Shown here: positions 1 through 64,000 of the stretch, in pieces
Layout of the letters: every line of letters begins with the position of its first letter
How positions within the stretch are numbered: the stretch's first letter is position 1
Source: Gilliamella sp. Lep-s35
GTDB taxonomy: Bacteria; Pseudomonadota; Gammaproteobacteria; Enterobacterales; Orbaceae
Length of the DNA: 64,000 nt
Direction: 5' to 3'
NCBI RefSeq assembly: GCF_009795845.1
Contig: NZ_WTEX01000008.1
Location: forward strand, 1 to 64,000
The notes under the pieces: generated by a model
Told to the model about the DNA's origin: nothing
What the model saw: only the letters and a program-made list of their open reading frames with translations
Database searches by the model: none
Translations under genes and position numbers: made by a program

Positions 1-102
1 ATGACTGAAGAATGGCTAACCATTTATAATACAGAAAGACCGCATGAGGCACTAAATAATATGACGCCGATTGAATTTAAAACACAAAAACAGGTAGCGT
101 AA
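1..102 (+). pseudogene. IS3-family transposase OrfB, C-terminal end (partial, runs off window)
   Basis: The frame is open from base 1 to a TAA at 100-102. The peptide contains the typical rve-domain tail with YNTERPHEAL and a final MTPIEF motif. It is nearly identical to the C-terminus of the transposase encoded at 9002-9466 on the other strand. The start and the DDE catalytic residues lie outside the window, so it cannot be said whether this copy is intact. Confidence 0.85.
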
Positions 103-142
103 TTTTCTATGTAGGTTTTGTGCTAAAAATGGGGTATTTACA
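1..142 (+). mobile_element. Right end of an IS3-family insertion sequence (cut by window edge)
   Basis: The first 102 bases encode the last 33 residues of an IS3-family transposase. They are followed by a short non-coding tail ending in GGGGTATTTACA (131-142), the inverse of TGTAAATACCCC that starts the other copy at 8962. The coding tail differs from that copy only near the end (KQVA against KQAA). This fixes the element's right end at about 142. The element interrupts an older IS3-type fragment at 143-426. Confidence 0.85.
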
Positions 143-356
143 CTTTAATCTCTTTTTCTAACGCCATAATCCGCTGTTGCTCAGCTGTTAACTCTCGACG
201 GCTGGTTTTATTCGGGGAAAGTTGCCTAATCCATTTATCTAGGGTTGATTTATCCATACCTAGATGATTGGCAAGTTCGCTGATAGAAAGGTGTGCATTA
301 GATAACGCATAATCCACTGATTGTTGTTTAAATTCGATACTAAATTTTTTGACCAT
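138..356 (-). pseudogene. Truncated IS3 OrfA (HTH transposase subunit)
   Basis: This is a 72-residue OrfA-type helix-turn-helix protein. Residues 1-50 hold the HTH with ISELANHLGMDKSTLDKW, followed by the start of the leucine-zipper region (ALEKEIK). OrfA proteins are usually about 90-100 residues. Here the reading frame runs into the terminal sequence of the neighbouring IS after about residue 70 and stops at once, so the zipper and the frameshift window into OrfB are missing. Confidence 0.7.
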
Positions 357-426
357 GATGTTTGTCTCCTATGATTTTTGTTTATATCATAGAGGCAACT
401 TTTGTCCACTTTTTGGGCGAGGATCA
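143..426 (-). mobile_element. Left-end remnant of a second IS3-type element
   Basis: This piece carries an OrfA start (ATG at 354-356) and a probable left terminal sequence (reverse strand, TGATCC at 421-426). Both sides are broken: on the low-coordinate side the OrfA frame is cut by the end of the neighbouring IS at 142, and on the high-coordinate side the element has itself landed in an IS481-type transposase. The order of insertion can be read as IS481 first, then this element, then the IS ending at 142. Confidence 0.6.
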
Positions 427-781
427 ATTCTCTAGTTTGCTGTTTTGTTTCATTTTTAAGTAAAGGTAAACGTTTGGTATCAACGTGTAGCATTTCACCC
501 GAATAGGTTTTGTTATCGCGTTTAGCTTGCCGTCTTAATTTATCTTCAATCGATTTTTCGACTTTAACCAGACGGTTAATTCCATAACTGATGGTTTTAT
601 AACGTTCATTTTTACTGGCCATAGGCACAAACAGCTTCAATCGAGCTTTCTTTAGTACGTTATAAATGGTCGGGCGACTGTTCATAAAGTGTTTAGTCAA
701 ATCAGTGACGGTTATTTTTTCTTTATGATATAAGCGCCATATTTCTTGTCTGTGATAAGGAGTTAATTTTTTTATGGATAT
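427..781 (-). pseudogene. IS481-family transposase, N-terminal fragment
   Basis: Reverse-strand translation shows an N-terminal HTH (YHRQEIWRLYHKEKITVTDL), then a linker and the start of the integrase core with LHVDTKRLPLL. The frame is open from about 781, but the first codons are ATA and TTA types with stops just upstream, so no normal ATG is left. The coding match ends at about 427, where the left end of the IS3-type remnant begins. The rest of the catalytic domain is gone. A probable element end is at 807-832. Confidence 0.65.
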
Positions 782-806
782 TTATTACAGTCTTTTCTCA
801 AATTAC

Positions 807-832
807 TGTAAACAACGCGAGGGATTTCTACA
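807..832 (-). repeat. Probable IS481-type terminal sequence
   Basis: Read on the reverse strand this begins TGTAGAAATCCC and lies about 25 bases outside the transposase fragment, as expected for a left terminal inverted repeat. A diverged copy (21 of 26 positions the same) occurs at 10244-10269. Confidence 0.45.
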
Positions 833-846
833 AATTATGATAAAAG

Positions 847-872
847 ATGCCGTTGATAGGTATCGACGGCAT
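847..872. terminator. Bidirectional hairpin terminator after mscS
   Basis: ATGCCGTTGATA pairs with TATCGACGGCAT (one G-T pair). The hairpin is flanked by T5 on the + strand and by T4 on the - strand. It sits 14 bases past the mscS stop codon and separates the gene from the IS remnants. Confidence 0.75.
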
Positions 873-885
873 TTTTAATAAGTAG

Positions 886-1734
886 CTATTTAATAAGGGA
901 CGACTTACTGTTAACATTTACATCCATCGTTGGATATGGAATATTAATATTATTTTCATTCAATGCATTTTTGATATTTTCAAGTAGTTCACCTTTTACT
1001 ACTCCGTAGTTTTCATTTAATGTCCAAACTAATACATTAAAATTCATTGAAGAAGCATCTAAAACATCTAATCGAATAGTTGGCTCTTTGGTTGTTAATA
1101 TGTTTTTTGTTTTATCAACTGCTTGTTTTAATACTCGGTAAACGGTCTGAATATCAGAATCATACCCAACATTAATCACTAAATCTAAACGTCTTTCAGG
1201 CAAACGAGTGTAGTTTACAATATTAGAATTGACGACTTGACTATTAGGTATCACAACCAGTTCATTAGTGGATGTGATGATAGATGTTGAAAAAATTTGT
1301 ATTGAATCAATCACACCTTGTTGGCTATTAATCGCAACTGTTTCACCCACCTTAAATGGGCGAAAAATAATTAAAATAACGCCGGCAGCAAAGTTAGATA
1401 GTGAGCCTTGCAATGCCAAACCAACGGCTAAACCGGCCGCACCAATAATAGTGACAATTGACGCTGTTTGTACGCCTAATTGGCCTAAAACTGCCACCAA
1501 TGTCATAACAAGGATAGCATAATACGATAAGGCGCTGACAAATTTAACAACAGTCGGGTCAACATGGCGATTTGATAATATGCGTCTTAATTGGTTGCTA
1601 ATAAACCTAGCGATAGTTCTACCAATAACAAAAATAAGAATAGCAAAGAAAAAATGAGCGATATAGCTAAATACAACCCCGTCGTATTTTTTGATAAATG
1701 AAATGCTATGATTTAAAAAAGCTTCAAAATTCAT
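886..1734 (-). CDS. mscS: Small-conductance mechanosensitive channel MscS
   Basis: The 282 residues (E. coli MscS has 286) form an inner-membrane channel that opens under membrane tension to release solutes on osmotic downshock. There are three N-terminal membrane segments at about 24-44, 62-84 and 93-124. The third is rich in Gly/Ala (GAAGLAVGLALQGSLSNFAAG) and ends in the loop FRPFKVGE, the pore-lining and gating region of the family. Residues 130-280 form the cytoplasmic beta/alpha-beta domain. It is a single gene with its own terminator, next to slmA but separated by 59 bases. Confidence 0.93.
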   Translation of the reverse strand: MNFEAFLNHSISFIKKYDGVVFSYIAHFFFAILIFVIGRTIARFISNQLRRILSNRHVDPTVVKFVSALSYYAILVMTLVAVLGQLGVQTASIVTIIGAAGLAVGLALQGSLSNFAAGVILIIFRPFKVGETVAINSQQGVIDSIQIFSTSIITSTNELVVIPNSQVVNSNIVNYTRLPERRLDLVINVGYDSDIQTVYRVLKQAVDKTKNILTTKEPTIRLDVLDASSMNFNVLVWTLNENYGVVKGELLENIKNALNENNINIPYPTMDVNVNSKSSLIK

Positions 1735-1793
1735 CTTATTATCCTCAGTAATAGGTAACAGATATTTCTGTCAACGTGTTTTATCAGCATGCA

Positions 1794-2387
1794 CTAAATA
1801 AGTTGTTTGGCCAATAAAGCCCAACGAGTATCAAAATCGGTTGTTGGTAGATGTTTAAAACCTGAACGAGAATAACGCGCCATCATACCTTCGCAAAAAG
1901 CCAATAATTGGCTAGATAAAATACGCTCATCAGTCCTGAAAGCAACGCCTTCACGAATTTTACGCTCACGTAAGACTTGCTTAATTTGTGTTTCAATTCG
2001 TTCAAATAGTTGGCTAATGCGTTCTTGTAATTGATCTTGTTCAAACATTAATGCATGCCCAGTCATAATTCGAGTTAATCCTGGGTTTTTTTCAGAAAAG
2101 CCTAATATCAAAGCAAGAATAAGTTGTAACCGAGTAAATGTATTTGGTTCTTCATTCATTATTACATTTATACGGGACAACAAAATATCTTCAATATAGA
2201 CAATTAAGCTTTCAAACATTTTGGTTTTGCTTGAAAAATGTCGATAAAGCGCAGCCTCAGAAACCCCAACTGTTGCGGCTAATTTAGCTGTCGTAATACG
2301 TTGTGTGCCTTCATTGGACTCAAGCATTTTGGCTAATGCTTGTAATATGTCTTCTTTACGATTTTTATTTTTATTTGTCACAATCAT
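1794..2387 (-). CDS. slmA: Nucleoid occlusion factor SlmA (TetR family)
   Basis: The 197 residues (E. coli 198) bind chromosomal SBS sites and block FtsZ ring assembly over the nucleoid. The N-terminal TetR HTH spans about 28-52 with [12 protein letters not shown]. The C-terminal helical part contains [18 protein letters not shown] and the end WALLAKQLI, typical of SlmA rather than of a metabolite-sensing TetR. Its start overlaps the end of dut by 4 bases (ATGA type), so coaBC-dut-slmA is one transcription unit, as in E. coli. Confidence 0.95.
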
Positions 2388-2845
2388 TTTTTACCCGAAT
2401 GCCCAAATCCACCTTCACCTCGTGCTGATTCAATAAATTCATCAACAATGTTAAATTCGGCTTGTACAACCGGAACAATGATTAGTTGGGCAATTCGATC
2501 GCCTGCTTCAATCACAAAAGGGGTCTGGCTTCGATTCCAAATAGGAACAAACAATTGACCTTGATAATCCGAATCAATCAAACCAACCAAATTACCAAGT
2601 ACAATACCATTTTTTGAACCAAGTCCTGAACGCGGTAACACCAATGCCGCTAAACTAGGATCGGCTATATGCATTGATAAACCTGTTGGTGTTAAAATGG
2701 TTTCGCCATCTTTGATTTCAGTTGTTTTATCAAACATTGCGCGCAAATCAATACCAGCTGATCCTTCAGTTGCATAAGTAGGTAGTGGAAATTCATTTCC
2801 TAAACGTTTATCTAATACTTTTATATCAATTTTTCTTCTCATCAT
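2384..2845 (-). CDS. dut: Deoxyuridine 5'-triphosphate nucleotidohydrolase (dUTPase)
   Basis: This enzyme hydrolyses dUTP to dUMP and pyrophosphate, keeping uracil out of DNA and feeding thymidylate synthesis. All five trimeric dUTPase motifs are visible in 153 residues: GSAGIDLRA (28-36), [10 protein letters not shown] (71-80), [11 protein letters not shown] (88-98, catalytic Asp91), AGDRIAQLI (114-122) and the C-terminal [10 protein letters not shown] (142-151). Two adjacent ATG codons could serve as start. Its beginning overlaps the 3' end of coaBC by 20 bases, which implies translational coupling. Confidence 0.96.
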
Positions 2846-4052
2846 GACTCACTTTATATCGTGTTATAACGGTTTCAAGTAATTGTGTTGCTAATTGTTG
2901 TTTATTGCTTAATGGTAACGTTTGCTCACCATTTTGCCAATATAGTGTTAATGCATTTTGATCAGAATTAAAGCCGATGCTCTTGTCTGAAACATCATTA
3001 GCGCAAATTAAATCTAATTTTTTTGTCGTTAATTTTTTTAGCGCATAAGCTTTAACATCATTGGTTTCGGCAGCAAATCCAACGACAAAAGGGCGATGTG
3101 CTTTTAATGCGGCAACACTAGCTACAATATCGGGATTTTTTACTAATTCAATCACAAGCTCATCGTTATCGCCGGTTTTTTTTATTTTCTGCGTCGCAAT
3201 TGTTTTAGCATGATAGTCAGCAACGGCGGCACAAGAAATAAAAATCGTCGATTTTTGGGCATGTTCCAATGCTTGGTCATACATCTGCCTAGCGCTTTTA
3301 ACATCAATTCGGTTAACATTATTTGGGGTATCTAAATGAACAGGTCCACTAATTAAGGTGACCGTTGCTCCCATTTGCGCCGCGGCATTTGCAATTGCAA
3401 AACCCATTTTACCCGAACTGTAATTACTAATATAACGGACAGGATCGATTTCTTCAATTGTTGGCCCTGCTGTAATCGTTATCGATATGCCTGAAAGTGC
3501 CGCAGTGGCTGAAAAATACTGTTTAATATTTTCAACAATTGTTTCAGGCTCTAACATTCGCCCTGGCCCAATATCACCACAGGCTTGAAAGCCACTGTCA
3601 GGCCCTAAAATTAAGGTGTTTCTTGATGCTAATACTGATAAGTTATGTTGCGTCGCCGCCGCTTTATACATTTGTTGATTCATAGCTGGTGCAATGACAA
3701 CTGGCGACGGGGTAGCTAAGCAAACTGTTGATAATAAATCATCGGCAATACCATTTGCCATTTTGGCAATAATATTGGCAGTTGCTGGGGCAATAAGGAC
3801 TAAATCGGCCCATTTGGCCAGTTCAATATGGCTCATAGACAGCTCGGCAGATGGATCAAATAAATCACTCGATACCGAATTGCCCGAAACTGCTTGTAAT
3901 GTCATTTTGGTAACAAAATGGCTAGCAGAATCAGTCAAAACAACACGCACTTGTGCGCCACATTTTTTTAAATGACGAACCAGATCAGGGCATTTATAAG
4001 CAGCAATGCCGCCAGTAATTCCTAATAAGATACGTTTACCCGATAGACTCAT
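2826..4052 (-). CDS. coaBC: Bifunctional phosphopantothenoylcysteine decarboxylase / phosphopantothenate-cysteine ligase
   Basis: This carries out two consecutive steps of coenzyme A synthesis: ligation of cysteine to 4'-phosphopantothenate (C-terminal CoaB, CTP-dependent) and decarboxylation (N-terminal CoaC, FMN-dependent). In the CoaC half, residues 1-190, the catalytic His75 lies in SHIEL and the PAMN motif is at 124-127. The CoaB half begins at about 195 with [21 protein letters not shown] and contains the KIKK segment. At 408 residues it is the normal length. It is the first gene of coaBC-dut-slmA. Confidence 0.96.
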
Positions 4053-4104
4053 AAGCTAGCTTCCTTCCTACCTAAAATGAAAGCGCTATATTACCACAAT
4101 TCAG

Positions 4105-5766
4105 TTAGATAATAAGTAGCTCTTTTGCATTGGCTAATGTTGCGTCAGTAATTTTGTCGCCCCCTAATAGCCGAGCAAGCTCGTTTAAACGACCCGTATT
4201 ATCTAGCTTTTGCATATCGGTTGATGTCTGCTTGCCGTTGGTTTGTTTGCTAACAAAATAGTGCTGATTTGCTTGTCCAGCAACTTGTGGTAAGTGGGTT
4301 ACTGTGATCACTTGCGTTGATTCACCAAGTTGCCTTAATAGCTGACCGACTTTAGCTGCTGTTGGTCCACTAATACCAACATCAATTTCATCAAAAATTA
4401 AAGCAGGTGTGTCCATTTTTTGAGCGGTTAACACCTGAATTGCTAAAGCAATACGCGACAGTTCACCACCAGAAGCCACTTTCGCAAGCGGTTGTGCGCT
4501 TTGTCCTGCATTGGTGCTGACTAAAAATGTTACCTGATCGGCACCGTCTTCATTTAATCGATTTTCATCAAAAGCAACATCAATACTAAATTGACCATTT
4601 GGCATTGATAAGTCATGCATGATAGTGGTCACTTTTTTGGCTAATGTTTTGCTTATTGTTAATCTTTTTTGATGTAATTTTGTGGCAATTTCGACAGCGA
4701 TTTGATGGTATTTAGTAATATCATTTTTAAGTTGTTCACTTTGCTCATCTTGCTGATTAATTTGCTTAAATTCAGCTAACAAAGTTTGATGTAAATTTGG
4801 CAATTCTTCGGGCGAGACATGATGTTTACGCGCCAAAGCAATTTGTTTAGATAACCGCTGTTCAAGTTGCATAACTCGAGCAGGATCAAGCTCTAAACGT
4901 TCACTATAGTGACGAAGCTCATCGCTTGCTTCTTTAATTTGGATAGATGCATCTTCCAACATGTTATAAACATTATTTAACGTTGGATCGAGCGAGGTTA
5001 GTTCTTGAACGCTATTTTTTACACTGTTTAGCAAATTGCTGATGTTATAGTCGTCGGCCTCGTCTAACAACATAACAGATTGTTGGCTTAAATTAATTAG
5101 CTGTTCACTGTTAGATAGCCGTTTATATTCCTCATCAATTTGTTGATATTCCCCCTCAATGGGCGAAAACTCATTGAGTTCTTTCAATTGATATTGCAAA
5201 AGCTGCATATGTGCATCACGTTCTTGCCGTGTTGTTTCGTATTGCTGATAAGCTCGTGTTGCCTCTTTCCATTGCTTATAGGCTTGATGCATTTGGGCAA
5301 GTAGTGTTGGTTCATTCATATAGTGATTTAACAACAATTGCTGATAATCACTGCGTAACAGACGCTGATGTTCATGTTGTCCATGAATTTGAATCAACAT
5401 TTGCCCCAAATCTTTTAATTGCGAAATAGGAACAGCGCGACCATTAATAAACGCTTTAGAGCGCCCGTCTTGATTAATCACTCGTCGCAAAATACACTCA
5501 TTGCCCTCATCAAGTTGGTTTTCGCTTAGCCAATTAAAAGCTGCTGGCGTATCATCAAGCACAAAACAAGCCGAAATATCCACACGATCTGCACCATGCC
5601 GAATAGATGAAGCATCAGAACGATTTCCTAAACATAATCCCAATGCGTCAATAGCAATTGATTTTCCTGCTCCTGTTTCACCCGTAATTGCTGTCATCCC
5701 CAAAGAAAAATCCACAAGCAACCGATCGACGATAGCAAAATTATTAATAGTTAGTTGAGTTATCAT
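4105..5766 (-). CDS. recN: DNA repair ATPase RecN (SMC-like)
   Basis: RecN is an SMC-like protein of double-strand-break repair that helps RecA-dependent recombination. The 553 residues (standard length) contain Walker A GETGAGKS (about 29-36), long coiled coils through about 150-360, the ABC signature [10 protein letters not shown] and Walker [15 protein letters not shown] LexA box 55 bases upstream (5821-5836) predicts strong SOS induction, as known for E. coli recN. The 338-bp stretch between its start and coaBC's neighbours is otherwise filled by the gene itself; transcription is independent of coaBC. Confidence 0.96.
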
Positions 5767-5789
5767 AATAAATTAATACATAAGGCTAG

Positions 5790-6059
5790 TTATAATACTA
5801 GCAGTATAGCAGTAAAAGCACTGTAAATAAATACAGTTTTTGTTTTTTTGAGATGTCTTTTTTGGGAGCGTTCACAATCTGTATAAATATGTTTTTCTAA
5901 TTGCTTTAGCTCATATAAAAACCAATCAAAATTGGTGTATAACCTCTGCTCAATGAAACCATTTTTATCACTTTCTAGCGCCTCACAGTCATAATAATTT
6001 TCAGCTTTCTGACTAATAATAAAGGGTGTTTTATATTGAATAAATAAAATATTGACCAT
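5790..6059 (-). CDS. Hypothetical 89-residue protein with C-terminal membrane segment
   Basis: I do not recognise a family. The product would have a mixed soluble part (1-70), a basic stretch (KRHLKKTK) and a short hydrophobic tail (VFIYSAFTAILLVL), so it could be a tail-anchored membrane protein. It lies 23 bases upstream of recN on the same strand. Its last 16 codons contain the recN LexA box and probable promoter, which argues either for a coincidental ORF or for a gene end reused as promoter. It may belong to the accessory segment with the ATPase that follows. Confidence 0.35.
   Translation of the reverse strand: MVNILFIQYKTPFIISQKAENYYDCEALESDKNGFIEQRLYTNFDWFLYELKQLEKHIYTDCERSQKRHLKKTKTVFIYSAFTAILLVL
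5821..5836. promoter_or_regulatory. LexA box (SOS operator) for recN
   Basis: The sequence CTGTAAATAAATACAG has the exact CTGT-N8-ACAG core of the gammaproteobacterial LexA operator, with an AT-rich spacer. It lies 55-70 bases before the recN ATG, and a possible -10 (TATACT on the reverse strand) lies between them. The position and the gene agree with the known SOS control of recN. Confidence 0.85.
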
Positions 6060-6213
6060 TAATTTATGTTGTAATAGATTAAAAAAGATTGTTTTTTAAT
6101 CACTTTTCTTTAGTTGTTAATTAAAAATTATGCCTATAAGGTAAATCTATAGAAATAAGCATTCTTGAATATTTTGTTAAAAATAATCTGATGTTATATA
6201 AGGATAAAAAATA

Positions 6214-8658
6214 GTGAAAATTTTAAAAATAAAACGAATCGAGAATTTTGGAATTTTTCGAAATTTTGAATGGGATAATGAATTAGCTTATCTACAAAAT
6301 AATAAAAAGGAAATATATAATTTTAAAAAGATTAATATTTTTTATGGTAGAAATTATTCTGGAAAAACAAGTCTTTCTAAAATAATTAGATCATTAGAAA
6401 CTAAAAACATTTCTAGTAAATATGAAAATCCTGAGTTTGAAATTTGCTTAGAACATAATAAAACTATTAAACAATCTGAGCTTGATTCTTTTTCTTATCC
6501 AATTTATGTTTATAATTCTGATTTTGTAAAAGAAAACTTAAAGTTTATTTATGATGATTCACAAGACATTGAATCATTTTCAGTTACTTTAGGCGACGAT
6601 AACCAAAAAGTTTTGAACCGTATTCAAGCATTAAACGATAAACTTGGTACAGATAAACAAGATGCCGAAACTGGTATATATTTATCCATTAAAGAAAAAC
6701 AAAAAAATTTGAATAAGGCAACGAATGTTTGTTCTGATAAGCAAAAAGAACTAGATAAATTACTTTTAGATAGAGCTACAAAAAGTGAAGATTCTATAAG
6801 AAAACAACCTGAAAAATATGGCGATCAAAATTATACTATCACAAAACTAAAAGAAAAAGATATTCCTAAGGTTTTAAAAACAACTTATAAATCATTAGAT
6901 AAAAACCAAAGATATTCATATGAAAAACTTATTTTACAAGTAGAAAAAGAAGCTCCCAATAAGATACCTTCTTTTACAATCAATTACCAAACGATAATTA
7001 AATTAGTCAAAGAGATACTTAACACCCAAATTGGAAAATCAAAAAAAATAGAGGAATTGGTAAATAATGGTCATCTCAATAAATGGGTAGAAGAGGGGAT
7101 GCATCACCATGAAAAAAGAAATACATGTGCTTTTTGCTCAAATAGTATTACTAACGAGCGTTTAGAGGCTCTACGTAATCACTTTGATGAAGAATCAACA
7201 AAATTAAAAAAAGGTATTATAAAATGTATTGAATATTTAGAAGAAGAAAAAGCTTCTATGACCGTTAATATCGATGTAAATGCTTTTTATGAAAATTTTC
7301 ATCCTGAGTTAAATGAATTAAAAACAGAACTTTCAAGACTTTTACAAAGCCAAATCCAATCATCAGATATGCTTATATCTTACTTAACGAAAAAGCAAGA
7401 ACAGTTATTTAGTGTGTTGGAATTTTCACCTCCCGCGGATTATTCTGAGGAGATAAGAAAAAAACTAGAACAGATTGAAAACATTAGACAAAAGCATATT
7501 GAATTAACAACCAATTTAAATCATCAAAAAAAAGTAGCGAAAGATCATCTACGCTTAAATAATGTTTATAATTTTTTAAAAGATATCAATTATATCAATA
7601 AATTAGCTGAAATAGAAAAGCTTAAGGCTACTATTCCACCATTAGAAAACCAATTGGAATTATACATAAAAGAAAAGGATCGTATTCTCAACGAAATTAA
7701 GTTAGAAGAAAATAAACTGAAATCTGAACGAGAGGCCTGTAATCGTATCAATGAAATACTACAACATGATTTTGGTCATAACGCTTTGAGCTTAGAAGCA
7801 AAAGAACTAGATGATTCTCAAAATAAAATTATCAAATTTGAAATTAAACGAAATGGTATTAAAGCACATAATTTGAGTGAAGGGGAGTGTAGTCTTATTG
7901 CCTTTTGTTATTTTTTAGCAAAAATCCAAGATGATCTTGAGCAAGATAAAAACCCAATTATTTGGATAGATGATCCAATCTGTAGTTTAGATAGTAACCA
8001 TATCTTCTTTATTTTTTCTTTAATTCAGGAAAGAATTTGTAAAAATAAAAAATATAAGCAATTATTTATTTCAACTCATAGCTTAGAATTTTTAAAGTAT
8101 TTAAAACAGCTTCAAGGAATTGATAAAGATTCTAAAATTGCTAACAAAAAAATAAAAGAAGAGAATAGAAATAGTAGTTATTATTTAATTGAACGAAATG
8201 ATCATATTTCGACAATAAAACGTATGCCTTTATACTTGAGTAAATTTGTAACAGAATTTAATTTTTTATTTGAAAAAATCTATAAATGTGCAACAGTGAA
8301 AAGTATTGATGATAGTAATTATGATTTATTTTATAACTTTGGTAATCATGCTCGTAAATTTTTAGAAATTTATACTTTTTACAAATTTCCATCTCCATCT
8401 TATGGAACAACCCAAGTACTGAAAAGTTTTTGGGGTGATGATCTTTATGTATTTATGACCGATAGAGTGCATAACGAATATTCTCATCTGTGTGGCGTTT
8501 TAGAAAGAGGTGAACTTATTATTGACGCGCCAGAAATGAAAAAATCAGCTATCGCAATAATAAAAAAAGTTCAAGAAGATATAAACCAATATAATGCACT
8601 GTTAGAAAGTATTGATATTGAGATACCAGACGATTCTTTGTATCCAAAAGAAGTATAA
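6214..8658 (+). CDS. AAA_13-type ATPase with zinc hook; RloC/PrrC-like anticodon nuclease candidate
   Basis: The 814 residues form a split ABC/SMC-type ATPase. Walker A GRNYSGKT is at 45-52, a long coiled coil carries a CxxC zinc-hook candidate (C305, C308), the signature LSEGE is at 554-558, Walker B is IIWIDDP (D586, D587), and the H-loop His is H622. This order is known from RloC, a Rad50-like tRNA anticodon nuclease. The C-terminal part has R714-x3-E718 and then H753 or H758, matching the Arg-Glu-His pattern of PrrC/RloC nuclease sites. GTG start with AAGGA 10 bases upstream. Very AT-rich, lying between recN and IS remnants, so probably acquired. Alternatively it is an AAA_13 protein without nuclease activity. 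Confidence 0.7.
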   Translation: MKILKIKRIENFGIFRNFEWDNELAYLQNNKKEIYNFKKINIFYGRNYSGKTSLSKIIRSLETKNISSKYENPEFEICLEHNKTIKQSELDSFSYPIYVYNSDFVKENLKFIYDDSQDIESFSVTLGDDNQKVLNRIQALNDKLGTDKQDAETGIYLSIKEKQKNLNKATNVCSDKQKELDKLLLDRATKSEDSIRKQPEKYGDQNYTITKLKEKDIPKVLKTTYKSLDKNQRYSYEKLILQVEKEAPNKIPSFTINYQTIIKLVKEILNTQIGKSKKIEELVNNGHLNKWVEEGMHHHEKRNTCAFCSNSITNERLEALRNHFDEESTKLKKGIIKCIEYLEEEKASMTVNIDVNAFYENFHPELNELKTELSRLLQSQIQSSDMLISYLTKKQEQLFSVLEFSPPADYSEEIRKKLEQIENIRQKHIELTTNLNHQKKVAKDHLRLNNVYNFLKDINYINKLAEIEKLKATIPPLENQLELYIKEKDRILNEIKLEENKLKSEREACNRINEILQHDFGHNALSLEAKELDDSQNKIIKFEIKRNGIKAHNLSEGECSLIAFCYFLAKIQDDLEQDKNPIIWIDDPICSLDSNHIFFIFSLIQERICKNKKYKQLFISTHSLEFLKYLKQLQGIDKDSKIANKKIKEENRNSSYYLIERNDHISTIKRMPLYLSKFVTEFNFLFEKIYKCATVKSIDDSNYDLFYNFGNHARKFLEIYTFYKFPSPSYGTTQVLKSFWGDDLYVFMTDRVHNEYSHLCGVLERGELIIDAPEMKKSAIAIIKKVQEDINQYNALLESIDIEIPDDSLYPKEV

Positions 8659-8708
8659 CTTACTGCTTTATATGTAGTTTAAAAGGTTATCTTTATAAAT
8701 TTATTTAT

Positions 8709-8727
8709 TGCGTATTGTAAATACGCA
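8709..8727. repeat. Perfect 8-bp inverted repeat (TGCGTATT / AATACGCA)
   Basis: A perfect palindrome with a 3-base centre lies between the ATPase gene and the truncated IS1182-type transposase. It may be part of the left end of that element or the 3' end of the ATPase transcript. Confidence 0.5.
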
Positions 8728-8740
8728 TCAGATTGATGAC

Positions 8741-8768
8741 AAAGAACTCGCTTTTTGGCGAGTTCTTT
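8741..8768. terminator. Stem-loop AAAGAACTCGC / GCGAGTTCTTT
   Basis: An 11-bp perfect stem with a T-rich loop lies 82 bases past the ATPase stop and 40 bases before the IS1182-type ATG. It resembles the hairpins many ISs use to block read-through into the transposase. The T-run after the stem is short, so termination efficiency is uncertain. Confidence 0.55.
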
Positions 8769-8808
8769 GATCTAATAGAGAAGAGTCCATGATAAGAGGA
8801 ATTCTTCT

Positions 8809-8961
8809 ATGCTAAAAAAACCAACGCCAGCGACACCCGAAAAAATAGATCAAATTTCGTTAGATGCGCTTGTCCCTCAAAATCACTTTGTTCGTAAAAT
8901 AGCTAAAGTCATTGATTTTGAATTTATTCGAGAAGCGGTAGCACCACTTTATTGCCCTAAT
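8809..8961 (+). pseudogene. IS1182-family (DUF772) transposase, N-terminal stub
   Basis: The first 51 residues match the start of IS1182-type transposases: LDALVPQNHFVRKI, then a short helix and EAVAPLYCPN. The match breaks exactly where TGTAAATACCCC of the IS3-family copy begins (8962), and the frame then reads 10 unrelated residues into that element before a stop. The remaining roughly 400 residues are not found on the far side of the IS3 copy. Confidence 0.7.
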
Positions 8962-9001
8962 TGTAAATACCCCAAACTTAGTACAAAACTCACATAGAAA
9001 A

Positions 9002-10082
9002 TCACGCTGCCTGTTTTTGTGTTTTAAATTCAATCGGCGTCATATTATTTAATGCCTCATGCGGTCTTTCGGTATTATAAATCGTTAACCATTCTTCAGT
9101 CATTCTCCTTGCTTGCTCTAGGTTGTTAAAAAGATATAAATCTAACACCTCGGTTCGATAAGTTCGGTTAAATCGTTCAATATAGCCATTTTGATAAGGG
9201 CTACCGGGCTGGATATAATCAATGGTTATATCATGTGATTTAGCCCAGTTTATAAAGGTTTTTCCAGTAAATTCCGGCCCATTATCGACCCGTATTTTTA
9301 ATGGATAACCATGGTATTGAGCGAGTTTATCCAGATAACGAATGATTCTACCTGCAGGTAAACTGACTGCAATATCAATACCTAACGCCTCACGATTAAA
9401 GTCATCTATCACATTGAATGTCCTAAAGCGACGTTGATTTTGACTGCTGTCACTCATAAAATCCATTGACCAACATTCACCTTGCTTATTGGTGACTAAT
9501 AACCTTTCCGGGCATCGTGGAGGAATGCGTTTTTTCGCTTTACCCTGAGATTAAGTTTTAATTGGCAATACACCCGATACACCCGTTTATGATTCCATTT
9601 ATAGCCGAGCTTTCTGATACGATTAAAGCATTTAGGAAAGCCCCAACGTAAATGTCTTTCTGCGATATCGCTCAATATCGCAATAATCATCGAGTCATCC
9701 GGTAACTTAGGTTGATAATAGTAAGCACAACGGCTTAAGCCAACAATGGCACAACTCATAGTAATAGTAACTGAATGATTTTGTTGTAGTTGCTGTGCCC
9801 ACGTTTTACGTGCTGTTGTGGGCACTAAAGCTTTTTTATGATTTCTTCCTGAAGCTGGGATTTCAAACTTAACTCAGCAACCATCTGTTTAAGTTTGCGC
9901 TTTTCTGCCTCAAGCTCTTTTTAGCGTTTGATATCTGAGCTTTCCATTCCGCCATATTTTTCTCGCCACTTATAAAAAGTCGAGTTGCCCATGCCATATT
10001 TACGGCACAGTTCTTTAACCGGAATACCTGCTTCTGCTTCTTTTAATATCGATACAATTTGGTGTTCAGTCATTTTTTTCAT
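9002..10082 (-). pseudogene. IS3-family transposase OrfA-OrfB, inactivated by a nonsense codon and a frameshift
   Basis: OrfA starts at 10082 (MKKMTEHQIVSILKEAEAG) with an HTH, but codon 54 is TAA (9921-9923) inside DIKR-(stop)-KELEAEK. The frame then reaches the slip site A-AAA-AAG and would pass by -1 into OrfB (ALVPTTARKTW). OrfB is broken again at the T6/A6 run 9530-9535, where one base is missing (KRK followed by RIPPRCPERL only after correction). The catalytic core is otherwise kept: SMDFMSD, VDNGPEF and YIERFNR supply the D-D-E triad. This copy cannot make an active transposase. Confidence 0.85.
9831..9837 (-). other. Programmed -1 frameshift site A-AAA-AAG
   Basis: On the reverse strand the bases read ATA-AAA-AAG-CTT-TAG in the OrfA frame; slipping back one base at AAAAAAG gives AAA-GCT-TTA and enters OrfB. 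This is the classic IS3-family arrangement for making the OrfAB fusion. Confidence 0.75.
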
Positions 10083-10156
10083 GTTTAAATCCTCTTTACT
10101 TTTATCATAGAGAATTTTCTACTTTTTTGTTGTGCTATTTTAGGGGGACAGTTACA

Positions 10157-10450
10157 ATGAATCGAGTTATGGTTGTTTTTTGCAGAATTATTATAACTCA
10201 TATCATGCCGTCTAAAAAATAATCACGAAAGATCAACACGCCCTATAAACAGCGCAAGGAATTTCTATACTCCCTTCAAATGTTCATAAGTGTATTTCTA
10301 CATGTCTTGCTCAAAAAATAATTCTATCCGATTTTTATCTGTCATAATAGCCTTAAGAGTTTAATTTGTTTTGATAATTTTTGTTCATTAATTTATCTAT
10401 CATCTCTTTTTGAGCCCCAAAATTTAAAATATCGGAACAAGTAAAGGGTA
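10157..10450. other. Gene-free stretch between the IS copy and the nitrite operon
   Basis: No coding frame of note is seen. A 26-base segment at 10244-10269 resembles the IS481-type end at 807-832 (21 of 26 bases). The rest shows no promoter or hairpin I would defend. It probably consists of eroded mobile DNA at the boundary with core genes. Confidence 0.5.
10244..10269. repeat. Diverged IS481-type end
   Basis: TATAAACAGCGCAAGGAATT and the following bases align with the IS481-type terminal sequence at 807-832. No transposase piece of that family is next to it, so it would be a solo end. Confidence 0.3.
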
Positions 10451-11821
10451 TCACGTAGAAAACCAATTAAGCTTTTCACGTAATGCGACAACAGGTCCAA
10501 TAATAATTAGGCTTGGGCTACGAGCTTGCAATGATAGTTGTGTTAAATTACCTAACACGCCTGATACCACTTTTTGCTTTGTTGTGGTGCCCTCCTCAAC
10601 AATCGCAACAGGTACGTTTGCATCCATACCATATTTAATTAGCTGTTTTTCGATATTTTCTGCTTGAGACAATCCCATATAAAAAACTAAAGTTTGTTTT
10701 TCTGCAGCTAAACTTTGCCAATCAAGATGGCTTCCATCTTTTAAATGACCAGTAATTAAACGCACACTATGAGCATAATCTCGATGTGTTAACGGAATTC
10801 CGCTATAGGCAGAACATCCCGAAGCCGCAGTAATACCAGGCACGACAGAAAATGGAATATCTGCATTAAATAAGGTTTCAAGCTCTTCACCGCCACGACC
10901 AAAAATAAACGGATCGCCCCCTTTTAAGCGAACAACACGCTTACCTTTCTTCGCTTGCTGTAAAAGAATTTGGTTTATTTGTTCTTGAGGAACACAATGA
11001 AATCCAGCCCGTTTACCTACGAAGATGCGCTGAGCATCTCGCCTAGCAAGATTCATAATGTCATCGGATACTAATCTATCATACACAATAATGTCTGCTT
11101 GCTGAATTTGCTGTAATCCCTTTATCGTCAGCAATCCTGCATCACCAGGTCCTGCTCCAACTAAAACAACCTCACCTCGGGAATCAAGCGATAGATCAAA
11201 TAGCTCATTGGTCAGCCTTTCAACGCGATCTGAGTCATTATTTGCAATCGCCTGAGCTAATCTATCATGAGAAAACAATCGCTCCCAAAAGCGACGACGG
11301 GCAGCCATGGTTTGATAAGTTATTTTAACTTTATTGCGTAAATAGCCTGCATATTTAGCTAATTTACCTAAATGCTGAGGTAAAATAGACTCTAATTTTT
11401 CTCGTAGTAATCTAGCCAAAACAGGAGCATGTCCTTCTGAAGAAACGGCTACCATAATAGGGGAACGATCAATAATTGAAGGCATTATGAAACTGCCCTC
11501 TTTTGCTGAATCAACAACATTGCAAAAAACGCATCGTTTTTCAGCCTCAATACTTACTGTTTTATTTGTTTCAGGGCTGTTTGTTGCAGCAATGACTAAC
11601 CATTTATTATCAAGTAATTGAGCATCAAATTCACCTTGCTGTAACACTAACTGCTTTTGCTCCTGCCAGCATAAAAATTGCTCATTAAACTCAAGTGCAT
11701 TAACCGTTAACCTAGCGCCAGCTTCAAGCAATAGCCGAGCTTTCCGCTCGGCTATTTCACCACCACCAACTAGCAGGCAGTTTCGGTTTTCTAACTTACA
11801 AAATAGTGGAAAATAATCCAT
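10451..11821 (-). CDS. cysG: Siroheme synthase CysG
   Basis: This trifunctional enzyme methylates uroporphyrinogen III (SAM-dependent), oxidises precorrin-2 (NAD+) and inserts Fe2+ to give siroheme, the cofactor of NirB. The N-terminal dehydrogenase/chelatase half (1-210) starts with the NAD fold [20 protein letters not shown]. The C-terminal methyltransferase half (from about 215) has [15 protein letters not shown] and [16 protein letters not shown]. At 456 residues it matches E. coli CysG (457). It is the last gene of nirB-nirD-nirC-cysG, the same order as in E. coli, 37 bases after nirC. Confidence 0.96.
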
Positions 11822-11858
11822 AAAACCTCAATACTTATCCTTTATAATTATGCTGAGA

Positions 11859-12626
11859 TTATGGTCGCTCAGCTTTAGGTGTAGCATACCAATATCCTAA
11901 TCCCATAAAAATAGCACCAGAAACAATATTACCCAACGAGACCCAAAGTAAATTATGACCAATGCCAGTTAATGTATAAGCCTCACTATGGTGACCAAAC
12001 CAAGAAAGTGAAAAAAGTGTCATATTAGCAACAGAGTGTTCATACCCACAAGCAATAAACGCTAGCAAACACCACCAAATCGCAATAAATTTTGCCGAGC
12101 CTTCTACCCGATTAGCCATCCAAATCGCTAAACAAACTAGCCAGTTACATAAAATACCCCTAAAAAATAATGCCGAAGCTGAAGCTGATGTTTTTGCTAA
12201 AGCTGCTGCATGTACCAAACTAGTATCCGTTGATAATAGCGGTGTTGCAGCATAAAAATACAATGCAGCAACAAAAATTGAACCTAATAAATTTCCTAAC
12301 CATGTTTGCGGCAATACTGTCCACATTTGGGTATGAGTAATTTTTTTGCATTTTACTCCTAGAGTTAAAAACATGGTATGCCCTGTAAATAACTCAGAAC
12401 CTGCAATTACAACCAATGTTAAAGCAATGCCAAACGTTGCCCCCATAAGTAAAGGTCTTATTGATGGATCAACAAGGTTTCCTAAAGTAAAAATCAAAAT
12501 AATACCTATTCCTACATAAGCCCCTGCCATAGCTGAGCTTAACCAAAAGCCAAATGGATTATTTTTTGCCAAACTGACAATACGCGCTGCATTAGCAGCA
12601 CATTTATTAATCGTATCGGTATACAT
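11859..12626 (-). CDS. nirC: Nitrite transporter NirC (formate/nitrite transporter family)
   Basis: The 255 residues form six predicted membrane helices of the FNT fold, a pentameric inner-membrane channel for nitrite. Family features include NPFGFWLSSAMAGAYVGIGI near residue 25, GSELFTGHTMFL near 86, LVCLAIWMA near 163 and GYEHSVANM near 193, where the central His of FNT pores sits. It follows nirD by 26 bases and precedes cysG, so its substrate is almost surely nitrite rather than formate. Confidence 0.94.
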   Translation of the reverse strand: MYTDTINKCAANAARIVSLAKNNPFGFWLSSAMAGAYVGIGIILIFTLGNLVDPSIRPLLMGATFGIALTLVVIAGSELFTGHTMFLTLGVKCKKITHTQMWTVLPQTWLGNLLGSIFVAALYFYAATPLLSTDTSLVHAAALAKTSASASALFFRGILCNWLVCLAIWMANRVEGSAKFIAIWWCLLAFIACGYEHSVANMTLFSLSWFGHHSEAYTLTGIGHNLLWVSLGNIVSGAIFMGLGYWYATPKAERP

Positions 12627-12652
12627 AAATATTTATCCTTTTTAAAATATAG

Positions 12653-12985
12653 TTATTGCGATTTTACTTGCACTTCACCATTATCATTAACTTTTACATC
12701 ATAATGAGTGACAGAATATTGCTCATCATCCAGACAATAACCATCTTTTAAACGAAAACGTTGTTTTTTAAGCGGACTTGCCACCCATAACTCATTTTCA
12801 TGTTCTGCGATAATGCCACGCGATAAAACACTTGCCTTAGCAAACGGGTCAATATTACTAATTGCATAAATTTCAGCATTATTATAAGGACGAAAGATAG
12901 CCACATGTTCATTACCAACAAGCGCACAAACACCTGTGCCTGGCAAAATCTCATCAAGCTTACAAACTGTTATCCATTGGCTCAT
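12653..12985 (-). CDS. nirD: Nitrite reductase (NADH) small subunit NirD
   Basis: The 110 residues form a Rieske-fold accessory subunit of the cytoplasmic NADH-nitrite reductase. It shows the family's GTGVCALVGNEHVAIF and ASPLKKQRFRLKDGYCLDD segments but not the Cys/His cluster ligands of true Rieske proteins, which is normal for NirD. The gene begins 1 base after the nirB stop codon, so the two are almost certainly translated together. Confidence 0.94.
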   Translation of the reverse strand: MSQWITVCKLDEILPGTGVCALVGNEHVAIFRPYNNAEIYAISNIDPFAKASVLSRGIIAEHENELWVASPLKKQRFRLKDGYCLDDEQYSVTHYDVKVNDNGEVQVKSQ

Positions 12986-12986
12986 A

Positions 12987-15509
12987 TTATTCCCCTAACA
13001 TTACTTTACGTTCTTCTGCGGTAGCTGGGCGATGCTGATCACGCTCAGGTACGATTTGGACATTCTCATCACGTTTGTTACTATTAATAAAATGAGAAAA
13101 TCGAATTTGACCTTCTGTATTTTCAACCGCTTCCTTCCATTCACATACCATTAATTTGCGTAAACGTGCCATTTCATTTTCTAGTTCTGCATTAATACCG
13201 AGTTTATCGTCAATAATAACACTGCGCAAATAATCAATGCCGCCTTCAAGATTTTCAAGCCAAACCGATGTGCGTTGTAACTTATCGGCAGTACGAATGT
13301 AAAACATAAGGAAACGATCGATATATTGAATAAGTGTATTTTTATCAAGATCAGCAGCAAGTAAATCGGCGTGACGAGGTTTCATACCACCATTACCACA
13401 AACGTAAAGGTTCCAACCTTTTTCTGTGGCAATAACACCAATATCTTTACCTTGAGCCTCAGCACATTCACGCGTACAACCCGATACACCTAGCTTAAAT
13501 TTATGTGGTGCACGAATACCTTTATAGCGATTTTCAAGCTCAACCCCCAAACCAACACTATCGCCCACACCAAATCGACACCAAGTACTACCAACACAAG
13601 TTTTTGCCATTCGTAATGCTTTGGCATAAGCATAACCGCTCTCGAAACCAGCATCAATTAGCTCTTTCCAAATAGCAGGAAGATCATCTTTTTGTGCACC
13701 AAATAAACCAATACGTTGTGAGCCGGTAATTTTAGAATAAAGATTATATTTTTTAGCTATTTGACCAACAGCAATTAATCCTTCTGGCGTGATTTCACCA
13801 CCTGCACTACGCGGAATCACCGAATATGTCCCATTTTTTTGAATATTGCCTAAGAAAATATCATTACTATCTTGTAGAGGAATCAAATTATCTTTAAGAA
13901 TATAATCATTCCAACATGATGCTAATAACGAACCAACTGTTGGTTTACAAACCTCACAGCCATAGCCTTGTCCATGTTTTTTAATCACCTGTTCAAAAGA
14001 CGTTAAGCCCTCAACACGGATAAGATGATATAACTCCTGACGAGAATATTTAAAATGTTCACATAATGCATTGCTAACCTCGATCCCTTGCTTAGCTAAC
14101 TCCAAGTTCAGAATTTGAGTAACTAATGGAATACAACCACCACAGCCTGTTCCTGCTTTGGTTTCAGCTTTTATTGCGGCAACGGTATGGCAACCGGCAT
14201 TAATGGCATGAATAATTTTTTCTTTTGTCACATCAAAACATGAACAAATTTGAGCAGAATCAGGAAGCGCATCAACGCCCATAGCCGGTTTTGCACCTGC
14301 ATGTGCTGGCAATATTAACGTATCTGGATGTTCAGGTAGCTCCATATCATTAAGCATTAATTGCAGTAAATTGCTATAATCTGATGTGTCGCCAACTAAT
14401 ACTGCACCTAAAAGCTTTTTATTGTCGCTAGAAACAACTAACTTCTTATAAACTGATGCGGTTTCATCTAAATAAACATAACTACGGCTACCAATTGTTT
14501 TTGCTTTGGCATCACCAATACTTCCAACGTCTACGCCCATCAGTTTCAATTTAGCACTCATATCTGCACCTTCAAATTTGGCAGATTCACCCATTAAATG
14601 AGCTAAGGCAATCTGAGCCATTTTATAGCCTGGTGCAACTAAACCAAAAACCTTGTTTTGCCAACAAGCACATTCGCCTATAGCATAAATATCGGGATCG
14701 GATGTTTGGCAATAATCATTAATCACAATTCCGCCACGAGGTCCAATATCTAGCTCACATTCTTGCGCTAATTTGTCGTTTGCCCGAATCCCTGTCGAAA
14801 AAACAATAAAATCGACTTCAAGTGCCGAGCCATCTGCAAATTGCATAATTTTGCCTTCAGGGGTATGAATAATTTCTTGGGTATTCTTACTGGTATGGAC
14901 ACCAACCCCCATCTCTTCAATTTTTCGACGTAATTGCTCGCCGCCCATGGCATCAAGCTGTTCTGCCATAAGTACTGGAGCAAATTCAACCACATGCGTT
15001 TGCATACCTAAGTTTTTCAACGCACCAGCCGCTTCAAGCCCTAATAATCCACCACCTACAACCGCACCTTTTTTACTGCGCGTTGCACATTCCCCAATCG
15101 CATCAAGATCTTCAATCGTACGATAAACAAAACAATCCGAACCATCGGCGCCTTTAATTGGTGGAACCCAAGGATAAGAGCCTGTCGCAATAATTAATTT
15201 ATCATAAGCAACAATTCGCCCTTGTTGAGAGTGAATCTCCTTACGTTGACGATTAATTAAAATAGCCCGTTCATTAAGTAAGACTTTAATATTATTCTCT
15301 TCGTATAAACCTTCACGAACTAGAGAAAGCGCTTCTGCTGTGTGGCCAGAAAAATAAGAAGAAAGGTGCACCCGATCATAGGCAAGTCGTGGTTCTTCAC
15401 AAAATATAGTAATATTAAACTGATTAGACTGTGCTTTATCGATTAATTCTTCAACAAAACGATGCCCAACCATCCCATTACCAATAATAACGAGATTGGT
15501 TTTACTCAT
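12987..15509 (-). CDS. nirB: Nitrite reductase (NADH) large subunit NirB
   Basis: This 840-residue cytoplasmic enzyme reduces nitrite to ammonium with NADH. Domains in order: FAD (IGNGMVGHRFVEEL near 8), NAD (VGGGLLGLEAAGAL near 150), a BFD-like [2Fe-2S] region (CSCFDVTKEKI and GTGCGGC, about 420-460), and a siroheme/4Fe-4S domain with the ligands C-x5-C in CVGSTWC and C-x3-C in GCTREC. The start is ATG at 15507-15509 with GGAG upstream; an in-frame TTG at 15521 lies before this ribosome site and is rejected. First gene of nirBDC-cysG. Confidence 0.96.
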   Translation of the reverse strand: MSKTNLVIIGNGMVGHRFVEELIDKAQSNQFNITIFCEEPRLAYDRVHLSSYFSGHTAEALSLVREGLYEENNIKVLLNERAILINRQRKEIHSQQGRIVAYDKLIIATGSYPWVPPIKGADGSDCFVYRTIEDLDAIGECATRSKKGAVVGGGLLGLEAAGALKNLGMQTHVVEFAPVLMAEQLDAMGGEQLRRKIEEMGVGVHTSKNTQEIIHTPEGKIMQFADGSALEVDFIVFSTGIRANDKLAQECELDIGPRGGIVINDYCQTSDPDIYAIGECACWQNKVFGLVAPGYKMAQIALAHLMGESAKFEGADMSAKLKLMGVDVGSIGDAKAKTIGSRSYVYLDETASVYKKLVVSSDNKKLLGAVLVGDTSDYSNLLQLMLNDMELPEHPDTLILPAHAGAKPAMGVDALPDSAQICSCFDVTKEKIIHAINAGCHTVAAIKAETKAGTGCGGCIPLVTQILNLELAKQGIEVSNALCEHFKYSRQELYHLIRVEGLTSFEQVIKKHGQGYGCEVCKPTVGSLLASCWNDYILKDNLIPLQDSNDIFLGNIQKNGTYSVIPRSAGGEITPEGLIAVGQIAKKYNLYSKITGSQRIGLFGAQKDDLPAIWKELIDAGFESGYAYAKALRMAKTCVGSTWCRFGVGDSVGLGVELENRYKGIRAPHKFKLGVSGCTRECAEAQGKDIGVIATEKGWNLYVCGNGGMKPRHADLLAADLDKNTLIQYIDRFLMFYIRTADKLQRTSVWLENLEGGIDYLRSVIIDDKLGINAELENEMARLRKLMVCEWKEAVENTEGQIRFSHFINSNKRDENVQIVPERDQHRPATAEERKVMLGE

Positions 15510-15602
15510 ACAAAACTCCAATTTTATTTTAATTTAATGATTTAATTTTATTTTGATAACATTGTATGAAACTTTGTACAGATTATAACTACCCTCAAGA
15601 AT

Positions 15603-15618
15603 TACCACTTTGGTAGTA
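15603..15618. promoter_or_regulatory. Possible NarL/NarP 7-2-7 site upstream of nirB
   Basis: TACCACT-TT-GGTAGTA is a pair of inverted heptamers with 2-base spacing, close to but not exact against TACYYMT. It is about 100 bases before the nirB ATG, a distance at which nitrate-responsive regulators act in E. coli. No convincing FNR box was found. The assignment is tentative. Confidence 0.35.
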
Positions 15619-15698
15619 AGAATAATAATTTTAAAAAATATCCCATGAATTACGCTTACTTAACAATAACTAAAAGCAGACAATATTGATAAAAACAT

Positions 15699-15710
15699 CC
15701 GACTAAATTA
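15699..15710. promoter_or_regulatory. Third, partial copy of the MarR-type operator motif
   Basis: CCGACTAAATTA repeats the right half of the palindromes at 15768 and 16338 and lies in the nirB-marR divergent region, 100 bases before the marR start. Confidence 0.4.
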
Positions 15711-15767
15711 CTTAACTCTTCTATAAAAAATTAAAAAAAGTTGCCAAGTATCATTAAATTTATATAA

Positions 15768-15779
15768 TTAGCCGACTAA
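15768..15779. promoter_or_regulatory. Palindromic operator candidate before marR
   Basis: TTAGCCGACTAA (TTAG-N4-CTAA) is embedded in a 20-base segment repeated with one change before the adaptor gene at 16354. It ends 19 bases before the regulator's start codon, where bound protein would block transcription. MarR proteins bind such palindromes of 12-20 bases and usually repress themselves and their neighbours. Confidence 0.65.
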
Positions 15780-15798
15780 ATAAATTGAGTAATGACAA

Positions 15799-16296
15799 TT
15801 GAACTATAATTCAAGAACACTGCCTTCTCGTGAAACCTTAGCACGAGCACAAAGATTTAATGATGATATTGTTGAAGTATCAGGGGTTGATCTGGTGCTA
15901 AGTTTAATCACAACAGCTGATTTAATTCGCGCTAATATCTACGCACAATTAGATAAAGATTATGGTGTGTCTGAAGGTAAGTTTGCCTTACTGATGTCAT
16001 TGTTTTCGGAAGGCGAAACCTGTGCCAGTGATTTAGCACTGCGTATAGGCGTTACACCCGCTACGGTATCTGTTATGGTTAAACGAATGTTATCAGTATC
16101 TGAGCCATTAATTTCAATGTCAAAAAATAGTGATGATGGTCGTTCACGTCTAATCGCATTAACAAATGCGGGGGAAAGACTAATTCAAAATGCATTACCC
16201 AATCACCTAAAAGCAATCCGCGCTTTTGCGCAAGTACTAGATTCGCAAGAACAAGAATCCTTAATATTAATGTTACGAAAATTATTACGAAAATAG
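15799..16296 (+). CDS. MarR-family transcriptional regulator
   Basis: The 165-residue winged-helix dimer (residues about 35-140) contains the recognition region ASDLALRIGVTPATVSVMVKRML and the wing ISMSKNSDDGRSRLIALT. The DxR wing motif is kept as DDGRS. It reads away from nirB and is followed 57 bases later by an adaptor and a permease gene, so it probably represses an efflux system and senses its substrate. The only in-frame start is TTG at 15799 with a poor ribosome site; ATG at 15792 is out of frame. Identical palindromes precede this gene and the next. Confidence 0.85.
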   Translation: MNYNSRTLPSRETLARAQRFNDDIVEVSGVDLVLSLITTADLIRANIYAQLDKDYGVSEGKFALLMSLFSEGETCASDLALRIGVTPATVSVMVKRMLSVSEPLISMSKNSDDGRSRLIALTNAGERLIQNALPNHLKAIRAFAQVLDSQEQESLILMLRKLLRK

Positions 16297-16337
16297 CCGT
16301 ATTTAAAATACTCAACGGTTATTTTTTATTTAAATAA

Positions 16338-16349
16338 TTAGCTGACTAA
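16338..16349. promoter_or_regulatory. Palindromic operator candidate before the adaptor gene
   Basis: TTAGCTGACTAA differs by one base from the copy before marR, and the flanking bases (TAA on the left, ATAAAT on the right) are also shared. It ends only 4 bases before the first possible ATG of the adaptor, so it may cover the promoter and ribosome site. Confidence 0.65.
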
Positions 16350-16353
16350 ATAA

Positions 16354-17505
16354 ATGGAAAATAAGCTATCTATGAATATGAAAAATGCAGAGATGAAAAA
16401 AAATATCAAAATCCCACTTATCTTTTTACTCCTTTTAATTTTTGGCTCATTCTTAATTTTCTTAGGATCAAGGAATGATGCCGTAACGGTTGCAAAAAGT
16501 ATCAAATCGGGAGTATTAACCGCTGACGAAATTAATATTGCCTTTCAAAATGTCGGCGGAAAAGTCACCAAACGTTTTGTGCAAGAATCACAAATGGTAA
16601 AAAAAGGTGATCCACTTATGCAGTTAGAAGATATTGATACCAAGCTAGCTATCGATCGCATGCAAGCACTTGTTGATAGCCAAAAGGCCGCAGTTAATCA
16701 AGAACAAGCTGCTATCAAAATTACAGAGAATGAAACTAACCTTTCAGAATTATCAACTTGGCGCAAGATTGAAGAAATGCAAGCCAATTTAGAAGCCGCA
16801 AAATCTGCTCAATATTTAGCTAACATTGAATTTGATCGCCAAACACAATTACGCAAAACAGGTGGTAACTCACAATCGCAACTGGATAACGCCCGTCATG
16901 CCTTTACTGCCGCCAAAATGCAAGTTGTTCAAATCGAAAGTCAATTATCGACTTTAATGATTGGCGCAACACCTGAGCAAATTAGCCAATTTCAGCAAAC
17001 AAAAAAGGCAACAGGTATGACAATACAATCTATCACTATTGCACGCCAAAAACTCGAAAACCGCAAAAATCAACTTGCCCAAATACAAGCACAACTGGCA
17101 CAAGGCGAAGCCGAATTAAAACAATTACAGCTCAATAATGAACGGTTAACATTAAAAGCCCCTGAAGATGGCAAAGTATTAAAACTTATGTTTGAAGATG
17201 GCGAAATGGTACCCAATGGCGCACCAGCTGTATTATTAGAAACCGATCGTAAATATATCGATATTTATGTAAATGAAAAGATGGTTAATGATTACCAACC
17301 AGACACAACTGTTACAGCGAATGTGATTGCGCTTAATAAAGAAGTAAAAGGAAAAGTTCGCTTTGCCACAGCAGCGCCATCTTTTGCTGATTTACGAATG
17401 ACACGAGAACGAGGACAAGCTGATTTAACTTCTTATCAAGTTAGAATTTATATCGAACCAATACCAAAACTATTAACAGGCATGACACTTGAGGTTGAAA
17501 AATGA
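16354..17505 (+). CDS. HlyD-family periplasmic adaptor (EmrA/YhiI type)
   Basis: This is a 383-residue membrane fusion protein with an N-terminal anchor helix (about 20-40, IPLIFLLLLIFGSFLIFLG), a lipoyl-like half (near 60-85), a long coiled-coil hairpin (about 100-240) and the second lipoyl/beta-barrel part (LTLKAPEDGKVLKLMFEDGEMV). It would join an inner-membrane pump to an outer-membrane channel. The coding region overlaps the permease gene by 4 bases. Possible starts are ATG at 16354, 16372 and 16393; none has a strong ribosome site. No outer-membrane channel gene is adjacent. Confidence 0.88.
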   Translation: MENKLSMNMKNAEMKKNIKIPLIFLLLLIFGSFLIFLGSRNDAVTVAKSIKSGVLTADEINIAFQNVGGKVTKRFVQESQMVKKGDPLMQLEDIDTKLAIDRMQALVDSQKAAVNQEQAAIKITENETNLSELSTWRKIEEMQANLEAAKSAQYLANIEFDRQTQLRKTGGNSQSQLDNARHAFTAAKMQVVQIESQLSTLMIGATPEQISQFQQTKKATGMTIQSITIARQKLENRKNQLAQIQAQLAQGEAELKQLQLNNERLTLKAPEDGKVLKLMFEDGEMVPNGAPAVLLETDRKYIDIYVNEKMVNDYQPDTTVTANVIALNKEVKGKVRFATAAPSFADLRMTRERGQADLTSYQVRIYIEPIPKLLTGMTLEVEK

Positions 17506-18659
17506 TGCAAAACATCATTAAATCCATTCTTGAAGAGCTCGACGCCATGCTGTCAGGTCACTTTATTCCTTATTATAAAGTCTCGATTGGCTTAGCGGCT
17601 ATTGTCTCGCTCATATTTTCAATTGTATTAAGCCACGGCGCTGTTTTTGAAGGAAAAATTGCAGTTATTGATCTTGATGGTTCTCATTATTCGACTGAAT
17701 TAATTAGCAAAGTTAACACATCGCCTTATATTGAAGTGACAGAAGTGATCCGAGCACCCGTAAACCCAATCACTTTAGTGTCCCACGACCGTAATTTAGG
17801 TGTTTTATATATTCCTAAAGGTTTAGAAAAAAGCTTAAAAAAAGGCGACAAAACTGTTCGCTTAGGTTATTTTGCTGATGATACCAATGACGCACAAAAT
17901 GCTAAAGTATTACAAAGCTTAAATGAATACATCCCTGAATTAGGTGCCGAACTCAGTATTGGTAAAGTCGCCGCATTAGGGCTTGGTCACGATGGTATCG
18001 AAGCAACTTTATCACCAATGCAGCTTAAAACACGCTACATGTTTAACCCTGCAAGCTCCTCAACCATATCGACAATTATCTATTTTGTTTACTTTTTCTC
18101 GTCACTGACTTATGGGTTAACCTCATTAATGATAGTTGGACGCTTAAAAGTCACAGGCATGTGGCAAACCGCAATAGAAAGAGGATTTGTTTCATTATTA
18201 GCAAGAACAGTTCCTTATGCACTATTTTACACAACAGCATTAACTCTAATTACAGCCGTACTAGTTATATTTGGACAATTACGCTTTGATGGTAATTATT
18301 TTGCATTTGTGCCAAGTGTATTTATGACAGGACTGGCATTTGGTTGGCTAGGATTTTTACTGTCTTGGAAAACCAACAACCCAGGCGAAGGTGCAAGCAA
18401 AATGATCTTTCTAGTACCGCCTGGATTTATTATGGGGGGCTCAACAATGGCTGTAGGTATTATGCCGATATGGACTTATTATATTAGCCATGCATTCCCA
18501 TTAGTTTGGTTATTTCGCTTTTTCCGAGATTTTGCTATGCGAGGACGATCACTAATTGATATGTTTGCGACTTATGGCGCTTTCATTATCTACTTAACGA
18601 TCATTGCTTTTGTTGTGATGATGTTTGTTGAGCGAGCAAAAAAGACAGAAAAGAACTAA
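17502..18659 (+). CDS. ABC-2 type transporter permease (YhhJ/YbhS-like)
   Basis: The 385-residue inner-membrane protein has one N-terminal helix (about 24-45), a large periplasmic domain (about 50-175) and five C-terminal helices, the plan of ABC-2 export permeases. The segment NPASSSTISTIIYFVYFFSSLTYGL starts the membrane part. It overlaps the HlyD adaptor by 4 bases. No ATP-binding gene is next to it, unlike E. coli rbbA-yhhJ or ybhFSR, so it needs an ATPase encoded elsewhere or works differently. Confidence 0.85.
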   Translation: MMQNIIKSILEELDAMLSGHFIPYYKVSIGLAAIVSLIFSIVLSHGAVFEGKIAVIDLDGSHYSTELISKVNTSPYIEVTEVIRAPVNPITLVSHDRNLGVLYIPKGLEKSLKKGDKTVRLGYFADDTNDAQNAKVLQSLNEYIPELGAELSIGKVAALGLGHDGIEATLSPMQLKTRYMFNPASSSTISTIIYFVYFFSSLTYGLTSLMIVGRLKVTGMWQTAIERGFVSLLARTVPYALFYTTALTLITAVLVIFGQLRFDGNYFAFVPSVFMTGLAFGWLGFLLSWKTNNPGEGASKMIFLVPPGFIMGGSTMAVGIMPIWTYYISHAFPLVWLFRFFRDFAMRGRSLIDMFATYGAFIIYLTIIAFVVMMFVERAKKTEKN

Positions 18660-18661
18660 TT

Positions 18662-18699
18662 TTTGTCAAAAACTTTCAGGTAACACCTACGTTTAAGTA
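18662..18699 (-). repeat. Dispersed intergenic repeat, copy A (diverged)
   Basis: Read on the reverse strand this has ACTTAAAC, then about 10 variable bases, then CCTGAAAGTTTTTGACAAA. It shares both outer blocks with the copies at 33581 and 55698, while the middle differs. Confidence 0.55.
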
Positions 18700-18734
18700 A
18701 AAATTTGATACAACATCACATCTTTTTTACACTC

Positions 18735-18825
18735 CTCGGTGAATTTTCACCTAGGGTGAAATTTATTATTGATACCTCCTTTTGTTTTGGAGTATCACAA
18801 CAATGATTTATAGGGAAACACCGAG
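18735..18825. repeat. Nested palindromes bounded by CTCGGTG / CACCGAG
   Basis: The outer arms CTCGGTG (18735-18741) and CACCGAG (18819-18825) enclose GGTGAA-TT-TTCACC (18738-18751), TTTCACC-TA-GGGTGAAA (18746-18762, sharing an arm with the former) and GATACCTCC...GGAGTATC (18771-18796). The first two would be alternative hairpins. It might be a small mobile repeat, an operator or an RNA; nothing decides this. Confidence 0.45.
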
Positions 18826-18851
18826 TTGTTTGAAAATGTGTTGTCATTCCA

Positions 18852-18900
18852 ATAGAGAATTTTCTACTTTTTTGCTGTACTATTTTAGGGGGTAGTTACA
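18852..18900 (-). repeat. Solo left end of the IS3-family element
   Basis: These 49 bases match 10107-10156, the left end of the IS3-family copy, with only a few changes, including the terminal GTTACA. No transposase remains. The relic abuts the stop codon of mobA. Confidence 0.8.
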
Positions 18901-18901
18901 A

Positions 18902-19489
18902 TTATTCATCTTCTTTGTGGTTAAACATATTAAGCTCCTGTTGTGTGTTGATATTGCTAAAACAAACTGCTTTATCACTAAAATCAACTGATTTAGCGCT
19001 GATTTGTTCTAAAAACAGCATTAGTTTGCGTCCGCCTTGCTCTAAATAAGCTTGTAGTTGTGGCGTATTTTTTTTATGAATAAGTAAGATAGTTGGATGA
19101 TGGTGTTGTCCATCATATGGATAAATAGCGCTGTTATTTGCTGTATAAACAGCTAAACGGTCAATTAAATCATCCGGCAAAAAGGGCGTGTCACAACTGA
19201 CAAATAAGTTCCAATCAGTTTTGCTGCGTAATAAACCACTATAAATACCGGATAATGGTCCACAAAACCCTGCTAGGTCATCACTAAATACAAGATAACC
19301 TGTTTTTTGATATTGTTGGATATGACGATTGCAATTAATCATAATTGCGTCAACGTGCGGTTTGATGCGCTCAATGACATGTTGATAAAGTGGCTTTTGA
19401 TGTAATAATAACAGTCCTTTGTCGTTGCCATGCATGCGGGTGCTTTTACCGCCGGCTAGAATAATTGCTGTAATAGAGGGGTTTTCCAT
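18902..19489 (-). CDS. mobA: Molybdenum cofactor guanylyltransferase MobA
   Basis: MobA transfers GMP from GTP to molybdopterin, giving the bis-MGD cofactor of enzymes such as nitrate, formate and DMSO/TMAO reductases. The N-terminal nucleotide-binding motif is [18 protein letters not shown] (10-27), with later LSGIYSGL and [13 protein letters not shown], the metal-binding Asp region. At 195 residues it matches E. coli MobA (194). Divergent to yihD-dsbA, as in enterics. Its end touches an IS relic, but the C-terminus looks complete. No mobB follows. Confidence 0.95.
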
Positions 19490-19634
19490 AAATTATTTCT
19501 CTTTTACGTTGCGAAAAAACAAAATAACATTACTATATAGCAAAGTTATTGCAAGTCGTAGCGTATCATTTTTTAATGATTGCTTATTTGTCATTATCTT
19601 CAAAGGGTTTGAAGATCTATTAAAGGTAACAATT

Positions 19635-19904
19635 ATGAAATGTCATCGTATTGATGAAGTAATGGAATTATTACAATCAGCTTGGGAAGGTGATTCTGAC
19701 CTGAATTTATTACAATTTTTAGCTAAATTGTCTCAAGAAGCAGGGTTTGACGGCGAGCTAAAAGACTTGAGTGATGATATTTTAATTTATCATTTAAAAA
19801 TGCGAGGCGCTGATAAGAATGAAGCTATTCCAGGGCTAAAAAAAGATTATGAAGAAGATTTTAAATCTGCATTATTAAAAGCGCGTGGAATTATAAAAGA
19901 ATAA
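19635..19904 (+). CDS. yihD: YihD-family protein (DUF1040)
   Basis: This is a small acidic protein of 89 residues, as in E. coli, beginning [18 protein letters not shown]. Its function is unknown. The chosen ATG at 19635 has AAGG 10 bases before it; the frame is open farther upstream but only through mobA antisense. It sits 14 bases before dsbA, an arrangement seen in enterics with srkA (rdoA) in between. Here srkA is missing from the interval. Confidence 0.9.
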
Positions 19905-19918
19905 GGAGAACCATTAAT

Positions 19919-20644
19919 ATGAAAAAAACACTTATTGCAATGAGTGTCTTACTTTCTTCTGTAAGTTGTTTTGCAGATGAAGGAAAAACAACAACCAAAG
20001 CTGAAGCATCACAAGCAGCTACTGCAAATACACAAGCTCCGATTGAATTAGATAAACAATATATCGTGTTGCCAACTAATCCCTCACCTGATAAAGAAGT
20101 TATTGAGTTCTTTTCGTTTAATTGTCCTAGCTGTTTTAGATTTGAAGTTCAAAATCAAGGCCCACAAGCTATTGGTAAGGCTCTACCAAAAGGTGTCAAA
20201 TTTAAGCGCTACCATTTAGAGAGCTTTGGGCCATTAGCGAAAGAGCTTGCGCAAGCATGGGCAGTGGCGAATGTGCTTGGTATTGAAGATAAAGCTTCTG
20301 GTGCACTTTATAATGCCATTCAGAAAGATAAAATAATAAAAAAGGCTGATGATATCAAAGCTGTTTTTGAAAAATTAGGGGTTAGCGGTGAAGATTTTGA
20401 TAAAACAAAAGAGGGTTTTTTAGTTAAAGCCTTTATGGTACAGCAAGCTGAAGCAATTAAAGAGATGAAACCAGAATCTATTCCTACTGTTATCGTTAAT
20501 CGTAAGTTTTATATTGTGCCAAATGGGCTTGATATGACTAGTGAAGATGCGTTTATTAATGATTATGCACGAGTGACTGCATTTGTAGCAGGTTTAGATC
20601 CTAACGCAAAAATCGTTAAAAAAACGGATTCTGATAAAAAATAG
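19919..20644 (+). CDS. dsbA: Thiol:disulfide interchange protein DsbA
   Basis: This periplasmic oxidase introduces disulfide bonds into exported proteins. It has an N-terminal signal peptide (1-19, ending SCFA-D), a low-complexity Ala/Thr/Gln linker (about 22-42) and a thioredoxin fold with active site CPSC in FFSFNCPSCFRF near 63-73. The cis-Pro loop is ESIPTVIVN. The 241 residues exceed E. coli DsbA (208), mainly through the linker and a Lys/Asp-rich tail. The dipeptide PS instead of PH in the active site would alter the redox potential. Confidence 0.93.
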   Translation: MKKTLIAMSVLLSSVSCFADEGKTTTKAEASQAATANTQAPIELDKQYIVLPTNPSPDKEVIEFFSFNCPSCFRFEVQNQGPQAIGKALPKGVKFKRYHLESFGPLAKELAQAWAVANVLGIEDKASGALYNAIQKDKIIKKADDIKAVFEKLGVSGEDFDKTKEGFLVKAFMVQQAEAIKEMKPESIPTVIVNRKFYIVPNGLDMTSEDAFINDYARVTAFVAGLDPNAKIVKKTDSDKK

Positions 20645-20692
20645 TGCGATTAGCGATAATCAGAATAAGTTAATTGTTTCGTTTTGATATTT

Positions 20693-20735
20693 AAATCCCT
20701 TTGTTCAATATAATGATGCAAAGGGATTTTTTTAT
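20693..20735. terminator. Terminator between dsbA and macB
   Basis: AAATCCCTTTG (20693-20703) pairs perfectly with CAAAGGGATTT (20719-20729), followed by T7. It lies 48 bases after dsbA and can also serve macB from the other strand through the AAA/TTT flanks. Confidence 0.9.
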
Positions 20736-20755
20736 TATCGTTAGGATTTTGGTGG

Positions 20756-22723
20756 TTATTCTCGTTCTAACGCATAAATGGGATCAAGCCTAGCTGCGCG
20801 TCTGGCAGGGAAATAGCCAAAAATAATACCGATTATGCTTGAGAAGCTAAATGCTGCAATAATTGATATTGCTGAAAAACTCATCGCAAATGATGTAACA
20901 ACGGTATTAAAAATAAACCCGATGGCAAACGAAAGTAAAATACCTATTGTGCCACCGATTAAACACACTAATACCGCTTCAATCAAGAATTGTTGTAATA
21001 TGTCGCTTGAGCGTGCGCCAACAGCCATGCGTACGCCAATTTCGCGCGTTCTTTCGGTGACTGATACTAGCATAATGTTCATTACACCAATCCCCCCAAC
21101 AATAAGTGAAATTAGCGCAATAGCCGAAACCAATAACGTCATGACCCAAGCTGATGAGTTAATTGTTTCTCGTATATTGTCTGAGTTAAAGATGAAGAAA
21201 TCTTTTGTACCATGGCGTTTAAGCATAATTTGATTAATTGCTTGTTCGGCAATGGTTAAATCGATATTATCTTTTACTCGTACTGTGATGCTTCTTAACG
21301 AGGTTTGCCCCACCATGCGATTAATTACGGTGGTATAAGGTAACCAAATATTTAGGCTTTCATTGCTGCCAAACCCTTGTTGTTGCTTTGTTGCAACACC
21401 AATAATCCTTACAGGCAGTTGTCCAACCATTAAAATTTTTCCAATAGGGTTTTGATTTGCAAATAGTCGTTTAACGGTATTTTCATCAATTACCGCATCT
21501 TGTGCTGAAGTAATAATGCCTGTTTCATCAAAAGATTTTCCTTGCGAAATGGTATAACCACGTACCGCAAAAAATTGCTCGCCAACCCCATTGACTGTGC
21601 CTGTTACCGCTAGGTTGCCAATGCGAAAATAAACACTGGTTGCAAGATTCGGTGTAGTGCTGTGTACAAAACTTTGTTGGGCTAGAAAGTCGGCATCTGA
21701 TGAGCGTAATGTGGTAATTTTGTCAGCATTACGATCGCCAAAGCCCGAACCTGCATAGATTTCTAGCGTGCTAGTTCCTAATGAATTGATGTTAGATAGG
21801 ATTTTTTGTTTGGTGCCTTGTCCTAATGCAACAACTGACACGACCGATGCAATACCAATAATAATTCCTAACATTGTTAAGATTGTTCGTAATCGCTGTG
21901 AAAGCATTGATAACATCGCCATTTTAAACGCATCACGAAAACGGTAGTATTTTGCTAACAAGTTATCTTGAGTTTTTGTTGTTTTGATTTGTTTTGCTTG
22001 GCGATTAGCATCTTGCTCAGTTTGGTAATTAGGATTAATTGAATCAGAAATAATTTTTCCATCACTAATTTCAACAATTCGCTCAGCACTTTTAGCAATA
22101 TTTGAATCATGCGTGACAATAATAATTGTGTGACCTTGTTGATGCAATTCTCGTAATATTGCCATGACTTCTAAACCACTTTTGTGATCGAGCGCGCCTG
22201 TTGGCTCATCAGCTAAGATGATTTGTCCGCCATTAATTAAAGCACGGCCAATGCTAACTCGTTGCTGTTGTCCTCTTGATAATTGGTTCGGTTTATTATG
22301 AATTTTATCAGCAAGTCCTAAACGACTTAGTATTTCGCTTGATCTTTTTTGTCGTTGTTCATTAGTGACACCCGCATAAATGGCAGGGATTTCAACGTTT
22401 CCTTGTGCAGTTAGTGCGTTTAATAAATGATAACGTTGAAAGATAAAGCCAAAGTGTTCACGTCGTAATTCGGCCTGTTCATCGGGCGACAGTTCACTGG
22501 TTGTGCGTCCGTTAATTGCGTAAGTTCCCGATGTTGGTTTATCTAAGCAACCTAGGATGTTCATCAAAGTGGATTTTCCTGATCCTGATGTTCCAATAAT
22601 TGCCACCATTTCGCCGGCATTAATTGTCAGGTTGATGTTTTTAAGAACTTGTATGGTTGAGTCACCAGCTGGAAACTCTCGAACAATATTCTCAAGTTTG
22701 ATAAGAGGTATATTATTTGTCAT
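20756..22723 (-). CDS. macB: Macrolide export ATP-binding/permease protein MacB
   Basis: The 655-residue protein (E. coli 648) drives export of macrolides, enterotoxin or heme-like substrates through MacA and an outer-membrane channel such as TolC. The N-terminal ATPase has GTSGSGKST (about 43-51), signature LSRGQQQR (variant of LSGGQ) and [10 protein letters not shown]. It is followed by one membrane helix (about 275-300), a periplasmic domain and three C-terminal helices with [14 protein letters not shown]. It begins 1 base after macA ends. Confidence 0.93.
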
Positions 22724-22724
22724 A

Positions 22725-23924
22725 TTAGAATCGAATCCTTGGTGCTCTTATGTTATTACCGATTAAAGCACCATTAGCGCTACTAACGACAATAGTATCA
22801 CCTTCTTTTACTCCTGATTTTATTTCAACATTGACATTATTATCGATACCTAGAGTGACTTCGTGCTCTTCAATTTCTTTAGATTGATTTAATAGATAAA
22901 TAATCGCTTTATTATTGCCTAATTTTTTTTGAATAGCTTGAGAGGGAATAGTTAGTACATTTTTTGCTTCAGATAAAACGATATAAACTTGTGCTGTCAT
23001 TGAAATTCTTAACACATGATCTGGATTGTCTACATCAAATAGTCCATTGTAATAAATCGCACTTTTGGTTGTTGATGAGCTTGATATAGAGTTTGTCTCT
23101 GTGTTGATTGACTCAGGAGCGGGTTCTATTGCTCGTAGCGTTAACCCCTCAAAACGCCTATTAGGTTGGCCTAAAATAGTAAAATAAACCGGCATGCCTT
23201 TTTTAACGTCAATAACATCGGCTTCAGAAATCTGTGCTTCAATGGTCATTTTGTCGAGCTGCGCGACTTTGACAATCGTTGGTGCACTTTGAACAGAGTT
23301 AACCGTTTGTCCTTGATTTACGGGTATAGCAACAATGACACCATCAATCGGTGAACGAATTTTGGTATACCCTAAGTTAACTTTTGCCGTATCTACAGCA
23401 ACTTGTGCTTTCATAATGTCGGCATCAAGTGCTGCTATATCGGCTTTGATTGCATCAAGTTCTGCTTTTGCTGCATCTAGGTCGGATTGAGCACCAGCCC
23501 CTTTATTGACTAGTTTTCGTTGACGGTCGTAAGTTAATTGATAATTAATCAATCTGGCTTTTTTGGCCTCACGTTGTGCTTCTAAACTATTGAGAGAAGC
23601 TTCTGATTGTTTTAAATCATTGCTTTGTTTTAGATCATCAATTTCGGCAATCATATCGCCTTGTTTTACTTCGTCGCCCAACTCAACATACAGTTTTTTG
23701 ATCTGACCAGAAACCTGAGCACCAACACTCACTTGTTTAAAAGCGTTAATTGTGCCATCAGCAAGTACCGTTTTTTCAATATTACTTTTAGTTACAGGCG
23801 CTGTAATATAATTTACTGCAGGCTTTGAACTAGATGTGATTAAGTATGCAATATAAATAATTGCAAAGATAATGGTGGCTATAACTAGATATTTAATTTT
23901 TATCAATTTTAACAATGTTTTCAC
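22725..23924 (-). CDS. macA: Macrolide export adaptor MacA
   Basis: The 399-residue periplasmic membrane-fusion protein has an N-terminal anchor helix (about 10-30, [19 protein letters not shown]), a lipoyl domain with [26 protein letters not shown], an alpha-hairpin (about 100-180) and beta-barrel parts. It stimulates MacB ATPase and bridges to the outer-membrane channel. The promoter region is shared divergently with the ferredoxin gene. Confidence 0.93.
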
Positions 23925-24144
23925 CTTTTTATGTTCTTATTGTTATTTTAACATTCTATCGTAATAAACTAAATGTTATTGATAATTATTCTTAACAAAC
24001 TGTAATGGTTATGAAAATCTAACTCACATACGTTATCACTTTTATGCCAAAAAGCCAGTTTACTCAAAATTTTTACGAATAATTGTGTTGCTTAACAAGC
24101 AATAATAGGATCCTAGTTCGGATTTATTGTCGATTGCGCTATAA

Positions 24145-24438
<294 letters not shown>

Positions 24439-24439
24439 C

Positions 24440-25387
24440 TTAGTTTGATTTAACGTCAATTCGTAATTCTTTTGGAATTTCAAAGGTAATGTTTTCTAAA
24501 ATACCGTCTGTTTCGATTAACGAGGTGCAACCCAAATTTTTTAAATGTTCGATCACGTCTTGCACTAAAATATCCGGAGCAGAAGCACCTGCTGTAACGC
24601 CTATTGTTCTGGCGTTAGTTAACCAATTATGATCAATGTCTGAAGCAAAATCAATCAAGTATGCTTGTTTACTGTTGCGCCTTGCTAGTTCAGCTAATCG
24701 ATTAGAGTTTGATGAGTTTTTAGATCCTACCACTAATACCACATCGGCTTGTGCTGATAATTGTTTTACCGCTTGCTGACGATTAGTTGTGGCGTAACAG
24801 ATGTCATTTTTACGAGGGCTACGAATATGGGGAAATCGTGCTTTTAAAGCGTCAATAATTTCGGCTGTATCATCTACTGATAACGTGGTTTGAGTAGTAA
24901 AACAGAGGTGATTTTCGTTTTTTATTTGTAGTTTTTGTACATCATCAATCGATTCAACTAAATAGATACCTCCTTCAGGGTTGTTATATTGTCCCATAGT
25001 GCCATCAACTTCGATATGCCCTGCATGACCAATTAAAATGACTTCTTCACCACGATAACTTGAGCGAGCGACTTCCATATGTACTTTGGTAACTAATGGG
25101 CAAGTTGCATCAAAAACACGCAACTGACGTTGCTTTGCTTCTTCTCGAACTGCTTTTGATACACCGTGAGCAGAAAAGATTAAAATAGTATTGTCAGGGA
25201 CTTCACTTATATCTTCAATAAAAATTGCCCCTAATTCTTTTAATCGATTGACAACGTAGCGATTATGAACAACTTCATGACGTACATAAACGGGCGCACC
25301 AAAAAGTTCTAATGCGCGTTCAACAATGGTAATAGCACGATCAACACCTGCACAAAAACCACGAGGATTGGCCAAAATAATCTGCAT
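24440..25387 (-). CDS. ispH: 4-hydroxy-3-methylbut-2-enyl diphosphate reductase
   Basis: IspH is the last enzyme of the MEP pathway, reducing HMBPP to IPP and DMAPP with a [4Fe-4S] centre. Cluster cysteines lie in [11 protein letters not shown] (Cys12), [11 protein letters not shown] and DICYATTNR. The catalytic region EVDGTMGQ and HEVVHN histidines are present. The 315 residues match E. coli (316). It lies 1 base after lspA, as in enterics (ileS-lspA-fkpB-ispH), but fkpB (slpA) is absent here. The ferredoxin gene next door could serve as electron donor. Confidence 0.96.
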
Positions 25388-25388
25388 A

Positions 25389-25862
25389 CTATGCCGCTAC
25401 CTTCTTCGGTTTTTTATAACTACATAAAATAAATAATCCAATACCTACACAAATGGCACAGTCAGCGATATTAAAGGTTGGATAATGCCAATCACCAAAA
25501 TTAACATCAAGGAAATCAATAACAAATCCATGGTAAAGACGGTCAAATAAATTTCCTAATGCACCACCAAGAATTAGTGATAAAGAAAAGTTCTCTAATT
25601 TTTGTTGGCGAGTACTGCGGTATAACATATGTACAATTACTGCACAGATAACCAAGGCAAGAATGGCAAGCATTGTACGTTGACCTTCAAAAATACTAAA
25701 AGCTGCGCCAATATTACGCACATAAGTAATTGAGAAGAAAGGTAAAAGGTTTACTGATTCAAATAGAAAGAAGTTATTTATAATCCAAAACTTACTTGCA
25801 ATATCTATAATAAATACAACCATTGCTAATAGTAACCAGTAAAGTCCATGATCTTTTTTCAT
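25389..25862 (-). CDS. lspA: Lipoprotein signal peptidase (signal peptidase II)
   Basis: This 157-residue inner-membrane aspartic peptidase has four predicted helices. It cleaves the signal peptide of prolipoproteins after lipidation. The catalytic aspartates lie in [21 protein letters not shown] and [11 protein letters not shown]. Cotranscribed with ispH. Confidence 0.95.
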
Positions 25863-25885
25863 ATAAGTTCGTGCTCATTATTATA

Positions 25886-25950
25886 TTTCCGCCGACAAAT
25901 TGCCGGCGGAAAATGGGGATATTTTTTATAGCGCTAAATCTTAGCGCTAT
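25886..25950. repeat. Two adjacent hairpins between ileS and lspA
   Basis: TTTCCGCCG (25886-25894) pairs with CGGCGGAAA (25904-25912), and ATAGCGCTAA (25928-25937) with TTAGCGCTAT (25941-25950). Neither has a T-run on the - strand, so they are not standard terminators for ileS. They may set the ratio of ileS to lspA-ispH mRNA by partial termination or RNase stops. Confidence 0.6.
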
Positions 25951-25968
25951 TATCTGTTTTGATTTTTA

Positions 25969-28776
25969 TTATGCAAAATGTCTAACTTCACCATTACCGT
26001 GAATGTTTTGTTCACAACGTTTACATAAATGCGTTGTTGGTTCATTGTCTGTTGTATAATGCCAACAACGAGGACATTTATCACCTTGCGCTTTAGCTAA
26101 TTCAATTTTAAGGCCCTGAATATCACTTTGCACGGCATTTGCTGGTGCTGTTTGTAACGGTTTTACACTCGCTTGCGAGGTGAGTAAAACAAAACGTAAT
26201 TCGTTTTCTAACTTAGTTAAGGCGTTAGCAATCGCTTCATCAGCATAAAGCGTAACTGCTGCTTCAAGCGCTCCACCAATTACTTTATCGTTACGACCTT
26301 GTTCTAGGACTTTATTTACTTCACTACGAATCGCCAAAATTTGCGCCCAATATTCACTATTTAATGCTTCGCTATCTGATAATGTAAATAGTGAGTTATA
26401 CCACTCGTCTTCAAACACAAATTCTGATTTTTGTAAGCTAGGTAGATATTGCCAAATTTCATCGGCAGTAAATGATAAAATAGGTGCAATCCAACGAACT
26501 AATGCCTGTGCAATATGGTATAACGCAGTTTGGCAACTGTGGCGTGCGATACTATCGCTTTTTGCTGTGTATTGACGATCTTTAATGATATCTAAATAGA
26601 ATGATCCCATTTCGATTGAGCAAAATTGCATAATACGTTGTACGACTTTATGGAAATCATAATTTTCATAAGCTTGAACAATTTGCTCTTGTGCTTCTTT
26701 TGCCATACTAACCGCCCAGCGATCAAGGACAACCATATCTTCTGGTTTTACCATATCTTTAGCTGGATCAAAGCCATTTAAATTCGCTAATAAAAAGCGT
26801 GCAGTATTACGAATACGACGATAACTATCGGCTGAACGTTTGATAATTTCATCCGAATAGTTCATTTCGCCAGAATAATCTGTTGAGGCAATCCATAAAC
26901 GTAAAATATCGGCACCAAGTTTATTCATTACATCTTGTGGAGTAACGATATTACCAAGCGATTTTGACATTTTACGGCCTTGTCCATCGACAACAAAACC
27001 GTGAGTTAACACTTGTTTGTAAGGTGCTTTGTTATCAATTGCTGTTGATAACATTAATGAAGACATAAACCAACCACGATGTTGATCTGATCCTTCTAAG
27101 TACATGTCAGCTTCGTGTCCTTCAAATTCAGGTCGAACACGCACCACTGACGAAAATGTCGATCCTGAATCAAACCAAACGTCTAGCGTGTCAGGCACTT
27201 TGCGATAATTTTCTGCATCCAAACCAAGTAGTTCTTTGATATCGGCATCCCACCATGCTTGAATTCCTTTTTGTTCGACTAATTTGGCAACTTTTTCAAC
27301 CAGTTCTAGCGTATTTGGGTGCAGTTCTTCGGTCTCTTTGTGGACAAATAATGTCATTGGAACGCCCCATGTACGTTGTCGAGAAATACACCAATCAGGG
27401 CGATTTGCTACCATGGTTTCAATACGCGCTTGTCCCCAATCTGGAATCCAACGAACTTGCTTAATCTCTTTTAATGATTGCGCCCTTAAACCTTGTTTAT
27501 CCATGCTGATAAACCATTGTGGTGTTGCACGATAAATCACCGGTGTTTTATGGCGCCAACAGCATGGGTAACTGTGTTCAATATTTTCAAAATGTAATAA
27601 TGCATTGTGTTCTTTTAATATTTCAACTACCACTTTATTGGCTTTGAATACAAATAAACCATCTAACCCTGCGCCAGTTCCTGGTAAGTAGCAACCATTA
27701 CCACCAACAGGATTTGCCACTTCTAGACCATATTTTTGACCTACCATAAAGTCTTCTGTACCATGGCCTGGTGCGGTGTGCACTGCGCCAGTACCCGCAT
27801 CAATTGTGACGTGATCGCCAAGTACAATAGGTTCATCAAAATCAAGGAATGGGTGTTTGAAGCGTAATAATTCAAGTGCATCACCTTGGCAACTACCTAA
27901 GATTTTCCAATCACTGATATTTGCGCGTTTCATCACAGCTTCAACTAAATCAGCAGCTAAAATTAAGCACTCTTTATCATTGATTTGAACTAATTGATAT
28001 TCAAATTCAGCATTTAAAGCAATCCCTCGGCTAGCAGGTAATGTCCAAGGGGTTGTTGTCCAAATAACGGCATAAATAGTTAAGTTTGTTGTGATGCCAA
28101 ATTTATTTGCTACAGCTTGATTATCAACCGCTTTAAATTTTACATCAATGGCTGGTGATGATTTGTCATAATATTCTACTTCGGCTTCGGCCAATGATGA
28201 CATACAATCGGTACACCAATAGACAGGTTTAGCTCCTTTAACTAAGTGGCCATTTTTAATTACTTTACCTAAAGCGCGAATAATATTGGCTTCGGTATCA
28301 TAATTCATTGTAAGGTAAGGGTTTTTCCAATCACCAAGTACACCCATGCGAATAAAATCCGCTTTTTGTAGTTCAACTTGTGAAGCTGCGTAATCGCGGC
28401 AAATTTGACGAAATTCAGCAGGTGTTACTTTTACACCTGGTTTACCAACTTGCTCTTCCACTTTTTGCTCAATAGGTAGACCATGACAATCCCATCCTGG
28501 AATATACGGGGAATCATAGCCACTTAAGCTTTTTGATTTGATAATAATATCTTTGATTATTTTATTAACTGCATGACCTATATGAAGTTTTCCGTTTGCA
28601 TAAGGAGGACCATCATGCAAAATAAAAGCTTTTTTGCCTTTTTTTACTTGTCGGATCTTTTGATAAAGTTCTTTATCGTACCAGTTTTGCAACATAGCTG
28701 GTTCACGTTTAGCAAGATCACCTCGCATCGGGAATCCAGTTTCCGGTAAATTCAATGTGTTTTTATAGTCTGTCAT
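25969..28776 (-). CDS. ileS: Isoleucyl-tRNA synthetase
   Basis: This 935-residue class I synthetase charges tRNA-Ile. It carries the HIGH motif as [16 protein letters not shown] as KMSKSLGN (near 603), the editing domain (about 200-400, with TTPWTLPAS and [12 protein letters not shown]) and the C-terminal zinc finger with CPRCWHY and CKRC (near 899-922). Normal length. It starts 37 bases after ribF, following the enteric order ribF-ileS-lspA-ispH. Confidence 0.97.
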
Positions 28777-28813
28777 GCTGATTTATTCCAGTTAATTTTG
28801 TTGATACTACTTT

Positions 28814-29752
28814 TTAATTAGTTAATTGTGCACTGATCTTTTTCGCAGTGCAAACGTCTCGTGCAATTTGTTGTTTCAAATCGGCTAATGAATCAAATTT
28901 TTTCTCGTCACGCAATTTTTGTACAAAATTCACGTCTAAATATTGTCCATAAATATCGCCTGAAAAGTCAAATAGATTCACTTCTAAAATTGCTGTTTTT
29001 CCATGAATCGTTGGTCTTATACCTATGTTGGCAATACCATGATAATGCTGATTATTACAGATATTTTTAACTTTAACAAAATAGACACCTTGTAATGCCG
29101 GTTTTTTGCGATGTAAATGGATGTTAGCAGTTGGAAATCCCAACTGTCTTGCTAAAGCATTACCATGTATTACTCGCCCCTGAATTGTATAATTTCGTCC
29201 TAAAAGGCAATGCGCTAATTCAAAGTCGTTATTTAATAGCGCTTGACGTACAGCGGTGCTGCTAATTCGTAAGTTATTCCAAACATATGTCGGCATACTT
29301 TCAACGGAAAAGTGGTTATTGTGCGCGTATTGCTGTAGTAAATTAATATCTCCTTGCCGTTTAAATCCAAATCGAAAATCGTCGCCAATAACAATATATT
29401 TAGCTTGCAATTTGTTAATTAACCAATCTTGGATAAAACTATCAGCAGGCATATTGGCAAAAGTTTGGGTAAACGGAATTACAATAATGTAGTCGATACC
29501 TAACTTTTCAATAAAAATGACTTTTTCTTGAAATGACGTTAGCCGTGATGGTGCATTATTAGGGGTAAAAAACTCTAATGGTTGCGGTTCAAATAGCATT
29601 ACCACCGTTGGTAAATTTAAGTTTTTACCTTGCTTAATTAGATGGTTAATCAGTTGTTGATGCCCTAAATGCACACCATCAAAATTCCCTAATGTTAAAA
29701 CACATTGAGAAAACTGATTTTTAAAATTTGCTATACCGCGGATAATCTTCAT
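28814..29752 (-). CDS. ribF: Bifunctional riboflavin kinase / FMN adenylyltransferase
   Basis: RibF converts riboflavin to FMN and FAD. The N-terminal adenylyltransferase has GNFDGVHLGHQQL (about 22-34) and the ISSTAVRQAL signature; the C-terminal flavokinase has GRVIHGNALARQLGFPTANI (about 184-203). The 312 residues match E. coli (313). Confidence 0.96.
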   Translation of the reverse strand: MKIIRGIANFKNQFSQCVLTLGNFDGVHLGHQQLINHLIKQGKNLNLPTVVMLFEPQPLEFFTPNNAPSRLTSFQEKVIFIEKLGIDYIIVIPFTQTFANMPADSFIQDWLINKLQAKYIVIGDDFRFGFKRQGDINLLQQYAHNNHFSVESMPTYVWNNLRISSTAVRQALLNNDFELAHCLLGRNYTIQGRVIHGNALARQLGFPTANIHLHRKKPALQGVYFVKVKNICNNQHYHGIANIGIRPTIHGKTAILEVNLFDFSGDIYGQYLDVNFVQKLRDEKKFDSLADLKQQIARDVCTAKKISAQLTN

Positions 29753-29874
29753 GAAAACAATGTTATTTATACTAAATAGCCAAGAATTATACCAATCTTT
29801 CTTGAAGATGCACGTAATATAAAACAGCTTTTTTCGTTGAATATTTTGTTTTTGTGATAGCTAATATCAAATAA

Positions 29875-30534
29875 TTAATAATGGTTTAAAGCGCGTAAAA
29901 ACTCTTGCCTTGTGCTTGGGTTCGTTTTAAATCCACCGCCCAAGGCTGTTGTTGTTGTCATACTGCTTGAGTCTTTAATGCCTCTTGCTTTTACGCAATA
30001 ATGAGTTGCATCAATTGAAACAGCAACATTAACGGTTCCAAGTAAAGTTTGTAGAGCAACTAAAATTTGCTGAGTTAACCTTTCTTGTACTTGCGGTCGT
30101 TGTGAAAAGAATTCTACAATACGATTGATTTTAGATAACCCAATCACTTTATCTTTGGGGATATAAGAAACCGTTGCTTTGCCATCGATAGTGACAAAAT
30201 GATGCTCACAAACACTGGTTAAAGTAATGTCGCGAACGGTTATCATTTCGTCTACTTGCATTTTATTTTCGATTAATGTGATTTTTGGAAAATTTTCATA
30301 ATAAAGACCAGAAAATATTTCATCAACATACATTTTTGATACTCGATGAGGAGTTTCAGCTAAGCTGTCATCAGTTAAGTCAAGTTCCATGAGTTTCATA
30401 ATTTCACGAAAATGCGCTTCAATTTTGCTTTTACGCTCACAATTATCCATGGCTAAACGGCAGGATGGCGTTTCAAGGTTTTTAGCAGCGAGTGCCTCTT
30501 TAACTTTTTGCGCAGCAAGACTTAATTCTGTCAT
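29875..30534 (-). CDS. folE: GTP cyclohydrolase I
   Basis: FolE opens GTP to 7,8-dihydroneopterin triphosphate, the entry to folate (and queuosine) synthesis. The 219 residues start at ATG 30532-30534 ([11 protein letters not shown]), which aligns with E. coli FolE. An upstream in-frame ATG at 30588 would add 18 unrelated residues and is less likely. Zinc ligands lie in [11 protein letters not shown] and [26 protein letters not shown] is family-typical. Transcribed alone, divergent from polA. Confidence 0.95.
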
Positions 30535-30626
30535 TATCAAATACTCGGACGAAAATTGATGAAATATTATATAACAGTTATAAGGCAATATACAGTTTTT
30601 TGCTTGTGGTTTTATATTGAAACAGA

Positions 30627-30667
30627 TAGTAGCTAGTAGTAGCTAGTAACCTGAAACTTCTTTACAC
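30627..30667. repeat. Tandem TAGTAGCTAG x2 followed by a partial dispersed-repeat match
   Basis: TAGTAGCTAG occurs twice without gap (30627-30646), then AACCTGAAACTTCTTTACA, which resembles the second half of the repeat at 33581 and 55698. It lies between folE and polA. Confidence 0.5.
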
Positions 30668-30749
30668 TATAATTATTAGTGATGATAAGAATATTATGGC
30701 TAATTAAGGTATACTGTTCACTATCGTGTTGAATAATGATTGAGTAACT

Positions 30750-33521
30750 ATGATGTCAAACAAAACGCCGATTATCTTAATTGATGGATCTTCTTATCTT
30801 TACCGTGCTTTTTTTGCATGCCCACCGTTAACTAATGCCAAAGGCGAACCCACAGGGGCTATTTTTGGTGTGATTAATATGATTCGTAGCCTGCTTAACC
30901 AATACAATCCTACGCATATTGCTGTGGTTTTTGATGCTAAAGGTGGTTCTTTCCGTAACGAGATTTATCCTGAGTATAAAGCAACTCGTGAAGCGATGCC
31001 TGAAAATCTTCGCCCTCAAATTGAACCCATTCATACTATTTTAAAAGCTATGGGGTTACCTCTACTTTGCATTGAAGGCGTTGAGGCTGATGATGTAATT
31101 GGTACATTAGCTAGACAAGCAGAAAAAGAGAATTTAGATGTATTAATTAGCACTGGCGATAAAGATATGGCGCAATTGGTGAGCGATAAAATTACCCTAA
31201 TTAATACTATGAATAATACGGTACTTGATCCACAAGGGGTGATAAACAAATTTGGTGTTCCCCCTGAAAAGATTATTGATTATTTAGCTTTAAGAGGCGA
31301 TTCATCCGATAACATACCCGGTGTACCTGGTATCGGTGAAAAAACGGCTCAGGGTTTATTAGCTGAGTTTGATAGCATAAAAGATATTTATAATCGATTG
31401 GATGATATCGAAAAATTATCAATCCGAGGTGCGAAATCATTAAAACAAAAATTAATTGATAATCAAAATGAAGCCGAACTTTCTTATTTACTGGCGACTA
31501 TTAAAACCGATGTTAAATTAGATTTTACTAATGAACAACTGATGGTGAGTAATATTGATATTAATGCACTTGCTGAATTATTTGATAATTATGGATTTCA
31601 TCGCTGGCAAAAAGAGTTAATGTCTGGCAATTTTTTAAAACAGTTATCAGCTTTTGATATTAAAGGTGAGGTGCCTCTATTTTCTAATGATGAATCATCA
31701 CTAGAAAATAAAGAAATAGATTATCAATGCATTTTAACTCATGAACAACTAGATAATTGGGTTGATAAATTAAAAAATAGTCAACAATTTGCTTTTGATA
31801 CTGAAACAAACAGCGTTGATCATGTACATGCAAAATTAGTTGGGATTTCATTTTGTATTGAACCTCATCAAGCTGCTTATGTACCGCTTTCTCATCACTA
31901 TTTAGGGGTTCCCAAACAATTATTGCTTGATGAAGTTTTAGCAAAACTAAAACCGGTGCTTGAAGACCCGGCAATAAAAAAAATAGCCCAAAATGCGAAG
32001 TTTGATTATAGTGTGTTTGCCAATTATGGCATAACCGTGCAAGGTATTGCATTTGATACGATGCTAGAATCTTATGTATTAAATAGCACAGAACGCCACG
32101 ATATGGATAGTATGGCTAAACGCTATTTAAATCATAAAACGATTACTTACGATGAGTTGACTAAAATTGATAAAAAGCAGTTTACTATTGATGAAATCGA
32201 GGTGGAAAAAACCACACAATACGCAGCTGAAGATGCCGATATTACCTTTCAATTGCATAATAAATTATGGTCAACACTTGAAAAAAATGAAAAACTAACC
32301 AAGCTATTTTCTGATATAGAAATGCCATTAGCAATTGTAATTGCTGAAATGGAAAGGACTGGTGTGCTTGTTGATGCTAAATTGCTTAATGAATATTCTC
32401 AAGAAATTAGCCAAAAATTACAAGAAACCGAAGCTCAATTACAATTATTTGCTGGCGAAAAATTTAACCCCGCATCACCTAAGCAGATTCAAGCGATTTT
32501 ATTTGATAAACATCAATTGCCTGTTTTAAAAAAGACGCCTAAAGGCGATCCTTCAACCAGTGAAGAAGTGTTAAGTGAACTGGCTAATGAGTATGCATTA
32601 CCAAGGATGATTTTGTTTCATCGTGGACTAGCTAAACTTAAAAATACCTATACCGATAAATTACCTTTAATGATTAGTTCAAAAGATGGGCGAATACATA
32701 CTAATTATAATCAGATTGGTACGATAACAGGTCGATTGTCATCAAATGATCCTAATTTGCAAAATATTCCCGTTCGTAATGAAGAAGGGCGTCGAATTCG
32801 ACAGGCTTTTATTGCGCCAAAAGGCTATAAGATTATTTCTGCTGACTATTCACAAATTGAATTGCGTATTATGGCGCATCTATCAGAAGATAAAAGCTTG
32901 CTTAACGCTTTTGCCAACGATAAAGATATTCACCGTGTAACAGCGAGTGAAATTTTAGGTAAAACTGAATCTGAAGTGACTTCTGAAGAGCGAAGACGAG
33001 CTAAGGCCGTCAATTTTGGTTTGATTTATGGTATGAGCGCCTTTGGTTTATCTAAACAAATTAATGTACCTCGTAAAGAAGCGCAGTTTTATATTGACCG
33101 TTATTTTGAACGTTACCCTGGTGTTCAACAATATATGGAAGAGACTCGACAACTAGCTACCGAGCAAGGTTATGTTGAAACCTTATCTGGGCGTCGTTTA
33201 TATTTATCAAAAATCACTTCAACCAATGGTATTGAGCGTCGAGGTGCTGAGCGAGCAGCGATCAATGCCCCAATGCAAGGTACCGCCGCTGATATTATTA
33301 AAACAGCGATGATTAAAGTAAGCCAATGGATAAAAAGCTTACCAGTTGGTCATATTAGAATGGTTATGCAAGTACACGATGAGTTGGTATTTGAAGTAAA
33401 AGAAGAATGGGTTGAGCAATATCAAAATCAGATAAAATCAATCATGGAAAATTGTTATCAACTATCTGTACCATTAAAAGTGGATGTTGGTGTGGGTGAT
33501 AATTGGGATGAAGCCCATTAA
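30750..33521 (+). CDS. polA: DNA polymerase I
   Basis: The 923 residues make a three-domain repair and Okazaki-fragment polymerase. The 5'-3' nuclease (1-300) has LIDGSSYLYRAFFA and VEADDVIGTLA; the 3'-5' exonuclease (about 325-515) keeps the DxE motif FAFDTETNSVD, so proofreading is likely active; the polymerase domain contains SADYSQIELRIMAH, RRAKAVNFGLIYGM (O-helix) and MQVHDELVFEV. The first two codons are both ATG. It is followed by a perfect terminator; no Spot 42-like RNA was recognised downstream. Confidence 0.97.
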   Translation: MMSNKTPIILIDGSSYLYRAFFACPPLTNAKGEPTGAIFGVINMIRSLLNQYNPTHIAVVFDAKGGSFRNEIYPEYKATREAMPENLRPQIEPIHTILKAMGLPLLCIEGVEADDVIGTLARQAEKENLDVLISTGDKDMAQLVSDKITLINTMNNTVLDPQGVINKFGVPPEKIIDYLALRGDSSDNIPGVPGIGEKTAQGLLAEFDSIKDIYNRLDDIEKLSIRGAKSLKQKLIDNQNEAELSYLLATIKTDVKLDFTNEQLMVSNIDINALAELFDNYGFHRWQKELMSGNFLKQLSAFDIKGEVPLFSNDESSLENKEIDYQCILTHEQLDNWVDKLKNSQQFAFDTETNSVDHVHAKLVGISFCIEPHQAAYVPLSHHYLGVPKQLLLDEVLAKLKPVLEDPAIKKIAQNAKFDYSVFANYGITVQGIAFDTMLESYVLNSTERHDMDSMAKRYLNHKTITYDELTKIDKKQFTIDEIEVEKTTQYAAEDADITFQLHNKLWSTLEKNEKLTKLFSDIEMPLAIVIAEMERTGVLVDAKLLNEYSQEISQKLQETEAQLQLFAGEKFNPASPKQIQAILFDKHQLPVLKKTPKGDPSTSEEVLSELANEYALPRMILFHRGLAKLKNTYTDKLPLMISSKDGRIHTNYNQIGTITGRLSSNDPNLQNIPVRNEEGRRIRQAFIAPKGYKIISADYSQIELRIMAHLSEDKSLLNAFANDKDIHRVTASEILGKTESEVTSEERRRAKAVNFGLIYGMSAFGLSKQINVPRKEAQFYIDRYFERYPGVQQYMEETRQLATEQGYVETLSGRRLYLSKITSTNGIERRGAERAAINAPMQGTAADIIKTAMIKVSQWIKSLPVGHIRMVMQVHDELVFEVKEEWVEQYQNQIKSIMENCYQLSVPLKVDVGVGDNWDEAH

Positions 33522-33543
33522 TCATACTAAATCAATACGTAAT

Positions 33544-33581
33544 AAATCAGCCTTAAACAAATAGCTAAAGGCTGATTTTAT
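33544..33581 (+). terminator. polA terminator
   Basis: AAATCAGCCTT (33544-33554) pairs perfectly with AAGGCTGATTT (33568-33578), followed by a short T tract, 22 bases after the polA stop. Confidence 0.85.
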
Positions 33582-33617
33582 ACTTAAACACGTCTTTTCC
33601 TGAAACTTTTTCACAAA
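33581..33617 (+). repeat. Dispersed intergenic repeat, copy B
   Basis: TACTTAAACACGTCTTTTCC is followed by TGAAACTTTTTCACAAA. It is identical at 35 of 37 positions to 55698-55734. It starts right after the polA terminator. Confidence 0.8.
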
Positions 33618-33630
33618 TTATATATTAACT

Positions 33631-33677
33631 TTCTAACATGAATCGAACTATTGCCGAAACCTTTAGGCATGTTAGAA
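33631..33677. repeat. Perfect 10-bp inverted repeat upstream of gltX
   Basis: TTCTAACATG (33631-33640) and CATGTTAGAA (33668-33677) are exact inverse copies around 27 bases. It lies 124 bases before the gltX ATG and could be a leader hairpin, an operator pair or the trace of a small element. Confidence 0.6.
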
Positions 33678-33801
33678 TAAGCAACTAAAATGAATGAATA
33701 TCAAAATGTTATTCTATTAATTGATATTGTCGAATTAAAAAGAGTGCAAATCACTGCATTACAGTATTTGCCCTCATTTCTGTTTTTATTAGGATTATTT
33801 C

Positions 33802-35226
33802 ATGAAAATTAAAACCCGTTTTGCGCCTAGTCCAACTGGCTATTTGCATGTAGGCGGTGCACGAACTGCACTTTATTCTTGGTTATATACTCGTCATGCA
33901 AAAGGCTCATTTGTTTTGCGTATTGAAGATACAGATCTTGAACGTTCAACGCCTGAAGCAATTGAGGCAATCATGGAAGGGATGAATTGGTTAAAATTAT
34001 CATGGGATGAAGGACCTTATTATCAAACTAAACGTTTTGATCGCTATAACCAAGTCATTGATGAAATGTTAGCCAAAGGCACAGCTTATCGTTGTTATTG
34101 CTCTAAAGAACGTCTTGAAAAATTGCGTGAAGAACAAATGGCGAAAGGCGAAAAAGCGCGTTATGATGGGCATTGCCGCTGTGATTCGGTACAAAAACAG
34201 CATTCACACAACGAGCCTCATGTTGTTCGTTTTGCTAACCCAATTGATGGTGTTGTGATTTTCAATGATTTAATTCGTGGTCCGATTGAAATCGCTAATA
34301 AAGAGCTTGATGATCTTATTATTCGCCGCACTGATGGTTCACCAACTTATAATTTTTGTGTGGTTGTCGATGATTGGGATATGGAAATTACTCATGTAAT
34401 TCGTGGTGAGGATCATATTAATAATACACCTCGCCAAATTAATATCTTAAAGGCCTTAGGTGCACCATTGCCTGAATATGGGCATGTATCAATGATTTTA
34501 GGCGATGATGGGCAAAAATTATCTAAACGTCATGGGGCAGTTAGTGTAATGCAATATCGTGATGATGGTTATTTACCTGAAGCATTACTTAATTATTTGG
34601 TTCGTTTAGGGTGGTCTCATGGCGATCAAGAGATATTTTCTGTTCCGGAAATGATTAGCTATTTTTCATTAGATGCCGTGAGTAAATCAGCCAGTGCCTT
34701 TAATACCGAAAAACTACTTTGGCTAAATCACCATTATATTAATCATTTAGATGCCGATTATGTGGCTCAACATTTAGTCTGGCATATGAATCAGCAAGGC
34801 TATGATTTAGCAAAAGGCCCAGATCTGATTACTATTATTAAGTTATTTGGTGAACGTTGTAAAACACTTAAAGAGATGGCTGAATCATGTTCTTATTGCT
34901 ATCAAGATTTTGATGATTTTGATGCAGAAGCAGCTAAAAAACATTTACGCCCAGTCGCCAAAGAGCCATTAGAAACAATTAAAGCAAAAATTGAAGCTAT
35001 TGCTCAATTTGATTGGCAAATTGATAAAATTCACCATGCTATTGAGGCAACAGCAGCCGAGCTTAATATTGGTATGGGCAAAATAGGAATGCCATTGCGT
35101 GTTGCGGTAACAGGTATCGGGCAGTCGCCATCGGTTGATGCCACTGTTTTTGCGGTTGGTAAAGCCCGTACCCTTGCTCGAATTGATAAAGCACTAGCTT
35201 ATATCGCCCAACGAGAACAAGCATAA
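33802..35226 (+). CDS. gltX: Glutamyl-tRNA synthetase
   Basis: This 474-residue class I synthetase (E. coli 471) shows the HIGH-type motif [17 protein letters not shown] (10-26), the KMSKS-type LSKRHGA near 239 and a Cys/His region (CYCSKERL and CRCDS, about 98-130) like the zinc-binding loop of the E. coli enzyme. ATG at 33802 with AGGA 9 bases upstream. Confidence 0.96.
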
Positions 35227-35304
35227 TAAGAGCAGTATCATTTTATTGCCAGATAATATAGTAATCTGGCAATCCCCTTCCTTTGCTTAGTTGAGAGTTT
35301 AGAA

Positions 35305-36939
35305 ATGGCTCGCTTAAAAAAACGCTATTGGATTTTACTCAGTATTGTACTAATCATTATGCTATTGAGCTTATGTGTAAGGCAATATTGGCTATCATTA
35401 AAAGATAAATACCAGCTATCGGCAGATTGGCATGGTGTCAGTGTGAGCTTTAATGGCTTAGCTATTGATGAAATCACTGTCTCTCAACCATCAAAATACT
35501 CACTAACAGCAAAAAACTTGCTGATTTCATTGTCGCAGTTATCAGCTAATGAACTTAATATTCACTGGCAATCAGACGATAAAAAAGTAATAGATACTAC
35601 TCAAAAAGAAGTGGTTGAAACGCTTGATAAAAACTTTAATCAGGACGTTAACCAATCTGATGATGCGTCATTCATTTCGACAATACTTTATTGGTTACCA
35701 TCAAAAATTCATATTGATTCGTTAAGATTTTATACACAAAATAACGAGCAATTTAACGTGAAAATTGATATCACCAAACAGCAAGAAGCAATACAGTTGG
35801 TCATGTCAACCAATAGCCAATACGTTGCGAAACTATCAGCTAATTTACAATTTAATACCACTGTTAATACAACAGAGCCACGTATTGATATACAAAATGG
35901 ACTTTTTACCACAACAGTAAACCAATTTGGTATTGAAAATGGGCAACTAACTTTACCGTTTAGTGGTTGGGTTAACCGTAAACAGTTAAGTTTATCAAGT
36001 TTAAATGATGCTTCTATTAGTTTAGTTAAAGCTAGTCTTTCTGATGATCTTATCTTAGCTGATTCATCTGGTAATTTAACCTTTCAAGTTGAATCGGCCA
36101 TTCCATTTGACAACAATCAACTATCTGCCACAACACAGCTTGTTATTAATAAACTCAATGGTATTTATAAAACCAGCGAAATAAAATCTGCGACAGGTAA
36201 TATTAATCTTGTTGTGAAGAATAATCAGTTTACTATTTCGAGTCCAGCGTTGAATATACAAGAAGTCAACATGGGGTTATCTTTTGAAAAGATCAAATTA
36301 GTTGGAAAGTATTTTGCTTCAATTAATGCCCCCGATAAGGGAACCATTAGCTGGACTAAAGCCCAAGCGAGTATCTTTTCTGGCCTTATCTTTCTTGATA
36401 AAAACAAGTTGAATTTAGCAAAATTACCTCAACAATTAAATTTAAAGATAAAACAGATACAACTAAAAGATATCTTTACTCAATACCCAGCAGAAGGGTT
36501 AGCTGGCAGTGGGGCGATCGATGGTAACTTACCGATTATATTATTGGCTAACAAGAAAAAAGGTGGCACGATCATCGAAGCGGTTATAAAAAAAGGCCAA
36601 TTAATTACCACTAAAGATGGATATTTACAATTTGAAAACTCAGCACTTAAAAATTATGTACAAAGTAACCCGAATATGAAAATACTCGCTGATATTATTA
36701 AAAATTTTCATTATACTAAGTTATCAGGAACGGTTGATTATGCCAATGATATTGCCAAACTAGGATTAAATATTCAAGGAAGTAATTTAGATGTTGAAAA
36801 TGGCAAGGCAGTGAATTTAAATATCAATCTTGAAGAAAATATCAGTAAATTACTTATGAGTTTACAGCTATCTGATCAAGTTAGCGAGCCTATTCGTAAA
36901 CGTATTGAAGCACATTTAAAAAGGAAATCTTCAAAATAA
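35305..36939 (+). CDS. ydbH: YdbH-family envelope protein (AsmA-like), short form
   Basis: The 544 residues begin with one membrane helix (about 7-26, YWILLSIVLIIMLLSLCV) and continue as a beta-rich periplasmic region, ending in the domain with GLAGSGAIDGNLPI and the segment YVQSNPNMKIL. Together with ynbE and ydbL directly downstream it identifies YdbH, an AsmA-like protein thought to form with YnbE a bridge moving phospholipids to the outer membrane. E. coli YdbH is 879 residues, so this one is about a third shorter; no frameshift is apparent. Confidence 0.85.
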   Translation: MARLKKRYWILLSIVLIIMLLSLCVRQYWLSLKDKYQLSADWHGVSVSFNGLAIDEITVSQPSKYSLTAKNLLISLSQLSANELNIHWQSDDKKVIDTTQKEVVETLDKNFNQDVNQSDDASFISTILYWLPSKIHIDSLRFYTQNNEQFNVKIDITKQQEAIQLVMSTNSQYVAKLSANLQFNTTVNTTEPRIDIQNGLFTTTVNQFGIENGQLTLPFSGWVNRKQLSLSSLNDASISLVKASLSDDLILADSSGNLTFQVESAIPFDNNQLSATTQLVINKLNGIYKTSEIKSATGNINLVVKNNQFTISSPALNIQEVNMGLSFEKIKLVGKYFASINAPDKGTISWTKAQASIFSGLIFLDKNKLNLAKLPQQLNLKIKQIQLKDIFTQYPAEGLAGSGAIDGNLPIILLANKKKGGTIIEAVIKKGQLITTKDGYLQFENSALKNYVQSNPNMKILADIIKNFHYTKLSGTVDYANDIAKLGLNIQGSNLDVENGKAVNLNINLEENISKLLMSLQLSDQVSEPIRKRIEAHLKRKSSK

Positions 36940-36950
36940 GAGGTTATTTT

Positions 36951-37136
36951 ATGGTACGAAATGTTATGGTAATTATGGTATTAGCTGGAACGTTAATCGG
37001 ATGTTCGCCTACTGTCAAAGTTCAAGCACCGAGCGAACCGATTAATATCAATTTGAATGTAAAAATAGACCATGAAATTAATATTAAGGTCGATAAAGCA
37101 TTAGATAATATTATCAATAAATCAGGATTATACTAG
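36951..37136 (+). CDS. ynbE: YnbE-like lipoprotein
   Basis: The 61-residue precursor has a lipobox LIGC (about residues 15-18), so the mature outer-membrane lipoprotein would have about 44 residues. The tail repeats NINLNVKIDHEINIKVDKAL, a beta-strand pattern that in E. coli stacks onto YdbH. It lies 11 bases after ydbH. Confidence 0.88.
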   Translation: MVRNVMVIMVLAGTLIGCSPTVKVQAPSEPININLNVKIDHEINIKVDKALDNIINKSGLY

Positions 37137-37150
37137 ATTGATCGATTTGA

Positions 37151-37163
37151 TTGTGTAACACAA
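37151..37163. repeat. Palindrome TTGTG-TAA-CACAA
   Basis: A perfect 5-bp inverted repeat lies in the gap between ynbE and ydbL, 76 bases before the ydbL start. It could be an operator or a weak hairpin. Confidence 0.35.
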
Positions 37164-37238
37164 AATACGTGGTATTAAAAATTTTTGTTATTCATATTTA
37201 AATTAATAAAATATGATGTACTCATTAAGGAGTTTATT

Positions 37239-37583
37239 ATGACTATCTGTAAAAAAGCAATAATAATATTATTATCAACTGTTTTATCTTTTTCTGTATT
37301 TGCATTAAATTTAGAACAAGCAATTGATTCATTAAGCCAAGCCAAAGCACAAGGTATTGTCGGTGAACAAGCTGATGGCTATTTAGGTGTAGTAAAAAAC
37401 GAAGGTAACGCTTCTGAAATTGCACAACTTATTAATCAAGCTCGTAAAGAACAGTATCAAAAAGTATCAGCTGAAAGTAATGTTCCTTTAAATGAAGTAG
37501 AAAAAAAGGCCGGTAGTAAAGCGCAAGAAAAGACCCCTGCAGGGCAATATATTAAGCGACAAGGCCAATGGTTAAAAAAATAA
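37239..37583 (+). CDS. ydbL: YdbL-family protein (DUF1318)
   Basis: The 114-residue secreted protein has a signal peptide (about 1-22, ending SVFA-L). The mature part contains the family features LGVVKNEGNASEIAQLIN, KARKEQY-type helices and a terminal GQYIKRQGQWLKK. In E. coli YdbL assists YdbH/YnbE assembly. The start at 37239 is set by AAGGAG 8 bases upstream; a longer reading frame begins at 37185 but lacks a signal sequence. Confidence 0.88.
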   Translation: MTICKKAIIILLSTVLSFSVFALNLEQAIDSLSQAKAQGIVGEQADGYLGVVKNEGNASEIAQLINQARKEQYQKVSAESNVPLNEVEKKAGSKAQEKTPAGQYIKRQGQWLKK

Positions 37584-37746
37584 TTAACGCTTTTATTGTG
37601 TATTAATAATGTGTATGCTGTTTATTTAAATATTTGTTCATAATATTTTTTATATTGAATAAAAGTAAAAAATGTTATGAAATTTTTATCTAGTTAGTTT
37701 TTACTTGTAACTGTATCGCTTATGCGATTTGAAATGGAGAAAATCA

Positions 37747-39420
37747 ATGTGTTCGATTTTAGGTATTCTTGATATTAAATCAGATCCAGAACAACTACGA
37801 ACAAAAGCATTAGAACTATCATGCCTACAACGTCATCGTGGTCCTGATTGGTCTGGTATTTTTGCGTCAGATAAAGCTATTCTTGCTCATGAACGTTTAT
37901 CAATTGTAGATGTTAATACAGGATCTCAGCCGCTTTATAATAAAGATAAAACATTAGTTTTAGCAGTAAATGGCGAAATTTATAATCATCAAGAACTCCG
38001 AAATCAGTACAAAGATCGTTATGAATTTCAAACAGGGTCTGACTGTGAAGTGATTCTTGCTTTATATCAAGAAAAAGGTATTAATTGCCTTGATGAATTA
38101 CAAGGCATGTTTGCATTTATCCTTTATGATATCAACAAAGGCAGCTATTTTATTGGCCGTGACCATATTGGTATTATTCCAATGTATACAGGTCATGATG
38201 AAAACGGCACATTTTATGTTGCCTCTGAAATGAAAGCTTTAGTGCCTGTTTGTAAGACAATTGAAGCATTCCCTCCTGGGTGTTATCTATCTAGTACTGA
38301 AGGTGAAATCAAAACCTACTACAAACGTGACTGGATGGATTATGACAACGTTAAAGATAGCAAAACTGACATTAATGAGCTTCGCATTGCGTTAGAAGAA
38401 TCAGTAAAAAGCCATTTAATGTCTGATGTGCCATATGGTGTATTATTATCAGGTGGGCTTGATTCTTCCGTCATTTCAGCAATCACTAAAAAATTCTCAG
38501 CGCGCCGTGTTGAAGATCATGAAAAATCAGAAGCATGGTGGCCACAGTTGCATTCATTTGCTGTCGGTTTAAAAGGTGCACCTGATCTTAAAGCTGCACA
38601 AGCAGTTGCCGATCATCTAGGCACAGTTCACCATGAAATTAACTTTACTATTCAAGAAGGTATTGATGCGATTCGTGATGTGATTTATTTTATTGAAACT
38701 TATGATGTCACCACAATCCGTGCATCAACACCAATGTATTTAATGGCGCGTAAGATTAAAGCAATGGGCATTAAAATGGTGCTTTCTGGTGAAGGTGCTG
38801 ACGAAGTGTTTGGTGGTTACCTCTATTTCCACAAAGCGCCAAATGCTAAAGAGTTCCATGAAGAAACGGTACGCAAATTAGCAGCACTACATATGTATGA
38901 TTGTGCGCGTGCAAATAAAGCGATGGCGGCTTGGGGTGTTGAGGCTCGAGTCCCATTCCTTGATAAAAAGTTCTTAGATGTCGCAATGCGCATTAATCCA
39001 AAAGATAAAATGTGTGGTAGCAATGGCAAAATGGAAAAACATATTGTCCGTGAAGCATTTGAGTCCTACTTACCTGCATCGGTTGTTTGGCGTCAAAAAG
39101 AGCAGTTTTCTGATGGTGTTGGTTATAGTTGGATTGATACATTAAAAGAAATTGCAGAAAGTAAAATTACTGATCAGCAATTAGAAAATGCAAAATTCCG
39201 CTTCCCATATAATACGCCAACTTCGAAAGAAGCTTATATGTATCGTGAAATTTTTAATGAACTATTTCCAATTGAAAGTGCGGCTCATTGTGTACCTGGT
39301 GGCCCAACAGTTGCATGTTCAACAGCTAAAGCGATTGAATGGGATGAATCATTCAAAAACTTAAATGATCCATCAGGCCGTGCGGCGGTGGGTGTTCATA
39401 ACGACGCTTATAAAAAATAA
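37747..39420 (+). CDS. asnB: Asparagine synthetase B (glutamine-hydrolysing)
   Basis: AsnB makes asparagine from aspartate, glutamine and ATP. The start is ATG at 37747 with GGAGA 7 bases before it, so Cys2 becomes the N-terminal nucleophile (MCSILGI). The glutaminase domain spans 1-210, with RHRGPDWSG and NGEIYNH. The synthetase domain has the pyrophosphatase loop LSGGLDSSV (near 233-241) and SGEGADEVFGGY. The 557 residues are close to E. coli AsnB (554). It stands alone with its own terminator. Confidence 0.96.
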   Translation: MCSILGILDIKSDPEQLRTKALELSCLQRHRGPDWSGIFASDKAILAHERLSIVDVNTGSQPLYNKDKTLVLAVNGEIYNHQELRNQYKDRYEFQTGSDCEVILALYQEKGINCLDELQGMFAFILYDINKGSYFIGRDHIGIIPMYTGHDENGTFYVASEMKALVPVCKTIEAFPPGCYLSSTEGEIKTYYKRDWMDYDNVKDSKTDINELRIALEESVKSHLMSDVPYGVLLSGGLDSSVISAITKKFSARRVEDHEKSEAWWPQLHSFAVGLKGAPDLKAAQAVADHLGTVHHEINFTIQEGIDAIRDVIYFIETYDVTTIRASTPMYLMARKIKAMGIKMVLSGEGADEVFGGYLYFHKAPNAKEFHEETVRKLAALHMYDCARANKAMAAWGVEARVPFLDKKFLDVAMRINPKDKMCGSNGKMEKHIVREAFESYLPASVVWRQKEQFSDGVGYSWIDTLKEIAESKITDQQLENAKFRFPYNTPTSKEAYMYREIFNELFPIESAAHCVPGGPTVACSTAKAIEWDESFKNLNDPSGRAAVGVHNDAYKK

Positions 39421-39445
39421 TTGATTGTATTTTTATAACTGATTA

Positions 39446-39470
39446 AAAAGGGCATAGTTGCCCTTTTTTA
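39446..39470 (+). terminator. asnB terminator
   Basis: AAAAGGGCA pairs with TGCCCTTTT around TAGT and runs into T6. It is 26 bases downstream of asnB. Confidence 0.92.
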
Positions 39471-39753
39471 TTGATTGAATTTACGTAATAATAGCCTTTC
39501 TGATTGCTAATCTCATATTCCAAATTTCCTCAATATTTATCTAAAACTTTCTAAGTTAAAAGAATTTGTTATTCATTAAATAAATGTCTATTTTCTAGAA
39601 AAAATGTGTTCAAAATGTGATCTAAATTCACTTTTTTCTAAATTTAATAAACTATACTAAATGTTACCAGTCACATAATAGCTGAATGGAAAATAAACGG
39701 TATTTATTTACTAATAAATATAATTGTAATGGTTTATTAACTAGGAGCATTGA
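39471..39753. promoter_or_regulatory. Control region of the PTS operon
   Basis: This gap (about 330 bases counting the terminator) holds an inverted repeat, TAGAAAAAATGTG against CACTTTTTTCTA (39596-39639), around TGTGATCTAAATTCAC at 39616-39631. The latter resembles a CRP site but has 7 rather than 6 bases between TGTGA and TCAC. The rest is AT-rich, with AGGAG before the dehydrogenase start. No local regulator gene is present. Confidence 0.5.
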
Positions 39754-40734
39754 GTGGAAAATTATAAAATTGCAGTAATCAACTCCAGTAGTTTTGGGAA
39801 ATACTTTCCTGATCATTTACAGCGATTAGAAAAAATAGGTGAAGTAAAACATTTTACTTTTGATAATAATATTTCAGGAAAGGAACTAGCTGATGCATTG
39901 CAAGGATACAATATATTTATTGCAAGCGTTAGGCCATTTTTTAATAAAGAGTTTTTTGATAATAAAAAAGATCCTTTATTTTTACTTTCTCGCCATGGAA
40001 TCGGGTTTAATAACGTTGACGTTATTGCTGCCAAAGAACACGGTACGATTGTTACTATAGTTCCTCCTTTAGTTGAACGAGATGCTGTCGCTGAAAATGC
40101 AGTAACCAATTTACTAGCATTAATCAGACAAACAGTTCAATCTCAAGCTGCAGTTAAGTCAAATGAGTGGAAGAAAAGAGCCTCTTTTTTAGGTATTAAT
40201 GTTACGGGTAAAGTCGTTGGTGTTATTGGATGCGGTAATATTGGCAGTCGAGTAGCAGAAATATTTAAGCATGGTTTTAATGCTCGGCTACTCGTTGTTG
40301 ATCCTAAAGTTAATAAACAATGGGCGAGTAAAAATAATATTGAAATTGTTGATTTAGATTATTTACTCCAAAATTCAGATATCATCTCTTTAAACGCATC
40401 ATTAAATGAAACCAGTTACCATATTTTAAAAGAGCGCCAATTTTCTTTAATGAAGAAAGGCGTTTATATCACAAATACTGCTCGAGCTGAATTGATTGAT
40501 GAAAGTGCATTATTAAAAGCACTTGATAGTGAAATTGTAGCTGGGCATGCAACAGACGTAATGTATGTCGAGCCATCATACAACGATAATCCTTTAGTTA
40601 AACATCCAAAAGTACTTGTTACACCACATACCTCAGCTTATGCAATTGAATGCTTACAAGGAATGGGAGAAAAATGTGTACAAGATGTAGAAAATTTTGT
40701 TAACAAATTAGAACTACAATCAATTGTTTCTTAA
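39754..40734 (+). CDS. D-isomer-specific 2-hydroxyacid dehydrogenase
   Basis: The 326-residue NAD(P)-dependent enzyme has the nucleotide motif VVGVIGCGNIGSRVAEIF (near 151-168), the Arg region TNTARAELIDE, a Glu in MYVEPSYNDNPL and the catalytic His in VTPHTSAY. GTG start with AGGAG. It is the first gene of a sugar PTS operon (50 bases before IIC). It may oxidise a sugar-acid product or reduce an oxo-acid from the sugar taken up, but its substrate cannot be read from the sequence. In other genomes such enzymes accompany gluconate- or ascorbate-like pathways. Confidence 0.85.
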   Translation: MENYKIAVINSSSFGKYFPDHLQRLEKIGEVKHFTFDNNISGKELADALQGYNIFIASVRPFFNKEFFDNKKDPLFLLSRHGIGFNNVDVIAAKEHGTIVTIVPPLVERDAVAENAVTNLLALIRQTVQSQAAVKSNEWKKRASFLGINVTGKVVGVIGCGNIGSRVAEIFKHGFNARLLVVDPKVNKQWASKNNIEIVDLDYLLQNSDIISLNASLNETSYHILKERQFSLMKKGVYITNTARAELIDESALLKALDSEIVAGHATDVMYVEPSYNDNPLVKHPKVLVTPHTSAYAIECLQGMGEKCVQDVENFVNKLELQSIVS

Positions 40735-40783
40735 TTATTTTTTTAATTTTTAAGTAATAATAAAAACATTAAGGAGTTTATAT

Positions 40784-41611
40784 ATGCAAGAAATGCATGT
40801 AACGTTTCTTCAAGCAGCCATCATTTCTGTATGGGTTGCGATGGTAATGTCTAGGGGACTAGGAGGTGCAACATTAACATTAAGATTTACCCCAATGATG
40901 ACAGGTTTAATTGTTGGGATAGTTTTTAATGATATCACAAATGCCATGATAACAACTGCGGCAATACAATTAATTTATATGGGTGTATTTTCTCCTGGTG
41001 GTCAAATGCCATCAGAACCTTCTATTGCTACGGCAGTTGCTGTTCCAGTAGCATTACTCGGAAAAATGGAGCCCACTGCTGCTGTTGCGGTCGCTGTACC
41101 CGTTGGTTTATTAGGATCTTATTTGTATCAACTAAGGTTTTTCTTTAACACTATGATTATGAAATTAACAGAAAAATATGCGCAAGAAGCAAATAGTTCA
41201 AAATTAACATTTTCTATAATCATACTACCAATCATTTGTAGTTGTGCTCTATTTATACCATTTATGTTTGTCGCATTATATTTTGGAGCACCGATTATTG
41301 CCGATGTGATTAAATCAAATGCGGGCGGACTTGTTTTCCATATCCTTAATGTCATTGGTGGTGGGCTGGCAGCTGTTGGTATTGCATTAACCATTTATGT
41401 GATTGGTAAAAAGAGTTACATCATATTCTTTTTATTGGCTTATTTTTTAGCGGTAATTACAAAACCACTCAATATAACAATGGTAACTTACGCAATTGTT
41501 GGCGCTATTGTTGCATTTATTTTTGTCTTGGCAAAAAGTGAAGCGGTAAACGCTGCAGCAGACCAACCTAGAAATAATGCCAATAATAATGAAGATGATG
41601 ATGATTATTAA
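40784..41611 (+). CDS. Mannose-family PTS system, IIC component
   Basis: The 275-residue inner-membrane sugar channel belongs to the mannose/sorbose/fructose superfamily. It shows several hydrophobic helices and the typical VWVAMVMSRGLGGATLTLRFTP and MGVFSPGGQMPSEPSIAT motifs. The C-terminus is unusual: after the last helix it has a polar tail rich in Asn and ending EDDDDY, like the end of IIA in the same operon. Confidence 0.92.
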   Translation: MQEMHVTFLQAAIISVWVAMVMSRGLGGATLTLRFTPMMTGLIVGIVFNDITNAMITTAAIQLIYMGVFSPGGQMPSEPSIATAVAVPVALLGKMEPTAAVAVAVPVGLLGSYLYQLRFFFNTMIMKLTEKYAQEANSSKLTFSIIILPIICSCALFIPFMFVALYFGAPIIADVIKSNAGGLVFHILNVIGGGLAAVGIALTIYVIGKKSYIIFFLLAYFLAVITKPLNITMVTYAIVGAIVAFIFVLAKSEAVNAAADQPRNNANNNEDDDDY

Positions 41612-41654
41612 TCTATAGATATTCGATTAATAAATTAGATAGAGGAACTTTATA

Positions 41655-42515
41655 ATGACAGAAATCGTACAAGAAAGTATTGATCTAAAGCCGGAAACAA
41701 TCACTAAAAAGGATATCACTATTGCGTGGTTACGATGGTATTATGCCAATGAAATCCCACACTCATTTGATCGTTATCTTGCGGCATCTTTGATGTGGGG
41801 ATTAATGCCAATCCTAAAAAAACTATATAAATCAAAAAGTGAACTGGCTGCGGCTTACCAAAGACATTTATTGTTCTTTAATACTCAAATAACTTGGGGT
41901 GGAGGAACGATTTCGGGGATTATGGCCTCACTTGAGTCAGTAAGAGCCGATGAAGTATATCAAAATAAACCAATCAGTATTGATGATGATGTACTTTATA
42001 ATACTAAAGCTGGGTTAATGGGTGCATTAGCGGGTATTGGCGATGCGATTGACTCAGGCACAGTACAATATATTTTTATCGCAATTGCACTACCTTGGGC
42101 ACAAGAAGGTTTAGCAATTGGGGCATTATTTCCTTTCTTTGCCTTTGTAATTTATCAACTTTTTGTTGGATATTATTTTGCTCAATTAGGATTTAAGTTA
42201 GGGAAAAACGCGGCAACAGAAGTTGTTGGTAATAAAATGCAGATGCTTATTGAAGGCTTATCTATTTTAGGTTTGTTTATGATGGGTATCTTAGCTGCCA
42301 GTTATATCAAAGTTTCATCAAGTTTAAAATTTACCTTATCAGGCAAAGAGTTCGTTATACAAGATACATTGGATAAAATTTTACCAGGAGTGTTACCACT
42401 TATTGTTGTAATGGGATTATATTTTTATTTCTCTAAAAAAGGTTTAAAAGTAACCAATGCATTAATTGGATTAACAATCCTACTTGGTGTTTTAGCTGCA
42501 ATTGGCATTTTATAA
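41655..42515 (+). CDS. Mannose-family PTS system, IID component
   Basis: The 286-residue partner of IIC contains the family segments NTQITWGGGTISGIMASLE and MGALAGIGDAIDSGTVQYIF, with C-terminal helices. IIC and IID together form the sugar pathway. 43 bases after IIC. Confidence 0.92.
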   Translation: MTEIVQESIDLKPETITKKDITIAWLRWYYANEIPHSFDRYLAASLMWGLMPILKKLYKSKSELAAAYQRHLLFFNTQITWGGGTISGIMASLESVRADEVYQNKPISIDDDVLYNTKAGLMGALAGIGDAIDSGTVQYIFIAIALPWAQEGLAIGALFPFFAFVIYQLFVGYYFAQLGFKLGKNAATEVVGNKMQMLIEGLSILGLFMMGILAASYIKVSSSLKFTLSGKEFVIQDTLDKILPGVLPLIVVMGLYFYFSKKGLKVTNALIGLTILLGVLAAIGIL

Positions 42516-42547
42516 AATAATTATATAAAAAATAGAGGTTTTAAATT

Positions 42548-43045
42548 ATGGGAAAAGTTGTTTTAGCTCGAGTAGATAGTCGTCTTATTCATGGTCAAGT
42601 TGCAACTAATGTTTCAAAAGCAGCTGGGGCTAATGCCTTATTTGTGGTAGATGACTATTCAGCAAATGACGAGTTCACAAAAAATATCATTCTAGGCGCT
42701 GGTGCTAGCACTGGTCATAAAATTAGAGTATTAAAAGAAGATGGTGCAGTAAGATATTGGAATGATCGCAAGTACGATGATTTTAACGTTATTTTAATTA
42801 CAAAGAACATTGAAGTAATGTATAAAATTATTAAAGCAGGAGTGCCAATAACAAACCTAAATATTGGTGGTTTACCGCTAGTTCCTGGGGCAACATCAAT
42901 CATTAAAGAAGTATCGATTAACAAAGAGCAACTTGATCTATTGATCGATTTACAAAATAGTTACCCGGATATGGATATCTATTTTCAAGCAACACCTTCT
43001 TTGAAAAAAGTAACATTAAATGAAGCAATCAAAATGTTTGAATAA
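42548..43045 (+). CDS. Mannose-family PTS system, IIB component
   Basis: The 165-residue cytoplasmic IIB starts MGKVVLARVDSRLIHGQV, with the phosphorylated His15 in RLIHGQ as in the mannose family. It receives phosphate from IIA and passes it to the sugar. Next in line after IID. Confidence 0.94.
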   Translation: MGKVVLARVDSRLIHGQVATNVSKAAGANALFVVDDYSANDEFTKNIILGAGASTGHKIRVLKEDGAVRYWNDRKYDDFNVILITKNIEVMYKIIKAGVPITNLNIGGLPLVPGATSIIKEVSINKEQLDLLIDLQNSYPDMDIYFQATPSLKKVTLNEAIKMFE

Positions 43046-43060
43046 TATAGGAAGGTAAAA

Positions 43061-43504
43061 ATGATAGGTGTCTTATTAATTAGCCATGGCAAAATGGCAT
43101 CAGGGATGAAAGATAGTGTAACAATGATAGTTGGAGAACAAGACAAATTTGAAACACTATCACTCAATCCAGGGCAAGATATTAATCAATTAAAAACGGA
43201 TCTATTTAATTGTTCAAAATCTTTAGATTCAGGCAAAGGAGTCTTAATTTTTGTCGATCTATATGGAGCCTCTCCTTACAATGCTTCAATGAAATGCGTG
43301 CCCAAATGGCGTGAATTGGGTATGGATGTTAAAGTTATTACCGGCATGAGCTTACCTATGGTAATTAATGCAGTATGTAATAGAGACTCATTATCAGTAC
43401 AAGAATTAGCCAAAGAGTGTCTTGACGCCGGTCATGATAATATTCAAGATGCTATTGCTAATCTTACTCATTCCCATCAATCTCAGAATGAAGATGATTA
43501 TTAA
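43061..43504 (+). CDS. Mannose-family PTS system, IIA component
   Basis: The 147-residue IIA begins MIGVLLISHGKMASGM, with the phosphorylated His9 in ISHGKMA. A second conserved region is LIFVDLYGASPYNAS. The C-terminus ends in SQNEDDY after a His-rich HSHQS, resembling the tail of IIC. IIA and IIB are separate genes here, unlike the fused ManX of E. coli. Confidence 0.93.
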   Translation: MIGVLLISHGKMASGMKDSVTMIVGEQDKFETLSLNPGQDINQLKTDLFNCSKSLDSGKGVLIFVDLYGASPYNASMKCVPKWRELGMDVKVITGMSLPMVINAVCNRDSLSVQELAKECLDAGHDNIQDAIANLTHSHQSQNEDDY

Positions 43505-43522
43505 TTAGTTTAATTTTGCTAA

Positions 43523-43578
43523 TTGATAATATTATCAAGTGTATAGTGAATATGATTAATAAAGTTATATTCACTATA
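43523..43578. promoter_or_regulatory. Perfect palindrome and hairpin after the PTS IIA gene
   Basis: TTGATAAT-ATTATCAA (43523-43538) is a perfect 16-base palindrome. It is followed by TATAGTGAATAT (43542-43553) and ATATTCACTATA (43567-43578), a 12-bp stem ahead of a T-rich tract. The hairpin could end the PTS transcript; the palindrome may be an operator of the next gene. Confidence 0.6.
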
Positions 43579-43613
43579 TTGTTTAATTTTTATATCTAAC
43601 TAGTTTATTAATA

Positions 43614-44558
43614 ATGAAAATACTTAAAGATCTTGTGCTCCGATACTGTGTCATATTTGGTAAACGATTTTCTGCTAAACAAAAGATTGCTTTTTTAAGA
43701 GTGATATCTAAAGAACTAATTCAATTAGGCTATATGGTTGATGCTAAACTAGCCAAGTTGAAATTAGCAACAAGACGATATGAAAACTATTACAATGCTT
43801 ATATTGGTGATTTAAATAAAGCTGAATTAATTATTTGCACTTATTACGATACTGGCGTTAATAACTTCAATATTCAAAAAAAATACGCATTTTCTCCACA
43901 ATTTAGTAAATTAAGTTACTTTATCAGTATTGCGCCAATCATTATTTTATTCATTGCTTCATTGATACTAAATTATTTTGTTTTGATTCCTGATATCCGT
44001 ACTCAAGGTTTTTTTAGTGTTTCAGGAGTTGGCTCAATTATTTCAACGGTTTTGTTATTTTTTTTCGTCTTTAAATTTAAAAGTGGCATTCCTAACCAAA
44101 AGAACTTTGTTTGTAATTCATCAAGCATTATTACCATCATAAATTTAATTAATAAACTTAATAAAAAAGAGAAGAAAAAAATAGCTTTTGTTTTATATGA
44201 TGGTGGCAATAGCAACCAATATGGTTTAAAAATGTTGGAAAGCTATTCTAACCAAATGAAAGACAAAAAATTTATTTTTATCGATAGTATTGGCAATGGT
44301 AACGAGTTAATTTTTCTAAAACCGCAACAATCAAATCTACAACTAGAAGATATTACTTTTTACAGTGGCAAAATGGAAACACAAATACCCAATTACATCA
44401 TGATCACATCGGGTGATATAGATGAAAATGGTAAAATTGTTATAAAAAATGCCCATAGTGCAAAAGATAACTACTTGTCCGATAAAGTGATAAACAAACA
44501 TACTCAATCACTGCTTGAAATAAGTCGATCATTGATAAGTACCAATAATGATAAATAG
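43614..44558 (+). CDS. Unknown membrane protein, resembles a degenerate M28-type peptidase
   Basis: I cannot assign a family with certainty. The 314 residues contain two close membrane helices (about 105-127 and 138-157). The order of segments recalls M28 aminopeptidases: ELIICTYYDTGVN at the place of the metal-binding HYDT, CNSSSIITIINLI at the place of the DNASG helix, and IAFVLYDGGNSNQYGLKMLE at the place of the FxxEExGLxGS region. The usual His and Glu zinc ligands are missing at the first and third, so it would be a pseudo-enzyme. It follows the PTS genes, with a hairpin in between. Confidence 0.5.
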   Translation: MKILKDLVLRYCVIFGKRFSAKQKIAFLRVISKELIQLGYMVDAKLAKLKLATRRYENYYNAYIGDLNKAELIICTYYDTGVNNFNIQKKYAFSPQFSKLSYFISIAPIIILFIASLILNYFVLIPDIRTQGFFSVSGVGSIISTVLLFFFVFKFKSGIPNQKNFVCNSSSIITIINLINKLNKKEKKKIAFVLYDGGNSNQYGLKMLESYSNQMKDKKFIFIDSIGNGNELIFLKPQQSNLQLEDITFYSGKMETQIPNYIMITSGDIDENGKIVIKNAHSAKDNYLSDKVINKHTQSLLEISRSLISTNNDK

Positions 44559-44588
44559 TAGAGCTAACGTTATTGTGAAGATAAGAAA

Positions 44589-44620
44589 TCACCCCAACCC
44601 AAATAATTAGGTAGGGGTGA
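44589..44620. terminator. Bidirectional terminator between 43614-44558 and satP
   Basis: TCACCCC(A)ACC pairs with GGT(A)GGGGTGA, a strong stem between two converging genes, though the T-run on each side is short. Confidence 0.6.
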
Positions 44621-44628
44621 TACATCAA

Positions 44629-45207
44629 TTAATGCGCAGCGCCTTTAGGTGCGCCAATTGGTAAAATAGTACGTCCGTATTGTTCATTAAGTACTTCTGC
44701 CATTGCAAGATAAATAGCACTTGCGCCACAAATAATACCTTCAAAACCAGCTACATGGATAATGCCATGGTTACCAGAAATATTACCAATAGCTAACAAA
44801 GCAAACAAAATAGTTAAACTAGCAAAGACGAATTGCAAAGCACGATTGCCTTTTAATGTACCAATAAACATAAAGCCAGTAAAAATACCCCATAAAGCAA
44901 GGAAAATACCAACAAAAGTTGCGTCAGATGGTGCTGTTGCTGGTGAGGTTGGTAAATACCAAATACCAACTAATGCAATCCAAAAGAAACCATAAGAGGT
45001 AAATGCAGTTGTTCCAAAAGTATTACCTTTTCTAAACTCTAAAATACCTGCAATCACTTGAGCAAGACCACCATAAAAAATACCCATTGATGCAATCGCC
45101 GTCATAACCGGGAAAAACCCTGCATTATGAATATTTAATAAAATTGTTGTCATACCAAATCCCATCAAACCAAGAGGGCCTGGATTTGCAAGTTTTGCTT
45201 GTTCCAT
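44629..45207 (-). CDS. satP: Acetate/succinate transporter SatP (YaaH family)
   Basis: The 192 residues form six predicted helices. The family signature NPGPLGLMGFGMTTILLNIHN lies near the N-terminus, with IFYGGLAQVIAGILEFRKGNTFG following. It carries acetate and other short acids across the inner membrane with protons. It is divergent from dnaK, an arrangement close to the satP/dnaK neighbourhood of E. coli. Confidence 0.93.
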   Translation of the reverse strand: MEQAKLANPGPLGLMGFGMTTILLNIHNAGFFPVMTAIASMGIFYGGLAQVIAGILEFRKGNTFGTTAFTSYGFFWIALVGIWYLPTSPATAPSDATFVGIFLALWGIFTGFMFIGTLKGNRALQFVFASLTILFALLAIGNISGNHGIIHVAGFEGIICGASAIYLAMAEVLNEQYGRTILPIGAPKGAAH

Positions 45208-45371
45208 AAAGATCCTATAAATTAATTTTGATAATGAAAAAGAGCGGCAATGATAAGTGTTGAAAAGGCTATAATCAAGATTTAAGAAAATTATTTTTTT
45301 ATTCCCCTTGATATTAACAATAACGTTCCCATTTATGTGAAAACAAAAACATTTCTTGTGGAATTTAAGGG

Positions 45372-45400
45372 CTTGAAAATTAATATTTAAGACCTATATA
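45372..45400 (+). promoter_or_regulatory. Possible sigma-32 heat-shock promoter of dnaK
   Basis: CTTGAA at 45372-45377 matches the sigma-32 -35 element. CCTATATA (45393-45400), 15 bases later, is a weak match to CCCCATNT. It lies 37 bases upstream of the dnaK ATG. The gene makes heat-shock control likely, but the -10 is poor. Confidence 0.45.
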
Positions 45401-45436
45401 CAAGAAATAAAATACAGGTTTTGAGGAGAATAGACT

Positions 45437-47356
45437 ATGGGTAAAATTATTGGTATTGATTTAGGTACAACAAATTCATGTGTTGCTGTAATGGACAACG
45501 GTCAAGCAAAAGTTTTAGAAAACGCAGAGGGTGACCGCACAACTCCTTCCATTATTGCTTACACACAAGATGGGGAAATCTTAGTTGGCCAACCAGCAAA
45601 ACGTCAAGCAGTAACTAATCCACAAAATACATTATTTGCGATTAAACGTTTAATTGGACGTCGTTATGAAGACGCCGAAGTACAACGTGATGTTGGTATT
45701 ATGCCGTATAAAATTGTAAAAGCAGACAACGGCGATGCATGGGTTGATATTAAAGGACAAAAAATTGCTCCACCACAAATTTCAGCTGAAGTTTTAAAGA
45801 AAATGAAAAAAACAGCAGAAGATTATCTTGGTGAAGCAGTAACTGAAGCGGTTATTACTGTTCCTGCTTACTTTAACGATGCACAACGTCAAGCAACAAA
45901 AGATGCTGGTCGTATTGCTGGTTTAGAAGTTAAACGTATCATCAACGAACCAACAGCTGCAGCACTTGCTTACGGTTTAGATAAAGATGTGGGTAACCGC
46001 ACTATTGCTGTGTATGACCTTGGTGGTGGTACATTTGATATCTCTATTATCGAAATTGATGATGTTGATGGCGAAAAAACTTTTGAAGTACTTGCAACAA
46101 ATGGTGATACTCACTTAGGTGGTGAAGACTTTGACTCACGCTTAATCAATTATTTGGTTGACGAATTTAAACGTGAACAAAACTTTGATTTGAAAAACGA
46201 TCCACTTGCAATGCAACGCTTAAAAGAAGCGGCAGAAAAGGCAAAAATCGAATTATCATCAGCACAACAAACTGATATTAATTTACCTTATATTACTGCT
46301 GATGCTAGTGGTCCTAAACATCTAAATATTAAAGTGACTCGCGCTAAACTAGAAGCTTTAGTTGAAGACTTAGTAAAACGCTCAATGGATCCTGTTAAAA
46401 CTGCATTACAAGATGCAGGGCTTTCGGTATCTGATATCAAAGATGTTATCTTAGTTGGTGGCCAAACTCGTATGCCAATGGTACAAAAAGCCGTTGCTGA
46501 CTTCTTTGGTAAAGAGCCGCGTAAAGATGTAAACCCAGATGAAGCGGTTGCTGTTGGTGCTGCGGTTCAAGGTGGTGTACTTGGTGGTGATGTAAAAGAT
46601 GTTTTATTACTTGATGTAACGCCATTATCATTAGGTATTGAAACCATGGGTGGTGTTATGACTGCCTTGATTGAGAAAAACACAACTATCCCAACAAAAC
46701 ATAGTCAAGTGTTCTCAACAGCGGAAGACAACCAATCAGCGGTAACGATCCACGTATTACAAGGTGAACGTAAACGTGCAAGTGATAACAAATCGCTAGG
46801 TCAATTTAACCTAGATGGCATTCAAGCGGCACCTCGTGGTATGCCACAAATTGAAGTAACTTTTGATATTGACGCCGATGGTATTTTACATGTATCAGCG
46901 AAAGACAAAAATACTGGCCGTGAACAAAATATCACTATTAAAGCTTCATCAGGTTTAAGTGAAGAAGAAATTCAAAAAATGGTTAATGATGCGGAAGCTA
47001 ATGCCGATGCAGACCGTAAGTTTGAAGAGTTAGCTCAAACTCGTAACCAAGCAGATCACCTTGTTCACTCAACTCGTAAACAAGTGACTGAAGCGGGTGA
47101 TCAGTTATCAGCTGATGATAAAAAAGCAATTGAAGATGCAGTAAGTGCTTTAGAAATTGCCGCTCGTGGTGAAGATAAAGCCGAAATTGAAGCAAAAATT
47201 AATGCCTTAATGGAAGCGTCTAAAAAATTGCTTGAATTAGCACAACAACAAGCTCAAGCAAGCCAAGGTGCGGGTCAATCTGCAGGTGGAAACACAAAAG
47301 CAGAAGATGACGTTGTTGATGCTGACTTCAAAGAAGTTGATGAAGATAAAAAATAA
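45437..47356 (+). CDS. dnaK: Chaperone DnaK (Hsp70)
   Basis: The 639 residues (E. coli 638) include the ATPase start [41 protein letters not shown], the linker [15 protein letters not shown] and the substrate-binding part, ending in an acidic tail with [10 protein letters not shown]. DnaK folds and protects proteins with DnaJ and GrpE and binds sigma-32. GAGGAG lies 9 bases before the start. Upstream of dnaJ with a terminator-like hairpin in the gap. Confidence 0.98.
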
Positions 47357-47416
47357 TCATTAATTAGTATGTTTTTTAATGCGTTATTTCAACAAATTTT
47401 AAACATATAACACATT

Positions 47417-47447
47417 AAACGGGCACGAGGTCTCCTCAAGCCCGTTT
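47417..47447 (+). terminator. Hairpin between dnaK and dnaJ
   Basis: AAACGGGC (47417-47424) pairs with GCCCGTTT (47440-47447), and an inner GAGG/CCTC pair extends it. It is likely a partial terminator or an RNA-stabilising stem that makes DnaK exceed DnaJ. Confidence 0.8.
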
Positions 47448-47484
47448 AGTTGTTTATGAAAAGAGATAAAAATAAAGGTTAATT

Positions 47485-48621
47485 ATGGCGAAGAAAGATT
47501 ATTATGAAACATTAGGCGTCAGTAAAAGTGCCAGTGAAAGTGAGATAAAAAAAGCCTATAAGCGCCTAGCAATGAAATATCACCCTGACAAAAATCAGGA
47601 CAATAAAGCCGAAGCCGAAGCAAAATTTAAAGAAGTCAAAGAAGCTTATGAAATCTTAACTGATCCACAAAAGAAAGCCGCTTATGATCAATATGGTCAT
47701 GCCGCTTTTGAACAAGGTCATGGTGGCGCTGGTGCTGGCGGTTTTGGAGGTTTTGGCGGATTTGGTGGCGGTTCTGCCTTTGATGATATATTCAGTGACT
47801 TCTTTGGCGGTGGTCGTGGTGGTCGACAAACCTCCTCTCGAGGTGCAGATCTACAATACAATATCACACTAACACTTGAAGAAGCGGCAGCAGGTGTTGA
47901 AAAAGAACTCAAGGTCCCAACTTGGGTAACGTGTAATACTTGCCATGGTCAAGGTACACAAAAGGCTTCTGATGTTGTAACTTGTAACACTTGCCATGGC
48001 TCTGGTGCTGTTCAAATGCGACAAGGTTTTTTTGCAGTACAGCAAGAATGCCCAACGTGTCATGGTCGCGGTAAAGTAGTTAAAAATCCATGTAAAAAAT
48101 GTCACGGTGAAGGCCGAATACAAAAAACAAAAACATTATCGGTTACAATTCCTGCCGGTGTTGATACTGGTAACCGTATTCGACTTTCTGGTGAAGGTGA
48201 AGCCGGCTTAAATGGTGCTCCATCTGGTGATTTATATGTACAAGTGCAAGTGAAACCGCATGCTATTTTTGAGCGAGATGGTACAAACTTACATTGCGAA
48301 ATCCCAATTAACATTGTATTGGCATCGCTTGGCGGTGAAGTGGAAGTACCAACCTTAAACGGTAAAGTTAGCTTGACCATTCCAGCAGAAACCCAAACAG
48401 GTAAAATGTTCCGTTTAAGAGGAAAAGGTATTAAATCCGTACGAAATAGTGCCGTTGGGGATCTTTATTGCCATGTTGTGGTTGAAACGCCTGTGAACTT
48501 AACCAGTAAACAAAAAGAGTTACTCAAAGAGCTAGGCGAAAGTTTTAAAGCCGATAAAAATGCTAAACACAGTCCCAAAGAAAAAAGCTTTTTTGACAAA
48601 GTGAAAAAGTTTTTTGGTTAA
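47485..48621 (+). CDS. dnaJ: Co-chaperone DnaJ (Hsp40)
   Basis: The 378 residues have the J domain with HPD in KYHPDKN (about 32-38), a Gly/Phe region (74-105) and four CxxCxGxG-type zinc motifs ([32 protein letters not shown]; about 149-210), then the substrate-binding C-terminal domains. DnaJ delivers substrates to DnaK. It starts 128 bases after dnaK. Confidence 0.97.
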
Positions 48622-48820
48622 TTTAATATAGCTATAATGCGGTTGAACAGCAAAATAAATTGTTCAACTGCATACAAGCTAAACATTAAAACTTTCTTGT
48701 TAGTCAAATCCTATAAATAAATTTGTGTATTAGCATTTCAAGGTGACTATTGATTCAGCCATCATCCATTTTTCAGAAATTTTTTGTATTACTAAATCTA
48801 AATAGCGTGTTATTTAGTGA

Positions 48821-49060
48821 TTGGACAAGCACAAAACCATTCCTATTATTGGTGTTGCTAAAAAGCCGTTTTCAGGCAATAGCGAGTATTTGATCGAAGT
48901 TCTTCGTGGTCAAAGTAAGCACCCACTATATGTTACCTCGATAGGCATGCCGCTAATAAATACAGCCAATAGCGTACAATCAATGTCAGGCAAACACCGA
49001 ATATCTGATGTGCTGAGCTATTTAGAACAACAAACAAAATTGTTTAAACACGAAGAATAA
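48821..49060 (+). pseudogene. Endonuclease V-like protein, C-terminal fragment
   Basis: The 79-residue frame starts at TTG right after an in-frame TGA. It begins PIIGVAKKPFSG, resembling the IGVAKK region of endonuclease V, where the Lys takes part in catalysis. A later GKHRISDVLSYLE resembles the GHRxSxDxAL helix. The N-terminal half with the Asp and Glu metal ligands is absent, and nothing matching it is seen in the 200 bases after dnaJ. Probably a decayed gene, but a short separate protein cannot be excluded. Confidence 0.5.
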
Positions 49061-49103
49061 TTTATTGAATTAGATTGAAGTAATGTAAATGAGGCGGCAA
49101 CTA

Positions 49104-49140
49104 CAATCATTCGCCGACCCAATAAGTCGGCGAATGGTTG
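49104..49140. terminator. glnS terminator hairpin
   Basis: CAATCATTCGCCGAC pairs with GTCGGCGAATGGTTG (one G-T pair) around a 7-base loop. It lies just past the glnS stop on the - strand. Confidence 0.8.
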
Positions 49141-49147
49141 AGTTAAA

Positions 49148-50824
49148 TTATGCTTCGCTCCAGCTATCTCTTAAACCAACGGTTCGGTTAAACACTAGCT
49201 TATCGTCGGTTGCATATTTGCTATCTAAACAGAAGTAGCCTTCACGTTCAAATTGATAAGCCATTCCAACCTTGGCATTTTGTAAGCTTGCTTCAACAAA
49301 ACCTTGTTTAATGATTAAAGATGTTGGATTGATGGTTGCTAAGAAGTCCTCAGCAGCGCCTGGATTTGGTGTGTTAAATAGGCGATCATATAAGCGAATT
49401 TCAGCAGATTTTGCAAACTTAGCCGAAACCCAATGAATCACGCCTTTCACTTTACGTCCGTCTTCTGGGTTTTTATTTAATGTAGCCGGATCGTAGCTAC
49501 AATAGATTGTTTGGATGTTACCTTCGGCGTCTTTTTCAACACGATCAGCACGAATTACATAGGCATTACGCAAACGCACTTCTTTACCAAGTACTAGGCG
49601 CTTGTAGTTTTTGTTGGCTTCTTCCCTAAAATCGGCTCGGTCTATATAGATTTCACGGGTGAAGGTCGCTTCACGCGTGCCTAATTCTGGACGATTTGGG
49701 TGATTTGGCATGCTAAGTATTTCATCAATATTGTCTGAAAAGTTTTCAATCACAACCTTAACAGGATCGAGCACCGCCATTGCGCGAGGTGCGTTTTCGT
49801 TCAAGTCTTCACGAATGCAAAACTCAAGCGTGCTCATTTCAACGGTATTTTCTTGCTTGGTAACACCAATTCGGCGACAAAATTCACGGATCGACGCTGG
49901 TGTGTAGCCACGGCGACGCAGCCCAGATATAGTTGGCATGCGTGGATCATCCCAACCATCGACAATTTTTTCTGATACTAATAGATTTAATTTACGTTTA
50001 GAGGTAATGGCATACTCTAAATTTAATCTTGAAAATTCATATTGATGTGGGCGTGCTTCGATAGTGATATTATCTAATACCCAATCATATAAACGACGGT
50101 TGTCTTGGAATTCAAGCGTACAGAGTGAATGTGTGATGTTTTCGATCGCATCAGAAATGCAATGCGTAAAGTCATACATTGGGTAAATGCACCATTTGTT
50201 ACCTGTTTGGTGGTGCTCAGCAAACTTAATACGGTATATCACAGGATCACGCATAACGATAAATGGTGATGCCATGTCAATTTTAGCTCTTAGGCAGGCT
50301 TTTCCTTCAGCAAATTTACCCGCTTTCATTTGCTCAAACAGTGCTAAGTTTTCGTCAATAGGACGATCACGATAAGGGCTGTTTTTACCTGGTTGAGTTA
50401 ATGTGCCCCGATATTCGCGAATTTCATCAGCAGATAGCTCGTCAACATAGGCAAGTCCTTTTTTGATAAGCTCAATGGCATATTCATATAATCGGTCAAA
50501 ATAATCAGACGAATAGCAAATGTCACCATCCCATTCAAATCCTAACCAACGAACATCTTGTTTGATCGATTCAACATATTCAACATCTTCTTTAGCTGGA
50601 TTGGTATCATCAAAACGTAAATTACATTTACCCTGATAGTCTTGTGCAATGCCAAAGTTTAAACAGATTGATTTAGCATGACCAATATGTAAATAGCCGT
50701 TTGGTTCTGGCGGAAAACGAGTATGCGTTGTTTTATATTTGCCAGCAGCAAGATCCGCATCAATAATTTGACGGATAAAGTTAGTTGGACGAGTTTCAGT
50801 CTCTGTCGGTAATGAACCGCTCAT
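49148..50824 (-). CDS. glnS: Glutaminyl-tRNA synthetase
   Basis: This 558-residue class I synthetase (E. coli 554) shows [23 protein letters not shown] with the HIGH motif near 36-58, the KMSKS-like [11 protein letters not shown] near 275, and the C-terminal anticodon-binding beta barrels. It charges tRNA-Gln directly, as usual for gammaproteobacteria. Single gene with its own terminator. Confidence 0.97.
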
Positions 50825-51101
50825 AAAAAAACCTCTGATGATATATTTATTAATAACAAATTAAGAATATTTTCTTGCCGTTACTTTTTGTGTTGGTGGA
50901 TGAATATAACAAATTTTTGTTATTTCTGAAACGGAAAACAGGTATTTGTATCGACAAAATTAACTTTTGGTTAAACAATGTTGTTTTTTAACAAAATAAC
51001 CAAGACCTAATCTAGGTAACTAAAAAACAAAAATAAAAACCAAATAAAATCAATCCCTTTCCTGACAACTTTTTGTCCACGTTTACAAATAAATACAGCG
51101 G

Positions 51102-52445
51102 TTATTCATCCCCTGATTTTAATGAAACCACAAATCTTGCTCCCCCTAATGGACTTGTAACAACAAACGCTTTGCCGTTATGAAATTCTGCCATTAATTT
51201 TACATAAGCTAAACCAAGCCCGTATCCGCCTGTTGAGCGGGTGCGACTGGTATCAAGTCTAGCAAAAGGCATGAAGATCTTTTCTCGTGCATCGAAGGGG
51301 ATGCCTGCACCATCATCATCAATTTCAATAATAACACGATTTTCTTGTTTTCTGATGTTTAATACGGCTTTATGGGTGGCATATTTAAAGGCATTAAGCA
51401 GCAGATTTTTGACGATTGTTTCAGCTAAATTGGTGTCAATAGTTGCTTGAGCATTTTGGCTATTGCAAGTAAGTTCAAAGTCTTTGGGTTTAAATAATAT
51501 TAACGATTGACAGATTCTTTCTCCCCACTGTTTTAGCGATATACGCGTTAAGTTGAGTTCAATATTACTTTGTTGCATTTTAAAGTAATTTAAACTGGCG
51601 TTGATTAATGTTTCAAGCTCGTTAATATCATCACCCATGCCTTTTTGTAACAATAAGCGTTCTTGTTCGTCGTTAGATTCTTCAAGCATGCTAAGTTCAA
51701 ATCGCATTCTAGCCAGTGGCGTACGCAGTTCGTGTGCCATTGCGTGGGATATGGTTTGATTGGTGCTGACTAAGTGTTCAATGTGCATGCCCATGTTGTT
51801 TAGTACGTTGGCAAGCGGCTTAAACAACCAACCTTTAACATTTTCAGTCCGTGCTTTTAAATTACCTTGCCCTAGCTGTTCAGCTGTTTGTCTGATATTG
51901 ACTAAATCTTTCCAGACAGCGCTAAAAGCCATATAAATTAAAATAAAAAAGATAATCGCGCTAAACAAAGCCCAGATAATTAAAAACACAGATAATGACA
52001 TTGTATTGGATTTTAAAATATCTCGCATTACCATTGGACCTAGTTGCAACAAATGGCCGTCTTTTAGAGCAATATAGATGACTTCTTCATCACTATCATA
52101 TGAAAATCCTAATTTTTCTAACTCTTTGTTCACAGTGTTGGGGAGTTTTTTGTTAGTCGGTAGAATGGTGATAGGATAGCCAAAATAGGGCTGTAATTCG
52201 TCAACAACACTTTGTAGAGGGCGATCTTTGTTTTCATCAATGCGCATACGAATCAAGTTGACCGTGCCACGTTGTGATTCTCGAAAGACAATATGATCAT
52301 CGGGCATATCAGTTAATGATGAAGGTAACGAATCAAATACCAGTAATGCACCATAGGCAATAATGCATTGCAATGATAGTAAAATAACGAGGTAAAAGAC
52401 AATTCGGCGATTAAAAAATAGCGGCTTAGCAAGTAATTGTCTCAA
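51102..52445 (-). CDS. rstB: Sensor histidine kinase, RstB-like
   Basis: The 447-residue membrane kinase has two membrane helices (about 15-37 and 148-172) around a periplasmic domain, then HAMP, the dimerisation helix with phospho-His in AMAHELRTPLARMR (near 242), and the ATPase region with LLLNAFKYATH, DDGAGIPFDAREKIFMPFARLD and GYGLGLAYVKL. The partner is rstA, overlapping by 4 bases. Close to E. coli RstB (433), which PhoP controls; the signal is not established. Confidence 0.88.
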   Translation of the reverse strand: MRQLLAKPLFFNRRIVFYLVILLSLQCIIAYGALLVFDSLPSSLTDMPDDHIVFRESQRGTVNLIRMRIDENKDRPLQSVVDELQPYFGYPITILPTNKKLPNTVNKELEKLGFSYDSDEEVIYIALKDGHLLQLGPMVMRDILKSNTMSLSVFLIIWALFSAIIFFILIYMAFSAVWKDLVNIRQTAEQLGQGNLKARTENVKGWLFKPLANVLNNMGMHIEHLVSTNQTISHAMAHELRTPLARMRFELSMLEESNDEQERLLLQKGMGDDINELETLINASLNYFKMQQSNIELNLTRISLKQWGERICQSLILFKPKDFELTCNSQNAQATIDTNLAETIVKNLLLNAFKYATHKAVLNIRKQENRVIIEIDDDGAGIPFDAREKIFMPFARLDTSRTRSTGGYGLGLAYVKLMAEFHNGKAFVVTSPLGGARFVVSLKSGDE

Positions 52446-53170
52446 TGGTTTTCCCCTTCTCGCATAAATAAATAGCCCTTGCCTCGAACGGTTTTGATTC
52501 GTGACGGATTATCGGGATCATCAAGTAATTTTCGGCGAAGTCTTGAGACTCGAGCATCAATGGAACGATCACTGCCATCAAAATCAATACCGCGAACTTG
52601 TGAAAATATATCATCTCGAGACAAAATACTTCCTGCATTACTGGCTAATAGCCAAAGCAGATCAAACTCGGCGGTGGTTAAATCAATCTCGTGTTCTTGC
52701 AATAGGACTTTGCGATTTTCGCCATCGATAGCTAATTGTTCGAAAATTAATGTTTTATTATTCTGAGGTATAACAAGTTCTTTTGTGTTTTCTTTGTCGG
52801 TTTCTATCTGTTTTCGACGTAATAGTGCTCGAATTCGGGCAAGCAGTAGTCTTGGTTCAACAGGCTTTGCCAAGTAGTCATCAGCGCCTAATTCAAGTCC
52901 TACGATTTCATCAATATTATCTTCGCTAGCCGTCATAATTAGGATATAGTTAGTAAACCATGAGCGAATATCTCGGCAGATGTCAAAACCCGATTTTTCA
53001 GGTAGCATGACATCTAATATGACTAAATCAGGATTTAGTTGTTGGATCTTTTCTTCAGCGCCAGCACCGCTATTATGCCACTCCACAAAATAGCCTTGTC
53101 GAATAAGATAAACTTGAATTAAGTTGGCTAACCGTTGATCATCCTCGATGATTAATATACGTTCACTCAT
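52442..53170 (-). CDS. rstA: Response regulator, RstA-like (OmpR family)
   Basis: The 242 residues have a receiver domain with the phospho-acceptor Asp in LVILDVMLPEKSG (near 52), the acidic pair EDD (9-11) and Lys in LAKPVEP, then a winged-helix DNA-binding domain (from about 150) with DRSIDARVSRLRRKL and the end IKTVRGKGYLF. Cotranscribed with rstB. Divergent from the phosphatase gene at 53330. Confidence 0.9.
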   Translation of the reverse strand: MSERILIIEDDQRLANLIQVYLIRQGYFVEWHNSGAGAEEKIQQLNPDLVILDVMLPEKSGFDICRDIRSWFTNYILIMTASEDNIDEIVGLELGADDYLAKPVEPRLLLARIRALLRRKQIETDKENTKELVIPQNNKTLIFEQLAIDGENRKVLLQEHEIDLTTAEFDLLWLLASNAGSILSRDDIFSQVRGIDFDGSDRSIDARVSRLRRKLLDDPDNPSRIKTVRGKGYLFMREGENH

Positions 53171-53329
53171 TATCTGCTTTTAGTTACCACTACTTGTACT
53201 GAAGATACTTCATTATACAGACAATTTATTCTCCGTTACAAAATATATACAAAGAGCCTACAAAGTTTATTGCCACTCTATGAGAGAATTTGTGCCAATA
53301 TCTATAATTAGACTATTTTTATATTAAAA

Positions 53330-54061
53330 ATGAACACTTTTTCGTCGATGACAAATACGGTCTTTCACCCATCTTATACACAGCATCACTCACCAATTGT
53401 TTTGTGTGATTTCGATGGCACAATTAGCGTAAAAGATGTGACTGACACGTTACTTAGCCACTTTGGTCAAGATGGTTGTGATGAGCTTGAAGAATTATGG
53501 GTTAATGGCAAAATTGGCTCTCAAGAGTGTATGAGCAAACAAATTGCTTTAATGGACGCCTGCTTAGAGGAGCTTAATTGCGTTTTATCACAAATTGAGA
53601 TTGATCCTGCTTTTAAAGCTTTTATTAATTACGCCGAACAAAATAGTATTCCCGTTCATGTGGTGAGTGATGGATTGGATTATGCCATTGAGTTTATTTT
53701 AAAGCGTCATGGTATTAAAAATTTACCTATTTTTGCCAATAAACTGATGCATAATAATGCGCGTAGTTGGCGTCTTGAATTCCCTTACACAAATAAAAGC
53801 TGTATTAAGCAAAGTGGTAACTGCAAATGTAACCATGTTAAAAAACAACAGCATTTTACGCAGATTCTTTATGTTGGCGATGGTACTTCAGACTATTGCG
53901 TATCACATAATGTTGATTTTGTTTTTGCCAAAGATAAGCTCGTTAATTATTGTGAAAAAAATAAAATAGTACACCGTAAAATCACTAGCTTTGCAGATGT
54001 AACTAACGCATTAAAACAGGCACAACAAAGGGTTATTCCTGTCATGATGGTAAAAGAATAA
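53330..54061 (+). CDS. HAD-IB phosphatase, MtnX-like
   Basis: The 243 residues include the HAD nucleophile motif DFDGT (27-31), motif II SDG at 113-115 and motif IV GDGTSD (183-188). A Cys cluster, CKCNH, follows a short insertion (near 158-169) and might bind a metal. Homologues act on phosphorylated small molecules (2-hydroxy-3-keto-5-methylthiopentenyl phosphate, phosphoserine), but no other methionine-salvage gene is near. First of four + strand genes, opposite a convergent set, suggesting a dephosphorylation step in that pathway. Confidence 0.8.
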   Translation: MNTFSSMTNTVFHPSYTQHHSPIVLCDFDGTISVKDVTDTLLSHFGQDGCDELEELWVNGKIGSQECMSKQIALMDACLEELNCVLSQIEIDPAFKAFINYAEQNSIPVHVVSDGLDYAIEFILKRHGIKNLPIFANKLMHNNARSWRLEFPYTNKSCIKQSGNCKCNHVKKQQHFTQILYVGDGTSDYCVSHNVDFVFAKDKLVNYCEKNKIVHRKITSFADVTNALKQAQQRVIPVMMVKE

Positions 54062-54070
54062 GGAATTTTA

Positions 54071-54904
54071 ATGAGTAAAATTGAAGATTTATCTTACTTT
54101 CTACCTGGTAATAAAAACGGCGTGTTATTGATTCATGGTTTAACTGGCACTCCGAATGAAATGCGAATTTTAGCTAATGGTTTAAATAAAGCAGGGTTTA
54201 CCGTTTATGCCATTCAATTAGCTGGGCATTGTGGTACTGAAGAAGATCTGTGTAAAACAACATGGCAAGATTGGTATAAAAGCGTGCAAGATGGGGCTGA
54301 TTATTTAGCACAGCATGTAGAGAATATGTTTGTAGCAGGTTTATCAATGGGGGCATTATTGGCACTAAAATTGGCCGCAGACAGACCTGAACAAATTAAA
54401 GGTGTTGGCGTGTTAGCACCGACATTTTGTTATGATGGTTGGAGTATGCCGTTTTGGGCAAAAAAACTGTTTTTCTTACTGGTTTATTTTAAGAAATTGG
54501 GTATTTTCCAAAAGAAAGTGTTTATTGAAAAACCACCTTACGGGCTTAAAGACGAGCGTATTCGAGCTGTGGTTTCTGAAAGTATGTTAAGTGGCGATGC
54601 GGCATCAGCAGGGCTTGCTGGTAACCCGTTTCCTGCACTTGCCGAAATGCAATTACTGGCAAAAGCCATGCGTCAGCAATTACCTAAAGTGACATCACCC
54701 TGTTTAATTATGCATTCAGGTAATGATGATATTGCTAATATAGAAACCAATGCCAAATTAGTTGAAAAATCGGTATCAGGTCCAACAAAATTAGTGGTAT
54801 TAAATGATAGTTATCATTTAATTACAATTGATAGCCAACGCCGTGAAGTAATCAAAGAGTGCGCGTCGTTTTTTGATAATATTGCTGAAGGAATCAAAGC
54901 ATAA
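54071..54904 (+). CDS. Alpha/beta hydrolase (carboxylesterase/thioesterase-like)
   Basis: The 277 residues have an oxyanion start VLLIHGLTGTPNEM and the nucleophile elbow GLSMG (Ser near 94-95), with Asp in HSGNDDIANIET and His in DSYHLITID. This matches Est30/YvaK-type carboxylesterases. It lies 9 bases after the phosphatase and overlaps the next gene by one base (TAATG). It may release or hydrolyse an ester in the cluster's product. Confidence 0.82.
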   Translation: MSKIEDLSYFLPGNKNGVLLIHGLTGTPNEMRILANGLNKAGFTVYAIQLAGHCGTEEDLCKTTWQDWYKSVQDGADYLAQHVENMFVAGLSMGALLALKLAADRPEQIKGVGVLAPTFCYDGWSMPFWAKKLFFLLVYFKKLGIFQKKVFIEKPPYGLKDERIRAVVSESMLSGDAASAGLAGNPFPALAEMQLLAKAMRQQLPKVTSPCLIMHSGNDDIANIETNAKLVEKSVSGPTKLVVLNDSYHLITIDSQRREVIKECASFFDNIAEGIKA

Positions 54905-55260
54905 TGTCGCCATTAGTTATCATTCTTTGGGTTAGTAATATCTGTTTTGATACATTAGGGCAAGTTGCTTTTAAATTCGCCGCCACTGCTCCCAATAACC
55001 GCGATGGTTGGTACTATTGGTTAGATCTAGCTAAAAATAAGTGGATTTGGGTTGGCATTATCGCTTATGTAGCTGAATTTTTATTATGGTTGGCTTTTTT
55101 AACATTAGTACCGCTTTCGCAAGGCGTATTACTTGCTTCATTTAATATCATTACTATCATGCTAGTAGGTCGAGTTATTTTTAAGGAATTGCTAACCATT
55201 TATCGCTTAATTGGCATGCTATTAATCACAGCAGGCGTTATTTTTGTAGGAATGTCTTAA
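54904..55260 (+). CDS. Small EamA/SMR-type membrane transporter, subunit 1
   Basis: The 118 residues with four predicted helices match one half of an EamA/DMT carrier or an SMR subunit such as MdtI/ArnE. The segment LLWLAFLTLVPLSQGVLLASFNIITIML is typical. It is followed by a second, related gene only 1 base later, so the two probably form a heterodimer, as do MdtI-MdtJ (spermidine export) and ArnE-ArnF. Confidence 0.8.
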   Translation: MSPLVIILWVSNICFDTLGQVAFKFAATAPNNRDGWYYWLDLAKNKWIWVGIIAYVAEFLLWLAFLTLVPLSQGVLLASFNIITIMLVGRVIFKELLTIYRLIGMLLITAGVIFVGMS

Positions 55261-55261
55261 T

Positions 55262-55663
55262 ATGGCCAGATTTTATATCATTGGATTTACCGTATTGTTG
55301 TTTTTTGACACTATTGCACAGTGTAGTTTTAAATTAACTGCAATACATGCAGAACCATTAGCTATGAGCGTTGATTGGTTAGTTCGTGTATTTACTAATC
55401 CATGGATTTATATCTCAATAGCTGGGTATATTTTAACTTTTTTTACTTGGATGACGTTACTAAAAAAAGCCCCTGTAGGCCCTGCTTTTGCAGCATCTCA
55501 CTTTGAGGTTGTAACAGTTATGGTTGTTTCAATCTGGCTATTTCACGAACCAATTACATTATTCAAGTTAATTGGCACAATACTAATTGTTTCTGGCATT
55601 CTTTTTTTAGCGTTAGCAGAAAGTAAATTATCTAAACAAGAGTCAAACAATCTTCAACGTTAA
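55262..55663 (+). CDS. Small EamA/SMR-type membrane transporter, subunit 2
   Basis: The 133 residues form four helices related to subunit 1, with LTFFTWMTLLKKAPVGPAFAASH and the end helix LIGTILIVSGILFLALA, then a short charged tail. It closes the four-gene + strand set. Unlike classical SMR drug pumps, I see no clear Glu14 equivalent, so substrate choice is open; an amine made by the neighbouring genes is one idea. Confidence 0.8.
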   Translation: MARFYIIGFTVLLFFDTIAQCSFKLTAIHAEPLAMSVDWLVRVFTNPWIYISIAGYILTFFTWMTLLKKAPVGPAFAASHFEVVTVMVVSIWLFHEPITLFKLIGTILIVSGILFLALAESKLSKQESNNLQR

Positions 55664-55697
55664 GTTCTGATATAGCAAGGAAAGTAAGTGATTTCTA

Positions 55698-55734
55698 TAC
55701 TTAAACACGTACTTTCCTGAAACTTTTTTACAAA
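55698..55734 (+). repeat. Dispersed intergenic repeat, copy C
   Basis: TACTTAAACACGTACTTTCC is followed by TGAAACTTTTTTACAAA. It matches 33581-33617 at 35 of 37 positions. It lies between the convergent transporter and arginase-fold genes. Confidence 0.8.
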
Positions 55735-55737
55735 AAT

Positions 55738-56610
55738 TTATACTGCTAATGCCTTTAATAACGTCAAATTAAGCTGATGTTGCTCTTGTTGCCAATTAAC
55801 AAGGTTATTTGGTGATATGGTAGGTTGTTTATCAAGCGAACTAAGCAAACGCTTAAACCAATTTGCTGGCTGCCATATTGATAGTTCCCCCGTAATATCG
55901 CTACCGACAATTCTAGATTTAATTGAAGAAATAGTATCAAGTAGGTGGTAAGTTTGTAATCTACCTTGATCCCAGTTGGTGTGAATAACCTCTTCACTCA
56001 ATACATCTTTATCAATCGAGACATAAACAGGCTGTGCGCTATGATATTGTTCCGATAGAAAGTTAGCAATAAGATCATCTGGTGTCGCAAAATGCCGAAA
56101 AGCATGGCCTAAACCTATTTTTTTGGCCCATGTGACATTGACATCTAAGCTCCAATAGGTCAACTTTTTATGAAACAGTGGCGCCCATCGATTTTCCCAA
56201 AAATGAGCAAGCCCAATATCATGAGAGGTAATACCAAGCACATGCACATGGCTCACAAAAGGCAAACTTGCCACATAACTTACCCATGATCCACAATGGA
56301 TACCGAACAAATAACGCATATTGTCAGGATGATTATCAAAAATCACAACTTGAATCGGGTTATCAGCAGAATATTGCTTTGCTAAACGTTCAATAAGCAA
56401 TAATGAAATATGATGAAAATCACCACTACCCATTAGTACTGTACCATAATTTTCTGGTAAAAATTGCTGTAACACATTGTTAAATTGGTTAAACGTCTTT
56501 TTAGTACAGCCAAAACGAATTGTATCTTGCCACTGGGTAACATCAATTGTGTTAGCATAATCAATTTTACCAACACTTTGATCAAAGTTGAGAATAATAG
56601 GGCATGTCAT
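55738..56610 (-). CDS. Arginase/agmatinase-fold protein (ureohydrolase family)
   Basis: The 290 residues carry the metal ligands of the family in their usual order: GSGDFHH (61-67) at the place of GGDHS, DNHPDN with D92, H94 and D96 (DxHxD), and SIDKDVL with D200 and D202 (SxDxD). An active binuclear Mn site is therefore likely. Substrates of relatives are arginine, agmatine, formiminoglutamate or other guanidino/amide compounds. Its start overlaps the GNAT gene's end by 4 bases, so it belongs to an operon with that gene and the aminotransferase. Confidence 0.82.
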   Translation of the reverse strand: MTCPIILNFDQSVGKIDYANTIDVTQWQDTIRFGCTKKTFNQFNNVLQQFLPENYGTVLMGSGDFHHISLLLIERLAKQYSADNPIQVVIFDNHPDNMRYLFGIHCGSWVSYVASLPFVSHVHVLGITSHDIGLAHFWENRWAPLFHKKLTYWSLDVNVTWAKKIGLGHAFRHFATPDDLIANFLSEQYHSAQPVYVSIDKDVLSEEVIHTNWDQGRLQTYHLLDTISSIKSRIVGSDITGELSIWQPANWFKRLLSSLDKQPTISPNNLVNWQQEQHQLNLTLLKALAV

Positions 56611-57656
56611 GCTACTTTCTCCTTGTCACTTTCAAAATGACTAATCAATCTTCTTAATACAGCTCTTAATAATGGATTGCGAATATAAACTAAATGTTTT
56701 GTAAAGGTAAATTTTGCACCTAACGAAGCTTTTACTTCGGGATCAGTCCAACCTGCAATATAGTGACTAAAACCTTGCTGTAAAGCATATTCAAGATTAA
56801 CAAACCAACTTACAAAATAGAGATTAAGCGCTCTTGCCTGTGGATAAACCATACCAATATATTTATCAACTAACATATTATTAACCACAAAACAAATATT
56901 ATACCCAACCAATTTATCATCATGATAATAAGTTACAATATGCGCATTTTGGGGTTTGTTTTGTAATAGCTGAGTAAAAAAAGATTTAGTCAATAAATCA
57001 AAATGTATTTCGCTTTGCTCATAAACATTAAGATAAAGTTGATAATACTCATCTAAAACTGCTTGGTCATAGAAACACTCATCACCACTATGCAAAATAT
57101 GAATGGCTAGTTTATTGCGTGATTTTAGTTTTCGTCTAAAATTTTTACGTCGACTATACGAAAAACGGGAAAAGACTTCATTTATATCACTAAAATCAAT
57201 CGGTACCCAAGCCAGTGCTTGCCCTTCAACTTCAATAAAACCTTGTGCTTTTAGTGATGAAATAAAGCGCAATGAATAGTCGTTGTCTTTTTCACTCAAT
57301 AAAGGCGATGAAACAGGAATATCTTTAACAATCAAAAAAGGATATCGTTTAGCGTAAGCCGTTTTTATGTTTTCAGCCAATTGATTTTCATCAACTTTAT
57401 CGTTTAATAACGCATATTCAGAAACTGTTGCTCCAACAAAGCAGGTATTGGGTTTTAAGTAGCGTTGCCATTTATGATAAAAAGGAAGCTTTTGAATTTT
57501 ATGTCTGAAATCATCATCGGCAGTAGTCAAAAGATCAAACTTTGCTGAAAAAACAGGCACACCATCTTCACTAAGCCATGCTGAAAAGTCTTGTGGCGGA
57601 TGATCTAGAAAATTGTCTATTAATTCATTGGGTTCTAACTGGTTGATGTATTTCAT
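56607..57656 (-). CDS. GNAT/FemAB-like acyltransferase (BioF2-like domain)
   Basis: The 349 residues from ATG 57654-57656 (MKYINQLEPNELI). A GTG 30 bases upstream is in the neighbouring hairpin and less likely. The second half (about 155-340) shows the Acetyltransf_6-type core with SYSRRKNFRRKL, HDDKLVGYNICFVVNN and YAGWTDPEVKASLGAKF-like pattern near the end. Such enzymes transfer acyl or aminoacyl groups; the acceptor is unknown. Between the aminotransferase (73 bases) and the arginase-fold gene (overlap). Confidence 0.75.
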   Translation of the reverse strand: MKYINQLEPNELIDNFLDHPPQDFSAWLSEDGVPVFSAKFDLLTTADDDFRHKIQKLPFYHKWQRYLKPNTCFVGATVSEYALLNDKVDENQLAENIKTAYAKRYPFLIVKDIPVSSPLLSEKDNDYSLRFISSLKAQGFIEVEGQALAWVPIDFSDINEVFSRFSYSRRKNFRRKLKSRNKLAIHILHSGDECFYDQAVLDEYYQLYLNVYEQSEIHFDLLTKSFFTQLLQNKPQNAHIVTYYHDDKLVGYNICFVVNNMLVDKYIGMVYPQARALNLYFVSWFVNLEYALQQGFSHYIAGWTDPEVKASLGAKFTFTKHLVYIRNPLLRAVLRRLISHFESDKEKVA

Positions 57657-57689
57657 AACGTTCAAATAAATGATTGGCTGTAGCACGCA

Positions 57690-57713
57690 AGCCCGCCAAT
57701 AAATATTGGCGGG
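57690..57713. repeat. Hairpin CCCGCCAATA / TATTGGCGGG
   Basis: A near-perfect 10-bp stem with a 2-base loop lies between the aminotransferase and GNAT genes. No T-run follows on the - strand, so it more likely protects or cuts the mRNA than ends it. Confidence 0.55.
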
Positions 57714-57729
57714 AATTTAAGATGAATGA

Positions 57730-59139
57730 TTAAAGTTCTTTTTTAGCTCGTGTAATTAATTGATCAAGAAGCTCAATACCTTGATCAATCTCTTGACGAG
57801 AAATATGTAATGATGGCGCAAAAGTAATCACATTTTTATAGTAACCACCAATATCAAGTACTAAGCCCATTTTGGTACCTTTCCAATCAAGATCACCTGA
57901 CATACCAATATCAACCATTTTGTCAACAAGTGCTTTATTGGCTGTAAAGCCATCTTCTGTACAAATTTCTGCACGAAGAGCTAAACCTAAACCATCAACT
58001 TCGCCAATCTCTTTGTGTTTCTTCTCTAGTGTTTTTAAGCCTTCAAGGAAGTAAGCTCCACTATCCATAACCATTTTTTCGTAATCAGTTTCAGAAGTCA
58101 TTTTTAATACTTCAAGACCAACTGCCGTACCTAGTGGGTTTGATGCAAATGTTGAATGTGTTGAGCCAACAGGGAACACTTCAGGATTAATTAATTCTTC
58201 GCGCGCCCATAAACCACCAAGTGGGTTAAGACCATTAGTTAATGCTTTAGCGAAAACCACAACATCAGGCTTAACATCAAAATGTTCAATTGACCAAAGT
58301 TTACCTGTACGATAAAAGCCCATTTGGATTTCATCAACGACTAATAAAATACCATACTGATCTAAAACTTTTTTAAGACCTTTAAAGTAATTACGAGGAG
58401 GAACAATATAACCACCCGTTGCTTGTAAAGGTTCAGCATAAAATGCCGCGTATTCGGCTTGCCCTACTTTTGGATCCCAAACTCCGTGGTATTCGGTTTC
58501 AAATAGGCGTGCAAACTCAGCAACTAAATGTTCGCCATATTCTTCAGCAGTCATACCTTTAGGACGACGGAAAGGATATGGGAATGGAACAAACATCGCT
58601 CGATCACCAAAATGACCATAACGACGACGGTAACGATAACTTGATGTGATTGATGAGGCGCCAAGTGTACGGCCGTGGTATCCACCTTGGAAAGCAAACA
58701 TTAGTGATTTACCACCTGTTGCATTACGCACTACTTTTAACGAGTCTTCAATACACTGTGAACCACCTACATTGAAATGTACCCGCCCTTCATAACCAAA
58801 TCGCTTTTCCATACCTTGGGCAATGGTTTTGGCTAATTCAATTTTTGTAGGATGTAAATATTGGCTAGCGCATTGTGGTAAGGTATCAATTTGCTTTTTA
58901 AGAACATTGTTTAAGCGTTCATTGGCATAACCAAAGTTACATGCTGAGTACCACATTTGTAGATCAAGGAAAGCTTTACCTTCTTTGTCATACATGTAGC
59001 TACCTTCACAACCGTCAAAGATTTTTGGTGGCTCAACATAATGTACGGTATCACCAAAAGAGCAATATTTCGCTTCATCAGCTAACAATGTAGCATCATC
59101 AGGACGACTGTTAGTCATTTCTAAAGTTGGTTTACTCAT
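57730..59139 (-). CDS. Class III PLP-dependent aminotransferase
   Basis: The 469 residues belong to the ornithine/GABA/lysine aminotransferase group. PLP-binding residues are Asp269 in LLVVDEIQMGF and Lys298 in VVFAKALTNG; GGSQCIEDSLKV and GGYHGRTLGASS bind cofactor phosphate. The long segment FRRPKGMTAEEYGEHL is not typical of GabT. It would transfer an amino group to or from an omega-amino or carbonyl substrate. First of a leftward three-gene set, with the acyltransferase and arginase-fold genes. Confidence 0.85.
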   Translation of the reverse strand: MSKPTLEMTNSRPDDATLLADEAKYCSFGDTVHYVEPPKIFDGCEGSYMYDKEGKAFLDLQMWYSACNFGYANERLNNVLKKQIDTLPQCASQYLHPTKIELAKTIAQGMEKRFGYEGRVHFNVGGSQCIEDSLKVVRNATGGKSLMFAFQGGYHGRTLGASSITSSYRYRRRYGHFGDRAMFVPFPYPFRRPKGMTAEEYGEHLVAEFARLFETEYHGVWDPKVGQAEYAAFYAEPLQATGGYIVPPRNYFKGLKKVLDQYGILLVVDEIQMGFYRTGKLWSIEHFDVKPDVVVFAKALTNGLNPLGGLWAREELINPEVFPVGSTHSTFASNPLGTAVGLEVLKMTSETDYEKMVMDSGAYFLEGLKTLEKKHKEIGEVDGLGLALRAEICTEDGFTANKALVDKMVDIGMSGDLDWKGTKMGLVLDIGGYYKNVITFAPSLHISRQEIDQGIELLDQLITRAKKEL

Positions 59140-59307
59140 AATTTATCTCACTAATCAATATTCAAATACAATAAAATGTGGCATTATTATTCAAGAAATT
59201 TGCTTGTTACAATGTACAGTTAATGTATAGATTGTGTGACGATTAGCTAAACAATTAAATCTTATTAATTTGTAATAAACATTCACTTTTTATATAAGCA
59301 TAAAAAA

Positions 59308-60057
59308 ATGAAAAAAACACTTTGTGGACTTTCTATTTTATCTATAATCACTTTAGGAACTGCACAGTTTGCATTAGCTGAGCCAACTTCCCTTGGTTTA
59401 GGCATGGGTTGGGCAAATTCACCTTATAAAAATTATAATGATAATTATTACCCTATTCCTCATATCGATTATGACAATGGGCTATTTTTTATTGATGATT
59501 TATCTGCTGGCGTTTATGCTTATAATACTGATAATCAAAGTGTCTCAATAGGTGCTCGCTACTTATCTAATGAATTTAAACCACACAATTCAGATAATCA
59601 CCAATTAAGGCAACTTAATAGCCGTCACTCAACATTACTGGCAGAAATAGAATATTCTATTGTGACCAATTGGGGAGTGGTTTCTAGTAGTATCGGCGCT
59701 GATGTATTAAACGAAAGTAATAGTGTTTTAGCTAATGCCGATTATACTGTCCCTTATATGCAGGGTAATTTAATTATAGCGCCGTCTATTGGTATAAATT
59801 GGGCTAATAGTAAACATAATAATTATTATTATGGTATTTCGCATAAAGAATCGTCTCGTTCAAAATTGCGATACTTTAATGCAGACAGTTCATTAACACC
59901 TTATGCCGAAATAGCTGCACAATATTCATTAACCAAAAATATAGCGACTTTTGGCGGTATTCATATCGACAAATTAACTGGCGATGCGGCAAGTAGTCCT
60001 ATGGTTGACAATAGTGCTATCACTTCGGTTTATATGGGGTTATCTTATAACTTTTAA
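59308..60057 (+). CDS. MipA/OmpV-family outer-membrane protein
   Basis: The 249-residue precursor has a signal peptide (about 1-24, ending LALA-E) and a beta-barrel of alternating strands with the final aromatic residue (YMGLSYNF). Family features are GLGMGWANSPYKNYND and YFNADSSLTPYAEI. MipA relatives bind murein enzymes in E. coli, but the family is broad and the role here is uncertain. Confidence 0.85.
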   Translation: MKKTLCGLSILSIITLGTAQFALAEPTSLGLGMGWANSPYKNYNDNYYPIPHIDYDNGLFFIDDLSAGVYAYNTDNQSVSIGARYLSNEFKPHNSDNHQLRQLNSRHSTLLAEIEYSIVTNWGVVSSSIGADVLNESNSVLANADYTVPYMQGNLIIAPSIGINWANSKHNNYYYGISHKESSRSKLRYFNADSSLTPYAEIAAQYSLTKNIATFGGIHIDKLTGDAASSPMVDNSAITSVYMGLSYNF

Positions 60058-60173
60058 TTAATATTGATTGAAACTCAATATCAAAATCATAATAGCAATA
60101 CTTACGATAATCAGTAATTGCTGTTTAAATGAAATAAAATCTTTATTACAAAAAATTCAGGAAATAGAAAAGT

Positions 60174-61082
60174 ATGCTCTGGTTTAAAAATGCCATCATT
60201 TATCAACTCAATAACGACACGTTACTTAATAAAGATGCGATTGAAAACGCACTAAAATCACACCCTTTTACACCTTGTGGAAATTTAGATACCACAAAAA
60301 TGGGCTGGGTTTCGCCTTATCATGATAATAATCAAGAGGATTTTATTGTTGATATGCAAGGGCATTTATTATTACGCATCAAAAAAGAGACAAAAATATT
60401 GCCCTCTCCAGTAATCAAACAAGCTTTATTAGAAAAAATTGATAAACAAGAACAAGCGCTAAGTAGGAAGTTAACCAAAAACGAAAAAGCCACTTTAAAA
60501 GATGAGGTCATGATTGACTTAATGCCAAGAGCTTTTAGTAAATATAATCACTATTGGTTATGGTTAGATACGCATAATAAACGCATTATTGTTGACTGTA
60601 GTAGCTTTAAACAAGCCGAAGATATCTTAGCTATTTTGCGTAAAGAGCTTGGCTCGCTTGCATTAACGCCGTTATCTATTGATAAACCACTTGAACAAAT
60701 CATGACCACATGGACAAGGGAAAACCTAAATTTCCCACCATTTTTATTGGGCGATCAGGCCGAGCTTAAAGATCCGCTTGAAGGTAATGGAATTATCAGT
60801 TGCAAAAATCAAGAAATCACCAGTGATGAAATGCGTGTTCATTTCGATTCTGGTAAATGGCTCACTAAAATTAAAATTATCGATGAAAGAGGCGTCAGCT
60901 TTATTGTTAATAGTGATTTAACTTTTAAACGAATTAAATTTGATTCGGTTATTTTAGATGAAAATGAAGATATCGGTTCAGATGAGTTTAATAAAAGACT
61001 TGAAGCTGACTTCTTTATTATGGCTAATTCATTAGCCAATACCATTAATGACTTTTATATGACTATTAACAAAATCATTTGA
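60174..61082 (+). CDS. rdgC: Recombination-associated protein RdgC
   Basis: The 302 residues (E. coli 303) begin MLWFKNAIIYQLN. RdgC forms a ring-shaped dimer that binds DNA and inhibits RecA. Conserved parts include FTPCGNLDTTKMGWVSPYHD and the LDTHNKRIIVDCSSFKQAEDIL region. Transcribed alone. Confidence 0.94.
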   Translation: MLWFKNAIIYQLNNDTLLNKDAIENALKSHPFTPCGNLDTTKMGWVSPYHDNNQEDFIVDMQGHLLLRIKKETKILPSPVIKQALLEKIDKQEQALSRKLTKNEKATLKDEVMIDLMPRAFSKYNHYWLWLDTHNKRIIVDCSSFKQAEDILAILRKELGSLALTPLSIDKPLEQIMTTWTRENLNFPPFLLGDQAELKDPLEGNGIISCKNQEITSDEMRVHFDSGKWLTKIKIIDERGVSFIVNSDLTFKRIKFDSVILDENEDIGSDEFNKRLEADFFIMANSLANTINDFYMTINKII

Positions 61083-61141
61083 TAAAATTATTTAAATATT
61101 TTTTATTAGATAGCAATAACTATAGATTTGCCTATTATCTA

Positions 61142-61150
61142 TGCTATACT
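61142..61150 (+). promoter_or_regulatory. Extended -10 promoter candidate of ompA
   Basis: TGC-TATACT is an extended -10 element with no good -35. It lies 126 bases before the ompA ATG, giving a long AT-rich leader, as known for stable ompA mRNAs. Confidence 0.4.
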
Positions 61151-61275
61151 ACGCAACAGATTATGGGTAACATAATTATATAACAATAAATAATTGTTCT
61201 TTTTATTTAAAGTAAATTTTAAACAATAAAGAAATTAAACATCGTCTATAACAACATTTAAGTTGAGGCAATAAA

Positions 61276-62370
61276 ATGAAAAAAACTACTCTAGCTCTAG
61301 CGATTGCAGTTGCAAGTTTAACAGCTACTGCAGCTAATGCGGCATATGAAAATAACTCTTTTTATGCAGGTGCTAAATTAGGTTGGTCAGAACTTTATCG
61401 TTTAGATGCAAATAGAGTTCGCGTATGGGATAACGTCGGAGTCAGCACTTCAGATCGCAGCAATGTTGCTGGTGGTGCTTTCCTTGGTTTCCAAGCAAAC
61501 CCTTATTTAGCATTTGAATTAGGCTACGATTGGTTAGGATCTGCTAAATATAAAAGATCTTTCCACTATGCAGGTAAAAACTATGATCTAGGTCATAGTA
61601 AAGTATCTGCTCAAGGCGTATCTTTAACTGGTAAATTGAGCTACCCTATCATTGACGGTCTAGATATCTATGGTCGTGCAGGTGGTATGGTCACTATCGC
61701 TAAATGGAAAAATGGCGGTTTAGTAAAAAAATACGAAAAACTTGATCATGGTTCAAAAACAGACGTTTCTCCAGTTTATGCTTTAGGTGTTGACTATCGT
61801 TTAACTGACGATTTATCAACTCGTTTAGAATACCAATACGTGCAACATATTCACACTAAAACTGACGCATCTCCAGATGCGGGTACTGTAAGCTTAGGTG
61901 TTACTTACCGTTTAGCAACATTAGATACACCAGCTCCAGTTGAATTAAAAACTGAAGTAAAACGTTATGTATTAAATGAAGACGTGCTATTTGCTTATGC
62001 AAAAGCTGACTTAAAAGCTGAAGGTCGTCAAGCATTAGATAACTTATTAACAAATCTTGTTAAAATCAACCCAACTGAAAGCGCAGTAGTGGTAATTGGC
62101 CATACTGACCGTATTGGTTCAGAGAGCTATAACCAAAAATTATCAGAACAACGAGCTCACTCAGTAATGAAATACTTAGTTGCTAAAGGTGTTCCTGCTG
62201 ACTTAATCAGTGCTCGTGGTGTAGGTAAATCTCAACCAGTTACTGGTACTAAATGTAATGCACTTCGTGGCGCTAACTTAAAAGCATGTTTAGCCCCAGA
62301 TCGTCGTGTTGAAATTGAAGTTAAAGCACGTAACATTCAAGAAGTTCAAGTAACTAATTCAACAAAATAA
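61276..62370 (+). CDS. ompA: Outer-membrane protein A
   Basis: The 364 residues comprise a signal peptide (1-22, ANA-AYEN), an eight-strand barrel (about 23-200) with SFYAGAKLGWSEL and GAFLGFQANPYLAFELGYDW, a short proline linker (TLDTPAPVELK) and the OmpA-like peptidoglycan-binding domain (about 230-350) with GHTDRIGSESYNQKLSEQRA and APDRRVEIEV. It anchors the outer membrane to the wall. AGTTGAGG lies before the start; its terminator is strong. It is immediately upstream of dnaA, which is unusual. Confidence 0.95.
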   Translation: MKKTTLALAIAVASLTATAANAAYENNSFYAGAKLGWSELYRLDANRVRVWDNVGVSTSDRSNVAGGAFLGFQANPYLAFELGYDWLGSAKYKRSFHYAGKNYDLGHSKVSAQGVSLTGKLSYPIIDGLDIYGRAGGMVTIAKWKNGGLVKKYEKLDHGSKTDVSPVYALGVDYRLTDDLSTRLEYQYVQHIHTKTDASPDAGTVSLGVTYRLATLDTPAPVELKTEVKRYVLNEDVLFAYAKADLKAEGRQALDNLLTNLVKINPTESAVVVIGHTDRIGSESYNQKLSEQRAHSVMKYLVAKGVPADLISARGVGKSQPVTGTKCNALRGANLKACLAPDRRVEIEVKARNIQEVQVTNSTK

Positions 62371-62395
62371 TTTTTGTTTTTAGTTATTCATTAAG

Positions 62396-62420
62396 ACCCG
62401 GTTAAAAGCCGGGTTTTTTA
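62396..62420 (+). terminator. ompA terminator
   Basis: ACCCGG (62396-62401) pairs with CCGGGT (62409-62414), followed by T6, 25 bases after ompA. Confidence 0.92.
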
Positions 62421-62468
62421 TCTCTTTTTTGTTAACAACTAAATTATATATTGACTTAGATCTACAAA

Positions 62469-62477
62469 TTATCCACA
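62469..62477 (+). promoter_or_regulatory. Perfect DnaA box upstream of dnaA
   Basis: TTATCCACA matches the strict consensus TTATNCACA and sits 56 bases before the GTG start, fitting autoregulation of dnaA. Only one perfect box was seen in the 162-base gap, too few for a convincing replication origin. Confidence 0.85.
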
Positions 62478-62532
62478 AAAGATATTATACTGCTTCTCAG
62501 TATTGTTAGTAAGAAAAGTTGAAGGAGTTGCC

Positions 62533-63891
62533 GTGCCTACCGCAATTTGGCAAGATTGCCTTTCTCAGTTACAAGAAGAAATCCCTACGACAGAATTTAA
62601 TTTATGGATTCGCCCGTTGCAAGCGGAAATGGTCGATAATAAACTCTATATTTATGCACCTAATAGATTTGTGTTAGATTGGGTAAGAAATAAATATTTA
62701 ACTACGATATCCCAATTGCTAAATAAGCTTTTCAATGACGATTCTTTAAAACTATTTCTTGAAGTTGGTTCAACCGTATCCAAAGATAAAAAAACGCAAA
62801 ATAACCAACGTAAAGCAGAAGTTTTACCTGCTTGGCAAACAACAAAAGAGACAAATCACAATCATACTTATCGTTCGGGTATTAATCATAAGCACACTTT
62901 TAATAGTTTTGTTGAAGGTAAATCAAATCAACTTGCTGCTGCTGCAGCCAAACAAGTAGCTGAAAACCCAGGCAAAGCTTATAACCCTTTATTTTTATAC
63001 GGTTCGACGGGTTTAGGTAAAACGCATTTATTACATGCCGTGGGTAATCAAATAATGGCAGCAAAAAACAATGCTAAAGTTGTTTATATGCACTCAGAGC
63101 GTTTTGTCCAAGATATGGTAAAAGCCTTACAAAACAATGCGATAGAAGAGTTTAAAAATTACTATCGTTCAGTTGATGCCTTACTGATTGATGATATTCA
63201 ATTTTTTGCCAATAAAGAGCGATCTCAAGAAGAGTTCTTTCACACCTTTAACTCGTTATTAGAAGGCAATCAGCAAATTATTTTAACATCAGATCGTTAT
63301 CCTAAAGAGATTGATGGCGTTGAAGATCGCCTAAAATCACGTTTTGGTTGGGGACTAACCATTGCAATCGAACCGCCCGAACTTGAAACACGGGTTGCGA
63401 TTTTAATGAAAAAAGCCGAAGAAAATCATATCAGATTACCTGAAGAGGTCGCTTTTTTTATTGCTAAACGACTACGTTCGAATGTTCGTGAGTTGGAAGG
63501 CGCGCTTAATCGAGTTATTGCCAACGCTAATTTTACTGGTAAAGCTATTACCATAGATTTTGTTAAAGATGCTTTAAAAGATTTACTCGCTTTACAAGAA
63601 AAACTTGTCACTATTGAAAATATACAAAAGACAGTTGCGGAATATTATAAAATTAAAGTATCTGATTTACTTTCTAAACGCCGTTCTCGTTCAGTTGCAA
63701 GACCACGACAAGTCGCAATGGCGCTTGCCAAAGAACTTACTAATAAAAGTCTGCCTGAAATCGGTGACGGCTTTGGTGGGCGAGACCACACCACCGTATT
63801 ACATGCATGCAGAAAGATTGCCGAATTAAAAGAAGAAAGCAATGCAATTAAAGAAGATTACTCCAATTTAATTAGAACATTATCAACTTAA
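62533..63891 (+). CDS. dnaA: Replication initiator DnaA
   Basis: The 452 residues start at GTG 62533 with AAGGAG 6 bases before it; a TTG at 62503 precedes this site and is rejected. Domain I (1-90) has [12 protein letters not shown], a short linker follows, and the AAA+ domain III carries Walker [14 protein letters not shown], Walker [10 protein letters not shown] and sensor/box [13 protein letters not shown]. Domain IV binds DNA with [15 protein letters not shown] and [14 protein letters not shown]. Very close to the enteric protein. Immediately upstream of dnaN. Confidence 0.98.
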
Positions 63892-63906
63892 AAAAGAATC
63901 AATACT

Positions 63907-64000
63907 ATGAAATTTATTATAGATCGTGAAAAACTGATAAAACCATTGCAACTTGTCAGCGCCCCATTGAGTAATCGCCCGACGTTACCTATTTTGGGAA
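63907..64000 (+). CDS. dnaN: DNA polymerase III beta clamp DnaN (partial)
   Basis: The first 31 residues MKFIIDREKLIKPLQLVSAP and on to LSNRPTLPILG match DnaN; the rest is beyond the window. It starts 15 bases after dnaA, the usual dnaA-dnaN operon. Confidence 0.95.
   Translation, partial: MKFIIDREKLIKPLQLVSAPLSNRPTLPILG

Follow-up and report, generated by a model that had tools for sequence, protein, structure and literature searches.

The gene at positions 6214..8658 of the window, by which we mean the whole stretch of 64,000 nucleotides from Gilliamella sp. Lep-s35 that was analysed, very probably encodes an anticodon nuclease of the RloC family that is switched by DNA breaks and acts through protective tRNA cleavage. 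We have hardly any doubt about the family membership itself. Among the individual properties, RNase activity appears highly probable and specificity for the anticodon likely, while for the main role of the protein we lean towards phage defence, a preference kept cautious because published antiphage support for RloC is thin. The RloC family was described in 2008, and the protein is a sound, ordinary new example of it. RloC is biochemically well defined, less so in its role during live infection, and the Gilliamella copy offers a natural setting in which to ask whether an anticodon nuclease triggered by DNA breaks gives protection from phages and how it acts beside PrrC: it is compact and intact, resides in a bee-gut symbiont for which close strains without the gene exist, and shares its genome with PrrC.

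A split ATPase with a putative zinc hook

The gene and the elements of its ATPase portion are located as follows:

6200..6204, forward strand: ribosome-binding site AAGGA, 9 nt ahead of the GTG, read from the sequence
6214..8658, forward strand: rloC-like gene, intact open reading frame of 814 aa with GTG start; PADLOC PDC-S06, Pfam AAA_13
6346..6369, forward strand: Walker A, G45-RNYSGK-T52, found by motif script
7126..7137, forward strand: putative zinc hook C305-A-F-C308 in the coiled-coil insert; both cysteines, W291 and H299 invariant in 26 relatives
7873..7887, forward strand: ABC signature LSEGE, residues 554-558, found by motif script and alignment
7957..7977, forward strand: Walker B and start of the D-loop, IIWIDDP, residues 582-588 (D586), found by motif script and alignment
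8077..8079, forward strand: H-loop histidine H622 (T621-H622), invariant among relatives

PADLOC assigned residues 3-803 of the window protein to PDC-S06 (PDLC04887, E=1.8e-280), a full-length match to what is a candidate label only, comprising several subfamilies that are not equally close to RloC; a weak secondary match to PrrC covered the ATPase, and Pfam returned AAA_13 (E=2.6e-124). PDC-S06 presumably equals DefenseFinder's RloC. The features described here now tie this candidate label to a characterised family. When RloC was first delineated in 2008, its hallmarks were a Rad50-like ABC domain in two halves, a hook of the type CxxC and the C-terminal triad R-x3-E-x36-52-(S)H; members measured 658-897 aa, 13 of 70 began with GUG, 10 of 73 genes were found in possible transposons and only 8 of 73 were linked to restriction-modification loci (PMC2610378). 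The length of 814 aa falls within the published range.

The original prediction had proposed an RloC-like protein in which Walker A, a CxxC pair (C305/C308), ABC signature, Walker B and H-loop are united in a single chain. All of these motifs were located by script, and size, split ATPase, hook, triad spacing, GTG start, flanking insertion sequences (IS) and the lack of adjacent restriction-modification (R-M) genes all fit an RloC. In an alignment of 26 relatives, consisting of the window protein and loci found independently, the ATPase motifs, the hook and the triad discussed below are invariant, and 12 diverse family members retain the ATPase motifs together with W291, C305, C308, N711, R714, E718, S757 and H758. 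The full-length AF2 model (pLDDT 81) places long helices between the two ATPase halves, and its residues 1-678 match Rad50/SMC heads with Z values of up to 18.3. As modelled, this part of the protein is an ABC head of the Rad50/SMC type that is interrupted by a coiled-coil arm, and C305/C308 would form a zinc-binding CxxC hook.

The nearest named relative is from Gilliamella bombi (93% identical). A scan of viral contigs with the single window protein gave no matches; with the alignment as query it yielded 78 loci. The relative from Wohlfahrtiimonas populi (L005:7965-9880, 47-57% identical) is spread over two frames, has a late start and is probably broken.

The gene occupies a variable spot beside recN

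The neighbourhood of the gene contains the following features:

4105..5766, reverse strand: recN, which adjoins the gene on the left and anchors the variable spot; found in 34 of 35 Gilliamella genomes
8810..8997, forward strand: 5' fragment of a transposase-like open reading frame, cut off by the next IS, read from the sequence
9002..10084 (end approximate), reverse strand: IS3-type insertion sequence with broken orfB, open reading frames 9002-9466 and 9496-9825, type assigned by eye

The source genome comprises 2.47 Mb in 103 contigs, and the window belongs to contig C96. The AT-rich patch beside IS elements that had been noted from the sequence is real: the rloC-like gene has a GC content of 26.5% compared to 35.5% for the window, and IS remnants lie both just downstream and at the far left window edge. 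The open reading frame is intact, and dN/dS values of 0.21-0.25 from the strain comparison show that purifying selection acts on it. Scans for a promoter and a terminator of the gene gave matches that were not above chance.

A full-length close homologue of the gene was present in 3 of the 35 Gilliamella genomes, each time beside recN, and genomes with a recN 98-99% identical to that of the window carry other content at this spot. Between recN and a conserved gene for a 183-aa protein, one strain (L142) has an Mrr-type nuclease (PDC-S02) with a close homologue in another (L145). In L150 the recN interval holds a C5 methylase and an NgoPII-type enzyme, in L151 a cluster that PADLOC matches to 'cll', in several strains an open reading frame resembling an NRAMP-type transporter, recognized by eye, and in L156 just a small open reading frame. 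In one and the same strain comparison, synonymous divergence amounts to 0.14 and 0.34 for the rloC-like gene and to 0.62 and 1.08 for recN, i.e., it is 3-4 times higher for the latter. Horizontal exchange of a working rloC-like gene at the recN spot is the simplest reading; strong AT bias may account in part for the low values of the rloC-like gene.

These findings bear on whether the protein serves mainly in a DNA-damage response, in which cells persist or stop growing after double-strand breaks, rather than in phage defence. We consider this unlikely. It would agree with the activation of Acinetobacter baylyi RloC by nalidixic acid without phage (PMC3874168), with the survey of 2008, in which 10 of 73 RloC genes lay near genes of DNA metabolism (PMC2610378), and with the adjoining recN and a LexA-type box at 5821-5836. 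However, the distance from this box is 54 nt to recN but 377 nt to the rloC-like gene, and patchy presence, low synonymous divergence and the occurrence of restriction genes at this position in other strains together form the pattern of a mobile defence gene.

Several further observations concern the recN flank. The box, CTGTAAATAAATACAG, is a perfect LexA-type palindrome, the sole perfect one in the 64 kb, and is common to L002 and L003. Control of the rloC-like gene by this element was considered and rejected in view of the distances given above, and the box is assigned to recN. Between recN and the rloC-like gene, on the reverse strand, lies an open reading frame of 89 aa (5790-6059), for which partial matches were seen in L141, L143, L144 and L149 and a family search gave no match. 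At the recN spot of L148 (10164-10727), a 187-aa open reading frame includes RNIFAH, which resembles the Rx4H motif of HEPN RNases; a family search with it gave no trustworthy match, and its homologue in L147 seems truncated. The recN flank in Gilliamella can hold restriction genes and may be a defence hot spot.

The C-terminal domain is a predicted HEPN-like nuclease

Beyond the ATPase, the protein carries the following elements:

8179..8637, forward strand: HEPN-like C-terminal domain, residues 656-808, predicted nuclease (AF2, structural matches, hhalign to PrrC)
8353..8367, forward strand: R714-x3-E718 of the predicted catalytic triad, invariant in 38 C-terminal domains
8482..8487, forward strand: S757-H758 with H758 as third member of the triad; H758 invariant, S757 conserved in at least 90%

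Among the C-terminal domains of 38 relatives, which are 11-95% identical to that of the window protein, no column other than R714, E718 and H758 is invariant. These residues are spaced R714-x3-E718-x39-H758 in the window protein, with a serine (S757) before the histidine, and correspond to R692, E696 and H737 of Geobacillus kaustophilus RloC, a triad proven by mutation in a protein whose activity was enhanced by hook mutations (PMC2610378). The original prediction had offered R714-x3-E718 together with H753 or H758; the arginine, the glutamate and H758 stand, whereas relatives have N, S, T, I or other residues in place of H753, which is not conserved, so that H758 is the histidine of the site.

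A profile of the window family was compared by hhalign with one built from ten PrrC C-terminal domains, resulting in a probability of 75 and an E value of 2.5e-5; the R, E and H of both profiles fell into register, while no control, be it one of ten shuffles of the columns, the alignment in reverse or one of four other regions of the window protein, exceeded a probability of 0.6. Judged by these profiles, the domain is homologous to the PrrC nuclease domain. Modelled alone, it reached a pLDDT of 82.5 and a pTM of 0.77, and HEPN domains were its best structural matches with Z values of 5.2-7.3, a range in which the tool warns of mere helical resemblance. They included HI0074, the HEPN toxin of a HEPN/MNT pair, a chain of the ITS2 processing complex, HepT and AF_0298. 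Going by the entries and their titles, we take all 13 rows with Z of at least 5 to be HEPN or nucleotidyltransferase helical domains. Foldseek ranked the HEPN toxin of the HEPN/MNT pair first, with an E value of about 1, and the fold alone is not decisive. The anticipated match of this domain to PrrC was thus borne out by the profile comparison, with the triads in register and a score above all controls, and the AF2 model is closest to HEPN domains, a superfamily that has included the PrrC and RloC nucleases since 2013 (PMC3710099).

The single window protein had no match in a PDB sequence search, the profile of 26 relatives retrieved from the PDB ABC/SMC heads and chance helical matches and neither PrrC nor RloC, and a search of viral structures with the modelled C-terminal domain brought no useful match.

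Alternatively, the protein could be an ABC-HEPN RNase within the RloC family whose natural target is other than the anticodon loop, e.g., mRNA or another site in tRNA. HEPN RNases range from tRNA-specific enzymes to general mRNases like RNase LS (PMC3710099), the C-terminal domain is divergent, with 11-26% identity to most of the more distant relatives, and the likeness to characterised RloCs is judged from their published features. We nevertheless regard this reading as improbable, since PrrC and two distant RloCs with 33% mutual identity all cut anticodon loops (PMC3874168) and triad and spacing are of the RloC/PrrC type. That the protein is an SbcC/Rad50-like ATPase without catalytic activity or with a purely structural role, its C-terminal domain being kept for other reasons, can practically be discarded: the ABC head does dominate the sequence and the Pfam label is simply AAA_13, but no positions of the C-terminal domain are better conserved than the three nuclease residues, such a nuclease domain is absent from Rad50 and SbcC (PMC2610378), and the gene is under purifying selection.

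Restriction-modification linkage and PrrC in the same genome

The statement that no R-M partner is visible holds for the locus, as no R-M genes adjoin the rloC-like gene, but not for the whole genome, in which an hsdM-hsdS-prrC-hsdR cluster is found on another contig (C18 of G000, L159:4303-11476). Just before this cluster lies a CRISPR array (L159:2303-3953) with 28-nt repeats, TTTCTAAACTGCCTACACGGCAGTGAAC, and 32-nt spacers; we assume the repeat to be of a kind resembling type I-F.

A relative that is 41% identical to the window protein (L009, in L160) is encoded within an operon hsdM-hsdS-rloC-hsdR, between hsdS and hsdR, the subunits being named by sequence reading and mutual matches. This is the arrangement that gave RloC its name. 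Beyond hsdR of the same region (L160:4069-6642), a second, longer ABC protein of 857 aa is encoded that belongs to another PDC-S06 subfamily. R-M linkage of relatives is sporadic altogether: an hsd match was obtained in 6 of 83 loci with two query sets, and not all six are RloC-like.

Only 2 of the 73 RloC genes of the 2008 survey occurred in PrrC-bearing strains (PMC2610378). For Gilliamella one may speculate, at rather long odds, that two anticodon nucleases are stacked, PrrC guarding the type I R-M system and a free RloC beside the SOS gene recN taking over once DNA breaks have led to relaxed restriction, in combination with a defence hot spot beside recN in which modules are swapped.

Proposed mechanism

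By analogy with characterised RloCs, from which DNA-break trigger, zinc control, tRNA target and protective role are deduced, the N-terminal ABC head and the zinc-hook arm would serve as a Rad50-like switch, the hook holding the C-terminal HEPN-like domain off in the resting state. Contact with broken DNA and ATP hydrolysis would release this domain, whereupon R714, E718 and H758 would cut at least one tRNA species within its anticodon loop. The resulting halt of translation could render phage infection abortive or shield a cell whose DNA is damaged. In characterised RloCs, DNA ends and ATP hydrolysis turn the enzyme on, and it stays active while broken DNA persists; the substrate is tRNA-Glu, for the A. 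baylyi enzyme also tRNA-Gln, and excision of the wobble nucleotide should defeat phage tRNA repair (PMC2610378; PMC3874168). Published evidence of direct antiphage activity of RloC is scarce: a paper from 2025 calls the function of RloC unknown and reports a correlation with susceptibility (PMC12447246), and loss of rloC did not render A. baylyi more sensitive to nalidixic acid than the wild type (PMC3874168).

Comparison with known systems

PrrC proteins have 341-416 aa, contain no hook insert and are in all cases linked to type Ic R-M loci. PrrC as the identity of the window protein was rejected on account of its 814 aa, its insert and hook, and recN and IS elements as neighbours. With the PrrC of the same genome (L159:7262-8371) it shares an ABC ATPase followed by a C-terminal nuclease domain, the R-x3-E...SH pattern and a profile in register; that protein, in contrast, has 369 aa, lacks coiled-coil insert and hook, and is encoded inside hsdM-hsdS-prrC-hsdR. 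Rad50 and SbcC resemble the window protein in the fold of residues 1-678 and in the hook-bearing coiled coil. Identity with either was likewise rejected, as the triad-bearing domain 656-808, a predicted nuclease, is present and no gene for an Mre11/SbcD-type partner adjoins.

The closest agreement is with RloC itself: split ABC head, CxxC hook, R-x3-E-x39-H with serine before the histidine, GTG start, proximity to IS elements without adjacent R-M genes and, for the 41% identical relative, a place within an hsd operon. With 814 aa, the window protein is also close in size to G. kaustophilus RloC (804 aa). The likeness to the G. kaustophilus, A. baylyi and Campylobacter jejuni proteins is drawn from their published description. 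What sets the window protein apart from the RloCs studied so far is its host, a bee-gut Gilliamella, and the position of its gene next to recN.
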